Below, piece after piece: positions 1 through 64,000 of a stretch of DNA of 64,000 bases (position 1 is the first letter of the stretch; each line of letters begins with the position of its first letter). Origin of the DNA: Xylanibacter rarus (GTDB taxonomy: Bacteria; Bacteroidota; Bacteroidia; Bacteroidales; Bacteroidaceae); the NCBI RefSeq assembly GCF_001275135.1, contig NZ_LFQU01000019.1, positions 18,737 through 82,736 of the forward strand. Reading direction: 5' to 3'. A program made the translations under genes and the position numbers. The notes beneath the pieces are model-generated. The model had not been told where the DNA came from. It saw only the letters and a list, made by a program, of their open reading frames with translations, and did not search any database.

Positions 1-874
1 GCGCACCCAGCATCACGGCCTTCACCTTATAGTCCTTTGCCAGCTGTGCATATTTGGCTGCGTTGGCCATGTCGCCTGCCTGCTGATACATGTTGGCCAT
101 CTCTGTGTATGTGCCCACAGCCACGGCAGTCTGTGCCGAAAGGTTCTTGAACGTCTCGGGCGCGCTTACCATCTCGCCGTTTATGTTGGCCTTGATGTTC
201 TTCACGTAGCCGTAATAGTTAGAGTTGCCGTATAGCACACGTGCGCCCAGATATACCGACCAGTGGTCGTTCAGCTTGCGTGCCGCTCCGAGCGTAAAAC
301 CGTAATAGTATTGGCGTCCGCGCATGTATGTGTCCATGTCATACTGCGACACCGTGGGTAGGCCCAGCGAGCCCAGTCCGAGTTCGTTTGTCAGCACGTC
401 GAGGTTCTGCGACAGCAGCGGCAGCAGGGCTATGTTGCCCTCAAACGACGACAGGCCGTCGTCGAACACACACTTGCCGCCTCCGCCCGTGATGGCGAAG
501 TTAAACTGGAAGCTCCAGTTGTTTTTGTTGTATGCCGCCTGTATCGACGGTATGATTGGGGCGTTGGCCTCGCCCTTGAAAGTCTTGGTGGTGTTGCCGA
601 AGTTCTTGGCTCCATAGGCAAACGGAGCGAACGTTGAGGTTATCTCACGCGTCTGGTGAGCGTTCTGGATGTTGAGCGACAGATGGAATCCGTTGTTCAT
701 AAATGCCACTCCGGCAGGGTTGCTGTACACACCGGCAATGCCGATCACGGCATCCTGAGCCGGATTTCGCAGGAAAGCAATGTTCTGATTGGTGTTAGTA
801 AGAATACCGCCTGCGCTGGCCGTTGCGGCTGCTGACAGTGCAAGAGCTGCGCAGATTAATTTTGTTTTATTCAT
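1..874 (-). CDS. OmpP1/FadL-family outer membrane protein, 3' end outside the window
   Basis: Reading leftward from the ATG at 872-874 the frame stays open to the window edge, so about 291 N-terminal residues are visible and the C-terminus is missing. The protein starts with a signal peptide (MNKTKLICAALALSAAATASA) and then the stretch GGILTNTNQNIAFLRNPAQD, followed by YSNPAGVAFM, which is typical of Bacteroidetes OmpP1/FadL-like barrels often annotated as hemin receptors or FadL-like transporters. These are outer-membrane beta-barrels thought to pass hydrophobic compounds; the substrate here is unknown. Family members are about 500 residues, so roughly half is seen. A -7-like box (TACCTTTG on the minus strand, 902-909) lies just upstream of the start. 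Confidence 0.8.
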   Translation of the reverse strand, partial: MNKTKLICAALALSAAATASAGGILTNTNQNIAFLRNPAQDAVIGIAGVYSNPAGVAFMNNGFHLSLNIQNAHQTREITSTFAPFAYGAKNFGNTTKTFKGEANAPIIPSIQAAYNKNNWSFQFNFAITGGGGKCVFDDGLSSFEGNIALLPLLSQNLDVLTNELGLGSLGLPTVSQYDMDTYMRGRQYYYGFTLGAARKLNDHWSVYLGARVLYGNSNYYGYVKNIKANINGEMVSAPETFKNLSAQTAVAVGTYTEMANMYQQAGDMANAAKYAQLAKDYKVKAVMLGA

Positions 875-1033
875 CTTTAATAACCTTAAATAAATTGGCT
901 GCAAAGGTATCATTCTTGTTCTTTATTTCCTAAAATGCAGTCTTTTGTTTAATTTTTATTAACAAGATAGCGGCGTGTTAATGCACAAATATATAGATGT
1001 GTGCAAGTTTTTGTGTCATACACGTGCATAAAT

Positions 1034-1078
1034 AAAAGGTCGCCTGCGCTGCATCTACAACAGCGTTGGCGACCTTTT
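1034..1078. terminator. Bidirectional intrinsic terminator
   Basis: An 11-bp perfect inverted repeat, AAAAGGTCGCC (1034-1044) with GGCGACCTTTT (1068-1078), has an inner CGCTG/CAGCG pair. It lies 19 bases past the stop of the minus-strand 7TM-HD gene, and the run of A on the plus strand gives a U-tract for that gene's transcript. Confidence 0.75.
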
Positions 1079-1096
1079 CAGCTGTGCCGTCGGCCC

Positions 1097-3187
1097 TTAT
1101 TGCTTTGCGGGCGGCGTGTTTTCGGTCTTGTTGTTTTTCTTTGCCAGTTCCGGATAGCTTGTGCGCGTGTGGTATATCGACTTCAGTCGCTCCGTCAGCA
1201 CCTGCTTTGCCACGGCTATGTCGTGGAAGGTTATCGGGCAGTAGACAAAGTATCCCTCGCTCACCTGCTGGTCTATGAGCCTGTTCACCAGGTTGGATAT
1301 GCTCTCCTCGGTGTATTCAGGCAGCGACCTCGATGCCGCCTCCACCGTGTCGGCCATCATCAGTATGGCCTGTTCGCGCGTGAACGGGTCGGGGCCCGGA
1401 TATGTGAAGAGCGAGTCGTCCACGGGTTCGTCGGGGTGTTCGTTCTTGTACGATATGTAGAAATACTTTGTCTTGCCGCTTCCGTGGTGAGTGTTTATAA
1501 AGTCCTTTATTATGCTCGGCAGATTAAACTTCTCAGCCATTTTCAGTCCTTCGGTTACGTGGCTTATCACGATCTGTGCCGCCTCTATGCGCGGCATCTT
1601 GTCGAGCGGGTTGGTGCCCACCTGGTTTTCGGTGAAGAAGGCCGGGTTCTTCATCTTCCCTATGTCGTGATACATGGCTCCAGTTCTCACGAGCTGCGCC
1701 TTAGCTCCGATCTTGTTGGCTATCTCGGCGGCAAGGTTGCTCACCATGACAGAGTGCTGGAATGTGCCCGGAGCCACCTCGCTGAGCTGGCGCAGCAGGT
1801 CCTTGCTGGTGTTTGACAACTCAATGAGCGTAACGTTTGATATGAACCCGAACGCCTTCTCGATGATGAGCATCATCGGGTAGGCAAAGAGCAGCAGCAC
1901 GCCGTTCACGATAAAGTATTTATACATGCTGTGGTCCATCGACGTGATGTTGTTGTCCTGCATCAGCTGCAGCGCGAAATACATGGCGCTGCTGCCTATC
2001 GTCACGAGCACGGCCGTCTTGAACAGCTGCGCCCTCTGCGACAGTTCGCGCAGCGAATAGATGGCCACGAGGCCCGCCACAAGCTGCACGATGATGAACT
2101 CATACTGATATTTCACGGCGGCGGCACATATCAGAATCATCGTTACGTGCGATATGAAGGCCGTTCGCGAGTCCATGAACACTCGTATGAATATCGGTGC
2201 TATGGTGAACGGCAGCACGTAGACGTTCAGTATGCTGTGGCTCATCATCACCGACACGAGTATCGGGAACAGCGTTATCATCGTGTAGAGCATGGTGATG
2301 CTGCGCGGCTTTTCAAAGTAGTCCTTGCGGAACAGGCCGAGATACGTGGTGAACAGCATTATGAGCGTGGCCACGAAGAGTATCTGTCCGGCTATTGTCG
2401 ACGGTATGGCGCTCACCGTTGCGCTGCGCCTCTGCGTCTCCTTCTCAAACGAGTTGAGCACCCTGTACGTGTGGTCGTCCACAATTTCGCCGCGGTCTAT
2501 TATCTTCTGTCCGCTGAGCACCATTCCGCTTGCCAGCGGTATCGTGCTGAGCAGGTCGGCCTTCTCGGTCTCGCTGCGCTCCTCGTCATAGTTGAGGTTA
2601 GGCTGTATATATTCGTTCAGGTTGCATTTCTGCAGTATCTGCCTCTGTTCGGCCAGCTTCTGGTCGGTGAACAGCTGTTCATAGGCCGTCATCGTCGAGT
2701 AGATGCACATTATTTCGGCGTTGGTGGCCTTCTTGCCGCTCACAATCCTTATGGTGCTTGTGGTGTCCTTGCTTATCTCTGAGTATTCGGGCGTGTCCAT
2801 TATTCCTGCCTGATACAGGCGGTGAAGCCTGTCGGCAATGGTCGTAACATAGTTGTAGGGCAGTCCGGGTATGCCCTCCTTGTATTTGCTCAGAAACTTG
2901 CCGATCTGCTCCTTCTCTACAGCCGTGTTATAGTTGTAGTAAGGCTCAAATGCCTTTATTATGCTGTCTTGCTCTCCTTTAATGGCCTCGTCGGTCTTGT
3001 AGATAGGAAAGTCGAACTTGGCTATCAGCGAACTGTACATCCACGGCTTGCCTATGTCGTATCTGAACTGCGGTCCGCTGTTGCGCGGAAGGAAGCCCAC
3101 GATGATGATCACGGCCGTAACCACCAGCGACACTCGTGTCAGGATGTTTCTGAAATAATGTTTGTCAGTTTTGTTGAATTTGCCCAT
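1097..3187 (-). CDS. 7TM-HD (PgpH-like) cyclic-di-AMP phosphodiesterase family protein
   Basis: A 696-residue membrane protein with one N-terminal membrane segment (around 15-35), a large extracytoplasmic region to about 270, a cluster of hydrophobic helices (about 275-450) and a C-terminal cytoplasmic HD domain. The HD domain shows HSVMVSNLA, MYHDIGKMKNP (the HD pair), HVTEG and THHGSG, as in the 7TMR-HDED/PgpH family. Characterised PgpH proteins hydrolyse cyclic di-AMP; that function is inferred here by family. The gene is monocistronic on this strand, is divergent from gltX (106 bp between starts), and ends just before a strong hairpin terminator. The length is normal for the family and no key residue appears to be missing. 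Confidence 0.88.
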   Translation of the reverse strand: MGKFNKTDKHYFRNILTRVSLVVTAVIIIVGFLPRNSGPQFRYDIGKPWMYSSLIAKFDFPIYKTDEAIKGEQDSIIKAFEPYYNYNTAVEKEQIGKFLSKYKEGIPGLPYNYVTTIADRLHRLYQAGIMDTPEYSEISKDTTSTIRIVSGKKATNAEIMCIYSTMTAYEQLFTDQKLAEQRQILQKCNLNEYIQPNLNYDEERSETEKADLLSTIPLASGMVLSGQKIIDRGEIVDDHTYRVLNSFEKETQRRSATVSAIPSTIAGQILFVATLIMLFTTYLGLFRKDYFEKPRSITMLYTMITLFPILVSVMMSHSILNVYVLPFTIAPIFIRVFMDSRTAFISHVTMILICAAAVKYQYEFIIVQLVAGLVAIYSLRELSQRAQLFKTAVLVTIGSSAMYFALQLMQDNNITSMDHSMYKYFIVNGVLLLFAYPMMLIIEKAFGFISNVTLIELSNTSKDLLRQLSEVAPGTFQHSVMVSNLAAEIANKIGAKAQLVRTGAMYHDIGKMKNPAFFTENQVGTNPLDKMPRIEAAQIVISHVTEGLKMAEKFNLPSIIKDFINTHHGSGKTKYFYISYKNEHPDEPVDDSLFTYPGPDPFTREQAILMMADTVEAASRSLPEYTEESISNLVNRLIDQQVSEGYFVYCPITFHDIAVAKQVLTERLKSIYHTRTSYPELAKKNNKTENTPPAKQ

Positions 3188-3256
3188 TTCTATTCGTATT
3201 AAATGCTTTACACTGCGAAAATAATAAAAAAATACGCCACTTTGCTAAAAAAGTTG

Positions 3257-3264
3257 TAATTTTG
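3257..3264 (+). promoter_or_regulatory. Bacteroidetes -7 box (TAATTTTG) for gltX
   Basis: TAATTTTG matches TAnnTTTG and lies 29 bases before the gltX ATG. No well-spaced -33 TTTG is visible. Confidence 0.5.
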
Positions 3265-3293
3265 CACAAAATTTATCTTATCTTCATTAATAA

Positions 3294-4811
3294 ATGGCAG
3301 AAAGAAAAGTAAGGGTGCGCTTTGCACCAAGTCCTACCGGGGCGTTGCATATAGGCGGCGTACGTACCGCATTGTATAATTATCTTTTCGCCCGTCAGCA
3401 TGGCGGCGATTTCGTTTTCAGAATAGAAGATACAGACTCAAACCGTTTTGTTCCGGGCGCAGAGGAGTATATCATAGAGTCGTTCAGATGGCTTGGCATC
3501 AAGTTTGACGAGGGTGTCAGCTTCGGCGGCGAACATGGTCCTTACCGTCAGAGCGAGCGTCGTGCGATATACAGAAAATATGTCGACCAGCTGCTCGATG
3601 CCGGCAAGGCATACATTGCCTTCGACACGCCCGAGGAGCTTGAGGCAAAACGCCAGGAGATAAAGAACTTCCAGTATGATGCCCATACGCGAATGATGAT
3701 GCGCAACTCGCTCACATTGCCGGCCGAAGAGGTTGAAAGGCTGATAGCCGACGGCAACCAGTATGTGGTGCGCTTCAAGATTGAGCCGGGCGAGGACGTT
3801 CACGTTAACGACATGATACGCGGCGACGTTGTTATAAAGAGCGATATTCTTGACGACAAGGTTCTTTATAAGAGCGCCGACGAACTTCCTACATATCACC
3901 TTGCAAACATTGTTGACGACCACCTGATGGAGATTAGCCACGTTATCCGTGGCGAGGAGTGGCTGCCGAGCGCACCGCTGCACGTGCTTCTTTACAGAGC
4001 CTTTGGCTGGGAAGACACTATGCCGCGCTTTGCGCATCTGCCTCTGCTGCTCAAACCGGACGGAAAGGGCAAGCTGAGCAAGCGCGACGGCGACCGCCTG
4101 GGCTTCCCCGTGTTCCCGCTGGAGTGGCACGATCCTAAGACCGGCGAGGTTTCTAACGGCTTCCGCGAGCAGGGATATTTCCCCGAGGCTGTCATCAACT
4201 TCCTTGCACTGCTGGGCTGGAATCCGGGCACAGAGCAGGAGATGTTCACTCTCGATGAGCTTGTTGAGCAGTTCGACATAACGAAGTGCAGCAAGGCCGG
4301 AGCGCGTTTCGACTATCAGAAGGGCATCTGGTTCAATCACGAATACATCCTGCGCAAGAGCAATGAGGAAATTTCTAAGCTGTTTGCGCCTATCGTTGCA
4401 GGCAACGGCATCGACGAGTCTATGGAGCGCATAACCAAGGTTGTTTCTATGATGAAAGACCGTGTAAGCTTCGTCAAGGAGCTTTGGCCGCTCTGCTCGT
4501 TCTTCTTCATTCCTCCTACAGAGTATGACGAGAAGACCGTGCGTAAACGCTGGAAGGAAAATTCGGCTCAGGTTATGGGCGAGCTTGCCGAGGTGCTTGA
4601 GGGCATTGACGACTTCTCGCTCGAGAATCAGGAGCACATCGTCATGGCTTGGGTTGAGAGCAAGGGCTACAAGCTGGGCGACGTGATGAATGCTTTCCGT
4701 CTTACTCTTGTGGGCGAAGGCAAGGGTCCGGGCATGTTCGACATTTCTGCTTTCCTCGGCAAGGAAGAGACGCTGCGCCGTCTGCGCCGTGCAATCGAGG
4801 TGCTTAAATAG
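3294..4811 (+). CDS. gltX: Glutamyl-tRNA synthetase
   Basis: A 505-residue class I aminoacyl-tRNA synthetase that charges tRNA-Glu in the cytoplasm. The HIGH-type motif is in [11 protein letters not shown] near the N-terminus and the KMSKS-type motif appears as KLSKRDGD at about 256-263, both canonical for GluRS. Length and the C-terminal anticodon-binding helical region are normal. The ATG follows a Bacteroidetes -7 box at a suitable distance. waaA starts 22 bp downstream on the same strand, so the two probably form an operon. Confidence 0.96.
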
Positions 4812-4833
4812 ACCTAACAAACAAGCATAAGCC

Positions 4834-6051
4834 GTGTACGAAATTGTTATCAGCCTTTACACGCTGGGCGTGGCCGTGATGAGCCTGTTCAACGATAAGG
4901 TAAAGAAGATGTGGCGGGGCGAGCGCGAGGCCTTCAGAGTGCTAAGGAACAGCGTTGACCCCGGCTCACGCTATGTGTGGTTCCATGCGGCGTCGCTCGG
5001 AGAGTTTGAGCAGGGTCGTCCCATCATGGAGCGCCTGCGCCGCGAGCATCCCGAGCTTAAGATTCTTCTTACGTTCTTCTCGCCCTCAGGATATGAGGTC
5101 AGAAAGAACTATGAGGGAGCCGACATAATATGCTACCTGCCGCTCGACACGTATTTCAATGCGCGCAGATTCCTTAATCTGGTGCATCCCGAAGTAGCTT
5201 TTTTCATCAAGTATGAGTTCTGGTGGAACTATCTGCACATACTGAAGCGCCGCAATGTGCCTGTCTACAGCGTGAGCAGCATATTCAGGCCCAATCAGGT
5301 GTTCTTCCGCTGGTATGGCCGCACCTACAGCAATGTGCTTAAGTGCTTCACACGTTTCTTCGTTCAGAACGAAGTCAGCAGACAGCTGTTAGCCAAGCTC
5401 GGCATCACTGAGGTTGAGATTACGGGCGACACGCGTTTCGACCGTGTGCTGCAGATAAAGAGCCAGGCCAAGAGTCTGCCTATAGTTGAGGCTTTCAGAC
5501 AAGACTATAAAGTGTTTGTGGCCGGAAGCAGCTGGCCTCCCGATGAGGACATCTTCATCAAATATTTCAACGTCCGCGACGACTGGAAGCTGATTATTGC
5601 CCCGCACGTTATCGGCGAGGACCATCTTCAGCAGATATTGTCTAAGCTGAAGGGCAAGGCCGTGAGGTATACCGAGGCCACTCCTGAGAGCGTTGCCGAT
5701 GCAAAGATTCTCATTATCGACTGTTTCGGTCTGCTCTCCAGCATCTATGGCTACGGCCATGTGTCGTATGTTGGCGGCGGTTTCGGTGTCGGCATACACA
5801 ATGTGCTCGAGGCGGCGGTATGGAATATACCGGTGATATTCGGTCCTAACAACGAGCGTTTCCAGGAAGCGCAAGACTTGCTTGCATCGGGCGGCGGCCG
5901 TCAGATTGACGGCTATCAGCAGTTTGAGAGCCTGATAAACAGCTATATAGCCGACGACAGCCTCCGCAAGGCAGACGGCGACAAGGCTGCGCAATATGTA
6001 AGCAGCAAGGCCGGAGCAACGGGAAAGATACTCTCGGCAGTTAAATTCTGA
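4834..6051 (+). CDS. waaA: 3-deoxy-D-manno-octulosonic acid (Kdo) transferase
   Basis: A 405-residue Kdo transferase (GT30 family) that moves Kdo from CMP-Kdo onto lipid A precursor at the inner-membrane cytoplasmic face. The family signatures are HAASLGEFEQGRP near residue 50, the FSPSGYEVRKN segment, LPLDT, and the C-terminal YVGGGFGVGIHNVLEAA (about 310-327) with FGPNN just after. The start is GTG; the N-terminal hydrophobic stretch VISLYTLGVAVMSLF is the expected membrane anchor, which supports the GTG over later ATGs. It sits 22 bp behind gltX and ends at a strong hairpin (6078-6125). Confidence 0.93.
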   Translation: MYEIVISLYTLGVAVMSLFNDKVKKMWRGEREAFRVLRNSVDPGSRYVWFHAASLGEFEQGRPIMERLRREHPELKILLTFFSPSGYEVRKNYEGADIICYLPLDTYFNARRFLNLVHPEVAFFIKYEFWWNYLHILKRRNVPVYSVSSIFRPNQVFFRWYGRTYSNVLKCFTRFFVQNEVSRQLLAKLGITEVEITGDTRFDRVLQIKSQAKSLPIVEAFRQDYKVFVAGSSWPPDEDIFIKYFNVRDDWKLIIAPHVIGEDHLQQILSKLKGKAVRYTEATPESVADAKILIIDCFGLLSSIYGYGHVSYVGGGFGVGIHNVLEAAVWNIPVIFGPNNERFQEAQDLLASGGGRQIDGYQQFESLINSYIADDSLRKADGDKAAQYVSSKAGATGKILSAVKF

Positions 6052-6077
6052 TTTTTTTGTTGGCTAATGAATATAAG

Positions 6078-6125
6078 GACACAGCGCGCCTGCCGTTCAC
6101 ACGGCGACGCGCTGTTGTCTTTTTG
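6078..6125. terminator. Strong intrinsic terminator between convergent genes
   Basis: A two-part hairpin (GACACAGCGCG pairing with CGCGCTGTTGTC, inner GCCG/CGGC) is followed by TTTTT. It lies between the end of waaA and the convergent AraC-type gene. Confidence 0.8.
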
Positions 6126-6242
6126 TGTTTTTCTTTGTATGTGATGTAAGGTCTTTTATATTTTAGCCGCAGTCTTTCTGCTGCTTTGACCTGCACATTC
6201 TCCCGAGATATATGATGAAGTCAGGCGTGCAGAATCCGTTTT

Positions 6243-7163
6243 TCATCTTATAGGCCTTCTGTCAAACGAGTACATGTTTCTTCTGTATTCGCTTGGCGAC
6301 ATGCCTGTCTGCGACTTTACAAACTTGCCGAAGAATGATATGTTAGGAAAGTTCATCGTGTCCGAAATTTCCTTTATTGTCATGTTTGAGTATCTCAGTC
6401 TCTTTATTATCGCGTCAATGGTAAACTGGTGAATCCAGCTCAGCGCAGTTCTTCCGCTGACCTTTTTCGACAGCGACGAAAGATATTTGGGCGTTATGCA
6501 CAGTTTTTCGGCATACGCACTCACCGATCGCTCCATGCCTCCGTTCTCGGCCAGCAGCTCCATGAAGCGCCTGAACAGCAGGTCGCCCTGTCTTATCACC
6601 CCGTTGTATATAGTATTGTCTGTGCATGATGCTATAAGTTCGGCCAGTTCATAGAACGCAAACTGAAAGAGCGAGCGCATTATTTCCCTGTGAAACAGCC
6701 CGTCCATGCTTTCCAGCTTAAACTGCAACAGACTGTAGAATCTGTTCATCAGTATCTGTTTTTCGCTGTTGAGGCTTATCACGGGGTGATGAGATGCGTA
6801 TAATACGATGTTCCAAAAGTTTTTGCTGAGGTCAAGACTTCTGAAAAGAGCCTTGCTCGAGAGTCCGAGAATCTTCAGGTCGATGTCGTCTGATGTATTT
6901 ATGTCGGTTACGAGCGAGTTAGGCAGACATATCATTATATTGCCTTTTTCAAGTCTGTGGTAAGAGTCGTTGATGCAGCACTCAACTCTTCCTCTGGCAC
7001 AATATATAACTATCAGCAACTCAAGCTTACAGGGGTTGTCCGTGGGGATGTTCTTCAGGCTTTCCATTACCACGATGTCTCCGTCGTAATAGTCGGTCTG
7101 GGCTTCGTTGATTATTGATTCGATGTCTACTTTAAGTTCGTTATCTGTCATAAGTTGCGTCAA
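6243..7163 (-). CDS. AraC-family transcriptional regulator
   Basis: A 306-residue regulator with an N-terminal cupin-like sensing region (roughly 25-170) and a C-terminal AraC double helix-turn-helix (about 205-300). The second helix-turn-helix reads IKEISDTMNFPNISFFGKFV followed by QTGMSPSEYRR, the classic AraC signature. It is divergent from the RND efflux operon, with 195 bp between starts, so control of that operon is the natural inference. Its own promoter is probably the TATCTTTG box at 7181-7188, and the inverted repeat TATCTA-N4-TAGATA at 7212-7227 is a candidate operator. The inducer is unknown. Confidence 0.88.
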   Translation of the reverse strand: MTQLMTDNELKVDIESIINEAQTDYYDGDIVVMESLKNIPTDNPCKLELLIVIYCARGRVECCINDSYHRLEKGNIMICLPNSLVTDINTSDDIDLKILGLSSKALFRSLDLSKNFWNIVLYASHHPVISLNSEKQILMNRFYSLLQFKLESMDGLFHREIMRSLFQFAFYELAELIASCTDNTIYNGVIRQGDLLFRRFMELLAENGGMERSVSAYAEKLCITPKYLSSLSKKVSGRTALSWIHQFTIDAIIKRLRYSNMTIKEISDTMNFPNISFFGKFVKSQTGMSPSEYRRNMYSFDRRPIR

Positions 7164-7180
7164 AATTTGTTCTTCGGGTG

Positions 7181-7210
7181 CAAAGATAGGTATTAACTGA
7201 AACAGTGCAA
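7181..7210 (-). promoter_or_regulatory. Bacteroidetes promoter for the AraC-type gene
   Basis: On the minus strand, TATCTTTG (7188 to 7181) has a TTG (7210 to 7208) 19 bases upstream, matching the -33/-7 arrangement of Bacteroidetes sigma-A promoters. The start codon lies 18 bases downstream. Confidence 0.55.
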
Positions 7211-7211
7211 C

Positions 7212-7227
7212 TATCTAAAAGTAGATA
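7212..7227. promoter_or_regulatory. Candidate operator, 6-bp inverted repeat
   Basis: TATCTA (7212-7217), a four-base spacer and TAGATA (7222-7227) form a perfect inverted repeat just beyond the -33 element of the AraC-type gene, in the intergenic region shared with the efflux operon. Binding by this regulator is inference. Confidence 0.35.
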
Positions 7228-7320
7228 ATAGTGTTCCTAAATTCTTTGCAGTGTTCATATTCTCCACTTTTGGATTTTTTGTTTAGGAAATAAGAACACA
7301 AGAGTAAAAGCCTTTATCCG

Positions 7321-7328
7321 TAATTTTG
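7321..7328 (+). promoter_or_regulatory. Bacteroidetes -7 box (TAATTTTG) for the efflux operon
   Basis: TAATTTTG matches TAnnTTTG and lies 30 bases before the adaptor gene start. No clear -33 element is visible, which fits a promoter needing an activator. Confidence 0.5.
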
Positions 7329-7358
7329 CAAAAAAATTTTTGAACAAATACAAAGGAA

Positions 7359-8384
7359 ATGAACAAAGCAAGTTATTTAGCAATCCTTGCGCTGTCGGTG
7401 GTGCTTCTTGCATCATGCTCCGGCAAGGAAAAGGCGAGAGAGGTGATGCCGGTTAAGGTGAAGACAGAGAAGGCAGAGCCGGTACCCGTAAGTGGAAGTC
7501 AGGAATTTTCGGGCACGGTAGAGGCCTCAGACGATGCCGCTCTAAGTTTTGCTTCGGGCGGAACCGTAACAAAGGTATATGTGTCTGTGGGCGATATGGT
7601 AAAGAAAGGTGCCCTCATAGCCGAGGTTGATCCTGTCAGCGTGCGCAATGCCTACAATGCAGCCAAGGCCGTGAGAGAGCAGGCTGAGGATGCCTTCAGG
7701 CGCATGAAGCAGCTGCACGACGAAGGAAGCCTCACCGAGATGCAGTGGATAGAAGTGCAGAGCAAGCTGCGCCAGGCTGTGTCAACCGAGAACATTGCCC
7801 GCAAGAGTCTGACCGACTGCCGTCTTTATGCCCCATACAGCGGATACGTGGCCGAAAAACTTGTCGAGGCAGGGCAGAACGCCGCCCCCGGTATGCCCGT
7901 GATAAAGCTGGTAAGTATTAATAAGGTGAAGATAAAGATTGCCGTGCCCGAAGACGAGATGTCTGGCATAAAGGTTGGTCAGAGCGCCCTCGTGCGCGTG
8001 CCGGCACTGCAGAACATGAGCTGCAGCGGACGCGTGGCCGAGAAGGGTGTGGCTGCCGACCCGCTGTCGCGCTCTTATGAGGTGAAGATAGAAGTGTCTA
8101 ACTCTGGCCATAAACTGCTGCCGGGCATGGTGTGCGAGGCCTATGTGGGCGACAATCTTTCAGCCACGGCCGTGGCCCTGCCTGCCAATGTGATACTGAT
8201 AGACACCGACAACCGCACCTTTGTGTGGACTGCCGTAGGCGGAAAGGCTCACAAGACTTATGTGGAGGTGGGCGAGAGCGTAGGCAGCCGCGTGGTGATT
8301 AACAGCGGAATAAGCGCCGGCGACAAGGTTATTGTCGGCGGACAGCAGAAGGTCAGCGAGGGAACTAAAATAGCAGAACTATGA
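7359..8384 (+). CDS. RND efflux periplasmic adaptor (HlyD/AcrA type) lipoprotein
   Basis: A 341-residue membrane fusion protein. The N-terminus is a lipoprotein signal with lipobox LASC (Cys20). A barrel-sandwich/lipoyl half (about 45-80) with SFASGGTVTKVYVSVGDMVKKG precedes a helical hairpin (about 85-145), then the second lipoyl half (APYSGYVAEKLVEAGQNAAPG) and the beta-barrel and membrane-proximal domains. It would bridge the inner-membrane pump and the outer-membrane channel. Its stop overlaps the pump start by 4 bp (ATGA), so translation is coupled. It is slightly short for the family but all modules are visible. Confidence 0.92.
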   Translation: MNKASYLAILALSVVLLASCSGKEKAREVMPVKVKTEKAEPVPVSGSQEFSGTVEASDDAALSFASGGTVTKVYVSVGDMVKKGALIAEVDPVSVRNAYNAAKAVREQAEDAFRRMKQLHDEGSLTEMQWIEVQSKLRQAVSTENIARKSLTDCRLYAPYSGYVAEKLVEAGQNAAPGMPVIKLVSINKVKIKIAVPEDEMSGIKVGQSALVRVPALQNMSCSGRVAEKGVAADPLSRSYEVKIEVSNSGHKLLPGMVCEAYVGDNLSATAVALPANVILIDTDNRTFVWTAVGGKAHKTYVEVGESVGSRVVINSGISAGDKVIVGGQQKVSEGTKIAEL

Positions 8385-11300
8385 CAAAGAAGAAAAGAAA
8401 CATCGTAGAGTGGGCCATGCACTATCGCCAGATAGTGATAATGGTGGCATGCTGTCTCGTGGCCTTCGGCGTCTACGGTCTGGCTGACATGAACAAGAAC
8501 GAGTTTCCCGACTTCACGGTGCGCCAGGGTGTGGTTGTAGCCGTCTATCCGGGTGTGTCGGCACAGGACGTTGAAGAACAGCTCACAAAGCCGCTCGAAA
8601 ACTACATATTCTCATATAAGGAAGTAAAGAAAGAGAAGACCAAGTCGTACAGCCGCAACGGCATGGCCATAATACAGATTGAGCTTAACGACGATGTGTC
8701 GGGCACCGACAAGGACAACTTCTGGAGCAAGTTCAAGCACGGCATCAACACGTTCAAGGCTCAGCTGCCTTCAGGTGTGCTTGCGCTCATGGTTCAGGAC
8801 GACTTCGGCGACACGTCGGCCCTGCTCATAACCATGGAGAGCAAGGACAAGACCTACCGCGAGCTCAACGACTATATGGACGACCTGAAAGACAGGCTGC
8901 GCCGCATTGAGAGCATCGGCCGCATGAACGTATTGGGAATGCAGAAGGAGCAAATATCAATATATCTCGACAGCGACAAGATGTCCCACTACGGCATAGG
9001 CACCAACACCATTGCCGCCAGCCTCTTTGCCAAGGGCTTCGTTACCACTGCCGGCACGCAGAAGGGCAACGGCTACGACAGTCCGATACAGGTGGAGCGC
9101 TCGCTCAACGTGGTGGGCGATGTTGAGCAACTCGTTGTCTACTCCGATCCGTCAGGCAACGTGGTACGTCTGAAGGACGTTGCCAAGATAAGGCGCGAGT
9201 ATCCCCAGCCGTCGTCGTATGTAACCAACAACGGACAGAAGTGTCTTGTGCTGAGTGTGGAGATGAAGAAGGGCCGCAGCATAACGGCCATGGGAGCTGA
9301 CATAGAAAAGGTGATGGACGAGTTTAAGTCGACATTGCCGTCAGACGTAACCATCTTCACCATAACGGACCAGACCAAAGTGGTAAACGACAGCGTCGTA
9401 AACTTTCTCCGTGAACTTCTCATTGCCATAGCAGCCGTCGTAATAGTGATAATGCTGTTCTTGCCGATGCGCGTCGCTCTTGTGGCGGCGTCCACCATCC
9501 CTATCTCTATTTTCATCTCATTAGGTTTGTTCTATGCGTTCGGCATAGAGCTCAACACGGTTACGCTGGCTGCTCTTATTGTTACGCTTGGCATGATTGT
9601 CGACAACTCCATCGTGATAATCGACAGCTACATGGAGATGCTTGCCGAGGGCAAGTCGCGCTGGACGGCATCTATCAGCAGTGCCACCCATTTCTTCAAG
9701 TCGATATTTTCGGCCACGCTTGCCATAAGCATCACGTTCTTCCCGTTCCTGCTTACTATGAACGGTATGTATCACGACTTTCTGCTTTATTTCCCGTGGT
9801 CCATCACCATCGTGCTGCTCATATCGCTTCTGGTGGCAGAGCTTATAGTGCCGTTCCTTCAGTTCTACTTCATACGCAAGCCTGTTGGCACAGGGGGTAA
9901 GAAGAAGTTCTCGTTCCTCGACCTCGTTCAGCGCTATTACGACTGGCTCATAGGCCGCTGCTTTGCCCATCCTTACATCACCGTTTCTGTCGGCGTGGCA
10001 AGCATAGTGATTGGTTCAGTCATGGTGTCACAGCTGCCGCAGAAGATGATGCCTACGGCCGAGCGCAACCAGTTTGCCGTTGAGATTTACCTTCCCGACG
10101 GCACGTCGCTCAAGCGCACCGCTGCCGTTGCCGACAGTCTGGAGCATATTCTGCGCAAAGACAGCCGCGTGGTGTCGGTGGCATCGTTCAAGGGCACTTC
10201 GTCGCCGCGTTTCCATGCAGCCTATGCGCCGCAGTTTGGCGGATCTAACTATACACAGTTTATCGTCAATACGAAGAGTAACCACGATACTGAGACCCTG
10301 CTGAAAGACTACCGCATGAAGTATGCCACACACTTCCCCGACGCTTATGTGAGGTTTAAGCAGCTGTCTTATTCGCAGGATGCCAATCCTGTTGAGCTAA
10401 GGCTTACGGGCGATGACTGGCAGCAGCTTAAGTCGGTTGCCGACTCCGTAACGCGCCTGTGGCGCAACAATCCTTACCTTATGCTTGTGCGCAACGACGT
10501 CAATGAGCCTCTGCTGACCACCGACGTAGTGCTCGACGAGACCAAGGCCGGCCGCATGGGCGTAACCAACGCCATGGTTGAGGCCACGCTCGCCACGCGC
10601 TATAACAGCAGCGGCATAAGTCTCGGCACGATATGGGACGGCGACTATAACTACGGAGTATGCCTTAAAGGCACTAATGCCGACTCGTCTGCTATGAAAG
10701 ACGTTGCCGACGAGCTTATACCCGTCAGCGGCGGACTCTCCGTGGTGCCCTTGCGTCAGATAGCCGATATTAAGCCTGTATGGGCTGACGGACAGATAGC
10801 TCACCGCAACGGTCTGCGCACCATCACCGTGATGGCAGATGTTGTCAACGATAAGAATGTAATGGAGCTGACCACCGAACTGCAGAAAAACTTCGACACG
10901 TCGCGCCTTCCTTCTGGCGTTACGGCCGAGTGGGGCGGCGAGTATGCCGAGTCGCAGGAGTCGCTGCCGCAGATTCTGTCGGCTCTTGCCGTGGCTGTGG
11001 TCATCATCTTCTTCATTCTTGTATGGCACTTCCATCGCATCAACACCGCCGTCCTGCTGCTCGTGTCGCTTGCCATGACAATATTTGGTACGAGCTTGGG
11101 TGTTGTTATTTCAGGCGTAACGTTCAGTCTTACGTGCTTCCTCGGCATAATCAGCCTGATGGGTATATTGGTGCGCAACGCCATAATAATGTATGACTAT
11201 GCCGAAGAGCTGCGCGAAAAGGAGAAACTGACCGCCCACGAGGCCATCTTCCTTTCGGCCAAGCGTCGTATGCGTCCCATCTTCCTTACCTCGGCGGCTG

Positions 11301-11488
11301 CCTCAATGGGTGTCATCCCGATGATTCTCGGCGGCAGCGGTCTGTGGATGCCCATGGGTTCTGTTATATGTTACGGCACGCTGGTTACGATGCTGCTCAT
11401 ACTCACCGTGCTGCCTGTGGCCTACTGGCTGCTGATGAGCGGATCGACAAAGCGTCGTGAGGCAGGACTGAAACTTGAAAATGAATGA
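8381..11488 (+). CDS. RND-family efflux transporter permease
   Basis: A 1035-residue inner-membrane proton-driven pump of the AcrB/CzcA superfamily. It shows the N-terminal membrane helix followed by DMNKNEFPDFTVRQG and YPGVSAQDVEEQLTKPLE, the periplasmic porter domains, the TM3-4 region with LGMIVDNSIVIID carrying the proton-relay-type Asp, and the mirrored second half with GIISLMGILVRNAIIMYD. The substrate cannot be read from sequence; the lack of the metal-pump His/Met clusters and the AraC neighbour suggest an organic substrate, which is inference. It is the middle gene of a three-gene operon, with TolC 24 bp downstream. Confidence 0.93.
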   Translation: MTKKKRNIVEWAMHYRQIVIMVACCLVAFGVYGLADMNKNEFPDFTVRQGVVVAVYPGVSAQDVEEQLTKPLENYIFSYKEVKKEKTKSYSRNGMAIIQIELNDDVSGTDKDNFWSKFKHGINTFKAQLPSGVLALMVQDDFGDTSALLITMESKDKTYRELNDYMDDLKDRLRRIESIGRMNVLGMQKEQISIYLDSDKMSHYGIGTNTIAASLFAKGFVTTAGTQKGNGYDSPIQVERSLNVVGDVEQLVVYSDPSGNVVRLKDVAKIRREYPQPSSYVTNNGQKCLVLSVEMKKGRSITAMGADIEKVMDEFKSTLPSDVTIFTITDQTKVVNDSVVNFLRELLIAIAAVVIVIMLFLPMRVALVAASTIPISIFISLGLFYAFGIELNTVTLAALIVTLGMIVDNSIVIIDSYMEMLAEGKSRWTASISSATHFFKSIFSATLAISITFFPFLLTMNGMYHDFLLYFPWSITIVLLISLLVAELIVPFLQFYFIRKPVGTGGKKKFSFLDLVQRYYDWLIGRCFAHPYITVSVGVASIVIGSVMVSQLPQKMMPTAERNQFAVEIYLPDGTSLKRTAAVADSLEHILRKDSRVVSVASFKGTSSPRFHAAYAPQFGGSNYTQFIVNTKSNHDTETLLKDYRMKYATHFPDAYVRFKQLSYSQDANPVELRLTGDDWQQLKSVADSVTRLWRNNPYLMLVRNDVNEPLLTTDVVLDETKAGRMGVTNAMVEATLATRYNSSGISLGTIWDGDYNYGVCLKGTNADSSAMKDVADELIPVSGGLSVVPLRQIADIKPVWADGQIAHRNGLRTITVMADVVNDKNVMELTTELQKNFDTSRLPSGVTAEWGGEYAESQESLPQILSALAVAVVIIFFILVWHFHRINTAVLLLVSLAMTIFGTSLGVVISGVTFSLTCFLGIISLMGILVRNAIIMYDYAEELREKEKLTAHEAIFLSAKRRMRPIFLTSAAASMGVIPMILGGSGLWMPMGSVICYGTLVTMLLILTVLPVAYWLLMSGSTKRREAGLKLENE

Positions 11489-11512
11489 TAAAAGTAAAAA
11501 TAAGAAAGCGTT

Positions 11513-12808
11513 ATGAACAATGATATAAAACTAATCGGGCGCGCCCTCTGCGGTCTGCTTGCCGTTCTTAGTCCGGCAGCTGTGCAGGCTCAGACGGGCC
11601 TCACGCCCGAGATGTGCCGCAGCATGGCCGTGAGCCATAATGCCAAGATGGTCAACGCCAAGAATGCAGTGGCTGAGGCAGAGCAGACAAAGAAAGAGGC
11701 CTTCACCAACTATTTTCCCATTGTCAGTGCCACCGGCATGGGCTTCAATGCCGACAAGGGCATGGCCAAGATGCAGCTTCAGCCCGACATGGCCATGGAG
11801 ATGTGCAAAAACGGACTCATGGGAGGCGTTACGGCAGTTCAGCCCCTGTTTGCCGGCGGACAGATTGTCAACGGCAACAAGCTTGCCGGACTGGGCGTTG
11901 ACGTGAGCAAGCTGCAGCTCGAAAAGTCGGAAAACGACGTGGAACTTACAGCCGAACAGTATTTCTGGCAGCTCGTGGCTCTTAACGAGAAACTCAACAC
12001 GCTGCACGTGGCTGACACTATGCTTACGCGCATTTATCGTGATGTGAACAACTCTGTCAACGCCGGCGTGGCGCTGAAGAACGACCTGCTGCAGGTGCAG
12101 CTCGAGAAGAACGACAACATGAGCAACCGCGTAAGCCTTGAGGGCAACATCGCGGTGGCAAGAATGCTGCTCGCACAATATCTCGGACTCGAGGACAGCA
12201 GCTTTGTCCTCGTGTCAGACATCAGGGTGGGAGAGATGCCCGAGTCGCCCGCCTCGCTGAAGAGCGACCACCGGTCGGCACTGCAGCTTACGCCCGAATA
12301 CCGCCTGCTCGAAAAGAACGTTGAGGCTACGAGGCTGAAGCAGAAGCTCGACGTGGGCAAGAACATGCCTACGGTGAGCGTAGGCGCCGGATATATGTAT
12401 CACGACCTGCTCGACTGCAGCCGCTCGTTTGGCGTGGTGTTTGCCACGGTCAACGTGCCGCTGTCGGCATGGTGGGGCGGAAGCCACGCCATAAAGCGCC
12501 GCAAGATGGAGGTTGCCGACGCGCAGACCGAGCTTACGGACAAGTCGCAGTTGCTCGTCATCGGCATGCAGAAGGCATGGAACGACCTCAACACGGCATA
12601 CACTCAGCTGGGCATAGCCTGCAAGTCGATAGAGCAGGCTGCCGAAAACCTGAGGCTCAACAACAGCTACTATCGCGCCGGAACCGCCACCATGACCGAC
12701 CTGCTGAAGGCTCAGACGCAATACACGCAGAGCCGCGACCGCTTCGTTGAAACTTATTGCAATTATAAAATACTGACTCTTCAATATCTTCAGTTAACAG
12801 GTAGATAG
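11513..12808 (+). CDS. TolC-family outer membrane efflux channel
   Basis: A 431-residue outer-membrane factor completing the tripartite pump. A signal peptide (about 1-27, cut near VQAQ) is followed by the repeated helical-coil architecture of TolC: EMCRSMAVSHNAKMVNAKNAVAEAE in the first half, an equivalent LTPEYRLLEKNVEATRLKQK in the second, and a C-terminal stretch with SYYRAGTATMTDLLKAQTQY, the usual TolC/OprM signature. It starts 24 bp after the pump gene and ends just ahead of a hairpin terminator. Confidence 0.92.
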   Translation: MNNDIKLIGRALCGLLAVLSPAAVQAQTGLTPEMCRSMAVSHNAKMVNAKNAVAEAEQTKKEAFTNYFPIVSATGMGFNADKGMAKMQLQPDMAMEMCKNGLMGGVTAVQPLFAGGQIVNGNKLAGLGVDVSKLQLEKSENDVELTAEQYFWQLVALNEKLNTLHVADTMLTRIYRDVNNSVNAGVALKNDLLQVQLEKNDNMSNRVSLEGNIAVARMLLAQYLGLEDSSFVLVSDIRVGEMPESPASLKSDHRSALQLTPEYRLLEKNVEATRLKQKLDVGKNMPTVSVGAGYMYHDLLDCSRSFGVVFATVNVPLSAWWGGSHAIKRRKMEVADAQTELTDKSQLLVIGMQKAWNDLNTAYTQLGIACKSIEQAAENLRLNNSYYRAGTATMTDLLKAQTQYTQSRDRFVETYCNYKILTLQYLQLTGR

Positions 12809-12823
12809 TATTGTTTTGACTTG

Positions 12824-12857
12824 CGCCCGGAGAGAATTCTTCGGGCGTGTTTTTTTT
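12824..12857 (+). terminator. Intrinsic terminator of the efflux operon
   Basis: CGCCCG (12824-12829) pairs with CGGGCG (12842-12847) around an AGAATTCT inner palindrome and is followed by a run of T. It lies 16 bp after the TolC stop codon. Confidence 0.8.
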
Positions 12858-12944
12858 GTCTGTCTGTTGTGCATGTTTTACCGAAAATATTACCATTATC
12901 CCGTTTTTCGTGCTGCTGCCGTGCCGTAAGTGCGGCGAAAGATG

Positions 12945-12952
12945 TAACTTTG
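12945..12952 (+). promoter_or_regulatory. Bacteroidetes -7 box (TAACTTTG)
   Basis: TAACTTTG lies 18 bases before the ATG at 12970. This makes that ATG, rather than the in-frame ATG at 12847 inside the preceding terminator, the likely start of the metallophosphoesterase. Confidence 0.6.
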
Positions 12953-12969
12953 CAGCCATACTTAAAACA

Positions 12970-14067
12970 ATGAAAACAATGTGGTTTGTTCTTTTCTTCG
13001 TGCTGCCGTTCGTCGGCCTTGCCTATGTTCTGTGGCATGTGTGGTACCTCCTGCCGCTGTCGGCGGGCTGGCGCTGGGCCGTGGTGAGCGTTGGTCTGGC
13101 GGCTTTTCTCACCCTGTTTCTTAACTTTTCGCGTGCCATCGACGGCCTTCCCCTCAATCTGGCTTCGGCATGTTACGAGGTGGGCAACTCCTCCATATTC
13201 ATCCTTCTTTATCTCGTTATCGCCTTTCTGCTGCTCGACCTCGGGCGGCTTCTTCACATAGTGCCGCGCTCATGGCTCTATTCCAACTGCATCGTGTCCA
13301 CGGTGCTGTTTGCCGTCGTAGCGCTTGTGTTCATTGCCGGCAACATTCATTATAACAACAAGGTGCGTCATACCATACAACTCACCACCGACAAGCATCT
13401 CGGACGCCCCGTCAAGGTGGTCATGATGAGCGACCTTCATCTCGGCTATCACAATCGCCGCAAGGAGCTGGCGCGCTGGGTGGACATGATTAACGCCGAG
13501 CATGCCGACCTTATTCTTATTGCCGGCGACATGATAGACATCAGCATGCGTCCGCTCATCGAGGAGAACATGGCGTCAGAGCTGCGCCGTCTCAACGCTC
13601 CGGTGTATGCCTGTCTTGGCAATCATGAGTATTACAGCGGCGAGCCGCAGGCGCAGAAGTTCTTTGCCGACGCCGGCATAACGCTGCTGCGCGACAGCAT
13701 GGCATGCGTGGGGCAGCTGTGCATCATAGGCCGCGACGACCGCACCAATCCGCGCCGCCGCAGCGTGGCGGAGCTTATGCGCCGTGCCGACAAGAGCAGA
13801 TACACCATTCTGCTCGACCATCAGCCCTATCATCTCGACCGCTCCGAGCGTGCCGGCGTTGACTTTCAGCTTAGCGGCCACACCCATCGCGGGCAGCTAT
13901 GGCCCATATCGTGGATAACCGACCGCATCTACGAGTGCTCTTACGGACCGTGGCAGCGCGGCAACACGCAATATTATGTAAGTTCGGGCCTTGGCATCTG
14001 GGGCGGCAAGTTCCGCATAGGCACCTGTTCAGAGTATGTTGTGGCTACGATAACGGGGCGCAAATAG
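12970..14067 (+). CDS. Membrane-anchored metallophosphoesterase (YkuE-like)
   Basis: A 365-residue protein with four hydrophobic helices in the first 130 residues followed by a calcineurin-like phosphoesterase domain. The metal-binding motifs are all present: MSDLHLGYH, IAGDMID, CLGNHEYY, DHQPYH and SGHTHRGQLW. Related YkuE-type enzymes act on lipid or nucleotide phosphoesters at the membrane; the substrate here is unknown. The frame extends upstream to 12847, but that region overlaps the efflux terminator and a -7 box at 12945, so the start at 12970 is preferred. It is probably a single-gene transcript ending before the hairpin at 14194. Confidence 0.88.
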   Translation: MKTMWFVLFFVLPFVGLAYVLWHVWYLLPLSAGWRWAVVSVGLAAFLTLFLNFSRAIDGLPLNLASACYEVGNSSIFILLYLVIAFLLLDLGRLLHIVPRSWLYSNCIVSTVLFAVVALVFIAGNIHYNNKVRHTIQLTTDKHLGRPVKVVMMSDLHLGYHNRRKELARWVDMINAEHADLILIAGDMIDISMRPLIEENMASELRRLNAPVYACLGNHEYYSGEPQAQKFFADAGITLLRDSMACVGQLCIIGRDDRTNPRRRSVAELMRRADKSRYTILLDHQPYHLDRSERAGVDFQLSGHTHRGQLWPISWITDRIYECSYGPWQRGNTQYYVSSGLGIWGGKFRIGTCSEYVVATITGRK

Positions 14068-14193
14068 CCGTCGTCAGAAAAAGTCCCTGAAAATCGTAAC
14101 ATTTTACATAATTTTCCCTTTCAGATTAGATATTTAAGTCCTAAAATAAGCCTATCCATTAAGGAATATTTATCGATTTACTTTCGAATTGTT

Positions 14194-14230
14194 AGTGGCC
14201 GAGTTACGCATTGTAACTCGGCCACTTTTT
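14194..14230. terminator. Perfect 14-bp hairpin terminator
   Basis: AGTGGCCGAGTTAC (14194-14207) and GTAACTCGGCCACT (14213-14226) pair perfectly around a 5-base loop, followed by TTTT. It separates the metallophosphoesterase from the accessory cassette. Confidence 0.8.
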
Positions 14231-14460
14231 ATGCAAAAGTGGCCCACTTTTCAAGCCTAACTCATAGCCTTTTTTCGTGGATTCTGATGGAATAGGAGAG
14301 ACGGACCATGATATTAAGAGTAAAGGAACGGTTTTTTTGTGTTATTGAATGGGAAAGCAACATGGTAAATCATTAGAAGCTATACTCATGTTGGCATATA
14401 TCCGTCAATACAGAGAATATTTTTCTTGTAATACATCACGCTTATTAGTCAATAATTATT

Positions 14461-14468
14461 TATCTTTG
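14461..14468 (+). promoter_or_regulatory. Bacteroidetes -7 box (TATCTTTG), candidate promoter of the cassette
   Basis: TATCTTTG matches TAnnTTTG and lies 155 bases before the methyltransferase start, which would give a long untranslated leader. No well-spaced -33 TTTG was found. Confidence 0.45.
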
Positions 14469-14622
14469 CATACGTAACGGAATATGAACATTGCATTGTA
14501 AATAATCTAAGCAATAAACATTTGGACAACTTGAAATTGCTATGAAGTAAACATCTTTTTATACAAATTTCTGACAGAATGCAATTGTTTATTATTGTAG
14601 CATTATAATTAAAATAGACACA

Positions 14623-16380
14623 ATGGCAAAAAAGACAAAGTCGTTTTCACATATAGAGGCGCAGGATGCGCTCGAGAAGTTAAATGAAAGCAGACCTTCA
14701 GGAGAAGAGCTGATATATAGTCTTCTCCGTATATTTTGTGGTTACGGTGATGGCAATATAAAACGCATCCGCGACGGAGTGGGCAATAAGGCAAAAGACG
14801 GACGAACTGTGCTTATACCAAATCTGATAGCATATCGCCCGAAAGGTGAGCTTGACTTCTATGATGAGATAAAGGATATGCAGGCAGACAAAAAGATAAT
14901 AAAGCATACGCCTCGTCTTTTTGTAGTAAGCGACGGAAGTAAAATTGTGGCTCTCGACCCTAAAGAGCAAGATATATATGAAAACGAAGTAGGGTTGTTG
15001 TGGAAAGATTTTGAGTTTTTTTGCCCGCTTGCCGGTATAGAGAAAATAAGAAATGTTGAAGAAGCTGAAGCTGATATAAAGTCAGCGGAGCTTATGGCTA
15101 AGATATTTGATGAGATAAGGCGTCATAATGATATTAAGGATAAAGAAGAGATGCATAATCTTAATATCTTTATGTCGCGCCTCTTGTTCTGCTATTTTGC
15201 TGAAGACACGAACCTGTTTCCTGAACAGAATCTTTTTACAAATGCCATAATACAGTTTACTGCTGAAGACGGACACGACCTTGCAGAGTTTATCGACAGG
15301 GCTTTTTTTGCAATGTCTACCGACAATCCTGACGTACGTAATACTTTGCCTAAGCAGTTTTCTGTTTTTCCATACGTCAACGGCGGATTGTTTAAAGAAC
15401 GCATACCCATACCAGTGTTGAGCCGTCGTACACGTGTGCTTATGATTAAGTGTGGTGATTTTGATTGGAAAGACATTAATCCCGACATATTCGGCTCTAT
15501 GATTCAGGCTGTCGTAACTCCAGAGATGCGTGCCGGGCTGGGTATGCATTATACGTCTGTGCCTAACATTATGAAACTTATCTGTCCGTTGTTTCTCGAT
15601 GATTTGCGTGATGAATTTACTGTGGCGAAAGACACAAAAGACATAAAGCGTTTGCGCAGACTGTTGGCAAGGCTTGGAAAAATAAAGTTTTTCGATCCGG
15701 CTTGTGGTAGTGGCAACTTCCTTATCGTTACATATAAGCGTATTCGTGAACTTGAAATTGAGATATGGGAAGTTTTGCGCAAACTTGGAGAATCAGAACT
15801 GCCGATGTCTAATATAAGTCTGCAACAGTTTTATGGCATCGAGATTGACGATTTTGCATGCGATACGGCTACGCTTTCTCTTTGGTTAGCTGAACATCAG
15901 ATGAATAATAAGTTTTATTCTGCATTTGGTGTCCATGTTGACGCTTTACCTCTTCGTCCGAGCGGACACATTGTGTGCCAGAATGCGTGTCGTGTTGATT
16001 GGAATACAGTTTGTCCGCACACGCCAGATGAGGAAGTTTATGTTATGGGGAATCCTCCGTATTTAGGGAGTAGGCGACAAAACAAAGAACAGAAAACAGA
16101 CATGGAGATTTTATTCAAGGAAAATTTTGGTGAATTAGATTATATTTCATGTTGGTTTTTTGCAGGCTCAAATTATATTAAAAACACCAAAGGTAAATAT
16201 GCTTTTGTATCAACAAATTCAATATGCCAAGGATTACAGATGTCAATATTGTGGAAAAGGATTGTAGCCAATAATGAAGCTATCAATTTTGCATATACTT
16301 CATTCAAATGGTCTAATAATGCAAGATTGAATGCTGCTGTAACTGTTATTATTGTTGGTGTATGTAATGAAAAAATATAA
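14623..16380 (+). CDS. YeeA/MmeI-type DNA adenine methyltransferase, N-terminal part (frameshifted)
   Basis: A 585-residue fragment of a class I SAM-dependent DNA methyltransferase. The N-terminal region with KHTPRLFVVSDGSKIVALD (about 94-112) and FEFFCPLAGIEK (130-141) resembles B. subtilis YeeA (DnmA). A helical spacer follows, then SAM motif I DPACGSGNF (358-366) and catalytic motif IV NPPY (477-480), which indicate N6-adenine methylation. The frame stops at 16378-16380, but the missing C-terminal specificity part continues in another frame from 16371. Adding one A to the A6 run at 16370-16375 rejoins the halves into about 891 residues, near the YeeA length. No clear PD-(D/E)XK nuclease site is visible in the N-terminus, so cutting may fall to a partner protein. 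Confidence 0.85.
   Translation: MAKKTKSFSHIEAQDALEKLNESRPSGEELIYSLLRIFCGYGDGNIKRIRDGVGNKAKDGRTVLIPNLIAYRPKGELDFYDEIKDMQADKKIIKHTPRLFVVSDGSKIVALDPKEQDIYENEVGLLWKDFEFFCPLAGIEKIRNVEEAEADIKSAELMAKIFDEIRRHNDIKDKEEMHNLNIFMSRLLFCYFAEDTNLFPEQNLFTNAIIQFTAEDGHDLAEFIDRAFFAMSTDNPDVRNTLPKQFSVFPYVNGGLFKERIPIPVLSRRTRVLMIKCGDFDWKDINPDIFGSMIQAVVTPEMRAGLGMHYTSVPNIMKLICPLFLDDLRDEFTVAKDTKDIKRLRRLLARLGKIKFFDPACGSGNFLIVTYKRIRELEIEIWEVLRKLGESELPMSNISLQQFYGIEIDDFACDTATLSLWLAEHQMNNKFYSAFGVHVDALPLRPSGHIVCQNACRVDWNTVCPHTPDEEVYVMGNPPYLGSRRQNKEQKTDMEILFKENFGELDYISCWFFAGSNYIKNTKGKYAFVSTNSICQGLQMSILWKRIVANNEAINFAYTSFKWSNNARLNAAVTVIIVGVCNEKI
16370..16375 (+). other. Frameshift site in an A6 run
   Basis: In the first frame the codons read AAT GAA AAA ATA TAA. 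With one extra A they read AAT GAA AAA AAT ATA AAT AAG and continue without a stop into the specificity domain. This fits a one-base loss from an A7 run by sequencing error, slippage mutation or phase variation. Confidence 0.8.
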
Positions 16381-16502
16381 ATAAGAAAATAATTTATAAT
16401 AATGGACATTTAAAATATGTAAAAAATATTTCTCCTTTATTAATTGATGCACCAACAGTTTTTGTTGAAAGTGTTTCAAAACCTCTATGTAAAGTACCTG
16501 GT

Positions 16503-17297
16503 ATGAATTTTGGAAACATGCCTGCAGATGGGGGATTTTTATTGTTTTCATCGAATGAAAAAAATGATTTCATTCAGAAAGAACCTCAAAGTTCCGCTTA
16601 TTTTCGACAAATATATGGGTCTGATGAATTTATTAATGGGAGAGAACGCTGGTGTTTGTGGTTGTATGGCAAAAAAATAGATGATTTTGAACAAATGCCT
16701 TTAATAAAAGAACGTATAGATAATGTACGTAAAATCAGATTGAGATCTTCACGCCCACATTTAGCAGAAACTCCGCATCTTTTTGCTCAGATAACGCAAC
16801 CATTAGGTATTCCTTTTATTATAATTCCAAGTGTCTCTTCTGAACGACGTGAATACATTCCTATGGGGTATTTAGATAGTTCTAAGTTGGCAACTAATCT
16901 ATGTATGGTAATTGGTACTAAGGATATTTTTCTTTTTGCTGTTCTTACCAGTAAGATGCATATGGTATGGGTTAAGACTGTGGGGGGAAGATTAAAGACT
17001 GATTACCGTTATTCTGCACAGCTTTGTTATAATACTTTCCCTTTTCCTGCTATCAGCGAATCGCAGAAATCGGAGTTGGAAGAATTGGCACAAGAGGTTT
17101 TGGATATTCGTGACGAACATTTTGACATGACACTTGGCGAAATGTATAACCCAGAAACAATGCCTGACGATTTAAAAGATGTACACCGTCGGCTTGACCT
17201 CGCCGTTGAGCGTTGCTACCGCCTTGAACCTTTCACCTCGGACGAAGAACGCCTTGAATGTTTGTTTAATTTGTATGTTAAAATGACGAAGAAATGA
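16503..17297 (+). CDS. YeeA/MmeI-type DNA methyltransferase, C-terminal target-recognition part
   Basis: This frame is the continuation of the methyltransferase and has no independent start signal; the first ATG is at 16503, but the frame is open from 16371 and encodes homologous-looking protein (ISPLLIDAPTVFVESVSKPL) before it. It includes the target-recognition region (RERWCLWLYGKKIDDFEQMP, RIDNVRKIRLRSS, TQPLGIPFIIIPSVSSERR) and the conserved C-terminal helical part (YNTFPFPAISESQKSELEEL, LDLAVERCYRL), all typical of YeeA/MmeI-like enzymes. Alone it would not be functional. Its stop (TGA) is 29 bp before the start of the next gene. Confidence 0.8.
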   Translation: MNFGNMPADGGFLLFSSNEKNDFIQKEPQSSAYFRQIYGSDEFINGRERWCLWLYGKKIDDFEQMPLIKERIDNVRKIRLRSSRPHLAETPHLFAQITQPLGIPFIIIPSVSSERREYIPMGYLDSSKLATNLCMVIGTKDIFLFAVLTSKMHMVWVKTVGGRLKTDYRYSAQLCYNTFPFPAISESQKSELEELAQEVLDIRDEHFDMTLGEMYNPETMPDDLKDVHRRLDLAVERCYRLEPFTSDEERLECLFNLYVKMTKK

Positions 17298-17325
17298 AGA
17301 ATAAAGATACACTTATTTATATTGA

Positions 17326-18303
17326 TGACATTTTTTCGGAAGAAAAAAGAAAAGCAGTTTATGCATGTTCCATGATTGTTCAAATGAATCAATTGGTTCG
17401 CATGTATTTTCTCGATCACATATCTTAAAACCAATAAGTAAAGACCTTAATATATACCAATTTAATCAAAGGCCATTAATATTCCTTAGTAATAAGCATG
17501 ATGTCTTTTGTTATAAATTAGAACCTATTAGAAACGCTTTTATATTTAAAGGTTTTTGTCAAAAACATGATAATGATTTATTTAAATCTATTGAACCGCA
17601 CAATGGATTTGTCGATTGGTCACAGAAAAAGTCTCAATATTTATTAAGTTATCGAACAATTTGTCGGGAAATTTATGCTAATAATGTTGTTATAAATGTT
17701 ATTGATACAATTTCTAAAGATAATTATGCAAAACGGCAATCAATCAATCTTTTTAGTTTAGAAAAACAATTAATAACATTACAATATACAAGAGAAAATT
17801 TATTTTACTATAAATCTTTGTTGGAAAAAGATATTCTTAAGGAAGATTTTTCAAGTATAAGTTTTAAATATATTGAGTTACCTTTTCAATTTGACCTTTG
17901 TGTTTCTGCCCCAATCTACATTGATTATGGTAATGGTCTATGTTTTAATTCTGATTGTCAAGAATTAAATATTGTAAATATATTTCCTTATTATGGCAAA
18001 ACAATTATACTTTTTGGCTATTTACAAAAGTTTAATAATCAATGGATGGATGGTATCTTGCCTAAGTTCAAATCACCATATCCACATATTGTAAGTTCTG
18101 CTTTTGTAGATATACTTTATCGGGCAGAATTTAATGCTATGTCCCCATCTTTATATGATTCTCTTGATAAAGACTTATTAAATGAATTCTTTAGAACGTG
18201 GAAAAAGGAAGTAAATAATTTTTCTGATGATATGCAAGAGGTATCACATTTATTTTATTATACTTTAAATGAGCTTATGCCAAAATCATGGAAAGATTTA
18301 TAG
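17326..18303 (+). CDS. Unrecognised protein with Cys/His motif in the restriction-like cassette
   Basis: About 325 residues if begun at the ATG at 17326; the ATG at 17365 would cut off Cys13 of the motif C-x4-C-x6-SH (CMFHDCSNESIGSH). A second motif, GFCQKHDNDLF, lies about 60 residues on. The pattern of two Cys, a His, and C-x2-HD suggests a metal-binding or degenerate HNH-like module, which is inference. The remainder is an AT-rich mixed alpha/beta region with no membrane segments that I do not recognise. Codon use is markedly more AT-rich than the flanking genes. Placement between the methyltransferase and helicase genes on the same strand suggests a role in, or capture by, the cassette. 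Confidence 0.65.
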
Positions 18304-18388
18304 AAATATCAATATGAAAATTGAATATATTGTTTTTACGAGAGCACAATAGTATTTATTATCAAGATACAAAGATGATGATAATTTT

Positions 18389-18637
18389 ATGGATTTAGAA
18401 ATAAACGATAAAAATTTGTATCTGTTGTTACCGGGTAAAGTTAGTAGGATGGTGCAAATTTATTCGCATGAATATAATATTCCTATCATAGAGGCTTTGA
18501 AAAGATTTTATCTTTCAGATACTTACAAAAAATTAGCAGATGAAACAACAAAATTATGGCATTATGGTGCTGTTGCTTTGTATCAAGAATTTATTGACGA
18601 ACTAAAAAATAAAGAAAACGAAAATGGCAATAAATAA
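18389..18637 (+). CDS. Small helical protein of unknown function (82 aa)
   Basis: An 82-residue, mostly helical protein with no signal peptide. Its central part (IIEALKRFYLSDTYKKLADE followed by TTKLWHYG and ALYQEFIDEL) recalls small bacterial helical proteins sometimes found beside toxins, such as DUF3791-type proteins, but the match is weak and from memory. It overlaps the helicase start by 14 bp, so the two are likely translationally coupled and this looks like a true gene. Possible roles include an antitoxin-like or adaptor subunit; none is supported directly. Confidence 0.55.
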   Translation: MDLEINDKNLYLLLPGKVSRMVQIYSHEYNIPIIEALKRFYLSDTYKKLADETTKLWHYGAVALYQEFIDELKNKENENGNK

Positions 18638-20603
18638 TCTTGTAAACATCCAATATGCCCAAACTGGAGAATCGAGCGCAACCAACGAAATGGGAATGCG
18701 CGAGATGCAGGCAATGGTTTATGAACAACGTCAGCGTCAATATCTGTTGGTGAAAGCTCCGCCGGCATCAGGCAAGAGCCGCGCCATGATGTTTGTAGCA
18801 CTCGACAAGTTGGCTAATCAGGGAATAAGGAAAGTGATAGTGTCGGTACCTGAAAAGTCTATCGGACGTTCGTTTAAAGACACAAAACTGAAAGATTTTG
18901 GATTTTTTGAAGATTGGAAGGTAGCACCTTATTATAATTTGTGCGATTCGCTTGGTTCGGAAACTTCAAAGCGTAAGAAGGTGCATGAGTTTTTGTTGCC
19001 GGCAACATCGGCAAAGATTCTTGTTTGCACACACAGCACATTGCGTAACGCAATGAAAGACGTGCCTAACGAGCAGCTTAATGACGTATTCTTCGGTATA
19101 GACGAATTTCATCATACTTCTGCAGATGCGAACAATAATCTCGGAGAACTTATACGCAGACTGCTTAATGAAACGTCTGCACATGTATTGGCAATGACAG
19201 GAAGCTACTTCCGTGGCGACGCCATACCTGTAATGCGTCCTGAAGATGAAGAGAAATTCCAACCCTCTATCAACTATAATTATTACCAACAGTTGAGCGG
19301 ATACAAGTATCTGAAGAGCCTCGGCATTGGTTATCAGTTCTTTACAGGTAAATATATTACGGCAATTCCTGAAACGCTCGATACGACAAAGAAGACACTG
19401 ATACATATACCTAACGTAAATTCAAAGACTTCGTATGCGTTGAAGTATGATGAAGTTGCAGACATAATAAAATGTATTGGTGAAATAGTAGAAGAAGATT
19501 ATGAACACCATATTTACCATGTGCGAACTTCAGACGGACGCATTCTTAAAGTCGGCGACCTTGTGGAAGATGAACAGTCGCGTAGGGATGCATTGCAGGC
19601 TTATCTGCAACGTATGAATTCACGTGACGCTCTTGACATACTTATTGCTCTTGGAACAGCCAAAGAAGGTTTCGACTGGGCATGGTGCGAGTGTTGTATA
19701 ACTATCGGCATACGGTCTTCTTTAACTGAAATAGTTCAGATTATTGGACGTTGCACCCGCGACTGTGAAGGAAAGACGCATGCACAGTTTATTAATCTGA
19801 TACCTTGCCCGGACGCTGCACAGGATGATGTTTCTATGGCAGTAAACGATTTTCTTAAAGCTATTTCTGCTTCATTGCTTATGGAACAGGTGATGGCTCC
19901 ACGCTGGACATTCAAGACGAAACGTGACGACGAGGATGAAGATAAAGAGGATAACAAAATAGGCGGTAAAAACAACAAACACACGATTGAAGTAAAAGGT
20001 CTGCCCGTTCTTTCAGAAAGGGCACAAGCAATATTGGACAACGACCTTGACACTTTGATTGCATCAGCACTTTCAGATAAGAAAATCCGTGACGCAATAA
20101 TCGGTACTGAAAAGAATGAAATGATAACACAGGTGTATTTCCCTAAATTAATATCCGAGAAATATAAGTTTCTGAATCAAGAGGAAGCTGAGGACCTGTC
20201 TAAATATGCAGTTTTGACGATTGCGACACAGGGAGAGGATATAAAGACTGATGACAGTGGAAATAAGTTTATAAGACTTGCTAACCGTTTTGTTAATCTG
20301 GATGATTTGTCTATAAATCTTATTGATTCGATAAATCCGTTCCAGCGTGCATACGAAATTCTGTCAAGGTCATTGACTCCTGAGGTTCTTCGCACGATAC
20401 AATATGAGATTGAATCAACCCGTGAAGATATGACAAAAGAAGAAGCTGTAATTCTGTTTAAAAAGTATTTGCCTAAATGGCGTGAAGAACATGACGGAAA
20501 AGTGCCGACAATAAATGAAGCAGACGCTAACGGCAGAAGAATAGCTTTGGCCATTGAATACATACGTAAACTTAAACAGCAGTCACTTGCAAATAAAAGA
20601 TGA
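18624..20603 (+). CDS. SF2 DEAD/DEAH-type helicase (YeeB-like)
   Basis: A 659-residue superfamily 2 helicase. Walker A is APPASGKSRA (45-54), motif II is DEFH (160-163), motif III is MTGS (191-194), and motif VI is QIIGRCTRD with TAKEGFDWAWC just before it (about 350-385). The C-terminal 250 residues are helical and contain an acidic stretch (DDEDEDKEDN). In B. subtilis yeeB, a helicase gene, follows the methyltransferase yeeA, and the same pairing holds here apart from two extra genes. A role in ATP-driven DNA translocation or remodelling is inferred. Its stop overlaps the GIY-YIG gene start by 4 bp. Confidence 0.85.
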   Translation: MAINNLVNIQYAQTGESSATNEMGMREMQAMVYEQRQRQYLLVKAPPASGKSRAMMFVALDKLANQGIRKVIVSVPEKSIGRSFKDTKLKDFGFFEDWKVAPYYNLCDSLGSETSKRKKVHEFLLPATSAKILVCTHSTLRNAMKDVPNEQLNDVFFGIDEFHHTSADANNNLGELIRRLLNETSAHVLAMTGSYFRGDAIPVMRPEDEEKFQPSINYNYYQQLSGYKYLKSLGIGYQFFTGKYITAIPETLDTTKKTLIHIPNVNSKTSYALKYDEVADIIKCIGEIVEEDYEHHIYHVRTSDGRILKVGDLVEDEQSRRDALQAYLQRMNSRDALDILIALGTAKEGFDWAWCECCITIGIRSSLTEIVQIIGRCTRDCEGKTHAQFINLIPCPDAAQDDVSMAVNDFLKAISASLLMEQVMAPRWTFKTKRDDEDEDKEDNKIGGKNNKHTIEVKGLPVLSERAQAILDNDLDTLIASALSDKKIRDAIIGTEKNEMITQVYFPKLISEKYKFLNQEEAEDLSKYAVLTIATQGEDIKTDDSGNKFIRLANRFVNLDDLSINLIDSINPFQRAYEILSRSLTPEVLRTIQYEIESTREDMTKEEAVILFKKYLPKWREEHDGKVPTINEADANGRRIALAIEYIRKLKQQSLANKR

Positions 20604-21793
20604 TAAACTGGGACGAAGAACTTGAACAAATATTTGAAGATCCACTTTTTGCTGATGTTACGGCTCCAAGAAAGAAAGTGACTTCAAGCGACCGGCTTAT
20701 TGCCGGATTTCAGAAAATATTAGAGTTTGTTGAAACAAACAACCGATTACCACAGAATTGTGATAATCGTGAGGAAAGAACACTATATAATCAGCTTAAA
20801 GGTATTCTTAAAGACCCTAAGAAGGTAGAGAAATGTAAGCCTTACGATACCGCCAATATATTAAGCGAACGGAACGAAGATGAAATTTCTGATTCGGAAA
20901 AGAACTGTAAAAGTGAAACGGAACTTCTTGACGAAATTTTTAATGACCCAATATTTGATGGCATAAGTTCTGATGATAATTCTTTGTTCGAACTTCCGGA
21001 TTATATGAAAAAGCGTCTTGAAGAGCGTAAGGAAGCTGACTATGTTGCTCAAAGGGTGAAATGTGAAGATTTTGATAAGTTTGAGGCTGGATTTAAAGAA
21101 GTTCATGCTGGTCTGAAATCAGGTAAATATAGATTGATTAAATTCAAGGAAGCTCATATTGCACAAGGGAGATACTTCTTGGAAGATGGAATATTGGTTT
21201 ATATTGCAGGGCTTGATCAAATAGAAAAGAATAGACACGGAAGGAAAGATAGCCGTACCCGATGTGTATATGAAAATGGAATGGAATCGGGAATTTACAT
21301 GCAGACCTTATGTAAAAATCTTTATAGTACAGGCTATACAATACAAAACGTTTCGGATGTTGAAGAAGATTATCTGGAAAAGAAATTTTCAATAAATTCA
21401 AATGATGTGGAAAGTGGTATAATCTATGTGCTGCGTTCTTTGTCAAAAGATCCTGAAATAGCCTCAATAAAGAATCTTTATAAGATTGGTTTTACTACGA
21501 CGACAGTAGATGCACGCATAGCCAATGCAAAGAATGAGCCGACATATCTTTGTGCAGACGTTGAAGTTGTTGAGATATGGAGAGTTTATAATGTAAAAAG
21601 TTCAGTCTTTGAAGCACTTATACATAAACTCTTTGATAATGTTCAGTTGCAGGTCGTTGTTGATGGGAAAAAGCCTAAAGAATGGTTTGTCGTTCCGTTC
21701 AATGTTATTGAACAAGCGGTTAAATATATTATTAGTGGAGTCCCTATTGCATACGATGAAACTGTGCAGCAAATAGTTGTTTTAAAAGAATAA
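20600..21793 (+). CDS. GIY-YIG (T5orf172/MUG113-type) nuclease, YeeC-like
   Basis: A 397-residue protein with a C-terminal GIY-YIG domain: GIIYVL (273-278), YKIG (294-297), Arg306, candidate catalytic Glu338 and a conserved EW pair (361-362). The N-terminal 270 residues contain a short repeated motif (LEQIFEDPLFADV at 8-20 and LDEIFNDPIFDGI at 110-122), suggesting an internal duplication, then a helical linker. It is the likely nuclease of the cassette, matching YeeC of B. subtilis in domain and position. The start overlaps the helicase stop (ATGA). It is the last gene before a 23-bp inverted repeat. Confidence 0.82.
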   Translation: MINWDEELEQIFEDPLFADVTAPRKKVTSSDRLIAGFQKILEFVETNNRLPQNCDNREERTLYNQLKGILKDPKKVEKCKPYDTANILSERNEDEISDSEKNCKSETELLDEIFNDPIFDGISSDDNSLFELPDYMKKRLEERKEADYVAQRVKCEDFDKFEAGFKEVHAGLKSGKYRLIKFKEAHIAQGRYFLEDGILVYIAGLDQIEKNRHGRKDSRTRCVYENGMESGIYMQTLCKNLYSTGYTIQNVSDVEEDYLEKKFSINSNDVESGIIYVLRSLSKDPEIASIKNLYKIGFTTTTVDARIANAKNEPTYLCADVEVVEIWRVYNVKSSVFEALIHKLFDNVQLQVVVDGKKPKEWFVVPFNVIEQAVKYIISGVPIAYDETVQQIVVLKE

Positions 21794-21813
21794 AGAAAAG
21801 TGATATAATAATA

Positions 21814-21911
21814 AAGACTAAAACTTTCTTGTTGACCATAATCCATTGCCGTTACGCAATATGCGGTGCGCACGACATTCTTATTATTGTCAACAAAAAA
21901 GTTTTAGTCTT
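21814..21911. repeat. Long-arm inverted repeat at the right edge of the cassette
   Basis: Arms of 23 bp (21814-21836 and 21889-21911) match with one mismatch around a 52-base spacer. It lies between the GIY-YIG gene and a convergent thioesterase gene, so it could end transcription from both sides, although the spacer is long for an intrinsic terminator. A small mobile element is the alternative. Confidence 0.7.
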
Positions 21912-21947
21912 GTTGTTTTGTTATTTATGCCTTTCGGCTGTAGCTTC

Positions 21948-22319
21948 TTACAGCTTACTCATAAACTTCTCGCGGTCAACGATGAAGCGCAGGTGAGTGC
22001 CTTCGCCTATCACGGCGTCGCCCTGCATGGCTTTGACTGTGAAATACAGTTTACGGCCGTCTACCTTTGTCAGCGTGGCTTCTGCCTTGACCTCAGCTCC
22101 TAATGGCGTAGGCTTCAGGTGTGATGACTCTATGTGTCCGCCTACGGTGGTGCTTCCTTCTGGCAGTTCGGGGGCAACGGCCAACATTGCGGCGTTCTCC
22201 ATCAGCGCCATCATGGCCGGCGTAGCCAACACGGGCATGTCGCCCGAACCCATGGCCTTGGCGGTGAGAGCTTCGGTCACCGTCAGGCTGCTTGTGTGTG
22301 TAAGTCCTGTTTCCAGCAT
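21948..22319 (-). CDS. Hotdog-fold thioesterase (FlK-like)
   Basis: A 123-residue single hotdog domain. The segment GSGDMPVLATPAMMALMENAA (11 residues in) matches the fluoroacetyl-CoA thioesterase-like family, with the active-site-type Thr and Glu, and VGGHIESSHLKPTP holding the conserved His. It would hydrolyse a small acyl-CoA; the substrate is unknown. The frame can be extended nine codons to a TTG, but the ATG at 22317-22319 is the natural start. It is the only minus-strand gene between the cassette and the carbonic anhydrase. Confidence 0.85.
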   Translation of the reverse strand: MLETGLTHTSSLTVTEALTAKAMGSGDMPVLATPAMMALMENAAMLAVAPELPEGSTTVGGHIESSHLKPTPLGAEVKAEATLTKVDGRKLYFTVKAMQGDAVIGEGTHLRFIVDREKFMSKL

Positions 22320-22399
22320 AATATTTATAGATGATTTTATTTTCAATGTTCAAAAATACATAATCTTTACTTTACGTGCAAGCTATTAAGTGCCGATTT

Positions 22400-22431
22400 T
22401 TTGTTTTGCAATATAAAATAAACTAACTTTG
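22400..22431 (+). promoter_or_regulatory. Bacteroidetes sigma-A promoter
   Basis: TTTG (22400-22403) and TAACTTTG (22424-22431) are separated by 20 bases, a full match to the TTTG-N19-21-TAnnTTTG consensus. The next ATG in frame is at 22462. Confidence 0.7.
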
Positions 22432-22461
22432 CATCGTGAACATAAAAAAGATAATAACATT

Positions 22462-22971
22462 ATGGCATTAATAAAATCAATAAAAGGTCTGACACCCAAA
22501 TGGGGCAAGGACTGCTATTTCAGCGAAAACGCCACTGTTGTTGGCGAGGTTAACATGGGCGACGAATGCTCAATATGGTTCAACGCCGTTGTGCGCGGCG
22601 ATGTGGCTCCCGTAACCATAGGCAACCGTGTAAACGTGCAGGACGGTGCCTGCGTGCATGTTACCAACACCACCGGTCCGGTTATTATTGAAGACGACGT
22701 GAGCATAGGCCACAACGCCACCGTGCATGCCTGCACGATACGCCGCGGAGCGCTGATAGGCATGGGCGCAACGGTGCTCGACAATGCCGAAGTGGGCGAG
22801 GGCGCAATAGTAGCTGCCGGCGCACTGGTGCTGCAGGGCACAAAGATTGGTCAGCACGAGATATGGGGCGGAGTGCCTGCCAAGTTTATCAAGAAGACAC
22901 GTCCCGACCAGGCAGAGAGCTTTGCCAAGCATTATGTTGAATACTCTAAGTGGTATCTTGAGGAAGAATAA
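22462..22971 (+). CDS. Gamma-class carbonic anhydrase family protein (hexapeptide repeat)
   Basis: A 169-residue left-handed beta-helix protein of the YrdA/PaaY/gamma-CA group. The hexapeptide repeat pattern runs through most of the chain (residues about 15-145). The three zinc-type histidines are in CVHVTN, IGHNATVHA, and the RGDVAPVTIG segment carries the conserved Arg/Asp. Hydration of CO2 is possible but many relatives have no measured activity. The frame extends 11 codons upstream to a TTG, but the promoter overlaps that stretch, so the ATG at 22462 is used. Confidence 0.88.
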   Translation: MALIKSIKGLTPKWGKDCYFSENATVVGEVNMGDECSIWFNAVVRGDVAPVTIGNRVNVQDGACVHVTNTTGPVIIEDDVSIGHNATVHACTIRRGALIGMGATVLDNAEVGEGAIVAAGALVLQGTKIGQHEIWGGVPAKFIKKTRPDQAESFAKHYVEYSKWYLEEE

Positions 22972-23073
22972 TTAAGTTGTGGCTGACGGCAGACAGCCGT
23001 GTGCCGGACGATGCTCTTTCGGCATAGAGTCAGCGCGGCATGCCGGTAAGGTCATAATTGCTGTAACGCACAA

Positions 23074-23113
23074 AAAAAGTGACGCCCCGCAGGAATCATT
23101 CCTGCGGGGCGTC
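23074..23113. terminator. Perfect 16-bp terminator hairpin
   Basis: GACGCCCCGCAGGAAT and ATTCCTGCGGGGCGTC (23081-23113) pair perfectly. The A-run at 23072-23078 provides a U-tract for the minus-strand lipoprotein operon ending at 23145. Confidence 0.85.
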
Positions 23114-23144
23114 GTTGTCTTATAGGGGTCTTTAAATCTAGGAA

Positions 23145-24683
23145 TTAATAGTCTGTGTTCTGAGGATCAAAGTTTGTCCATCCGTCGAGCCATGTGTCGC
23201 CTGCAGCGAAAGCTCCGATGTAAGAAACCTGGTCGAAACCGCTCAGCAGAGAGTTTGTGAATGCTGCAGCGCTGAGCAGCGGGCTGCCTGATGTCGGGAT
23301 ATATCCTGTTGTGTCGAACCAGCCTGTAGCAGCCTCATAGAACTTGTTGCCGCTCTGAGCCTTGAAGAATGTGCTTGAGAATGAAGGCTGAGATTCGTCA
23401 ACCTGTTTTGTCTCGTAGTTGTAGAGGCCGTCTACATAAATCTTGTTGAAGTCAGTACCAACGGCGTTGACATTAGCCAGCCAGATGTTCTCGAGCTTCA
23501 GGTTGCCTGCTGTTGCTGCGCCCTGTGTGTCGCCCTTCTCGTTGTCGATGATGATACCGATAGGCCAGCCTATTGCAACAGAGTTGAAGCAGTTGAGGTG
23601 AGTGTCGCGGCGTATGTGCATTGCAGCCTGGAACTTGCCGAGGCTTGAGCCGTTGTTGGGATAGTAGTTGCCGCCGTTGATGTAAGAAGCGTCGTTTACG
23701 AACGAAGCGTCTGTAGCCATCGGGCCTACGAGTGTCATGTTAGAGAATACGGCAGATGTGTGAGGCTCGCTGTTAGAACCGTCGGCGTTGTTGTCGCTCT
23801 CGAAGCTGTTGCTCTGTGATACGTCGGCAATCTTAGAGTCGCGTACTGACAGACCGAACTGAACTTTTCCGCTGAATCCGTTGTCTGTGTCGAAGTCGTC
23901 GTCCCAGCCTTTGTATGCTACAAGATATTTGCAGTTTACTGTTCCGCCGAACCACTCATAAGAGTCGTCGTTGGTATATGACACCTGTACGTGGTCGATC
24001 TTTGTGCCGCTTCCTACAGAACCGAGTGTAAGACCGTTGATCTCCTGGTCGGTCTGGAAAGGATAGCCTGCAAACTCGATGCGCACGTAGCTCAGCACGC
24101 CTGAGTTGTCGGCGTCGTCGTTACCTCCGTGCTTGGTGCGCGGACCACCTTCAATCTGCATTTCGCTCTTGTTGTTCTTAGCTTTACCGCAGATGATGAT
24201 GCCACCCCAGTCGCCCGGACGGCGGTTGCCTTTAGCCTCTTCTGATGTAAACACGATAGGTTCTGTTGCTGTTCCCTGTGCGATGAGCTTACCGCCGCGC
24301 TCAGCTATGAGCGAAGCCTTTGTCTGCTTGTCGCCCTTGATTACGGTTCCCGGCTCTATTGTAAGCTCGGCTCCGTCGGCTATGTAAACCCATCCTTTCA
24401 GGATATATGTGCCTTTCTTGATAGTCTGCTTTCCTGTGAAAACAAACTCCTGGTCACCGTTTCCGATCTGTGTACCGTTGTCGTTTACGTTGGCGTCGCC
24501 GTCTGCCGTGAACAGCAGGTGGTCGCAGGCCTTGATACCGCCGTTGGTGGTCCAGTTGACACCGCTCTGTGAAGTGCCAGAATTGTCGTCGTCGCTGCAA
24601 GAGCTCATTGTGAGCGCCATTGCCATGATGCCTAAGCATCCGTAAAGTTTAAACTTGTCCATTTTCATCTTTTTGTTAAACAT
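23145..24683 (-). CDS. Surface lipoprotein, probable partner of the adjacent TonB-dependent receptor
   Basis: A 512-residue lipoprotein: signal peptide with lipobox MSSC, then SDDD directly after the Cys. Acidic residues just after the lipid-bearing Cys are a surface-export signal in Bacteroides, so outer-face exposure is inferred. The body has beta-rich repeats (WVYIADGAELTIEPGTVIKG, RRPGDWGGIIICGKA, YVRIEFAGYPF) that look like a right-handed beta-helix; such proteins are often seen beside TonB receptors. The start at 24683 could be replaced by the ATG at 24668. The receptor gene lies 88 bp upstream on the same strand, so both are likely one operon. The ligand is unknown. Confidence 0.8.
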   Translation of the reverse strand: MFNKKMKMDKFKLYGCLGIMAMALTMSSCSDDDNSGTSQSGVNWTTNGGIKACDHLLFTADGDANVNDNGTQIGNGDQEFVFTGKQTIKKGTYILKGWVYIADGAELTIEPGTVIKGDKQTKASLIAERGGKLIAQGTATEPIVFTSEEAKGNRRPGDWGGIIICGKAKNNKSEMQIEGGPRTKHGGNDDADNSGVLSYVRIEFAGYPFQTDQEINGLTLGSVGSGTKIDHVQVSYTNDDSYEWFGGTVNCKYLVAYKGWDDDFDTDNGFSGKVQFGLSVRDSKIADVSQSNSFESDNNADGSNSEPHTSAVFSNMTLVGPMATDASFVNDASYINGGNYYPNNGSSLGKFQAAMHIRRDTHLNCFNSVAIGWPIGIIIDNEKGDTQGAATAGNLKLENIWLANVNAVGTDFNKIYVDGLYNYETKQVDESQPSFSSTFFKAQSGNKFYEAATGWFDTTGYIPTSGSPLLSAAAFTNSLLSGFDQVSYIGAFAAGDTWLDGWTNFDPQNTDY

Positions 24684-24771
24684 CTTATAGTGAATAATTT
24701 TTTATTTTTCTTTTATGGGAGTAATATGACTGATGGGAGTGATGGGGCAGATGTTCCGCCTTATCCCTTTA

Positions 24772-27570
24772 TCAGAACTTATACACGGCGCTCACTCCTA
24801 TGTTGCGGCCGGGCTTGTATACTCTTGTTATCTGCTCTACCTCGCGGCTTGTTCCGTTTGAGTAGTGAACGTCGGCAAACTGCTTGTAGTAGACTTTCTG
24901 TGCCAGCAGGTCGCGTATGCTTAGCTTCACTTCCCAGTGCTTGCCGAATTTCTTCGATGCCGAGAGGTCTATCACGTCGCGGGGCATCTCGTAGCTGTCG
25001 GGCACTCTCAGAGTCTCGTTGCCGCTTGTTGTTCCTTCGCTGCGTCCTACTCCGATTATTCGTTTGCCTATGCGGTTGTATAGCAGTGCTATGTCAAGCT
25101 GCATCTTGTCGTTCTTGTAGAATATTCCGGTGTTTACGAGGTAAGGCGACTGACCCTGCATGGGGCGGTTCTCCTCCTTTGAGCCTTCTTCAAACTTCAC
25201 GCGGCTCTTAATCAGCGCTCCGTTGAACGACCAGCTGAAGCCGGGCAGGCCTATGAACGAGAGATCCTTGCGTATGTCGAGCTCTATACCGTAGTTGTTG
25301 GCGCGCTTAGCGTTCATGTAAGAATACACAAGACTTGTTCCGCCCGTAACGGTGTAGGTCCACTCGATAGGTGAGTCGAAGTATTTGTAGAATGCCGCTA
25401 TTGAGATAAGCTCGCCCTTAGAGGGATAGAACTCGTAGCGGAAGTCGACGTTCTGTATGTAGCATGGCTTCAGGTCGGTGTTACCCTGCACGTCTGATGC
25501 CAGGTCGAAGTCGTAGAACACTGAGGGCGACACCTCGCGGAATTCAGGACGGTTGACCGTCTTGCCGTATGACAGACGCAGCTGGTGCTTGTCGTTAATC
25601 TTGTAGGTGGTGTTCACCGAGGGGAACAGGTCGCTGTACTCATAGTTGTGGCTGAAGGGGCTCTCGGCGTTGTCGCGTGTGTTTGTTATCAGCTCCATGT
25701 GGTCATATTCGTAGCGCAGTCCGGCGTAGATGTTCAGCTTGCCGAGCGGAATGTTGGCTGCGAAATATCCTGCTCCGAGATAGTTGTTGCCCTTATAGTT
25801 GTTGCGCATGTGCTGTTCCTCGAGCAGATACAGGCGGTCGGCACCGAAGTAGCTCTCGTCGCTGAGCATCTCCGACAGGTCGTTCTGGCGGAATCCGTCG
25901 GGCAGAGTGTTGCTGGCAGCGTTCCAGTTGTAGATAAAGTCGCGTGTGGTGTACTTACGTGTGCGGTATTCGCCGTAGGCTCCAAACTTGAGCGACGGTG
26001 TGAACGATCCGAACTTGAATTCGTGCTTGTCGTTCACTGCTGCCGAAACGATGTGCTCGTCGAGCTTTGTCCATTCGCGCGATATGTCGTTGGGGCTTGT
26101 CAGCTGCATCACTCCCGGCTCCAGAGCGTCGTTTATGAGATAGCGGCGGCGGTCGGGCACGTTGCGGTTGGCATAAGAGTAGCTTGCGCTCCAGTCGAGC
26201 TCATCCAGCGCAAAGGTGTGCTTTCCGGTTATCTGTCCGTTGTATGTGGTGCGGCTGCGGTAGTAATATTCAGCCGAGTTCTCGTTGTCCGACTGTGCGC
26301 TCAGTCCCTCGCGCCATGTGTAGCGGTCGTTGCCAATCTGGTTGAAGATGTTCTTCAGCTGATACTTGCTGTTGCCGTCGGCAGAAAGTAGGGTGAAGTT
26401 GAGCATGGCTCCCAGTCGCACGTTGTGGTTATACTGGTCGTCTACAGAGTAGCGCAGATAGTTCGACTGGTCTTTGTCGGCATCATACACGCCGTAGAGG
26501 TTGTTCTGCATGTCTTCATACTTGCGGTATTCGTTGCTGTAGTTGAAGGCAGCAATCATTCCGAGCTGGCGGTCGCCCAGTTTCCAGCGGCGTCCCAGCG
26601 AGCCCGACAGCTTCAGGTCGCCCAGCGGACTCATCGTCCTTACGCGCCAGTCGTTGTTAAGACCGTTGTTCAGCAGGTCGACACCGTTGCCGGCAATGCT
26701 GTTCATCGTGGCTTTTATGCCGCCGTTGAGTCCGCGCATGCCGCTGTCGAAACCGAGGAAGTCGGTGCCCGAGCCCTTGGCATACTTGAAGTCGGAGAAT
26801 GAAGAAATGTCGTTCCAATTGCCGCCGACAGACAGCTCGGCTGTGTTTTCCGCCGGAATGTCCTTTGTCGTTATGGTGATGAATCCGCCGGTGTAGTCAG
26901 CCGGATATTCGGGCGACGGCGTCTTCACAATCTGCATGTTGTCTATCTGTGAACTTGGAATAAGGTCGAACGAGAAAGCCCTTGAGTCGGCTTCCGAGCT
27001 AGGCACGGCTCCGCCGTTGATCCAAACGTTGTTGTAGCGCTGCGAGAGTCCGCGCACCATGACAAACTTGTCGTCGATGAGGCTCACGCCCGGCACTCGG
27101 CGTATCACCTCTCCTGCGTTAGTGTCCTGTGTCTTTGTTATTTCCTGTGCCGATACGTTGCTCACTATGACGGGACTGCTCTTGGTCATCTGTATTACCG
27201 CGATCTCCGTATTCTTCCTAGCCACGCCGGTAACCGTAACCTCCTTCAGCGTCTGTTCGTCGGGTGTGAGCTTTATCTCTAACACCTGTGGCTGAGCTTC
27301 AGCCCGAACCCCGTCAATTTTTTTAGTCTTGTAAGAGATGTATTTTATGGTTAAAGTATAATTTGCGTTTTCGTCGAGTCCGCTGAACGTGAACAGTCCG
27401 TCGATGTCTGTTGCAGCCGCTTTGGCCGTTCCTTCAATCTGCACGGTTGCTCCGATGAGCGCCTCGCCTGTCGTACTGTCTGTAACTTTTCCCTTAATGT
27501 CTGCCGCGTATGCTCTGAATGCTGTCAGGATGAATATCAGCGCCACGGCTAATCTTAACCTTTTAATCAT
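24772..27570 (-). CDS. TonB-dependent outer membrane receptor
   Basis: A 932-residue outer-membrane receptor. A signal peptide is followed by a carboxypeptidase-regulatory-like domain (about 25-110: IKGKVTDSTTGEALIGATVQ), a plug domain (QEITKTQDTNAGEVIRRVPG, then VRGLSQRYNNVWINGG), and a 22-strand-type barrel ending in aromatic YKF. It imports a ligand using TonB energy; there is no SusD homologue next to it, and the partner is the surface lipoprotein downstream. A -7 box (TAACTTTG) sits 32 bases upstream of the start. It is a TonB receptor of the type seen with beta-helix lipoproteins rather than the SusC type. Confidence 0.9.
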   Translation of the reverse strand: MIKRLRLAVALIFILTAFRAYAADIKGKVTDSTTGEALIGATVQIEGTAKAAATDIDGLFTFSGLDENANYTLTIKYISYKTKKIDGVRAEAQPQVLEIKLTPDEQTLKEVTVTGVARKNTEIAVIQMTKSSPVIVSNVSAQEITKTQDTNAGEVIRRVPGVSLIDDKFVMVRGLSQRYNNVWINGGAVPSSEADSRAFSFDLIPSSQIDNMQIVKTPSPEYPADYTGGFITITTKDIPAENTAELSVGGNWNDISSFSDFKYAKGSGTDFLGFDSGMRGLNGGIKATMNSIAGNGVDLLNNGLNNDWRVRTMSPLGDLKLSGSLGRRWKLGDRQLGMIAAFNYSNEYRKYEDMQNNLYGVYDADKDQSNYLRYSVDDQYNHNVRLGAMLNFTLLSADGNSKYQLKNIFNQIGNDRYTWREGLSAQSDNENSAEYYYRSRTTYNGQITGKHTFALDELDWSASYSYANRNVPDRRRYLINDALEPGVMQLTSPNDISREWTKLDEHIVSAAVNDKHEFKFGSFTPSLKFGAYGEYRTRKYTTRDFIYNWNAASNTLPDGFRQNDLSEMLSDESYFGADRLYLLEEQHMRNNYKGNNYLGAGYFAANIPLGKLNIYAGLRYEYDHMELITNTRDNAESPFSHNYEYSDLFPSVNTTYKINDKHQLRLSYGKTVNRPEFREVSPSVFYDFDLASDVQGNTDLKPCYIQNVDFRYEFYPSKGELISIAAFYKYFDSPIEWTYTVTGGTSLVYSYMNAKRANNYGIELDIRKDLSFIGLPGFSWSFNGALIKSRVKFEEGSKEENRPMQGQSPYLVNTGIFYKNDKMQLDIALLYNRIGKRIIGVGRSEGTTSGNETLRVPDSYEMPRDVIDLSASKKFGKHWEVKLSIRDLLAQKVYYKQFADVHYSNGTSREVEQITRVYKPGRNIGVSAVYKF

Positions 27571-27601
27571 ACTTTGAAATGCTTTCTATCGTTTACGGCT
27601 G

Positions 27602-27609
27602 CAAAGTTA
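27602..27609 (-). promoter_or_regulatory. Bacteroidetes -7 box (TAACTTTG) for the TonB receptor operon
   Basis: The minus strand reads TAACTTTG 32 bases before the receptor start. No clear -33 box at the usual spacing. Confidence 0.5.
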
Positions 27610-27772
27610 TATGCGGCATGTTGCAATAAGGTTAACGCCATGTTATGAAAGACTGACAAACGTGTTGCAATGGCGTAACGTTTATTTTCATTGTGTGACA
27701 GCTTCTACGCGGGCATAAATCATTGACGCAGGAATGAAATAAAAACGCCCTGCCGCCGTTCTTATAATATAT

Positions 27773-28804
27773 ATGATAACACTACTGCTGGCGGTCGCAC
27801 TGACGGCCGCGCCATACGACAGCACCTCGGTTGCCGCAGACGACACGATAGCGGCTAAAGACAGACTTAAGGCCGAGGCTTACCGGGCTAAGCGCGAGAT
27901 AGACAAGATACTCGACATGCGCGACAGCCGGGCGCGGAGCCGTGTAGACACAAACTATATTGAGCGCACGCCGCAGCGGCTGCGCTTCAGGCTCACGCTC
28001 AACGCCTCGGGCTCTGACGTACGCACGCGGGGCGTCAACGCCGACGGCAACTTCAATACGGAGATGAAGGCGCAGAACAAATACACCGTAAGTCTCAGCG
28101 CCGCTTACCGCGGACTGTCGCTCAGCGTGGCCATGAACCCGGCACATCTTGCGGGCGAGAAGAAAGACTATGAGCTGAACATGAACGCCTACGGCAACAA
28201 GTTGGGCGCCGACGTGATATTCCATTCGGCAAAGACTTTCGAGGGCAATGTCCACACTCAGCGCGGCGACATCAGCATACCGGCCGGACTGATAAGCCAG
28301 AACATGCTGACGCTCAACGCCTATTATGCCTTCAACGGCCGCCGCTTCTCTTATCCTGCCGTGTTCAGCCAGTCGTGGATGCAGAAGCGCAGCTGCGGAA
28401 GCCTCATGCTCGGCGCCTCGTTCATGGGCGGAGTGCTCAAGGCGCGCCACGACGACGTTATAGGCAACCCAGAGTCGAGGCTAAGCATACTCTGCGTCGG
28501 CTTAGGTGCAGGCTACGGCTACAACCTTGTGCTGCGTCACGGCTGGCTCATACATCTGTCGGCGCTGCCCGAACTTGTGGTCTACAGCCGAAGCCGGCTG
28601 ACAACAGGCGGCAGCCGCACCAGGATGCCCTACAGGTTTCCGAACATAATAGCCGTGGGGCGCATTGCCGTGATCAGGCATTTCGGCCGCTATTTCGCCG
28701 GGTTTACCTCTGTCGTAAACACCTCGCAGCTTGGCGACCGCGACGAGCTGCTGCTGAACATCACCAAGTGGCGCGCACGCATCTTTATAGGCATAAAGAT
28801 CTGA
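27773..28804 (+). CDS. DUF4421-like outer membrane protein
   Basis: A 343-residue protein with an N-terminal signal peptide (ITLLLAVALTAAPYDS) and a beta-strand-rich body whose pattern (DTNYIERTPQRLRFRLTL, YTVSLSAAYRGLSLSVAMNP, a strongly alternating C-terminal half ending in aromatic/charged residues) resembles DUF4421 family proteins of Bacteroidetes. These are predicted outer-membrane barrels of unknown role. It is divergent from the TonB receptor gene (202 bp between starts) and is not followed closely by another gene; the stop lies about 90 bp before the palindromic repeat. Confidence 0.7.
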   Translation: MITLLLAVALTAAPYDSTSVAADDTIAAKDRLKAEAYRAKREIDKILDMRDSRARSRVDTNYIERTPQRLRFRLTLNASGSDVRTRGVNADGNFNTEMKAQNKYTVSLSAAYRGLSLSVAMNPAHLAGEKKDYELNMNAYGNKLGADVIFHSAKTFEGNVHTQRGDISIPAGLISQNMLTLNAYYAFNGRRFSYPAVFSQSWMQKRSCGSLMLGASFMGGVLKARHDDVIGNPESRLSILCVGLGAGYGYNLVLRHGWLIHLSALPELVVYSRSRLTTGGSRTRMPYRFPNIIAVGRIAVIRHFGRYFAGFTSVVNTSQLGDRDELLLNITKWRARIFIGIKI

Positions 28805-28896
28805 GGCGTGCCGGCAGGATGTGAATAACTCTACACAGACGCTTTCGGCTTTTGGAACGCGTCGGCCGATGAATCTCGTATATTTTTTTGAACAGA

Positions 28897-29085
28897 AACT
28901 CGTCACTCGTCACATTCGTGTGTAAGACGTTGATAGTCAGTCTCTTGTAGTGTGACGAGTTGAAAATCCAACTCGTCACATAAGCGTCGCAAACCTGATG
29001 CGTGATGAGTTGAAACGGCAACTCGTCACACTGCAATGCGTTGATTGTCAGATGATTAAACCATTATGTGACGAGTGATGAGTTT
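28897..29085. repeat. Nested palindromic repeat element (about 190 bp)
   Basis: A 19-bp outer inverted repeat (28896-28914 with 29067-29085, one mismatch) encloses two hairpins: a perfect 12-bp stem TGTGACGAGTTG/CAACTCGTCACA (28951-28962, 28969-28980) and an 11-bp stem with one mismatch (29002-29012, 29019-29029). A direct repeat CGTTGATNGTCAG occurs at about 28928 and 29039. It resembles a MITE or REP-type element. Confidence 0.75.
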
Positions 29086-29384
29086 TTAGGAAAAATATTT
29101 TTTCGTACAGATTTGTTATATTTACTGATTTAGGTTGACCAGCTCTCCGCCTGCTCCTGACTGAGGTAGACTCAGCCCATGCAGGCAAAAGCTATCCTTT
29201 TGTGTCGTAAAAGACCACATTCTGCAGTCTGAAAGCATACCTTTCGCAAGGCAAAAGACCGCATATTGCCAGGCAAGGTTTTCGTCAGATTTTTCTTGAC
29301 ATAGCCCGTTATGCCTGCGAAAAATCTGACTAAAATCCGCTAAGCAAAAATACAGACCAAATCTTTATGCCCGATTTGGGATAA

Positions 29385-29424
29385 AAACACCGGAGGGACA
29401 TGCGTCATGCCGCATGCCCCTCCG
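29385..29424 (-). terminator. Terminator for the T9SS protein/peptide operon
   Basis: CGGAGGG (29391-29397) pairs with CCCTCCG (29418-29424) with an inner CATGCG/CGCATG stem; the A-run at 29383-29387 gives a U-tract on the minus strand. It is 60 bases past the stop of the 57-aa gene. Confidence 0.75.
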
Positions 29425-29483
29425 TCAAACTGAATCATAAAAAACATGTATTAAGCCGTATGCGGCCGATGCCGCATTGGGGG

Positions 29484-29657
29484 TTAATCTTCACCCCAGA
29501 TGCTCTTGTGCTCAGGCGCGAGCATAGGGTTGTCGCTGACTTCGTCGTTCCATCCGAGATCTGTATCTGATGTCGGGGGAATATTAGAGGCCTGCATCAG
29601 GTTGCCTTCAAACTTTACTTCTACTATTTTACATTCCGGTTTTATATACTTTTCCAT
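29484..29657 (-). CDS. Small peptide gene (57 aa) downstream of the T9SS protein
   Basis: An ATG at 29657-29655 opens a 57-codon frame ending at TAA (29486-29484). The product begins MEKYIKPECKIVEVKFEGNL and ends KSIWGED. Short Bacteroidetes peptides of the form M(K/E)KYIKP...IWG(D/E) are common beside surface-protein genes, and this is one by pattern. There is no signal peptide or membrane helix. It is 40 bp downstream of the T9SS protein gene on the same strand and is followed by a terminator, so it is probably the last gene of that transcript. Function unknown. Confidence 0.75.
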   Translation of the reverse strand: MEKYIKPECKIVEVKFEGNLMQASNIPPTSDTDLGWNDEVSDNPMLAPEHKSIWGED

Positions 29658-29697
29658 AATATGTTTCTCCTTTATCTGTCTTATTTAATGTTGTTGT

Positions 29698-31509
29698 TTA
29701 TTTCACTGCTACTTTCTTACCGCCTACGATGTATATGCCTTTGGGCAGCTTGTCGAGGCTCTTGCCTGCGTAGACGCCGGTTACGGTGTAAATCTTCTGG
29801 CTGTTGTCGTTGCCGTTCATAACGCCGTCTATGCCAGTTGTGCCGCCGTCGCCGTCGAGCGAGAAGCCTTCAGGAGCCTGCGATGCGTCTGTTATGTCGA
29901 TGGCAAGGAATGCGCGGTTGGCTGTGTATTCGAATGCTGCGCCGTCGGCTGCGCCCCAGTAGAATCCGCATTTGCCGTCGTTGCCAAGTGCAAGCTTGTA
30001 GTATTTAACGTTGGTTCCCTCAACAAATGTCATTCCGTCTGCGTCAACGTTGTCTGCGCCATAGAGCATGTTGCCTGCAGGAGCCGTTTCTTCAGATGTA
30101 GTGTAGTTCACAGTGTAGTCGCCTTTCTCGCCTTTAAGCACGATAGGAGTCTTAGCAGGAACAACAGTGCCCGGCTGATAGTTGTAGCTTACGGTGAGCT
30201 GGCTTGTCTCATTGTTGGCTTTAGTTACAATTCCGCCCTGCACATTTTCCGGCATTACAAACGCCTTGTCGGTGTAGTATGTGGCGAAGCCGGCGTCGGT
30301 GATATTAAATGCAACTTTTTTATAAAGTTGTACTTTTAAAGTTCCAGAGTCAGATGTATATAATCTAAAATCATTTGTATTACTATTATAACGAATTTCA
30401 CGATTACCATTAATGTTGGTAATTGAGGCATTTCCGTCTCTTGTAAATGATATATTCCAATTTGTATTTTTATTAATTGCGAATGAGGTGCTGCTTTCGT
30501 ATCCAATCTGACCTTGGATAGTTTCTAAGATATAGTTGCCGTCTGTTCCTTCTGATAAAACTATTTCATATGGATTTTCATTGTTGTTTTCCGTATCAAA
30601 TCTTGCAAAACCATCCTGCAAATATGTATTAGTAATGTTACCATGTCCATCTTCATCAATAAATCCAAGAGCAGTATTATTGCTTTCATTTATTATAACA
30701 TACGTAGCCCCTATGCTTATTTCGTCAATTGATGTTATCTTTTTATATACAGATTTTGTAAGATTAAGTTTTGTATATGTGGCTGATACCTCACTGCTAT
30801 TTTCCAATACTCCGTTAGGATCAACTGTTATGGCGCGTATTGTTGTTGTAGCATCTATAGTAAGTCCTTCGCTCGGAAATTCAGTTGAGTTGGCGTCGAG
30901 TGTAGCCTCCGGGTCTGTAGTATAAACAATCTTTCCGCCTTCAGTGGCTGTTGAGGCTGTAACGGTCAATGTGTTTGCGAACGATGTGCCTGATGCTGGA
31001 TTGAATGTCGGGGCTGAACATTGAGTGGTTGAAGATTCTTTAATATATGTAATGGCTATTTTTTGTATTTCGCAAGAACTTTTAGTGTTGAATGTAACTT
31101 TCTTTTCTTTCCCTGTCCATAAATTTCCATTCGTTTCGTTAAAGTATATTTTTGAACCTTCAAAGTCAATATTAGTTATATATCCGTCTGTTGGTGCTTC
31201 GAAAGAAATAGAACCTCCATTCGTATAGCATCTTAATGTATATTTTCCTTTGCTATTCCATATTCTTGTATATTCGGAACCTTTAGTACAGCTAAATGTA
31301 ATTTCTTGATATGTAAATGGGGTTGTAATGTTTACCCCCTTTCCACTTTCAGGTGGTGTAAAACCCATGTCGATAATACCCTCTTCTGTGGAGAAATCAA
31401 ATGTTACAGTTTTCGTCTCTTGTCCCCATACATTTACCGAGGCCAAGCACATAAGGGTCAGCAGCCAGAGCGCCAATCCTCTTCTTTGTGTGTGTAAAAG
31501 TTTTTTCAT
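29698..31509 (-). CDS. T9SS-sorted secreted protein with chitobiase-type beta domain
   Basis: A 603-residue protein with a signal peptide (LALWLLTLMCLASVNVWG, cut near WGQ). Residues about 30-155 form a beta-sandwich-like region with Trp/Gly-rich loops; 165-247 match a chitobiase/hexosaminidase C-terminal-like domain (SAPTFNPASGTSFANTLTV, then GKIVYTTDPEA, TTTIRAITVD); after a variable middle, the last 80 residues form a T9SS type A sorting domain (QKIYTVTGVYAGKSLDKLPK, then GIYIVGGKKVAVK). It would be exported by T9SS and placed on the cell surface. The middle (30,300-31,430) is strikingly AT-rich while the two ends are GC-rich, suggesting module swapping. A -7 box lies at 31628-31635. Confidence 0.82.
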   Translation of the reverse strand: MKKLLHTQRRGLALWLLTLMCLASVNVWGQETKTVTFDFSTEEGIIDMGFTPPESGKGVNITTPFTYQEITFSCTKGSEYTRIWNSKGKYTLRCYTNGGSISFEAPTDGYITNIDFEGSKIYFNETNGNLWTGKEKKVTFNTKSSCEIQKIAITYIKESSTTQCSAPTFNPASGTSFANTLTVTASTATEGGKIVYTTDPEATLDANSTEFPSEGLTIDATTTIRAITVDPNGVLENSSEVSATYTKLNLTKSVYKKITSIDEISIGATYVIINESNNTALGFIDEDGHGNITNTYLQDGFARFDTENNNENPYEIVLSEGTDGNYILETIQGQIGYESSTSFAINKNTNWNISFTRDGNASITNINGNREIRYNSNTNDFRLYTSDSGTLKVQLYKKVAFNITDAGFATYYTDKAFVMPENVQGGIVTKANNETSQLTVSYNYQPGTVVPAKTPIVLKGEKGDYTVNYTTSEETAPAGNMLYGADNVDADGMTFVEGTNVKYYKLALGNDGKCGFYWGAADGAAFEYTANRAFLAIDITDASQAPEGFSLDGDGGTTGIDGVMNGNDNSQKIYTVTGVYAGKSLDKLPKGIYIVGGKKVAVK

Positions 31510-31627
31510 AAAATTAGTGTTATAAATTAGTCGATTTTTTAATAGTTAATATCTTGTATTATATCTTATGCAGGTGAGATTTTGTGTGCCTCAAGAGATA
31601 ATTCAGAATTGTAATATATCCAAGGTG

Positions 31628-31635
31628 CAAATATA
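31628..31635 (-). promoter_or_regulatory. Bacteroidetes -7 box (TATATTTG) for the T9SS protein gene
   Basis: The minus strand reads TATATTTG 119 bases before the start codon, within AT-rich DNA. No convincing -33 element. Confidence 0.4.
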
Positions 31636-31776
31636 TGGATATAATTCCAATAAATATAAAAAATGTGAATAAATTATTGCTTTGAAACTAATTTATAATG
31701 AAAACGTAAAACTGTATATGTTACGTGCTTGTTTGTCGATTTGTTTTTGCGCCTTAATCTTATTCGTTATATGAGT

Positions 31777-31806
31777 TTTGCGGCATGTCGTGGCTTTATA
31801 CTTTTG
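31777..31806 (+). promoter_or_regulatory. Candidate promoter of the M16 peptidase gene
   Basis: TTTG (31777-31780) and TACTTTTG (31799-31806) are 18 bases apart, close to the Bacteroidetes consensus. The transcript would have a leader of about 145 bases; the TATTTTTG at 31883 is an alternative. Confidence 0.4.
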
Positions 31807-31958
31807 TAGGTAATAAAGCTAAAATGACGTTAAAGACTTTGTGTTTTGGCGTGCAGCAGGATGGCATAAATGCATATTTTATTATTTTTGTGGAAACATT
31901 AAACACCGGCGCTGTACGGGCTGTATTAGCTGCGACACGCCAAATATAATACGAGGAT

Positions 31959-34859
31959 ATGATGAAACATACTGTTTTGCTGACATTCTTTATGGCGCTG
32001 ACCGGTCTTTCGGCACACGCCGCCGGCTATGACGACAAGGCCATGCAGGTGAAGGAGATAAGGCTGAGTAACGGACTGACCGTGTGGATAAACGAAGACC
32101 ACTCGCTGCCTAAGGTGTTCGGCGCCGTGGTGGTGAAGGCAGGAGCTGCCGACAGCCCAAATACGGGCATTGCACACTATTTTGAGCATATGATGTTCAA
32201 GGGCACAGACAAGATTGGTACGGTGGACTATGAGAAGGAACGGCCGTGGCTCGACTCGATATCCGCCAAATACGACCAGCTGGCGCAGACCGCCGATGAG
32301 GCAACGCGCCGGCAGATACAGGCCGACATAAACCGGCTTGGGGCAAAGGCTGCCGAGTATGCCATACCCAACGAGTTCAGCAATCTTGTGTCGCGCTACG
32401 GAGGTTCGGGGCTTAACGCAGCAACGAGCCTCGACTATACCGTATATTACAACACGTTCCTGCCGCAGTATGTAGACCAGTGGGCGTCGCTCAACAGTGA
32501 ACGCCTTGTCAGTCCTGTGTTCCGCCTGTTTCAGAGCGAACTCGAAACCGTGTACGAAGAGAAAAGCATGTATTCCGACAATGTGCTGATGAGCGCATAC
32601 GAACGCGTGATGGAAAACTTCTTCGGCGGCACGCCTTATGCCTATCCGATAATAGGCAGCACCGAAAGCCTGAAGAATCCGCGGCTGAGCGAGATGCAAA
32701 GCTTCTACGACCGTTATTATGTGGCAGGAAACATGGCGCTGATACTTGCCGGCGATGTGTGCGCCGACTCCATAATGCCGCTTCTTGAACGCACTTTCGG
32801 ACGGATAAGGGCAGGCGAGGCTCCGGTGCGCAGCGAGTTTACGCCCGTGTCGCTCGCATCGCAGCCCGAAGTAAGGCTGCGCATACCTTATCCCATAGTT
32901 AAGGGCGAGCTTATGGCATTCCGCACACCGCCGCACGGGCATGCCGACGAGGCTGCGCTCGACATAGCCGTAAGACTGCTGACAAACAACTTTGGTTCGG
33001 GCAAGTTCGACTCTATAAGCAACAACGGCGGCGCGCTTATGGCCACGGCCATGACTGCCGCGCTGAAGGATGCCGGCATAACGTTTGTGGCGGGAGTGCC
33101 GAGTCTGCCGTTCGGCTCGCGCAAGAAACTTATGCGCAGGTGCATGGAGCAGGTGGACAAAGTGAAGAATGGCGACTTCGGCGACAGCGACCTGCAGGCG
33201 CTGAAGATGGAAGCCGGACGAGAGCTGAAGCGCAAGCTGGAAGATGCCGACAAACGTGGATGGATGATGGTTGAGGCTTACGGCAACGGCGAAGAATCAT
33301 GGGCGGAGTATCTTGCACGTGAGCAGGCTGTTGAGAATGTGAGCCGTGACGACGTGATGCGCGTGGCGCGCAAATATTTCAACAATGAATACATGGACTT
33401 CGTGAAGAAATACGGCAGCTATCCTTCCGACAAGGTGTCGCAGCCGGGATATAAGCCCATGCCTGCAAAGAACATAACGGCGCAATCGGCTTATGCCGCC
33501 ATGCTCGACTCAATGGGGCACAAGGATGTTGAGCCGCGCATAATCGACTTCGACCGTGACGCCTCTCGCATAAGTCTCGGCCGCATGGCAGAACTTTATG
33601 CCGTAAAGAATAACGTCAACGACGTGTTCACCCTGCAACTTATCTATCACAAGGGAAAGGTGGCCGACCCGCGTCTTGGGGTGCTCGAATCGTATATCGA
33701 CGCGCTCGGCACCGACTCGCTTACAAGTCAGCAGCTGCGCCGTGCCCTGCAGAACGTCGGTTCTACGCTCGGTTTCAGTGCCGGCAACAATTCGTTCACC
33801 ATATCCATGCAGGGCTTTGAGCGCAACCTTGAGCCTTCGTTGAGGCTGTTGGCCCATTTCCTCTCGTCGGTTAAGCCTGACAAGAAGCAGATGTCTGAAC
33901 TGAAACGTGCGTGGCGTCTTAACGACATGGCGTTTGTGAAAGACAATTCGAGCATTGCAAAGGCTGCACTGTCGAAGATAGTCTACAGCGACAAGTCGGC
34001 TTATCTCAACCGTGTGTCTGTCGGTGATGTCAAAAAGATGAAGCCCGAAGAACTTGTCAGCCTGTTTGACAGTCTGCAGAACGTGCAGTTGTCTGTCGTT
34101 TATTGCGGCAGCCGCGACGCGGCATCTGTGGGGCAGGAGGTCAGCCGTCTGTTGCCTGTTGACAAAGCTTGTGAGTCATATGCCGACACATACAAGCCGC
34201 TGATGCAGTATGACGCCCCGGCAGTGTATATATTAGACAACCCAAAGGCGCGCCAGACCGTAGTGGCCACATACACGCCGCTTGCCCCACTGTCATACCA
34301 GGGCGGGCGCACTTGTCTGCAGTTGTGGAGCCGCTATTTCGGAGGTGACATGTCGTCTGTGATGTTTCAGGATTTGCGCGAGCTGCGCTCGTTTGCCTAT
34401 TACGCTTACGGCACGACCGAGTTGCCGTCGCCCGTGCTTCATGCTGACGCTCCCGTAGGCTTCACTACAATGATGGGCACTCAAGCCGACAAGACGATGG
34501 AGGCAGTGGCAACGCTCGACAGTCTGTTTGCCTGCATGCCCGTGCGTGACAAAAACATGAGCGACGCCCGCCGCTCGATGCTCAACGGCATAAACAACGG
34601 TTATCCCTCGTTCCGCAGCATAGGTCAGACCATAGCCCTGTATCGTGCGCAAGGCTATAAGGCCGATCCTGACGCCGCCCTGGCGGAGTCGTTGAAGACC
34701 GTTACAGACGAGGATGTCTACGACTATTATAATAAAAATGTGAAAGGTCGTCCCTACATCCTGATTATTGTAGGCGACAAGTCGAAACTCGACATGCAGA
34801 AACTTTCAAAATACGGAAAGATAACAGAATTGAAGTTGGAGGAAATATACAGAATGTAA
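31959..34859 (+). CDS. M16-family zinc metallopeptidase (pitrilysin/insulinase type)
   Basis: A 966-residue periplasmic or outer-envelope peptidase with a signal peptide (residues 1-22). The inverted zinc motif is HYFEH (73-77), with the third ligand likely a Glu in SELETVYEEKSM. The protein has the two-copy M16 layout: an active N-terminal half (about 30-470) and an inactive C-terminal half. It should degrade peptides in the periplasm; the substrate is unknown. The ATG at 31962 could serve as well as the one at 31959. It is the first gene after a divergent promoter region and ends before an AT-rich repeat tract and terminator. Confidence 0.88.
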   Translation: MMKHTVLLTFFMALTGLSAHAAGYDDKAMQVKEIRLSNGLTVWINEDHSLPKVFGAVVVKAGAADSPNTGIAHYFEHMMFKGTDKIGTVDYEKERPWLDSISAKYDQLAQTADEATRRQIQADINRLGAKAAEYAIPNEFSNLVSRYGGSGLNAATSLDYTVYYNTFLPQYVDQWASLNSERLVSPVFRLFQSELETVYEEKSMYSDNVLMSAYERVMENFFGGTPYAYPIIGSTESLKNPRLSEMQSFYDRYYVAGNMALILAGDVCADSIMPLLERTFGRIRAGEAPVRSEFTPVSLASQPEVRLRIPYPIVKGELMAFRTPPHGHADEAALDIAVRLLTNNFGSGKFDSISNNGGALMATAMTAALKDAGITFVAGVPSLPFGSRKKLMRRCMEQVDKVKNGDFGDSDLQALKMEAGRELKRKLEDADKRGWMMVEAYGNGEESWAEYLAREQAVENVSRDDVMRVARKYFNNEYMDFVKKYGSYPSDKVSQPGYKPMPAKNITAQSAYAAMLDSMGHKDVEPRIIDFDRDASRISLGRMAELYAVKNNVNDVFTLQLIYHKGKVADPRLGVLESYIDALGTDSLTSQQLRRALQNVGSTLGFSAGNNSFTISMQGFERNLEPSLRLLAHFLSSVKPDKKQMSELKRAWRLNDMAFVKDNSSIAKAALSKIVYSDKSAYLNRVSVGDVKKMKPEELVSLFDSLQNVQLSVVYCGSRDAASVGQEVSRLLPVDKACESYADTYKPLMQYDAPAVYILDNPKARQTVVATYTPLAPLSYQGGRTCLQLWSRYFGGDMSSVMFQDLRELRSFAYYAYGTTELPSPVLHADAPVGFTTMMGTQADKTMEAVATLDSLFACMPVRDKNMSDARRSMLNGINNGYPSFRSIGQTIALYRAQGYKADPDAALAESLKTVTDEDVYDYYNKNVKGRPYILIIVGDKSKLDMQKLSKYGKITELKLEEIYRM

Positions 34860-34863
34860 TTTT

Positions 34864-35015
34864 TTAATTCATAATTCACAATTCATAATTCATAATTGGG
34901 AACGCTGATTTTAATTCATAATTCACAATTCATAATTGGAACTGATGATTTAAACTCATTCCTAATTATAAAGTGTAATCATAATTATCCATTCTCAATT
35001 CTCCATTCTCAATTA
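34864..35015. repeat. AATTCATAATTCAC-type AT-rich repeat tract
   Basis: Tandem copies of AATTCATAATTCACAATTC and related units, with two near-identical blocks about 50 bp apart, start 5 bp after the M16 stop. The same unit recurs at 45702-45744. Confidence 0.7.
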
Positions 35016-35017
35016 TA

Positions 35018-35052
35018 CAAAAAAATCCCGGCTTTTGGCCGGGACTTTTTTG
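35018..35052. terminator. Bidirectional terminator between convergent genes
   Basis: ACAAAAAA-TCCCGGC (to 35032) pairs with GCCGGGA-TTTTTTGT (from 35038) around a TTTTG loop, about 16 paired bases, giving U-tracts in both directions for the M16 and mdh genes. Confidence 0.85.
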
Positions 35053-35062
35053 TATAAATTAA

Positions 35063-36055
35063 TTACAGGTTCGGGTTAATCTTGTTCCACTCAGAGATTT
35101 CAGGAACGATGTTCAGAGTAACCAGCTCGTCGCGCATCTTGCAGAGGTGCTCGTAGCTAGCGTCGAGTTTAGCGTTCTCCTCAGCAGTTCCCTGCGGCAT
35201 CTCATAGTGAGCACCGGTTGTGTCGAGAGTAGTCTTCATAGCCATCATGATGTGGTTGTATTTCTCGTTAGAAACATAAGTTCCAACAGGGAAACGGAAA
35301 GGCTCGCCACCCATCACGGCACGAATCATCTCAACAGAGAGATAAGCCGGGCTCTGGAATGAAGAACGTCCGCGGAGCTCGATAATCTTGGCACCACCCT
35401 TAGTAACGTCAACCTTCATCTGCTCCCACTCCTCGTTTGTGAACTCAGGTGTGCCGATGATTTCTGTCAGAGGTTTGCCGTCGATAGTTACGTGTGAGCC
35501 GAATACTGCCATCTGCTCTCCGTGACCGCCGTATGTAGCGCAACCTTCGATCTCGCTCTGCATAACGTTGAACTTCTTTGCCAGTGCGCTCTGCAGACGT
35601 GTAGAGTCAAGAGCTGCAAGAGTTGTAACCTGTGAAGGTTTCAGGCCAGAGTACAGCAGAGTTACAAGACCTGTAAGGTCAGCCGGGTTGAAGATGATAA
35701 CAACGTGCTTAACGTCAGGGCAATATTCCTTGATGTTCTTGCCAAGTCCTTCAGCAATCTCGCAGTTGCCTTTCAGCAGGTCCTCGCGTGTCATGCCGGC
35801 CTTACGTGGAGCACCACCAGAAGAGATGATATACTTAGCGTTTGTGAAAGCTTCTTTTACATCAGTTGTAGCTGTTATCTTCACATCGCCGAAACCGCTC
35901 TGGCGCATTTCCTCAGCAACGCCTTCCGGTGAGAAAACGTCATAAAGGCAGATGTCGTTAGTCAGACCCATTGTGAGGGCTGTTTGAACCATGTTTGAAC
36001 CAATCATTCCGGCTGCGCCGACGATTGTAAGTTTTTCGTTAGTTAAGAATTTCAT
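35063..36055 (-). CDS. mdh: NAD-dependent malate dehydrogenase
   Basis: A 330-residue lactate/malate dehydrogenase interconverting malate and oxaloacetate in the cytoplasm. The Rossmann motif is VGAAGMIGSN (13-22); substrate-binding arginines lie in APRKAGMTRED (about 81-91), NPAD follows, and the catalytic His is in YGGHGEQM (about 173-180). It is convergent with the M16 gene and divergent from the TPR regulator. A -7-like box (TAAATTTG on the minus strand) is at 36172-36179. The M/G composition of the P-loop and NPAD rather than NPVD are family variations and not defects. Confidence 0.9.
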   Translation of the reverse strand: MKFLTNEKLTIVGAAGMIGSNMVQTALTMGLTNDICLYDVFSPEGVAEEMRQSGFGDVKITATTDVKEAFTNAKYIISSGGAPRKAGMTREDLLKGNCEIAEGLGKNIKEYCPDVKHVVIIFNPADLTGLVTLLYSGLKPSQVTTLAALDSTRLQSALAKKFNVMQSEIEGCATYGGHGEQMAVFGSHVTIDGKPLTEIIGTPEFTNEEWEQMKVDVTKGGAKIIELRGRSSFQSPAYLSVEMIRAVMGGEPFRFPVGTYVSNEKYNHIMMAMKTTLDTTGAHYEMPQGTAEENAKLDASYEHLCKMRDELVTLNIVPEISEWNKINPNL

Positions 36056-36532
36056 AATAACTTGTGTTTTATTATTGTTAAGACATTCAATTGTCCTTGT
36101 TTTTTACCGTAATCGCAGGCATGGTGTGTCATACCTCTTTTTTAATAGTCCGATATGCGGCTTTACTTTTGCAAATTTAGTAAAAAGAATGGATATAAAA
36201 TATTTATTAGTATTTTAGTTTGTTATTAAATTTAAAAAGACATATCTTTGTAATGTCTATTTTGCAAAATCATATAAAATATTATGTGATTTCGTCTAAA
36301 ATGGGCAAGCCTGCCCTTATATAGGGTACATACTGTGTCTCCAGGCGTCCTTAATCGTCAGGAGATGTCCGGCTGTGCCGGCTTGCAGACCATAAATCGT
36401 GACGGGAGTTTCGGCTCATCCTATTTTAATATATATGGTGGTTCCGGATGTCATGGCTTGCAGCTGCACAGATGTCAGTATGGCGTGTGTTGTATTCATA
36501 TTGTATGTTTTGCTTTTCTTGTCAGTAATATT
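36056..36532. other. Divergent intergenic region between mdh and the TPR regulator
   Basis: 477 bp. It holds the mdh -7 box at 36172-36179. The regulator frame stays open upstream to 36335, but the region lacks a coding look and the signal peptide starts at 36533. No RNA element was recognised. Confidence 0.5.
36172..36179 (-). promoter_or_regulatory. Bacteroidetes -7 box (TAAATTTG) for mdh
   Basis: The minus strand reads TAAATTTG, matching TAnnTTTG, 116 bases before the mdh start. Confidence 0.4.
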
Positions 36533-38155
36533 ATGAAAAGATTTTGCTTTTTGCTGGTGTTGTTGCTTCATGTTGTCTGCATGCATGCCTTGTATCGGGA
36601 GTTTGAAGGCAGGACTCACTATGAGGACTCTCTGCTGGAAACAGCCAAGAGACTGTCGGACAAGCGTAATTATAAAGAGTCTTTTGAGGTGCTGACAAAG
36701 CTGCGTGAGATGGCTGAACGCAAGAACGATTACGAGATGGTGTTCCATTGTCATATCAACTGGGCGTTCAATCTTGCCGAGATGCTCAATTATGACGACG
36801 CTTTAGACTATCTGTCGAAGGCATATAAGATTTCGGTGGAGAAACTCAGCAAGCGCGAGGAGATGTCAACCCTGAACAACATGGCATATCTTTACCTGAA
36901 AAGCAACAAGTATTTGCAGGCAAACGAATATTTCAAGCGCAACTATAATTATGCAAAAGAGATAAAGGATACAACCTTTCTGCGGGGATCTGCGCTCAAC
37001 GTGGCCATTTCGGCGATAGATATGGGCAATCTTGAGGAGTGTAGGGTATATATGAATATAACCGAGCAGCTGGTTAAGCCCAATACAGAGGAATGGATGT
37101 CCCTGCAAGCCCTGAAGACTGACTATTTGTTTGAGACGCATCAGTATAAAGCTCTCATATCTTTTGCAAAACGTGTCATAAAGATGAACCTGTATCCGGA
37201 TATAAGGCAGGACATAAGAATAAATATGTGTAAGGCCTATATCGAGATGAGAGACTATGACAGTGCAGTGGCAATGGCTAATGAAGGCATCGCTAACGAG
37301 ACTGACCTTGTCAGAAAGCAGCCTTTCTATGAAATTCTCAGTGAGGCATATCTTTGCATGAAACAATATAATCTTGCGTTTGCATACAAAGACTCGTTCA
37401 TCGTAGCCAAAGACTCCATGCAGGTGCGTATCGACAGGGTGGCTTTCGAAAACAGCAGTATTCAGTTTGAACTGCTTAGGAAGGAGAAAGAGATAAGTGA
37501 ATATCATGCCCGGGAAACCCGCACGCAGATTCTGATTGTCTTTATCGTGGTGCTGGTTGTCGTGCTGATATGGGCCTTGTCTAACCACATGGTTAAGGTG
37601 AAGCAGCGTCAGAAGATTGTGGAGCTTCAGCTCGAACAGGAGAAGAAAAATCAGGAACTGCTGGCGAAGAAACTTGAAGAGCAGGAGGCACAGAGCATGC
37701 TTGACCAGAAAGATTTTCAGCTTCAGCTTGAGAAGAAGAACCGCGAACTGATGTCTAAGGCTCTGTTCATGGCAAACAGAAACGAGGCCGTGCTGAATAT
37801 TATAGACTCTTTGTCGAAGGATGTGAACATCGAAAAGAACTCACAGCTCGATTTAAATATCCGTGAACTCAAGTCGCATCTTTCTGAAAATAAAGAATGG
37901 AGCTATTTTACAACTTATTTTGAAGAATCTAACAAAGAATTTGTCCTTCGGCTTAAAGAAAAGCATCCTAATCTTACCGCAAATGAGATAAGATTTATTT
38001 CTTTGGTGTATATCGGCCTGAATAATAAGGAAATATCCTCCCTTTTGAACATAACATCGGAGTATTGCAAAAAGAAAAAACAGAAAATTGCAAGAAAAAT
38101 GGGACTTGAAGATACACATTCTATGTATCAATATCTTTTTTCTTTTAATGTGTAA
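36533..38155 (+). CDS. TPR-domain membrane sensor with C-terminal HTH (SusR/LuxR-like regulator)
   Basis: A 540-residue protein starting at the ATG at 36533, which opens a good signal peptide (MKRFCFLLVLLLHVV). Tetratricopeptide-type helical repeats fill about 25-325 in the periplasm, one membrane helix follows (about 335-355: ILIVFIVVLVVVLIWAL), then a long coiled coil (about 360-430) and a C-terminal helix-turn-helix (NLTANEIRFISLVYIGLNNK, EISSLLNITSEYCKKKK). This layout is a recurring Bacteroidetes one-component sensor. It sits 129 bp upstream of the large LRR gene on the same strand, so regulation of that gene is plausible. The in-frame extension to 36335 has no start support. Confidence 0.82.
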   Translation: MKRFCFLLVLLLHVVCMHALYREFEGRTHYEDSLLETAKRLSDKRNYKESFEVLTKLREMAERKNDYEMVFHCHINWAFNLAEMLNYDDALDYLSKAYKISVEKLSKREEMSTLNNMAYLYLKSNKYLQANEYFKRNYNYAKEIKDTTFLRGSALNVAISAIDMGNLEECRVYMNITEQLVKPNTEEWMSLQALKTDYLFETHQYKALISFAKRVIKMNLYPDIRQDIRINMCKAYIEMRDYDSAVAMANEGIANETDLVRKQPFYEILSEAYLCMKQYNLAFAYKDSFIVAKDSMQVRIDRVAFENSSIQFELLRKEKEISEYHARETRTQILIVFIVVLVVVLIWALSNHMVKVKQRQKIVELQLEQEKKNQELLAKKLEEQEAQSMLDQKDFQLQLEKKNRELMSKALFMANRNEAVLNIIDSLSKDVNIEKNSQLDLNIRELKSHLSENKEWSYFTTYFEESNKEFVLRLKEKHPNLTANEIRFISLVYIGLNNKEISSLLNITSEYCKKKKQKIARKMGLEDTHSMYQYLFSFNV

Positions 38156-38234
38156 CCTCCTGTTTTTAGGGCAAAAAAGAGATATATCCCCATAAAAACA
38201 CTACTAGGGTCCCCTTTTTATCCCCCTAATAAGC

Positions 38235-38265
38235 TTGAAGTTTAATCAGAATGTGCCTATCTTTG
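38235..38265 (+). promoter_or_regulatory. Bacteroidetes promoter for the LRR surface protein gene
   Basis: TTG (38235-38237) is 20 bases before TATCTTTG (38258-38265). The start codon lies 20 bases beyond the -7 box, giving a very short leader. Confidence 0.6.
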
Positions 38266-38284
38266 GAGCGAATTAAATTTTTTA

Positions 38285-41200
38285 ATGCTTATGAAGAATT
38301 TGTTTACAAGCAGGGGAACTGATAACAGGTTGTTGTCTACCCTTTTGATGTTGTTGGTGGCGTTGTGGACTGTTCCACATTATAGTAATGCCATGAACGT
38401 TCAGGCTCCTGACGGAGAGGACGAGTGCGTATTGGATCTGAAAACTGCAGGAACGACAATCTCATTCAATGTTGGTACGTCTGATGCTGAGAGTGGTTCT
38501 ATCAAGGTTGACTTCGGTGGTGGTAATGTAAAAGATTATGAAATAGGAAAAAAGGATACCATATTGATAGATGGGGAAGTAAGTGATGGCAGCGTTAAGG
38601 TTTATGGAAGCAAGACGCTCATAACATTTCTCTATTGCCCAATGGTTTCTTTGACGGGATTAAACGTGTCAAACTGCGAAAACCTAGAAATGCTTAGTTG
38701 CTATGGAAATGGCTTGTCTGTATTGGATTTGACAAAGAACAGCAAACTTTATTATATTGATTGTGGACACAATGTCTTGTCGGAGTTGGATTTAACACAA
38801 AATCCTGCACTTCTTTATGTTGATTGTCAAGATAACCGTCTTAAGAGTTTGGACATAACAAAGAACGAGGAACTTTTGTATCTTTATGCTCAGACAAATT
38901 TTGAAATGGGGAATATTGATTTCTCTCATAACAAGAAAATACGTGAGATTCTTGCCTATGGCTCTACTAATATGACAAGTCTTGATGTCTCGAATAATCT
39001 TGATTTGTTACGTCTTTCTGTAGATCAAACAGGGCTGTCAACACTTGATTTGAGTAAAAATACGGAATTGTTAATACTTAATATCGGTCTTACAAAAATA
39101 ACTTCAATCGATTTGAGTAAAAATACGAAATTGAGAGAGTTGTATCTTGATCAAAGAAGCCCATATGAATATCGTCATAAAACACTTGATTTGAGCAATA
39201 ATCCTGAATTGATTAGATTATTTGCTTCTGATAATGATTTTACTGAGTTGGATCTTTCTAAGAATCCAAAATTACAGTCTCTGTTTATTAATGGCAATAA
39301 TCTGAAAAATCTTGATCTTTCTAATAATCAAGAGGTTATTGAGTTGATGATTAGGAATAATAATTTTACTTTTAATACATTGCCTTTGGCTTATGATGCA
39401 TTAAATAATTATTCGTATTATCCTCAAAAAGAAATGGCTGTTAATAAAGAACTTTCTATAGAAGAAACTTTAGATCTTTCAAAGGATGTATATGATTCTG
39501 AACATGAAACAACAGTTACTGTTTACCTTACAGATAGCAATAGTCCTTATGGCTCAAGCACAAGACTTACTGAAGGTACAGATTATACATATGATAAGGG
39601 CGTAATTACATTTTTGAAAGCTCAAAGTGATAGTGTTTATTGTACTTTTAGGAATGATAAATATCCAGGCCTTGAATTAAAAACAATCCGTTTCCTCGTT
39701 TTGAATCCTGAGGATGTTGGTAAGTCAACACTTGCGGTTGATATGACTACTGGTATGACTGTTGGTGAGACATTTGCAATGAACTTGTCTACATTCGGTA
39801 AAGATGAAAAGGTGGAAGTTGACTTTGGCGACGGTGAACTTAAAGAGTTTACTCTGTCTGATGCACTGCAGAAGGTTAGCGGCGAAGTTAAGGGTGCAAA
39901 CATAAAGGTTTATACGGCTTCTGGTGTTCAGCTTAAAGACTTTGATGCTTCAGGAATGAAACTTACCAGTGCGAATATATTTAAATCCAAGGCTATAAGA
40001 AATCTTAATCTTAATAATAATGAGCTTTCTGAAATAGACCTGTCTGGTAATTTGAAATTTAATTCTGTTCAGCTTGACAACAATAAACTTACAACTTTGA
40101 GCTTAAGAGCGCTTACGAACACTAAGATGCTTAGTTGTGATAACAACCAACTTGAGAGTATAGTCTTTGAGTCTTCAGCTCCGGTACTGGCTGATATCAG
40201 CTGTTCTGGTAATAAACTTAAGAACCTGTCTTTCTTAAGCAGAGCATCTTCTGTAGAGTTTCTGGATTTCTCTCATAATGAGATTTCGGAGTATATGTTT
40301 ATTAATTTAAGAAACATCGTTGACCTTAATATGTCATATAATAAGTTTAAAACTGTAGATTTGCAGTATAATATTAAACTTGAAAAATTGAACATTGAAG
40401 GAAACTACTTTACATACAGCACACTTCCTCTGACTACGGCTCAGGAGTTTGCTTATGGTAATCAGAATCCTGTAACTATTGCAGAAAAATCATTCATGGT
40501 AGATTTGTCTAAGGAGACAACGTTTAAGGGTAAGAATACCAAGTTTACATGGAAGACTGAAAGCGGAAATGTAATGGAAGAAGGTGTAGACTACAGCATT
40601 GAAAATGGTATTACTACATTCTTAAAAGTACAGGAAGAGAAAGTATATGCAGAGCTGACAAACGAGGCTTATCCTGATCTGACTCTTACAACAACTCTTG
40701 TTGAAACTTCAAGCAAGCCGCAAGAAGTGTTGGCTGGCTTTGTTGGTGCCGGTGAAGTGGGTTCTGAAGTAAGGATGATATTGGCTGCCAAGACTCCTAA
40801 GACTATTTATGTAGATTTCGGTGACGGTAAATTGGCTGAATGTATGTTGGGTAGTGGAAATACAACATTGACATCACAACTTGGCGCCAACAAGAACATA
40901 ACAATTTATGGCTATGATGAGTCTTATAGTGATATTACTGTCCTGAGTATGTCTAATGTTGCTTTGGAAAAAGTTGATATATCTAAGCTGAAAGATTTGA
41001 CTACGCTGACATTATCCAACGCAGGTTTAACAGAGATTGATTTGAATAATAATACTCTCCTTGAGTTCTTGACATTGGCTGACTGCAACCTGGAGCAGAT
41101 AGACTTGTCTAAGCTTACCAATCTTACAAACGTGTCATTAAGTAATAACAAGCTTTCGGCAATAGACCTTAGCAACAATACAAAGTTGGCAACACTGCAA

Positions 41201-41956
41201 CTTGGTGGCAATAATTTTGAAACTTTAGTTCTCCCTGAGCTTCCTGCATTGTATCAGCTGAGTGTTTCTGATAATAAACTGAAGACTCTTGATGTTACTA
41301 ATTGCCCGATATTACGCGAGCTTTATTGCAATGGTAATAACCTTTCTTCTCTCGATATGTCTGGTCAGACGGGTAAGTTCAGTATGGTATACGCTTACGA
41401 CAACAACTTTAAGTTCAGCACTCTGCCTGTATTCGACATCCATAACCCGATGAACTATAAGTATACTCCTCAGAAGGACGTTGAGATTACTGTTGACGGT
41501 GGTAAGGTTGACCTGAGCAGCGAGTATATGGTGGCTGAGAATCCTACAGTTTACACATGGACAACAGAATCAGGCGCAACTCTCGTTGAGGGCACTGACT
41601 ATACTATTGACAACGGCGTTACAACATTCATGAAGAACTTCGACGAGAATGTTTACTGCTCTATGACCAATGCGGCTTATCCTGAACTGACGCTGAAGAC
41701 TATAGGCGTTAAGCCTGAGACAACAGGTATCGGCGGAATAACTTCAGGCGAAGGCATTAAGGTTGAAAACGGAAACATCGTGATCACTGTTGACGGCGAG
41801 GCTAAGGTGCTCGTATACAACACAGCCGGCATGATGGTGCGTTCATTCGACGTTGAGGGCGGAACCGTTGTAGTAGATGGTCTGGCAGGCGGCGTTTACA
41901 TGATAGACGTAAGATGCGGCAGCCAGCGCATAGTTAAGAAAGTTATGCTTAAATAA
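38285..41956 (+). CDS. Large leucine-rich-repeat surface protein with T9SS sorting domain
   Basis: A 1223-residue protein with an N-terminal hydrophobic signal segment (about 15-37) and three blocks of bacterial leucine-rich repeats (L-x-x-L-D-L-S-x-N-x-x-L type, for example LDLSNNPELIRLFASDND). Each block is followed by a beta-sandwich-like linker ending in a repeated motif (VYCTFRNDKYPGLELKT, VYAELTNEAYPDLTLTT, VYCSMTNAAYPELTLKT), so the chain is a threefold module array. The last 70 residues form a T9SS sorting domain (VLVYNTAGMMVRSFDVEGGT, ending RIVKKVMLK). A role in adhesion or ligand binding at the surface is inferred. The ATG at 38291 is an alternative start. Base composition is AT-rich in the first blocks and GC-rich in the 3' end. 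Confidence 0.85.
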   Translation: MLMKNLFTSRGTDNRLLSTLLMLLVALWTVPHYSNAMNVQAPDGEDECVLDLKTAGTTISFNVGTSDAESGSIKVDFGGGNVKDYEIGKKDTILIDGEVSDGSVKVYGSKTLITFLYCPMVSLTGLNVSNCENLEMLSCYGNGLSVLDLTKNSKLYYIDCGHNVLSELDLTQNPALLYVDCQDNRLKSLDITKNEELLYLYAQTNFEMGNIDFSHNKKIREILAYGSTNMTSLDVSNNLDLLRLSVDQTGLSTLDLSKNTELLILNIGLTKITSIDLSKNTKLRELYLDQRSPYEYRHKTLDLSNNPELIRLFASDNDFTELDLSKNPKLQSLFINGNNLKNLDLSNNQEVIELMIRNNNFTFNTLPLAYDALNNYSYYPQKEMAVNKELSIEETLDLSKDVYDSEHETTVTVYLTDSNSPYGSSTRLTEGTDYTYDKGVITFLKAQSDSVYCTFRNDKYPGLELKTIRFLVLNPEDVGKSTLAVDMTTGMTVGETFAMNLSTFGKDEKVEVDFGDGELKEFTLSDALQKVSGEVKGANIKVYTASGVQLKDFDASGMKLTSANIFKSKAIRNLNLNNNELSEIDLSGNLKFNSVQLDNNKLTTLSLRALTNTKMLSCDNNQLESIVFESSAPVLADISCSGNKLKNLSFLSRASSVEFLDFSHNEISEYMFINLRNIVDLNMSYNKFKTVDLQYNIKLEKLNIEGNYFTYSTLPLTTAQEFAYGNQNPVTIAEKSFMVDLSKETTFKGKNTKFTWKTESGNVMEEGVDYSIENGITTFLKVQEEKVYAELTNEAYPDLTLTTTLVETSSKPQEVLAGFVGAGEVGSEVRMILAAKTPKTIYVDFGDGKLAECMLGSGNTTLTSQLGANKNITIYGYDESYSDITVLSMSNVALEKVDISKLKDLTTLTLSNAGLTEIDLNNNTLLEFLTLADCNLEQIDLSKLTNLTNVSLSNNKLSAIDLSNNTKLATLQLGGNNFETLVLPELPALYQLSVSDNKLKTLDVTNCPILRELYCNGNNLSSLDMSGQTGKFSMVYAYDNNFKFSTLPVFDIHNPMNYKYTPQKDVEITVDGGKVDLSSEYMVAENPTVYTWTTESGATLVEGTDYTIDNGVTTFMKNFDENVYCSMTNAAYPELTLKTIGVKPETTGIGGITSGEGIKVENGNIVITVDGEAKVLVYNTAGMMVRSFDVEGGTVVVDGLAGGVYMIDVRCGSQRIVKKVMLK

Positions 41957-41995
41957 GTTTTTTAGGTTCTTAATGTAGTAAATTTTTCTGTGATG

Positions 41996-42035
41996 TCAGC
42001 GGGCAGGGGTTATCCCTTGTCCGCTGATTCTTTTT
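41996..42035 (+). terminator. Intrinsic terminator after the LRR gene
   Basis: TCAGCGG (41996-42002) pairs with CCGCTGA (42021-42027), with inner GGG/CCC pairs, followed by a T-rich tract. Confidence 0.75.
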
Positions 42036-42181
42036 GTCTTAATCCTAAAAATGCTAAGTGTAGATGCAAACGGCTTCTAAGGTATCTGCTAAAAAATAAT
42101 CAGGTTATTTCTGTTTTAGTTTGCTGTTAAGTCTAAAAAGAATTATCTTTGTTCAGACTATTCTGAAAAATCTTATTCATT

Positions 42182-43969
42182 ATGACGAACACTATTATAG
42201 AACAAAGACTGGCAGCCCTGCGCGACGTGATGCGCCGCGAGAGCATCGATGCGTTTATATTCCCTTCTACCGACCCTCACAACGGCGAGTATGTGCCCGA
42301 ACACTGGGAGGGGCGCAAGTGGATATCCGGCTTCAACGGTTCGGCGGGAACAGCCGTTGTTACTATGGACGCTGCCGCGCTGTGGACCGACTCGCGCTAT
42401 TTCCTTGCCGCTGCCGAGCAGCTCGAAGGCACGGAGTTTAAGCTGATGAAAGAGCGTGTTGAGGGCACGCCGTCGATAATAAAGTGGCTCGGCCAGAAGC
42501 TCTCTTTCGTTTCGAGTCCTGTTGTGGGCATCGACGGCATGGTCAATTCAGAGGCTTCGGTGGCAGAGCTCATTGCCGGACTTAGGAATGAGGGCGGCAT
42601 AACCGTAAGAACCAACTTTGACCCGCTCGGGCAGATATGGACCGACCGTCCGCCGGTGCCGCAGAACAAGATAACCGTTCATCCGCTGGAGTATGCCGGA
42701 GAGTCGTGCGCTTCGAAACTGGAGCGCATACGCGCAATGCTGAAGGACATGAACGCCTGCGGAATGCTTGCCGCCGCGCTCGACGACATAGCCTGGACGC
42801 TCAACCTGCGAGGCTCTGATGTCCACTGCAACCCTGTGTTTGTGTCTTATCTGCTCATAACGTCACGCCATGCCACGCTGTTCGTTGACGGTGCCAAGCT
42901 CGACGACGGCGTGCGTGAGTATCTGAAGGGCGAGGGCGTAGACACCGCAAATTATAATAAGGTGAAAGATGCCCTGGCTGCATATTCTGAATATAACATA
43001 CTGCTCGATCCGTGCGAGATAAACCATACATTGTTCAGTGCCGTTAGATGCGAGAAGGTGGCGCAGCCGTCGCCCATACCATATATGAAGGCCGTCAAGA
43101 ACAGTGCCGAGATAGAAGGCTTCCGCCGCGCCATGCTGCGCGACGGCGTTGCGCTGGTGAAGTTTCTGCGCTGGCTTAAGCCTGCCGTTGAGGCCGGCGG
43201 TGAGACCGAGATGAGCGTCGACCGCAAGCTGACATCGCTGCGCGCGGAGCAGAAGCTGTTTAAGGACATATCGTTCGACACCATTGCCGCCTATCAGGAG
43301 CATGGAGCCATTGTTCACTATGAGGCAACGCCCGAAACCGACGTGCCGCTGCGTCCCGAAGGGCTTATTCTGATAGATTCGGGTGCGCAGTATCTCGACG
43401 GGACCACCGACATAACGCGCACCATAGCCTTGGGCGATGTAACCGAGGAGCAGAAACTCGTCTATACGCTTGTGCTGAAAGGCCATATACAGCTGGAGAT
43501 TTGCAAGTTTCCGCGCGGCGCCAGCGGCACACAGCTCGATGCGCTCGCCCGCAAAGACATGTGGCGCTACGGCTTCAACTACATGCACGGCACTGGCCAC
43601 GGCGTAGGCTCATATCTCAATGTCCACGAAGGTCCTCACCAGATACGCATGGAATACAGGCCTGCACCGCTCGTTGAAGGCATGACCGTTACCGACGAGC
43701 CGGGCATATATCTTGCCGGACGCTTCGGCGTGAGGATAGAGAACACGCTGCTCACCGTGCCATATCGCGACACCGAGTTTGGCTCGTTCCTCGGCTTCGA
43801 GTCGCTTACGCTCTGTCCGATAGACCTCGCTCCGGTTAAGAAAGAGATGCTGTTGCCTGAAGAAAAAGAGTGGCTCAACGCATACCACCGCACCGTCTAC
43901 GACCGCCTTTCGCCGCATCTCGAAGGCGAAGACCGCGAGTGGCTGGCATCGGCTTGTGCCGAAATCTGA
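42182..43969 (+). CDS. pepP: Xaa-Pro aminopeptidase (aminopeptidase P, M24B)
   Basis: A 595-residue M24 metallopeptidase that removes N-terminal residues ahead of proline. It carries two creatinase-like N-terminal domains (about 5-300) and the catalytic pita-bread domain (about 310-560). Metal ligands are seen in LIDSGAQYLDGTTDITR (two Asp), GTGHGVGSYLNVHEGP (His), VTDEPGIY (Glu) and VRIENTLL (Glu). Cytoplasmic location is likely as no signal peptide is present. It is alone in its transcript; a terminator hairpin follows at 44053. Confidence 0.92.
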   Translation: MTNTIIEQRLAALRDVMRRESIDAFIFPSTDPHNGEYVPEHWEGRKWISGFNGSAGTAVVTMDAAALWTDSRYFLAAAEQLEGTEFKLMKERVEGTPSIIKWLGQKLSFVSSPVVGIDGMVNSEASVAELIAGLRNEGGITVRTNFDPLGQIWTDRPPVPQNKITVHPLEYAGESCASKLERIRAMLKDMNACGMLAAALDDIAWTLNLRGSDVHCNPVFVSYLLITSRHATLFVDGAKLDDGVREYLKGEGVDTANYNKVKDALAAYSEYNILLDPCEINHTLFSAVRCEKVAQPSPIPYMKAVKNSAEIEGFRRAMLRDGVALVKFLRWLKPAVEAGGETEMSVDRKLTSLRAEQKLFKDISFDTIAAYQEHGAIVHYEATPETDVPLRPEGLILIDSGAQYLDGTTDITRTIALGDVTEEQKLVYTLVLKGHIQLEICKFPRGASGTQLDALARKDMWRYGFNYMHGTGHGVGSYLNVHEGPHQIRMEYRPAPLVEGMTVTDEPGIYLAGRFGVRIENTLLTVPYRDTEFGSFLGFESLTLCPIDLAPVKKEMLLPEEKEWLNAYHRTVYDRLSPHLEGEDREWLASACAEI

Positions 43970-44913
43970 TGCCGTGAATCTTGCTTTTTATTGATTTACA
44001 TGCTAAAATATGTAACATAACACCTCATCGGCAGTTGTTTTCCTGTAACTTTATAAGCGGAAGTCGTCCTTTAAGGAAGACCTTGGGCTACTTCCGCTTA
44101 TTTTATGTTTACAAGATGTATGGTATAAGACAGACGCTCATGATCTGAAACATTGTCAGCTCATCAGGTATTTTGCCGTTCAAAGTGTCATCACAAAAAT
44201 GTCATGATTTTCTGCCGAAATAGAAAACGGAAAGCGCTTTTATGGCTTGCATCGGTAAAGTATATTTACATTATCATGCAAAAGGCATGCTTTTGAAAAA
44301 TTACTCGGCAACTTTTTAGTGGAAAAAGCACCGCTTTTAAAGCGGAAACAGGCCTGTTTTTTTATTGAAATAATAGCTTTTTTGTCCGAAATGGGACAAA
44401 AAATGTTGCACATATTGCCGGATTTTACCGTAACACATTGTAACACATAGGATTACGTTTGCACGCGAAAACTGCCCGAATTTTCGTCCAACAGATTTTA
44501 AATTTCAAATATCTCAGTATGAGAGCGTCAAAGAAAATCAAAAAGGAAGCTAAGTCCGTTTTTATTCAGCAATGTGATTTGTTCAGGTTTTCTTCTTTCA
44601 TGAAATATTATCTTCAGGTTGCTGCATGCTGATGCCGGCAAATAAAAAATAACGTGTTTAAAGTTTTGATGAGACAAAAAATATTTTTATATTTGTAAAA
44701 TATTGCTAAATCTGCAGTCGGAACCTGTTTTAAAAGAATATTTGAACCCGTGAACGATACCGGAATATCGCCCCATAAGAATGTCGAATGAGCAATGCTG
44801 AAGGGGAAAAGAGTGTGAAGAGAGGTCTTTTTATACATTTATATAAATGTCTGATTCTGTCAGGCCATGTGTTCTGACTGCTGGTGTGGAATTTTAATCA
44901 TTATAAAAATAGT
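43970..44913. other. Long intergenic region with palindromes
   Basis: 944 bp without a convincing gene. It holds the pepP terminator (44053-44105), a CATGCAAAAGGCATG palindrome near 44275-44290, a TTTTTTGTCC/GGACAAAAAA hairpin (44378-44403), and a 37-codon frame from 44519 that lacks a promoter. Nothing identifies an RNA gene. Confidence 0.5.
44053..44105 (+). terminator. Intrinsic terminator after pepP
   Basis: A 12-bp perfect stem ATAAGCGGAAGT/ACTTCCGCTTAT (44053-44064, 44090-44101) with inner pairing, followed by TTTTA. Confidence 0.75.
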
Positions 44914-45687
44914 ATGAAAAAACTTTTTGCTTTAATTGCTGTTTTTCTTATGCCTCTGACGATGTTTGCGCAGCGTCAGGCAGGCGAATTTTCTTTGCAG
45001 CCAAAGATAGGACTAACTTTTTCAAATGTAAGCGGCATTGACAATACTGCGTATAAAGCCGGGATAAAGGCAGGAGTGGAGGCCGAATATATGGCTACAA
45101 AATGGCTCGGAGTAACTTTAGGGATTGATTATTCGGAGCGCGGATGCGGTTTCGACAAGTTTATCTGGGGGTATGCTTATCTTAAAGGGCCTTTGGAGGA
45201 TCCCGGAACCGGACAAATAGACGATGACATGTATGATAAAGAACTTAAATTCTGGCAAGAAGATGGAGACGGGCATAAAGTGAAGCTTTCTTACCTCAGT
45301 GTGCCTGTAATGGCTAACTTTTATATATATAAAGGTCTCGCCGTTAAAGCCGGAGTGCAGGTAGACTTCATGCTGAGCGCAAAATATCCAAGGGGATACA
45401 AAGAGATATTTGACGGACAACCGTGGGACGGCAAATATACAGACATAAAAGACCGTTGCCGTAAGGTTGATGTTACCATACCTCTGGGACTTTCGTATGA
45501 ATACAAACGTTTCGTGCTTGATGCAAGATATGAATTTGGACTGCTCGACATAAAAGATGACGAGATTGTTGCGAAGAATCTTTCGACCGACGGAACCAGC
45601 TATTTTCTGGAGTATTACCTCCTTAACGGCAAATTGAAGCGTTCTTCGGCTTTCACGCTGACGCTCGGCTACAGACTGGGACTTTAA
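44914..45687 (+). CDS. PorT-family outer membrane beta-barrel protein
   Basis: A 257-residue outer-membrane protein with a signal peptide (MKKLFALIAVFLMPLTMFAQ) and an outer-membrane beta-barrel pattern: FSLQPKIGLTFSNVSGID, VTLGIDYSERGCGFD, LSYLSVPVMANFYIYKGLAVK, ending FTLTLGYRLGL. This resembles the PorT/outer membrane protein beta-barrel group common in Bacteroidetes. Its role is unknown. The ATG at 44914 was chosen over an upstream GTG (44884) because the signal peptide begins there. It is followed by the second copy of the AATTCATAATT repeat. Confidence 0.8.
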   Translation: MKKLFALIAVFLMPLTMFAQRQAGEFSLQPKIGLTFSNVSGIDNTAYKAGIKAGVEAEYMATKWLGVTLGIDYSERGCGFDKFIWGYAYLKGPLEDPGTGQIDDDMYDKELKFWQEDGDGHKVKLSYLSVPVMANFYIYKGLAVKAGVQVDFMLSAKYPRGYKEIFDGQPWDGKYTDIKDRCRKVDVTIPLGLSYEYKRFVLDARYEFGLLDIKDDEIVAKNLSTDGTSYFLEYYLLNGKLKRSSAFTLTLGYRLGL

Positions 45688-45701
45688 CCCGGAGCTGTAG
45701 T

Positions 45702-45744
45702 CACAATTCATAATTCATAATTCACAATTCATAATTTATAATTG
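45702..45744. repeat. AATTCATAATTCAC-type AT-rich repeat, second copy
   Basis: The same AATTCATAATTCAC units as at 34864-35015, beginning 14 bp after the barrel-protein stop. Confidence 0.7.
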
Positions 45745-45860
45745 GCTACGCCGAACTACGTTTCATATGCTCAATAAAACGTTTTGTATGGGCAATTTAA
45801 CCGCTGAAAGTCAGGCAGATGTGAAAAATAAATACTTTTTGCTTAAAAAGCCTCTGAATA

Positions 45861-45892
45861 TTTGGAAGATAAAAAAATAAGATGTAATTTTG
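45861..45892 (+). promoter_or_regulatory. Bacteroidetes promoter for rpsU
   Basis: TTTG (45861-45864) and TAATTTTG (45885-45892) are 20 bases apart, a full consensus match. The rpsU ATG is 63 bases downstream. Confidence 0.75.
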
Positions 45893-45955
45893 CAGCCGCT
45901 AATAATAGCATGAAATTAAAAAATAAGTTTAACATATAAAATTTTAAGACAAAAA

Positions 45956-46147
45956 ATGATCATTGTACCAGTTAAAGATGGCGAGAACATCGAAAGAGCA
46001 TTGAAGAAATTCAAGAGAAAATTTGAGAAGACAGGTGTCGTAAAGGAACTTCGTGCACGTCAGCAGTTCGATAAGCCGTCTGTCTTGAAGAGGCTCAAGA
46101 TGGAACGCGCTATTTACGTACAGAAACTGAGAGCTACAGAGGAATAA
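45956..46147 (+). CDS. rpsU: 30S ribosomal protein S21
   Basis: A 63-residue basic ribosomal protein of the small subunit, with the S21 signature (ENIERALKKFKRKFEKTGVV, ending RKLRATEE-like). The length and N-terminal MIIVPVKDGENIERAL are usual for Bacteroidetes. It is transcribed from the strong promoter at 45861. In related genomes xerC tends to follow directly; here nearly 3.5 kb including an outer-membrane protein lies between. Confidence 0.95.
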   Translation: MIIVPVKDGENIERALKKFKRKFEKTGVVKELRARQQFDKPSVLKRLKMERAIYVQKLRATEE

Positions 46148-47085
46148 CCAATATTGAATGGGTATACCGCTTAGGCGTTAAAAAGTAATGATAAGGTCCT
46201 GCGAATATTTGCAGCCGATATGATGGTGCGTTCGCAGGACGATGTAATTTTGCCGATAGGCTATTGGGGGGATGTACACGGAGTGACTGTGCCACATCCT
46301 TTTTTTATATATAAAAATATGTAGCGTCTGTGTGCCGTTGAGGCATTGCTGTTTTCTTATGGCGCTTTCGTCGTATTTTTTGGAAAGCGATAATCAATCA
46401 CGTTTTTTTTGTTATTATTGTTGTTGTGTTGCGTAACAGCTTCGGCTGTCTGCATCGTGCTTGTAAGCATCAGCATTGGCTTTTCTCCTGTGCATGCGGA
46501 GGGTAGGGCTGTGGGTGTATGTGGCTGTTGGGCTTGTTTCTGTATAGCCATTTGACATCCGGCCCTTTATGTGGCGTTTAAAAAATGTGTCGGCGATGTC
46601 AGATTTTGTTCAGGTAGTCTTGTAGGACGATTTAAAAAATGTGATTTTTATAAGATTAAGGTTAAAAAAAGTAAAAGAATGAAGTTTTGGAATATAATTA
46701 TTATCTTTGCATATATATGCATTTATGTTAAAGAGTGTAGTCAGGCTGGCATGGCTTACCTTTCTTGGCTATAATCTTTGCAGAGGCTTAAGCCCGAACC
46801 TCTTGCGGCAAACAAATTCTATATACCTTAATATAGTCGGTTTGTAGGGATTGTAAAAACACATTAAACTTTACGCTATGAAAATTAACGGAATTATCAG
46901 AGAAATAGGTGATCTGAAAGGAAAACAGCTGGCAAGAACAGGCAAGGTTTACACATAACGGATTTGCCGACAAATTGAAAACATTCATAATACATGACCA
47001 ACTTATAAGTCGAAGTGGCGCAAAGCATGCTGATGCCGTTTGCTTGTGTTTTCCGCGAATATCTGATACAAATAAAAATTAAACT
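46148..47085. other. Intergenic region after rpsU with hairpins and -7-like boxes
   Basis: 938 bp. It contains a 10-bp inverted repeat (GTCCTGCGAA at 46196-46205 with TTCGCAGGAC at 46231-46240), a TAATTTTG box (46245-46252), a terminator (46270-46306), a TATCTTTG box (46702-46709) that may drive the next gene, and a 26-codon frame (46878-46958) with no further support. Confidence 0.5.
46270..46306 (+). terminator. Probable terminator downstream of rpsU
   Basis: GGATGT (46270-46275) pairs with ACATCC (46294-46299), followed by a run of seven T. The stem is short, and the inner part pairs weakly. Confidence 0.6.
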
Positions 47086-49407
47086 ATGAAACACTTTTTA
47101 GCCTTTATACTAGCACTGTTTGCATACACTGCGAATGCCCAGACTGGCATCACTGTTACCGGACGCGTGACAGACGATGCCGGCAACGCCATAGAACGCG
47201 CCACTGTGACGATGACACGGCTTGACGACGGAACAAAGCTGGCGCCTGTCATTACCGGCAACGACGGCACATTTATGATAGACAGTATATCCGAAGGACG
47301 CTACACTCTCGGCATAACGTGCGTGGGCTATGACAAATACAATAAAAAACTGCGCGTAAGCGGCCCTCTCGATTTGGGCGCGGTCGTTATGGGCGGTTCT
47401 GCAAAAATGCTCGACGAAGTGACGGTCATGGCGGATTACTCGAGCGTGAAGTCAAACGGCACCATAACGGTCAGGGTAAAAGGCAATCCGCTGGCTAAAG
47501 GCCTGACTCTGCTGGATTTTATGAAATTTATGCGCGGCGTCAGCGTGAGGGGTGAGGACGTCAGTGTCTACGGACGGCAAAACACCTTGATATATCTTGA
47601 GGAGCAAGAAATAACACAGGAACAGATGAAGACCATCGACCCCTCGATGATTTCACACATAGATGTGATAACCAACCCTGATGCCTCTTATGGTTTGGGT
47701 ATTGGCGGCGTGATAAAAATTTATCTGCGTGACGACGGCGGTGTGCTCGGCACGCTGACATTCAATGGCAGAGCCAGTCAGGATGGTCTTCTGCGTGCCT
47801 TGCCGGGGCTGAATTTTCTATATGCGCGAGGCAAGGTGAGGGTAAGCAACCTGCTGACAGGCAGTCTGCACGACAAGTCTGTGCGGTCGCAGGTGCAGAA
47901 CGACGTGGCGGATAATGTGGAAACACAAACCGAAACAAACAGCGTAACCAGGGGCAATGGCTATTTTATGGATAATCTCGCGCTGAGATATTCGCCTACT
48001 GATCTTGACAGAATCTATGTGTACGGAGGCGTGAGAATGAGTAACGGCGAAACGTCGACCAGCAGCCATGACGGCACGGACTTCTTGAATATTAACAGTC
48101 TGTCGAAACCCCGGTATTACAGTGCCGGACTGCAATACAAACACTTTTTCCGTAAAGACAGTGTCAGCTATTTATTTTTCAGAGGAAGTTATTCGGGGCA
48201 GGATTACAGCGAAGGCTTAAGCTATGTCTTGAACTCCACTGCCGACAATGCCAGGCTTGGCTATAATACGAATAACGTATGGATAGACCCGGTGTTGCAT
48301 GTGGTGCTAAACAAAAAATCGAATTTAAATGCCGGCTTGGTTTACGGTTATATGTACGACAAGCACGACGACACGGGGACAACGCAGCTTGGATACATTC
48401 GTGACGGGCGCTATGTAAGCTCCGGCGCCGACTATGGCGCATGGGTGGACTATAGCACGAAGATAGGCAAGTTCCTGTATGTGCAGGGAACGCTTAACTA
48501 TCACGGGACGAAAACCGTATTTCGTGACCGTATTGACAGTAAAAACGATGTAGATTTATGGGAAGACGGAATATATCCGAGTATCTTTGCGCAATGGAAT
48601 CTCAGCAAGGAGGAAAATCCGTCTCCGGCAAAAGAATTTTATATTAACTTCAACTACCAGTATTATTACTCCTTGCCGAATTATAACTATACGCTGCCTA
48701 CCGTTACATGGCAGGGGCAAAATCAATACAGCATAGGTAACCCTGACTTGACAAAAGAAAATCGTCACGACTTTTATGTGTGGCTGGCATATCACAGAAA
48801 GTGGACCGTGTACTACGACTTCAACTATGGCGACAACTTGGTGAAGGTGATTATGCATGCTGACCCTGACCGTAAGGATACCTATTTTACAAGGCCGGAA
48901 AACGCCGGATGGCAGATACAGCACAAGCTGTCGGTGGCATATCAGACTAAACTCTTTGACTTCTGGTACACCAACACCGAGATGATAGTCAGAAACAGGC
49001 GCGAAAGCATGCCGGGAAAGTCAGTCAGTCAGACTTCGTTATATTTTTCAACCAGTAACAATTTTAAAATAGCCAAAAACTATGGCATAACACTCGACTT
49101 TGCAGCTTCGACCAAGACAAAGACGCTGTCGTATGAATATGACGGCTGGTTCAACCTCAATGCCCAGGCATATATGTCGCTGCTGAAAAACAAGCTGAAC
49201 GTAAACCTCAGCTACAATGGCGTGTTCTATAACAGGCCGAAAATGACTGTATATGGCGACGGATGGATGCTGACGCGCAAGTATCTCAGTCACAACACAT
49301 CTGTAAGTCTGAACGTGTCGTGGAATTTCAGTATTGGCAAGAAGATAAAAGATAACCGTGACATGCCGTCGATAGGCTCCGCAGGAAGAGCAATTCCTAC
49401 TTTCTGA
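47086..49407 (+). CDS. TonB-receptor-like outer membrane beta-barrel family protein
   Basis: A 773-residue outer-membrane protein with a signal peptide, an N-terminal carboxypeptidase-regulatory-like domain (about 25-110: VTGRVTDDAGNAIERATVTM), a plug-like segment (FMKFMRGVSVRGEDVSVYGR, ISHIDVITNPDASYG) and a C-terminal OMP_b-brl_3-type barrel (KEFYINFNYQYYYSLPNYNY, YQTKLFDFWYTNTEM). It lacks the long barrel of large TonB receptors and there is no visible SusD partner. The ligand is unknown. It is inserted between rpsU and xerC, where related genomes have no such gene. Confidence 0.82.
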   Translation: MKHFLAFILALFAYTANAQTGITVTGRVTDDAGNAIERATVTMTRLDDGTKLAPVITGNDGTFMIDSISEGRYTLGITCVGYDKYNKKLRVSGPLDLGAVVMGGSAKMLDEVTVMADYSSVKSNGTITVRVKGNPLAKGLTLLDFMKFMRGVSVRGEDVSVYGRQNTLIYLEEQEITQEQMKTIDPSMISHIDVITNPDASYGLGIGGVIKIYLRDDGGVLGTLTFNGRASQDGLLRALPGLNFLYARGKVRVSNLLTGSLHDKSVRSQVQNDVADNVETQTETNSVTRGNGYFMDNLALRYSPTDLDRIYVYGGVRMSNGETSTSSHDGTDFLNINSLSKPRYYSAGLQYKHFFRKDSVSYLFFRGSYSGQDYSEGLSYVLNSTADNARLGYNTNNVWIDPVLHVVLNKKSNLNAGLVYGYMYDKHDDTGTTQLGYIRDGRYVSSGADYGAWVDYSTKIGKFLYVQGTLNYHGTKTVFRDRIDSKNDVDLWEDGIYPSIFAQWNLSKEENPSPAKEFYINFNYQYYYSLPNYNYTLPTVTWQGQNQYSIGNPDLTKENRHDFYVWLAYHRKWTVYYDFNYGDNLVKVIMHADPDRKDTYFTRPENAGWQIQHKLSVAYQTKLFDFWYTNTEMIVRNRRESMPGKSVSQTSLYFSTSNNFKIAKNYGITLDFAASTKTKTLSYEYDGWFNLNAQAYMSLLKNKLNVNLSYNGVFYNRPKMTVYGDGWMLTRKYLSHNTSVSLNVSWNFSIGKKIKDNRDMPSIGSAGRAIPTF

Positions 49408-49607
49408 TTTTAAGCACGAGGGAATTATTCTGGTCCGGCTCTGATGAAATGTTGACGTATAAGGTTTCCTCAGTGCCGGATTTTTCTTTTTCCTGCTCAT
49501 GATAGTTATTCCCTGTAAAGCGGAAAAGAATTTGGCGGAAAAATTTGGCGGTTCGGTTTTATTTTGTAAATTCGTTGCCGAATAACATGGTTTGAGCAAC
49601 TGTATTT

Positions 49608-49898
49608 ATGATGATAAGAGAATTTTTGAACTACCTCCAGTTTGAGCGGAACTACTCCGCGAGAACCGTGAAGGAATACGGAGCAGACTTGAAAGAGTTT
49701 GAACTGTACTTCAAAAATTTGGATGCTCATCTCTCATGGGAGTCGGTCGACTCTGATGTCATCCGCGACTGGATGGAGAGTATGATGGATAAGGGAAACA
49801 GTGCGTCGTCGGTCAACAGGCGATTGAGTGCATTGCGTTCCTTTTTCGTTTTGCCCTTTCCCGAAATCTTGTTAGCTCAGATCCGGCCCACGGTCTGA
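49608..49898 (+). CDS. xerC: Tyrosine recombinase XerC, N-terminal part (frameshifted)
   Basis: A fragment of a tyrosine recombinase with the SAM-like N-terminal core-binding domain (FLNYLQFERNYSARTVKEYG, RRLSALRSFF). The frame leaves the expected path after SALRSFF: the following codons should read RFALSRNLVSSDPAHGLTG but are one base out of phase. Inserting one T in the T5 run at 49842-49846 repairs it, giving a normal-length protein of 294 residues. Because this gene is generally needed for chromosome dimer resolution and the error is in a homopolymer, sequencing error is likely. Confidence 0.85.
   Translation: MMIREFLNYLQFERNYSARTVKEYGADLKEFELYFKNLDAHLSWESVDSDVIRDWMESMMDKGNSASSVNRRLSALRSFFVLPFPEILLAQIRPTV
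49842..49846 (+). other. Frameshift site in a T5 run of xerC
   Basis: Adding one T converts the codons to TCC TTT TTT CGT TTT GCC, which read SFFRFA and continue into the catalytic domain. This is the second homopolymer frameshift in the window. Confidence 0.75.
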
Positions 49899-49921
49899 CA
49901 GGCCCGAAGAAAAACAAACCA

Positions 49922-50491
49922 TTGCCACAATTCGTCAAGGAAAGCGAGATGGACGAGCTGCTCAACGGCAGCATGTGGAATCTCTCTGACTATAAAGATG
50001 TGTGCGCGCGTACTATTATAATGGCTTTTTATGAGACAGGAATGCGCGCTGCCGAACTTATAGGGCTTGACGATGCCATGGTTGACCTCGAAGCCTGCCA
50101 ACTGAAGGTTACTGGCAAAAGAAACAAACAGCGCGTCATTCCGTTTGGCCAAGGGCTGCGCGACGCGCTGTCGGCATATATGGAACTAAGAGACAAAGTC
50201 GTGACGAGGCTTGAGCCGGCGCTGTTTGTGTCGGCAAAGGGCCGCAGGCTCACTTATCCGCAAGTGAGAGTCTGCGTGTCGGACAATCTTGCGCGGGTGA
50301 GCTCGCTTAAAAAACGCAGCCCGCACGTGCTGCGCCATACATTTGCTACAGCCATGCTTAATCATGGCGCCGGACTTGAGAGCGTTAAGAAGCTGTTGGG
50401 GCATCAGGAGCTGACAACTACTGAGATATATACTCATACCACGTTTGAACAGCTTAAGAAAGTTTACAAATCCGCCCATCCAAGGGCTTAA
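49922..50491 (+). CDS. xerC: Tyrosine recombinase XerC, C-terminal catalytic part (frameshifted)
   Basis: The continuation of the same gene: the catalytic residues are complete, with Arg in TGMRAAEL, Lys in TGKRNKQR, HVLRHTFAT (His-x-x-Arg), GHQEL (His) and TEIYTH (nucleophile Tyr). The first codon given here is only the first in-frame TTG after the shift; coding actually begins at the frameshift near 49846. It resolves chromosome dimers with XerD at dif sites. It lies 25 bp before hpf and together with it fits the conserved rpsU-xerC-hpf cluster of the group. Confidence 0.85.
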   Translation: MPQFVKESEMDELLNGSMWNLSDYKDVCARTIIMAFYETGMRAAELIGLDDAMVDLEACQLKVTGKRNKQRVIPFGQGLRDALSAYMELRDKVVTRLEPALFVSAKGRRLTYPQVRVCVSDNLARVSSLKKRSPHVLRHTFATAMLNHGAGLESVKKLLGHQELTTTEIYTHTTFEQLKKVYKSAHPRA

Positions 50492-50516
50492 CCCTTAAAA
50501 TTACAAGGAGGTAACT

Positions 50517-50816
50517 ATGGAAGTTAAAATTCAGTCAATCCATTTTGACGCTACTGAACAATTGAAGGCATTTATCGAAAAGAAAACTGCCAAGTTGGAA
50601 AAATCTTATGAGGATATTCAAACTGTAGAGGTTCAACTTAAAGTTGTTAAGCCTGCCACTGCCATGAATAAGGAAACAAGTATCACTGTAATGGTTCCCG
50701 GCTCACGTCTTTTTGTTGAAAAAGTGTGCGATACTTTTGAAGAGGGAATTGACCTCTGTGTGGACTCATTGAAGGTCCAATTGGCGAAATTTAAAGAAAA
50801 ATTGCGCAATAGATAA
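50517..50816 (+). CDS. hpf: Ribosome hibernation promoting factor (HPF/RaiA, short form)
   Basis: A 99-residue protein binding the small subunit at the tRNA/mRNA channel in stationary phase. It has the beta-alpha-beta-beta-beta-alpha pattern: VKIQSIHFDATEQLKAFIEK, EVQLKVVKPATAMNKETSIT, VPGSRLFVEKVCDTFEEGID, ending in a basic helix. It is the short form, without the dimerisation domain. It is unusual in this window in having a near-perfect Shine-Dalgarno, AGGAGG, about 6 bases before ATG. It starts 25 bp after xerC. Confidence 0.9.
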   Translation: MEVKIQSIHFDATEQLKAFIEKKTAKLEKSYEDIQTVEVQLKVVKPATAMNKETSITVMVPGSRLFVEKVCDTFEEGIDLCVDSLKVQLAKFKEKLRNR

Positions 50817-50833
50817 AAAAAATCGCGAAAAGT

Positions 50834-50864
50834 TTTGGAGATTAAAAAATAATGCCTATCTTTG
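50834..50864 (+). promoter_or_regulatory. Bacteroidetes promoter of the tRNA-tuf cluster
   Basis: TTTG (50834-50837) and TATCTTTG (50857-50864) are 19 bases apart, matching the consensus, about 50 bases before the first tRNA. Confidence 0.75.
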
Positions 50865-50917
50865 CAGCCGTTTTAGGACACGTCCTTACAACAAGCGCCT
50901 AACGGCTGCTTAACGTT

Positions 50918-50991
50918 GCCTCTTTAGCTCAGTTGGCCAGAGCACGTGATTTGTAATCTCGGGGTCGTTGGTTCGAATCCGACAAGAGGCT
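50918..50991 (+). tRNA. tRNA-Thr (anticodon TGT)
   Basis: 74 bases, with acceptor GCCTCTT/AAGAGGC, a T-arm TTCGAATC and the anticodon loop TTTGTAA. No CCA is encoded. Confidence 0.95.
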
Positions 50992-51019
50992 CAAAAGAAA
51001 AGACGAGTTCTTAAACAAA

Positions 51020-51102
51020 GGGTGGTTACCAGAGTGGCCAAATGGGGCAGACTGTAAATCTGCTGTCTTTCGACTTCGGTGGTTCGAATCCATCACCACC
51101 CA
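51020..51102 (+). tRNA. tRNA-Tyr (anticodon GTA)
   Basis: 83 bases with acceptor GGGTGGT/ACCACCC and a long variable arm, as expected for class II tRNA-Tyr; anticodon loop has CTGTAAA. Confidence 0.95.
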
Positions 51103-51117
51103 CTCAGTAGAAGTCTT

Positions 51118-51190
51118 GCGGAAATAGCTCAGTTGATAGAGCACTAGCCTTCCAAGCTGGGGGTCGCGGGTTTGAGTCCCGTTTTCCGCT
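51118..51190 (+). tRNA. tRNA-Gly (anticodon TCC)
   Basis: 73 bases with acceptor GCGGAAA/TTTCCGC, anticodon loop CTTCCAA, and the TTTGAGTCC T-arm. Confidence 0.95.
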
Positions 51191-51196
51191 CTCGCT

Positions 51197-51268
<72 letters not shown>

Positions 51269-51341
51269 CTACGACTTTCTAATTTTTTAAAAACAGAAAA
51301 AATACACGATTATTCATTAACAATAAATAAAAAGTAAAGCT

Positions 51342-52526
51342 ATGGCTAAAGAGACATTCGTCCGTACCAAACCCCATGTAAACATTGGTACAATTGGTCA
51401 CGTAGACCACGGTAAGACTACTCTGACTGCTGCTATCACAACAGTATTGGCAAAGAAAGGTCTTTCTGAAGTTAAGTCTTTTGACTCTATCGATAACGCT
51501 CCTGAGGAAAAAGAGCGTGGTATTACTATCAATACAGCACACGTAGAGTATGAAACAGAAAACCGTCACTATGCACACGTTGACTGCCCGGGACACGCTG
51601 ACTATGTAAAGAACATGGTAACAGGTGCTGCTCAGATGGATGGTGCTATCATCGTTGTTGCTGCAACTGATGGTCCTATGCCTCAGACACGTGAGCACGT
51701 GCTTCTCGCTCGTCAGGTAAACGTTCCTCGTCTGGTTGTATTCCTGAACAAGTGCGATATGGTTGAGGATGAGGAAATGCTTGAGCTCGTTGAGATGGAA
51801 ATGCGTGAGCTTCTCGATCAGTACGAGTATGATGGCGACAATACTCCTATTATCCGCGGTTCTGCTCTTGGTGCACTTAACGGTGTTGAGAAGTGGGAAG
51901 AGAAGGTAATGGAGCTGATGGCTGCTGTTGACGAGTGGATTCCGCTGCCTCCGCGTGACCTCGACAAACCGTTCCTGATGCCTGTTGAGGACGTATTCTC
52001 AATCACAGGTCGTGGTACTGTTGCTACAGGTCGTATCGAGACTGGCCGTGTTAAGGTTGGTGACGAAGTTGAGCTCCTCGGTCTTGGTGAAGACAAGAAA
52101 TCAGTTGTAACTGGTGTTGAGATGTTCCGTAAGATTCTTGACGAAGGTGAAGCTGGTGATAACGTAGGTCTGCTTCTCCGTGGTATCGACAAGAACGAAA
52201 TCAAGCGTGGTATGGTACTCTGCCACCCGGGTCAGATCAAACCTTACAAGAAGTTCAAGGCTCAGATCTATGTACTGAAGAAAGAAGAAGGTGGACGTCA
52301 CACTCCGTTCGGAAACAAGTATCGTCCTCAGTTCTACCTCCGTACAATGGACTGTACAGGTGAAATCTCTCTGCCGGAAGGCGTAGAAATGGTAATGCCT
52401 GGTGATAACGTAACAATCACTGTTGAGCTTATCTACGCTGTTGCATTGAACGTAGGTCTGCGCTTCGCTATCCGTGAAGGTGGTCGTACAGTAGGTGCTG
52501 GTCAGATTACTGAAATCATCGATTAA
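51342..52526 (+). CDS. tuf: Translation elongation factor Tu
   Basis: A 394-residue GTPase delivering aminoacyl-tRNA to the ribosome. G1 is GHVDHGKTT (near 18-26), the G3 motif is [13 protein letters not shown]4 is NKCD, and the C-terminal domains end [13 protein letters not shown]. Length and motifs are usual. It lies 73 bp after tRNA-Thr with no separate promoter visible, so it is probably co-transcribed with the tRNAs; the terminator hairpin at 52550 follows. Confidence 0.98.
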
Positions 52527-52549
52527 TCATTATCAATGATATAAGTTTT

Positions 52550-52580
52550 AGGTTCTCGTCTTCCGGCGAGAACCTATTTT
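52550..52580 (+). terminator. Hairpin after tuf
   Basis: AGGTTCTCG (52550-52558) pairs with CGAGAACCT (52567-52575), followed by ATTTT. The tRNA-Trp gene begins directly after, so partial read-through is likely. Confidence 0.7.
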
Positions 52581-52653
52581 ACGGGAATAGCTCAGTTGGT
52601 AGAGCACTGGTCTCCAAAACCAGGTGTCGGGAGTTCGAGCCTCTCTTCCCGTG
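52581..52653 (+). tRNA. tRNA-Trp (anticodon CCA)
   Basis: 73 bases with acceptor ACGGGAA/TTCCCGT, anticodon loop CTCCAAA, discriminator G followed by CCA in the DNA. It is the only one of the five tRNAs here with CCA directly after the discriminator, perhaps by chance. Confidence 0.95.
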
Positions 52654-52669
52654 CCAAAATAAAGATAAT

Positions 52670-52861
52670 ATGTTTAAAAAATTCGCAAATTACTGCAAAG
52701 TTTGTTACGAAGAACTTGTGCATAAAACAACATGGCCGACACGTGCCGAACTTACTCATAGTGCAATGGTTGTATTATCTGCTTCCTTGATCATTGCAGT
52801 TGTAGTGTTCATTATGGATTCCGTGTTCCGGTTTGTTATGAGTACGATCTATCCTAATTAA
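52670..52861 (+). CDS. secE: Preprotein translocase subunit SecE
   Basis: A 63-residue single-span inner-membrane protein of the SecYEG channel. An amphipathic N-terminal helix with THKTTWPTRAEL-type sequence (the conserved TWP) is followed by one hydrophobic span (VVLSASLIIAVVVFIMDSVF). It sits between tRNA-Trp and nusG, its usual place. Confidence 0.95.
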   Translation: MFKKFANYCKVCYEELVHKTTWPTRAELTHSAMVVLSASLIIAVVVFIMDSVFRFVMSTIYPN

Positions 52862-52875
52862 TCGTAAAAAGGAAA

Positions 52876-53418
52876 ATGGCTGAATCAGGAAAAAAGTGGT
52901 ATGTATTGCGTGCTGTCAGTGGTAAGGAGGCTAAGGTAAAAGAATATATCGATGCCGAACTTAAGCACAACACGCTTCTTTCAACTTATGTTTCTCAGGT
53001 ACTTATACCTATGGAGAAGCATGCTTCTTTGCGTAATGGCAAGCGTGTGGTTAAAGAGAAGATTTCTCTCCCGGGCTATGTCCTCGTAGAGGCAGAACTG
53101 AAAGGAGACGTGGCACATACACTGCGCTTCATACCTAACGTACTTGGCTTCTTGGGCGGATTGGATAATCCTACCCCTGTTAAGCAGTCTGATATCAACC
53201 GTATCCTTGGAACGGCTGAAGAGTCAGTGCTGACGGAAGAGGTAAATATTCCGTTCTGTGTTGACGAGACAGTGAAGGTTACTGATGGACCGTTCAGCGG
53301 CTTTAGCGGTGTCATTGAAGAAGTGAATACCGAGAAGCACAAACTTAAGGTTATGGTTAAGATCTTTGGACGTAAAACTCCATTGGAATTAGGTTTTATG
53401 CAAGTTGCAAAAGAATAA
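52876..53418 (+). CDS. nusG: Transcription termination/antitermination factor NusG
   Basis: A 180-residue factor binding RNA polymerase and Rho/ribosome. The NGN domain starts KKWYVLRAVSGKEAKVKEYI, and the C-terminal KOW domain contains VTDGPFSGFSGVIEEVN. It starts 14 bp after secE. Length normal for the family. Confidence 0.97.
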   Translation: MAESGKKWYVLRAVSGKEAKVKEYIDAELKHNTLLSTYVSQVLIPMEKHASLRNGKRVVKEKISLPGYVLVEAELKGDVAHTLRFIPNVLGFLGGLDNPTPVKQSDINRILGTAEESVLTEEVNIPFCVDETVKVTDGPFSGFSGVIEEVNTEKHKLKVMVKIFGRKTPLELGFMQVAKE

Positions 53419-53481
53419 CGTGTTGTTACGGACACGTGTGTTCTTTTATAAAATCTCAAATTTTTTTAATTAACAAAAGAA

Positions 53482-53922
53482 ATGGCTAAAGAAGTTGCTG
53501 GATTAATCAAATTACAGATTAAAGGTGGCGCTGCGAATCCTTCACCACCAGTTGGACCGGCTCTCGGTTCAAAGGGTATTAACATCATGGGATTCTGCAA
53601 GGAATTCAACGCCAGAACTCAGGATAAGGCTGGAAAAGTGCTTCCGGTTGTTATCACTTACTACACCGATAAGTCATACAGCTTCGAAATTAAGACTTCT
53701 CCTGCTGCTGTTCAGCTGCTGGAGGCAGCCAAGGTTAAGAGTGGTTCTGCCGAGCCTAACCGTAGAAAAGTGGCTTCTGTGACATGGGATCAGATCCGTG
53801 CCATTGCAGAAGACAAAATGGCTGATCTTAACTGCTTTACCGTAGAGTCTGCGATGAAGCTTGTTGCTGGTACGGCTAGAAGTATGGGCATCTCAGTTAA
53901 AGGGGACTTCCCTGGTAAATAA
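53482..53922 (+). CDS. rplK: 50S ribosomal protein L11
   Basis: A 146-residue ribosomal protein of the GTPase-associated centre, with the L11 N-terminal [20 protein letters not shown] and the C-terminal rRNA-binding domain (ending VKGDFPGK). It is the first of the rplKAJL series, 63 bp after nusG. Confidence 0.98.
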
Positions 53923-53939
53923 TTTATAACTTCAAGAAA

Positions 53940-54632
53940 ATGAGTAAACTGACAAAAAATCAAAAATCAGTAGCTGATAAGGTTGAAGCAGGGAAAGCAT
54001 ACTCTTTGAAAGAGGCTGCAGAGTTGGTTAAGGATATTACTACTACCAAGTTTGACGCTTCTCTTGATATTGATGTACGCTTGGGCGTTGACCCGCGTAA
54101 GGCTAACCAGATGGTAAGAGGCGTTGTGTCTCTGCCTAACGGAACTGGTAAGGTTACACGCGTGCTCTGCCTTTGTACTCCTGATGCTGAAGCTGCTGCA
54201 AAAGAAGCAGGTGCTGACTATGTAGGTCTTGACGAGTATATCGAAAAGATCAAAGGTGGATGGACAGATGTTGATGTTATCATCACAATGCCGTCATGCA
54301 TGGGCAAGATTGGTCCTTTAGGACGTGTTCTTGGTCCGCGTGGCTTGATGCCTAACCCTAAGAGCGGTACTGTAACTATGGACGTTGCAAAGGCTGTCAA
54401 GGAGGTTAAGCAGGGTAAGATCGACTTCAAGGTTGACAAGGCCGGTATCATCCATGCATCAATTGGTAAGGTTTCTTTCACTCCGGAACAGATCTATCAG
54501 AATGCGAAAGAATTTATCGCTACTGTTATTAAACTGAAACCTTCTGCTGCTAAAGGTACATACATCAAGAGTATCTTTATTTCTAGCACTATGAGTAAGG
54601 GTATCAAGATTGATCCTAAATCAGTTGAATAA
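53940..54632 (+). CDS. rplA: 50S ribosomal protein L1
   Basis: A 230-residue ribosomal protein of the L1 stalk. The signature [20 protein letters not shown] and the KSGTVTMDV segment are typical. It starts 17 bp after rplK and is presumably co-transcribed with rplJ. Confidence 0.98.
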
Positions 54633-54650
54633 CTCTAAAAGTTTTGTAAG

Positions 54651-55169
54651 ATGAAGAAAGAAGTAAAAGATACTATAGTTGTTGAACTCGGTCAGAAGCT
54701 GAAAGAGTATTCTCATTTCTACCTCGTTGATGTAACAGGTATGAATGCTGGTGCTACAAGCAAGCTCCGTCGCGAGTGCTTCAAGAACGAAATCAAGATG
54801 GTCGTTGTAAAGAACACTCTTCTTCACAAGGCTTTCGAGGCTTCGGATGTTGATTATGAGCCTTTGTATGGCTGTCTGAAGGGTAACACTGCTGTTCTCT
54901 TCTGCAACACAGCTAACGTTCCAGCTAAAATGCTGAAAGGTTATGTAAAAGAGAGTATTCCTGCATTGAAGGCTGCTTATGCAGAGGAAAGCATCTATGT
55001 TGGTGCTGACAAGCTGGAAGAACTCGCAGCTCTCAAGAGCAAGGACGAAGTTATTGCAGACATTGTTGCATTGCTGCAGTCTCCTGCAAAGAACGTTGTT
55101 TCTGCTCTTCAGTCAGGCGCTCACACCATCCATGGTGTACTCAAAACTTTAGGCGAGCGTCCTGAGTAA
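54651..55169 (+). CDS. rplJ: 50S ribosomal protein L10
   Basis: A 172-residue stalk-base protein holding L7/L12. It has the usual LREC, VVVKNTLL and the C-terminal helix (LLQSPAKNVVSALQSGAHTI). Only 18 bp separate it from rplA, so no leader structure of the E. coli rplJL type is present. Confidence 0.97.
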   Translation: MKKEVKDTIVVELGQKLKEYSHFYLVDVTGMNAGATSKLRRECFKNEIKMVVVKNTLLHKAFEASDVDYEPLYGCLKGNTAVLFCNTANVPAKMLKGYVKESIPALKAAYAEESIYVGADKLEELAALKSKDEVIADIVALLQSPAKNVVSALQSGAHTIHGVLKTLGERPE

Positions 55170-55218
55170 TTTTAACACCCAAACATTAATATTTAAAAAC
55201 ATTAAAATTTAAAATAAA

Positions 55219-55599
55219 ATGGCAGATATTAAAGCTATTGCTGAAGAATTAGTAAATTTGACAGTTAAGGAAGTAAACGAGTTGGCAACAGTCCTGAAGG
55301 ACGAGTATGGAATTGAGCCCGCTGCTGCAGCTGTTGCTGTTGCTGCTGGTCCTGCTGCAGGTGGTGCTGCAGCCGCAGCTGAGGAGAAGACATCTTTCGA
55401 TGTTGTACTCGCTGAGGTTGGTGGTGCAAAACTGCAGGTAGTTAAGGCCGTTAAAGAGGCTTGTGGTCTTGGTCTGAAAGAGGCTAAGGATCTCGTAGAC
55501 GGTGCTCCTTCTACATTGAAGGAAGGTCTGTCTAAGGACGAGGCTGAGAACCTGAAGAAGGCTATCGAAGAGGCTGGCGCTAAGGTTGAGCTCAAATAA
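55219..55599 (+). CDS. rplL: 50S ribosomal protein L7/L12
   Basis: A 126-residue stalk protein with the N-terminal dimer domain, an Ala/Gly/Pro-rich hinge (about 36-60), and the C-terminal factor-binding domain ([37 protein letters not shown]). It follows rplJ by 49 bp and precedes a strong hairpin. Confidence 0.98.
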
Positions 55600-55622
55600 T
55601 TGAGACAATAAAAAATATTTCG

Positions 55623-55660
55623 GGTTAAGATTCTCCCAGTCGGAGAGTCTTAACCTTTTT
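55623..55660 (+). terminator. Hairpin between rplL and rpoB (terminator or attenuator)
   Basis: A 14-bp stem (55623-55636 with 55642-55655, one G-U pair) around CAGTC is followed by TTTTT. It would reduce transcription into rpoB. Confidence 0.8.
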
Positions 55661-55782
55661 GTGTCTTTTATTAATACCATGCAGTGAACCACCGCTGCAA
55701 GGTGTAGGTCAAGATTCATGACTTTGAAATCTGCGGCCATTTATTTTCAAGGTGGCATTTTTAACGGTAATAAAAATCTGTA

Positions 55783-59595
<3,813 letters not shown>

Positions 59596-59633
59596 TAACG
59601 AAACTCTTTACATAACAAATATAAACAAGAATT

Positions 59634-62600
59634 ATGGCTTTCAAGAAAGATTCAAAGATAAAGAGTAATTTCACGAAGATTACTATCGGACTTGCATCAC
59701 CGGAAGAAATCCTCGAAAGTTCTTTTGGCGAGGTTACCAAACCTGAGACCATAAACTATCGTACATATAAACCTGAGCGCGACGGACTTTTCTGCGAGCG
59801 CATCTTTGGTCCGACAAAGGACTATGAGTGCGCCTGCGGTAAATATAAGCGCATCAGATATAAAGGCATTGTCTGCGACCGCTGCGGTGTAGAGGTTACA
59901 GAGAAGAAAGTGCGCCGTGAGCGCACCGGACATATCGAGCTTGTTGTGCCTGTTGCACACATCTGGTATTTCCGTTCATTGCCTAACAAAATAGGTTACC
60001 TGCTCGGTATACCGACAAAGAAACTCGATTCTGTAATTTATTACGAGAAGTATATCGTAATACAGCCGGGTGTAATGGAAGGCCGTACAGACTCTGAGGG
60101 CGTTGAAATCAACGGTTCTCACAAGATGGACTTCCTTACTGAAGACGAATATGTAAACATCATGGACAACCTGCCCGACGGCAACGAATATCTTGACGAT
60201 ACAGACCCGAATAAGTTCATCGCCAAGATGGGTGCCGAGGCAATCTATGATCTGTTGGTAAATATCGATCTCGACTCTCTTTCTTATGAGCTTCGCGACC
60301 GTGCCAACAGCGACTCTTCTCAGCAGAGAAAGACCGAGGCCCTCAAGCGTCTGCAGGTTGTAGAGGCATTCCGCGGAAGCCGCAACATAAACAAGCCCGA
60401 GTGGATGATCATGAAGATTATTCCTGTTACTCCTCCTGAGCTTCGTCCGTTGGTTCCGCTGGATGGTGGCCGTTTTGCAACATCTGACCTCAACGACCTT
60501 TATCGTCGTGTCATCATACGTAACAACCGTCTGAAGAGACTTATGGAGATTAAGGCTCCTGAGGTTATTCTCCGTAACGAGAAACGTATGTTGCAGGAGG
60601 CTGTCGACAGCTTGTTTGACAACTCACGCAAGAGCAGCGCCGTTAAGAGCGATTCTAACCGTCCGCTGAAGTCTCTGTCTGACTCACTGAAAGGTAAGCA
60701 GGGACGTTTCCGTCAGAACCTTCTCGGTAAGCGTGTCGACTATTCAGCACGTTCAGTTATCGTTGTAGGTCCTGAGTTGAAGATGGGCGAGTGCGGTCTG
60801 CCTAAGCTTATGGCTGCAGAGCTCTACAAGCCGTTTATCATCCGTAAGCTCATTGAGCGCGGTATCGTCAAGACTGTAAAGAGCGCAAAGAAGATTGTAG
60901 ACCGCCGCGAGCCGGTTATCTGGGATATCCTCGAGAATGTGATGAAGGGACACCCTGTATTGCTCAACCGTGCGCCTACACTTCACCGTCTTGGTATTCA
61001 GGCATTCCAGCCTAAACTTATCGAAGGTAAGGCTATTCAGCTCCATCCGTTGGCATGTACAGCGTTCAACGCCGACTTCGACGGTGACCAGATGGCTGTT
61101 CACCTTCCGTTGAGCAATGAGGCAGTGCTCGAGGCACAGATTCTGATGCTTCAGAGCCACAACATCCTTAACCCTGCCAACGGTGCGCCTATCACAGTGC
61201 CTTCACAGGATATGGTGCTCGGACTTTACTATATTACAAAGATTCGTCCGGGTGCAAAGGGTGAGGGACTTACGTTCTATGGTCCGGAAGAGGCTATCAT
61301 TGCGCACAATGAAGGCAAGTGTGACCTCCATGCTCAGGTAAAGGTTGTTGTGAAAGACCTTGATGCAGACGGAAAACTTGTCGACAAGATGGTTGAGACT
61401 TCTGTCGGCCGTGTGATTGTCAACGGCATCATACCTGAAGAAGTTGGTTATGTAAATAAGATTATCTCTAAGAAGAGTCTTCGCGATATTATTGCCGACG
61501 TAATTAAGGCTGTGGGCTTTGCCCGTGCCTGCGAGTTCCTCGACGGTATCAAGAACCTTGGTTATCGTATGGCATATCTGGCTGGTCTGTCGTTCAACCT
61601 TGACGATATCATCATTCCGAAGGAGAAGGCCGACCTCGTTGCAAAAGGTAATGAGGAAGTGCGTCAGATTACCGACAACTATAACATGGGATTCATCACA
61701 GACAACGAGCGTTACAACCAGGTAATTGACGCCTGGACACACGTAAATAACGAGTTGGGTGACGTCCTGATGAAGGAGATGACTGAGGCTGACCAGGGAT
61801 TCAACGCCGTCTACATGATGCTTGACTCTGGAGCCCGTGGTTCTAAAGACCAGATCCGTCAGTTGGCCGGTATGCGTGGACTTATGGCAAAACCGCAGAA
61901 GGCAGGAGCTGAAGGTGCTCAGATTATTGAGAACCCGATTCTTTCTAACTTCAAGGAAGGTATGAGCGTGCTCGAGTACTTCATCTCTACCCACGGTGCC
62001 CGTAAGGGTCTTGCGGATACCGCTATGAAGACTGCCGATGCCGGATATCTTACACGTCGTCTTGTTGACGTTTCTCACGACGTTATCATTACAGAGGAAG
62101 ACTGTGGAACTCTGCGCGGACTTGTATGTACAGCATTGAAGAATGGCGATGAGGTTATTTCTTCTCTGTATGAGCGTATCCTCGGCCGTGTGTCAGTTCA
62201 CGATATTATACATCCTAACACAGGCGAGCTTATTGTTGCTGCCGGTGAGGAAATTACAGAGCCTATAGCTCAGATTATAGAAGACAGCCCGATCGAGAGC
62301 GTTGAAATCCGTTCGGTGCTTACTTGTGAGAGCAAGAAGGGTGTCTGCATGAAGTGTTACGGCCGTAACCTTGCCACAAGCCGCATGGTGCAGAAGGGCG
62401 AGGCTGTCGGAGTCATCGCAGCTCAGGCTATCGGTGAGCCGGGTACACAGCTTACACTTCGTACGTTCCACGCCGGTGGTGTGGCTGCCAATGCTGCAGC
62501 CAATGCATCTATCGTTGCCAAGAACGACAGCCGCATCGAGTTCGACGAGCTTCGTACCGTGCCGTTTGTTGAAGAAGGTGACAATGGCGAGGTTCAGTGT

Positions 62601-63968
62601 GAGATGGTCGTAAGCCGTCTGGCCGAAATCCGTTTCGTTGATCCTAACACAAACATCGTGCTTTCTACCCTGAACGTTCCTTACGGAAGCTCACTCTACT
62701 TCAAGGGCGGCTCTATCGTTAAGAAGGGTGATATGATTGCACGTTGGGACCCGTTCAACGCTGTTATCGTAACCGAGTATGCAGGTACGCTGAAGTTCCG
62801 CGACGTTATCGACGGTGTTACGTTCCACTCTGAGACCGACGATACAACAGGTCTTACTGAAAAGATTATCACTGAGTCTAAGGATAAGAGCAAGGTGCCT
62901 ACCTGTGATATCGTAGATAAGAACGGCGATGTTGTCGGTACATACAACTTCCCTGTGGGTGGTCACGTTGTTGTTGAAGACGGTCAGACCGTCAAGACCG
63001 GTGCAACCCTCGTTAAGATTCCTCGTACAGTTGGTAAGGCTGGTGACATCACCGGAGGTCTTCCCCGTGTAACAGAGCTCTTCGAGGCCCGCAACCCGTC
63101 TAACCCTGCCGTAGTGAGTGAAATCGACGGTGAGGTTACAATGGGTAAGGTTAAGCGTGGTAACCGTGAGATTATCGTTACCTCAAAGACAGGCGAGCAG
63201 CGCAAGTATCTCGTTTCTCTGTCAAAGCAGATCCTGGTTCAGGAGCACGATGCCGTTCGCGCCGGAACTCCTCTGTCAGATGGTGTTATTACGCCTAACG
63301 ACATCCTTTCAATCAAGGGTCCTACCGCCGTTCAGGAGTATATCGTAAACGAAGTACAGGACGTATACCGTCTGCAGGGTGTGAAGATTAACGACAAGCA
63401 CTTTGAAATCATCGTTCGTCAGATGATGCGCAAGGTACAGATCAATGATCCGGGTGACACAACATTCCTTGAGCAGGAGATTGTCGACAAACTCGACTTC
63501 GCTGAGGAGAACGACCGTATATGGGGTAAGAAAGTTGTTACCGACGCAGGCGACAGCGAGACTCTTAAGAAGGGTCAGATTATCTCAGCCCGCAAGCTGC
63601 GTGATGAGAACTCAACCCTGAAGCGCCGCGACCTTAAGACTGTTCAGGTGCGTGATGCCGTTCCTGCAACATCAACTCAGATCCTGCAGGGTATCACACG
63701 TGCTGCTCTCCAGACTAAGAGCTTCATGTCTGCCGCATCATTCCAGGAGACAACCAAGGTGCTCAACGAGGCTGCTATCCGCGGAAAGGTAGACTATCTG
63801 GAAGGCATGAAAGAGAACGTTATCTGCGGACACCTTATCCCGGCCGGTACAGGTCTGCGTGAATTCGAAAAGATTATTGTAGGTTCACGTGAGGATTATG
63901 ACCGTATACAGGCAAACCGCAAGAATGTGATTGACTATAGCGAAAAGCAGACAGCTGAGAAAGAATAA
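59634..63968 (+). CDS. rpoC: DNA-directed RNA polymerase subunit beta'
   Basis: A 1444-residue subunit containing the catalytic site [12 protein letters not shown], the N-terminal zinc-type cysteines ([20 protein letters not shown]) and the C-terminal zinc cluster ([13 protein letters not shown]). Complete, ending 32 bases before the window edge; rpoB lies 38 bp upstream, so the two are one operon. Confidence 0.98.
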
Positions 63969-64000
63969 TTTCAAGGCTAAAACTATATAAGCAAACGAGA

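Follow-up and report, generated by a model that had tools for sequence, protein, structure and literature searches.

The locus raises the question of whether five consecutive genes encode one variant defence system or a known restriction operon that carries unrelated genes. The window (the whole 64,000-nucleotide stretch of Xylanibacter rarus DNA analysed) contains, at 14623-21793 on the plus strand, an MmeI-like methyltransferase, a Cys/His-motif protein, an 82-aa protein, an SF2 helicase and a T5orf172/GIY-YIG nuclease, in that order. An earlier sequence-only reading had given this gene order, strand and set of coordinates, and these were borne out by the ORF listing, as was the coupled overlap that it described for the last three genes (18389-18637, 18624-20603 and 20600-21793). 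It had taken the five genes as read; the cassette is present, but two of the five (methyltransferase and Cys/His gene) are broken in the sequence as given, and these frame breaks had been missed. The locus is likely to be a YeeABC operon that arrived by horizontal transfer: a Type I-like restriction-modification (R-M) operon with a slot for embedded defence genes, of which this copy is probably inactive. The features are given below, with surveyed loci designated by L-numbers.

14461..14468, plus strand: promoter-like TATCTTTG, a candidate element from a pattern match alone
14623..16380, plus strand: MmeI-like m6A methyltransferase, N-terminal and catalytic part, YeeA/DnmA type, 585 aa, ending before the recognition domain
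16383..17297, plus strand: methyltransferase recognition and C-terminal domains, in another frame (Pfam MmeI_TRD, MmeI_C)
17294..17364, plus strand: probable original N-terminus of the Cys/His protein, out of frame with the remainder (comparison with L040-L043 and L150)
17298..18623, plus strand: cargo slot at the methyltransferase-helicase junction (junction survey)
17365..18303, plus strand: Cys/His zinc-motif protein of an unnamed family, 312 aa (alignment of 10)
18389..18637, plus strand: 82-aa protein, PDC-M13C, orphan last gene of a module (PADLOC)
18624..20603, plus strand: SF2 helicase/translocase, YeeB type, 659 aa (Pfam DEAD, ResIII)
20600..21793, plus strand: GIY-YIG (T5orf172) nuclease, YeeC type, 397 aa (Pfam T5orf172)

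The candidate promoter element matches the pattern TAnnTTTG, the -7 element of Bacteroides promoters. GC content in the window was 0.30-0.42 within the cassette and 0.51-0.58 outside it. The minimum (0.30, at 17000-17999) covers most of the Cys/His gene, and parts of the core were at 0.41-0.42. The low GC of the cassette fits horizontal acquisition, and the middle part may have an origin of its own.

Core genes were assigned by domain searches. Pfam matched MmeI_hel (6.1e-21) and MmeI_Mtase (7.9e-99) in the first ORF (14623-16380). PADLOC matched the methyltransferase ORF to REase_MTase_IIG (2.6e-177), and a search of PDB sequences returned MmeI (5hr4, 7.9e-98), spanning MmeI 105-587. MmeI_TRD (4.2e-77) and MmeI_C (4.9e-25) were found by Pfam at 16383-17297, in the other frame. 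MmeI_N was matched in the first ORF at positions 93-180 of 181 only, and the PDB match begins at MmeI 105, in agreement with the previous suggestion that the methyltransferase has no nuclease of its own. The helicase gave Pfam DEAD (2.1e-09) and ResIII (3.8e-09), with no match to PDB sequences at 0.1; its APPASGKS, DEFHH and QIIGRCTR motifs (Walker A, DExH-like and motif VI) were invariant in 12 aligned proteins. The last protein gave Pfam T5orf172 (8.9e-14). Its residues G273, Y276, K295, G297, R306, E338 and H342 were each conserved in at least 97% of 79 sequences, and I275 in 90% of them; the kept positions cover the GIY, YIG-type, Arg and Glu elements. NCBIfam returned nothing above its cut-offs for any piece of the cassette.

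Published descriptions of dnmA-yeeB-yeeC fit the gene order, the domains and the lack of the MmeI nuclease, and assignment of the core as YeeABC (DnmA-YeeB-YeeC), as had been proposed, is supported; the likeness to Bacillus subtilis is drawn from the published description. In the available parts of PMC7261158 and PMC9973331, DnmA is described as an MmeI homologue without a nuclease motif, encoded beside a helicase and a T5orf172 protein, and a Type I-like system is reported to have been proposed for dnmA-yeeB-yeeC. The B. subtilis operon dnmA(yeeA)-yeeB-yeeC, as described in those parts, has the same order of an MmeI-like methyltransferase lacking the nuclease motif, an SF2 helicase and a protein with C-terminal T5orf172. 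They describe no genes between yeeA and yeeB, whereas the window has two passengers there and its methyltransferase in two frames. According to the same excerpts, B. subtilis yeeABC did not block three phages and left transformation unaffected (PMC7261158, PMC9973331), deletion of dnmA gave no growth defect (PMC7261158), and deletion in V. crassostreae gave greater sensitivity to some phages (as reported in PMC9973331). MmeI itself (Type IIL) shares the methyltransferase, spacer, TRD and C-terminal domains; it differs in that the N-terminal nuclease part is unmatched in the window, where a helicase and a separate nuclease lie downstream.

The methyltransferase-helicase junction was surveyed in GTDB genomes. 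The best 80 of 558 confirmed helicase loci were kept, a sample biased by the Bacteroidota query. The nuclease gene directly follows the helicase gene in 80 of these 80 loci, with an estimated gap no larger than 45 bp (for L108 the value of -529 was extrapolated), a pairing that is more than chance. The junction was measurable in 71 of the 80, where the methyltransferase end could be placed upstream of the helicase. Nine loci were left out: seven at a contig end, L079, in which a methyltransferase was present but its end failed the position filter, and L059, in which none was found in the 22 kb examined. The gap between methyltransferase and helicase was at most 60 bp in 30 of 71 loci and over 200 bp in 41, with none at 61-200 bp. 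Inserts in filled junctions measured 466 to 4352 bp (0.47-4.4 kb). The filled slots (n = 41) include 33 from Bacteroidota and 1 from Pseudomonadota, and the tight ones (n = 30) 14 and 10, respectively. Along a helicase tree with 72 rows, filled and empty states switched at least 15 times. No label shuffle out of 200 was as low as 15 changes (mean 23.3); the state is clustered and thus partly inherited, which counts against free exchange. The cargo of L065, L068 and L069 is nearly identical, and these three are hence not independent.

For slot contents, ORFs of at least 70 aa were collected from the 41 filled GTDB slots, all of which except L099 yielded some, and scanned with two of the window, 67 ORFs in total (65 from 40 loci and 2 from the window); some of the short ORFs are possibly spurious. 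Among the best 25 of 62 Pfam families, with a single ORF able to match several, the highest counts were for RhuM (8), SLFN_AlbA_2 (8), HATPase_c_4 (7), Fic (5) and DUF6169 (3). YhcG_C, DUF1016_N, Kinase-PolyVal, 23S_rRNA_IVP and AAA_21 were counted twice each, and DUF3990, DUF3791, PDDEXK_3, Abi_C, DUF5615 and DUF433, among others, once each. The PADLOC tally was led by the candidate families PDC-S23 (11) and PDC-S05 (up to 9). AbiJ_NTD4 was found in the slot of L048, a Mediterranea massiliensis locus and the nearest relative, and DUF2971 in that of L052. Seven slot ORFs without obvious family were picked, and five of these (L050, L055, L056, L094 and L112) gave no Pfam match.

Unrelated genes thus lie between core genes of the operon and differ among loci. 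Unrelated defence genes are likewise described inside type I R-M operons, including TgvAB in V. cholerae VPI-2 and DarTG2 between hsdS and hsdR in EPEC (available parts of PMC11411939 and PMC12255303), and PMC12839542 reports that BREX loci also house auxiliary nucleases. The host operon differs here, being YeeABC without HsdS or HsdR; Methylase_S, HSDR_N and HsdM_N had no Pfam match in the cassette at E 1. The Campylobacter rlo genes are further genes embedded in type I R-M operons. The concept of embedding is already known for type I R-M and Hma, and a variable cargo slot within YeeABC is an organisation of a kind already known, in a new host operon. A literature search found no report of genes embedded in YeeABC, nor a name for the passengers.

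The 82-aa protein matched PADLOC PDC-M13C (2.3e-29), and in this it resembles the PADLOC module PDC-M13 (DUF3791-DUF3990-M13C). The other two module genes differ in being absent from the cassette: in 14501-22000, M13C was found, and DUF3791 and DUF3990 were not. DUF3990 is presumably ADP-ribosyltransferase-like. A scan of 294 other genomes from the order turned up relatives of the 82-aa protein in 12. The surroundings were retrieved for eight of these 12, and each time the relative was the last gene of a DUF3791-DUF3990-M13C series; three of the eight matches had stops within the aligned stretch. The full series was also found in the slots of L031 and L049, both close relatives, and DUF3791 with M13C, without DUF3990, in L048 and L040. 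By tblastn against the best 80 of 558 GTDB loci, the 82-aa gene was placed in the junction of two, L048 and L049. Because relatives carry the full series and the window M13C alone, the 82-aa gene would most simply be the remnant of a toxin-like module.

The Cys/His protein has a motif of approximately Cx4C..SHxxQ..FCxxHDxxxFxxIE..LxxxR (alignment of 10). Pfam, PADLOC and NCBIfam gave no family for it at E 1, and the best matches were E 0.2 among PDB sequences and E 0.038 in PHROGs. Phage records gave no match, and none was confirmed in viral contigs. Plasmid records gave four weak matches, two of them named SEC-C domain proteins; one of these two was inspected and was surrounded by ordinary genes. 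The ORF start at 17365 falls just past the first Cys of the C-x4-C motif conserved in relatives. The upstream part lies in another frame and could start at 17294, overlapping the methyltransferase stop. The family was found in none of the best 80 of 558 GTDB helicase loci (tblastn and six-frame profile search). Of its relatives elsewhere (n = 12), three have ordinary genes as neighbours and one sits at the edge of a contig; in L155 a type I R-M operon carries a relative, together with AlbA_2, in its hsdS-hsdR interval. One further candidate, L007, was rejected as a weak match (5.6e-4) within a 399-aa ORF read by eye as a glycosyltransferase.

The two extra genes look like exchangeable cargo and not subunits. 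That all five genes form one integrated system, with the Cys/His and 82-aa proteins as subunits or regulators of the machine, is very improbable, although the genes share a strand, the 82-aa and helicase genes and the helicase and nuclease genes overlap, and the 82-aa gene has the same place in L031, L048 and L049. Against this stand the frequencies among the best 80 of 558 GTDB loci (Cys/His in none, 82-aa in two), the 30 empty junctions out of 71, the membership of the 82-aa gene in another module elsewhere, and the GC of about 0.30 in the Cys/His part compared with 0.41-0.42 in parts of the core. The gene table of a 7.7 kb Pediococcus plasmid, which is incomplete, lists the methyltransferase, helicase and GIY-YIG nuclease only. 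With these counts and the core trio of that plasmid, the idea of a variant system defined by two extra genes was given up.

Whether the copy is active depends on the frame breaks, which could be assembly errors, genuine or variable. Both methyltransferase parts are in one frame in 68 of 70 GTDB comparator loci (exceptions L050 and L083), and a single frame was also found in L048 and L049, the two nearest relatives by helicase. In the window the methyltransferase is not in one open frame, which is needed for function and not for kinship. The methyltransferase of L050, among the three nearest relatives on the helicase tree, is interrupted early in the recognition domain, at a site different from that of the window. 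Helicase and nuclease are open in all three loci with a broken methyltransferase (window, L050 and L083). An intact and active locus, with both breaks as assembly errors in A runs, is rather unlikely: runs of six A occur at or near both breaks, nearly all relatives (68 of 70) have one frame, and the helicase and nuclease are open, but other long ORFs of the window contain 18 runs of at least six A or T (coding density 86%), a count biased by the examination of open ORFs alone and giving mild support for a sound assembly, and the close relative L050 is likewise broken elsewhere in the gene. There is a smaller chance that the operon is a decaying relic in which methylation rather than restriction was last under selection, as argued for B. 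subtilis DnmA in the available part of PMC9973331; the broken genes fit, but the broken core gene is the methyltransferase, whereas the helicase and nuclease frames are open and their motif residues conserved. A functional break, by phase variation at the A run or by a methyltransferase split into two HsdM/HsdS-like subunits, is improbable. It would suit the position at the boundary of catalytic and recognition domains and the interruption of L050 early in the next domain; it is opposed by the first listed ATG of the second-piece frame (16503), which is inside the recognition domain, by the differing sites in the window and L050, and by the A runs, which at six nucleotides are short for phase variation. 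Unless the break arose in assembly or expression bridges it, the window copy of the operon is, on the preferred reading, probably switched off: with the recognition domain lost, methylation and targeting would go together. This joint loss would also explain how intact YeeB-YeeC are tolerated.

In an intact operon, YeeA/DnmA would locate and methylate the target, supplying both recognition and protection. On an unmethylated target YeeB would translocate on the DNA and the GIY-YIG protein YeeC would cut, so that restriction may proceed by translocation and cutting. Restriction probably depends on YeeA, since YeeB-YeeC are open in three loci with a broken YeeA and, in the available part of PMC7261158, dnmA deletion in B. 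subtilis is without growth defect. The YeeA-YeeB junction is a recurrent slot for unrelated defence or toxin-like genes, like the hsdS-hsdR junction in type I R-M. Cargo in it is probably co-expressed with the operon and most likely acts as independent or back-up defence.

A wider proposal is held tentatively, with the balance somewhat against it. The YeeA-YeeB junction may be a general docking slot, commonest in Bacteroidota and used in other phyla too, that receives interchangeable back-up effectors protecting the R-M system when its core is blocked, and the Cys/His proteins may be an unnamed effector family common to YeeABC, type I R-M, TIR and other defence loci. PrrC, which guards EcoprrI, is a precedent for an effector acting when the core is blocked. 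With 41 of 71 sampled loci carrying an insert there, the slot gives the search for new defence genes a defined location in an R-M family that is still poorly understood; the Cys/His proteins, an unnamed family, are one candidate. Differences in cargo and intactness among loci are a possible reason for YeeABC having been reported to protect one host and not another.

Seven relatives were examined next to the metallophosphatase gene for a genomic empty site. None had YeeABC within the 8.5-9 kb covered; the downstream flank was not conserved, and no clean empty site was obtained. Among 72,556 plasmid records, 261 matched the helicase at 1e-30, and in 149 of these the match covered 80% or more of the helicase length.

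Two elements flanking the window's methyltransferase, helicase and nuclease cassette look like terminators:

14194-14226, stem with arms at 14194-14207 and 14213-14226 and T after it, 5' of the methyltransferase gene
21816-21909, inverted repeat (arms 21816-21836 and 21889-21909), 3' of the nuclease gene

Among the helicase loci compared with this cassette, that of Bacteroides ihuae (L059, 5056-13000) carries the helicase and GIY-YIG gene pair; no MmeI-like methyltransferase was found around the pair in the 22 kb of locus searched, and its place upstream is occupied by SIR2_2, HerA (DUF87) and SLFN_AlbA_2 genes. Methyltransferase, helicase and GIY-YIG nuclease are the only genes in the incomplete gene table of a 7.7 kb Pediococcus plasmid (L181, NZ_CP148041.1), a table from which a replication gene is also absent.

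A relative of the window's Cys/His zinc-motif protein lies in a type I R-M operon (L155, 2909-13919) with extra genes between hsdS and hsdR. Three larger genes (Cys/His family, 5'-nucleotidase and AlbA_2) and two small ORFs were located in this interval.
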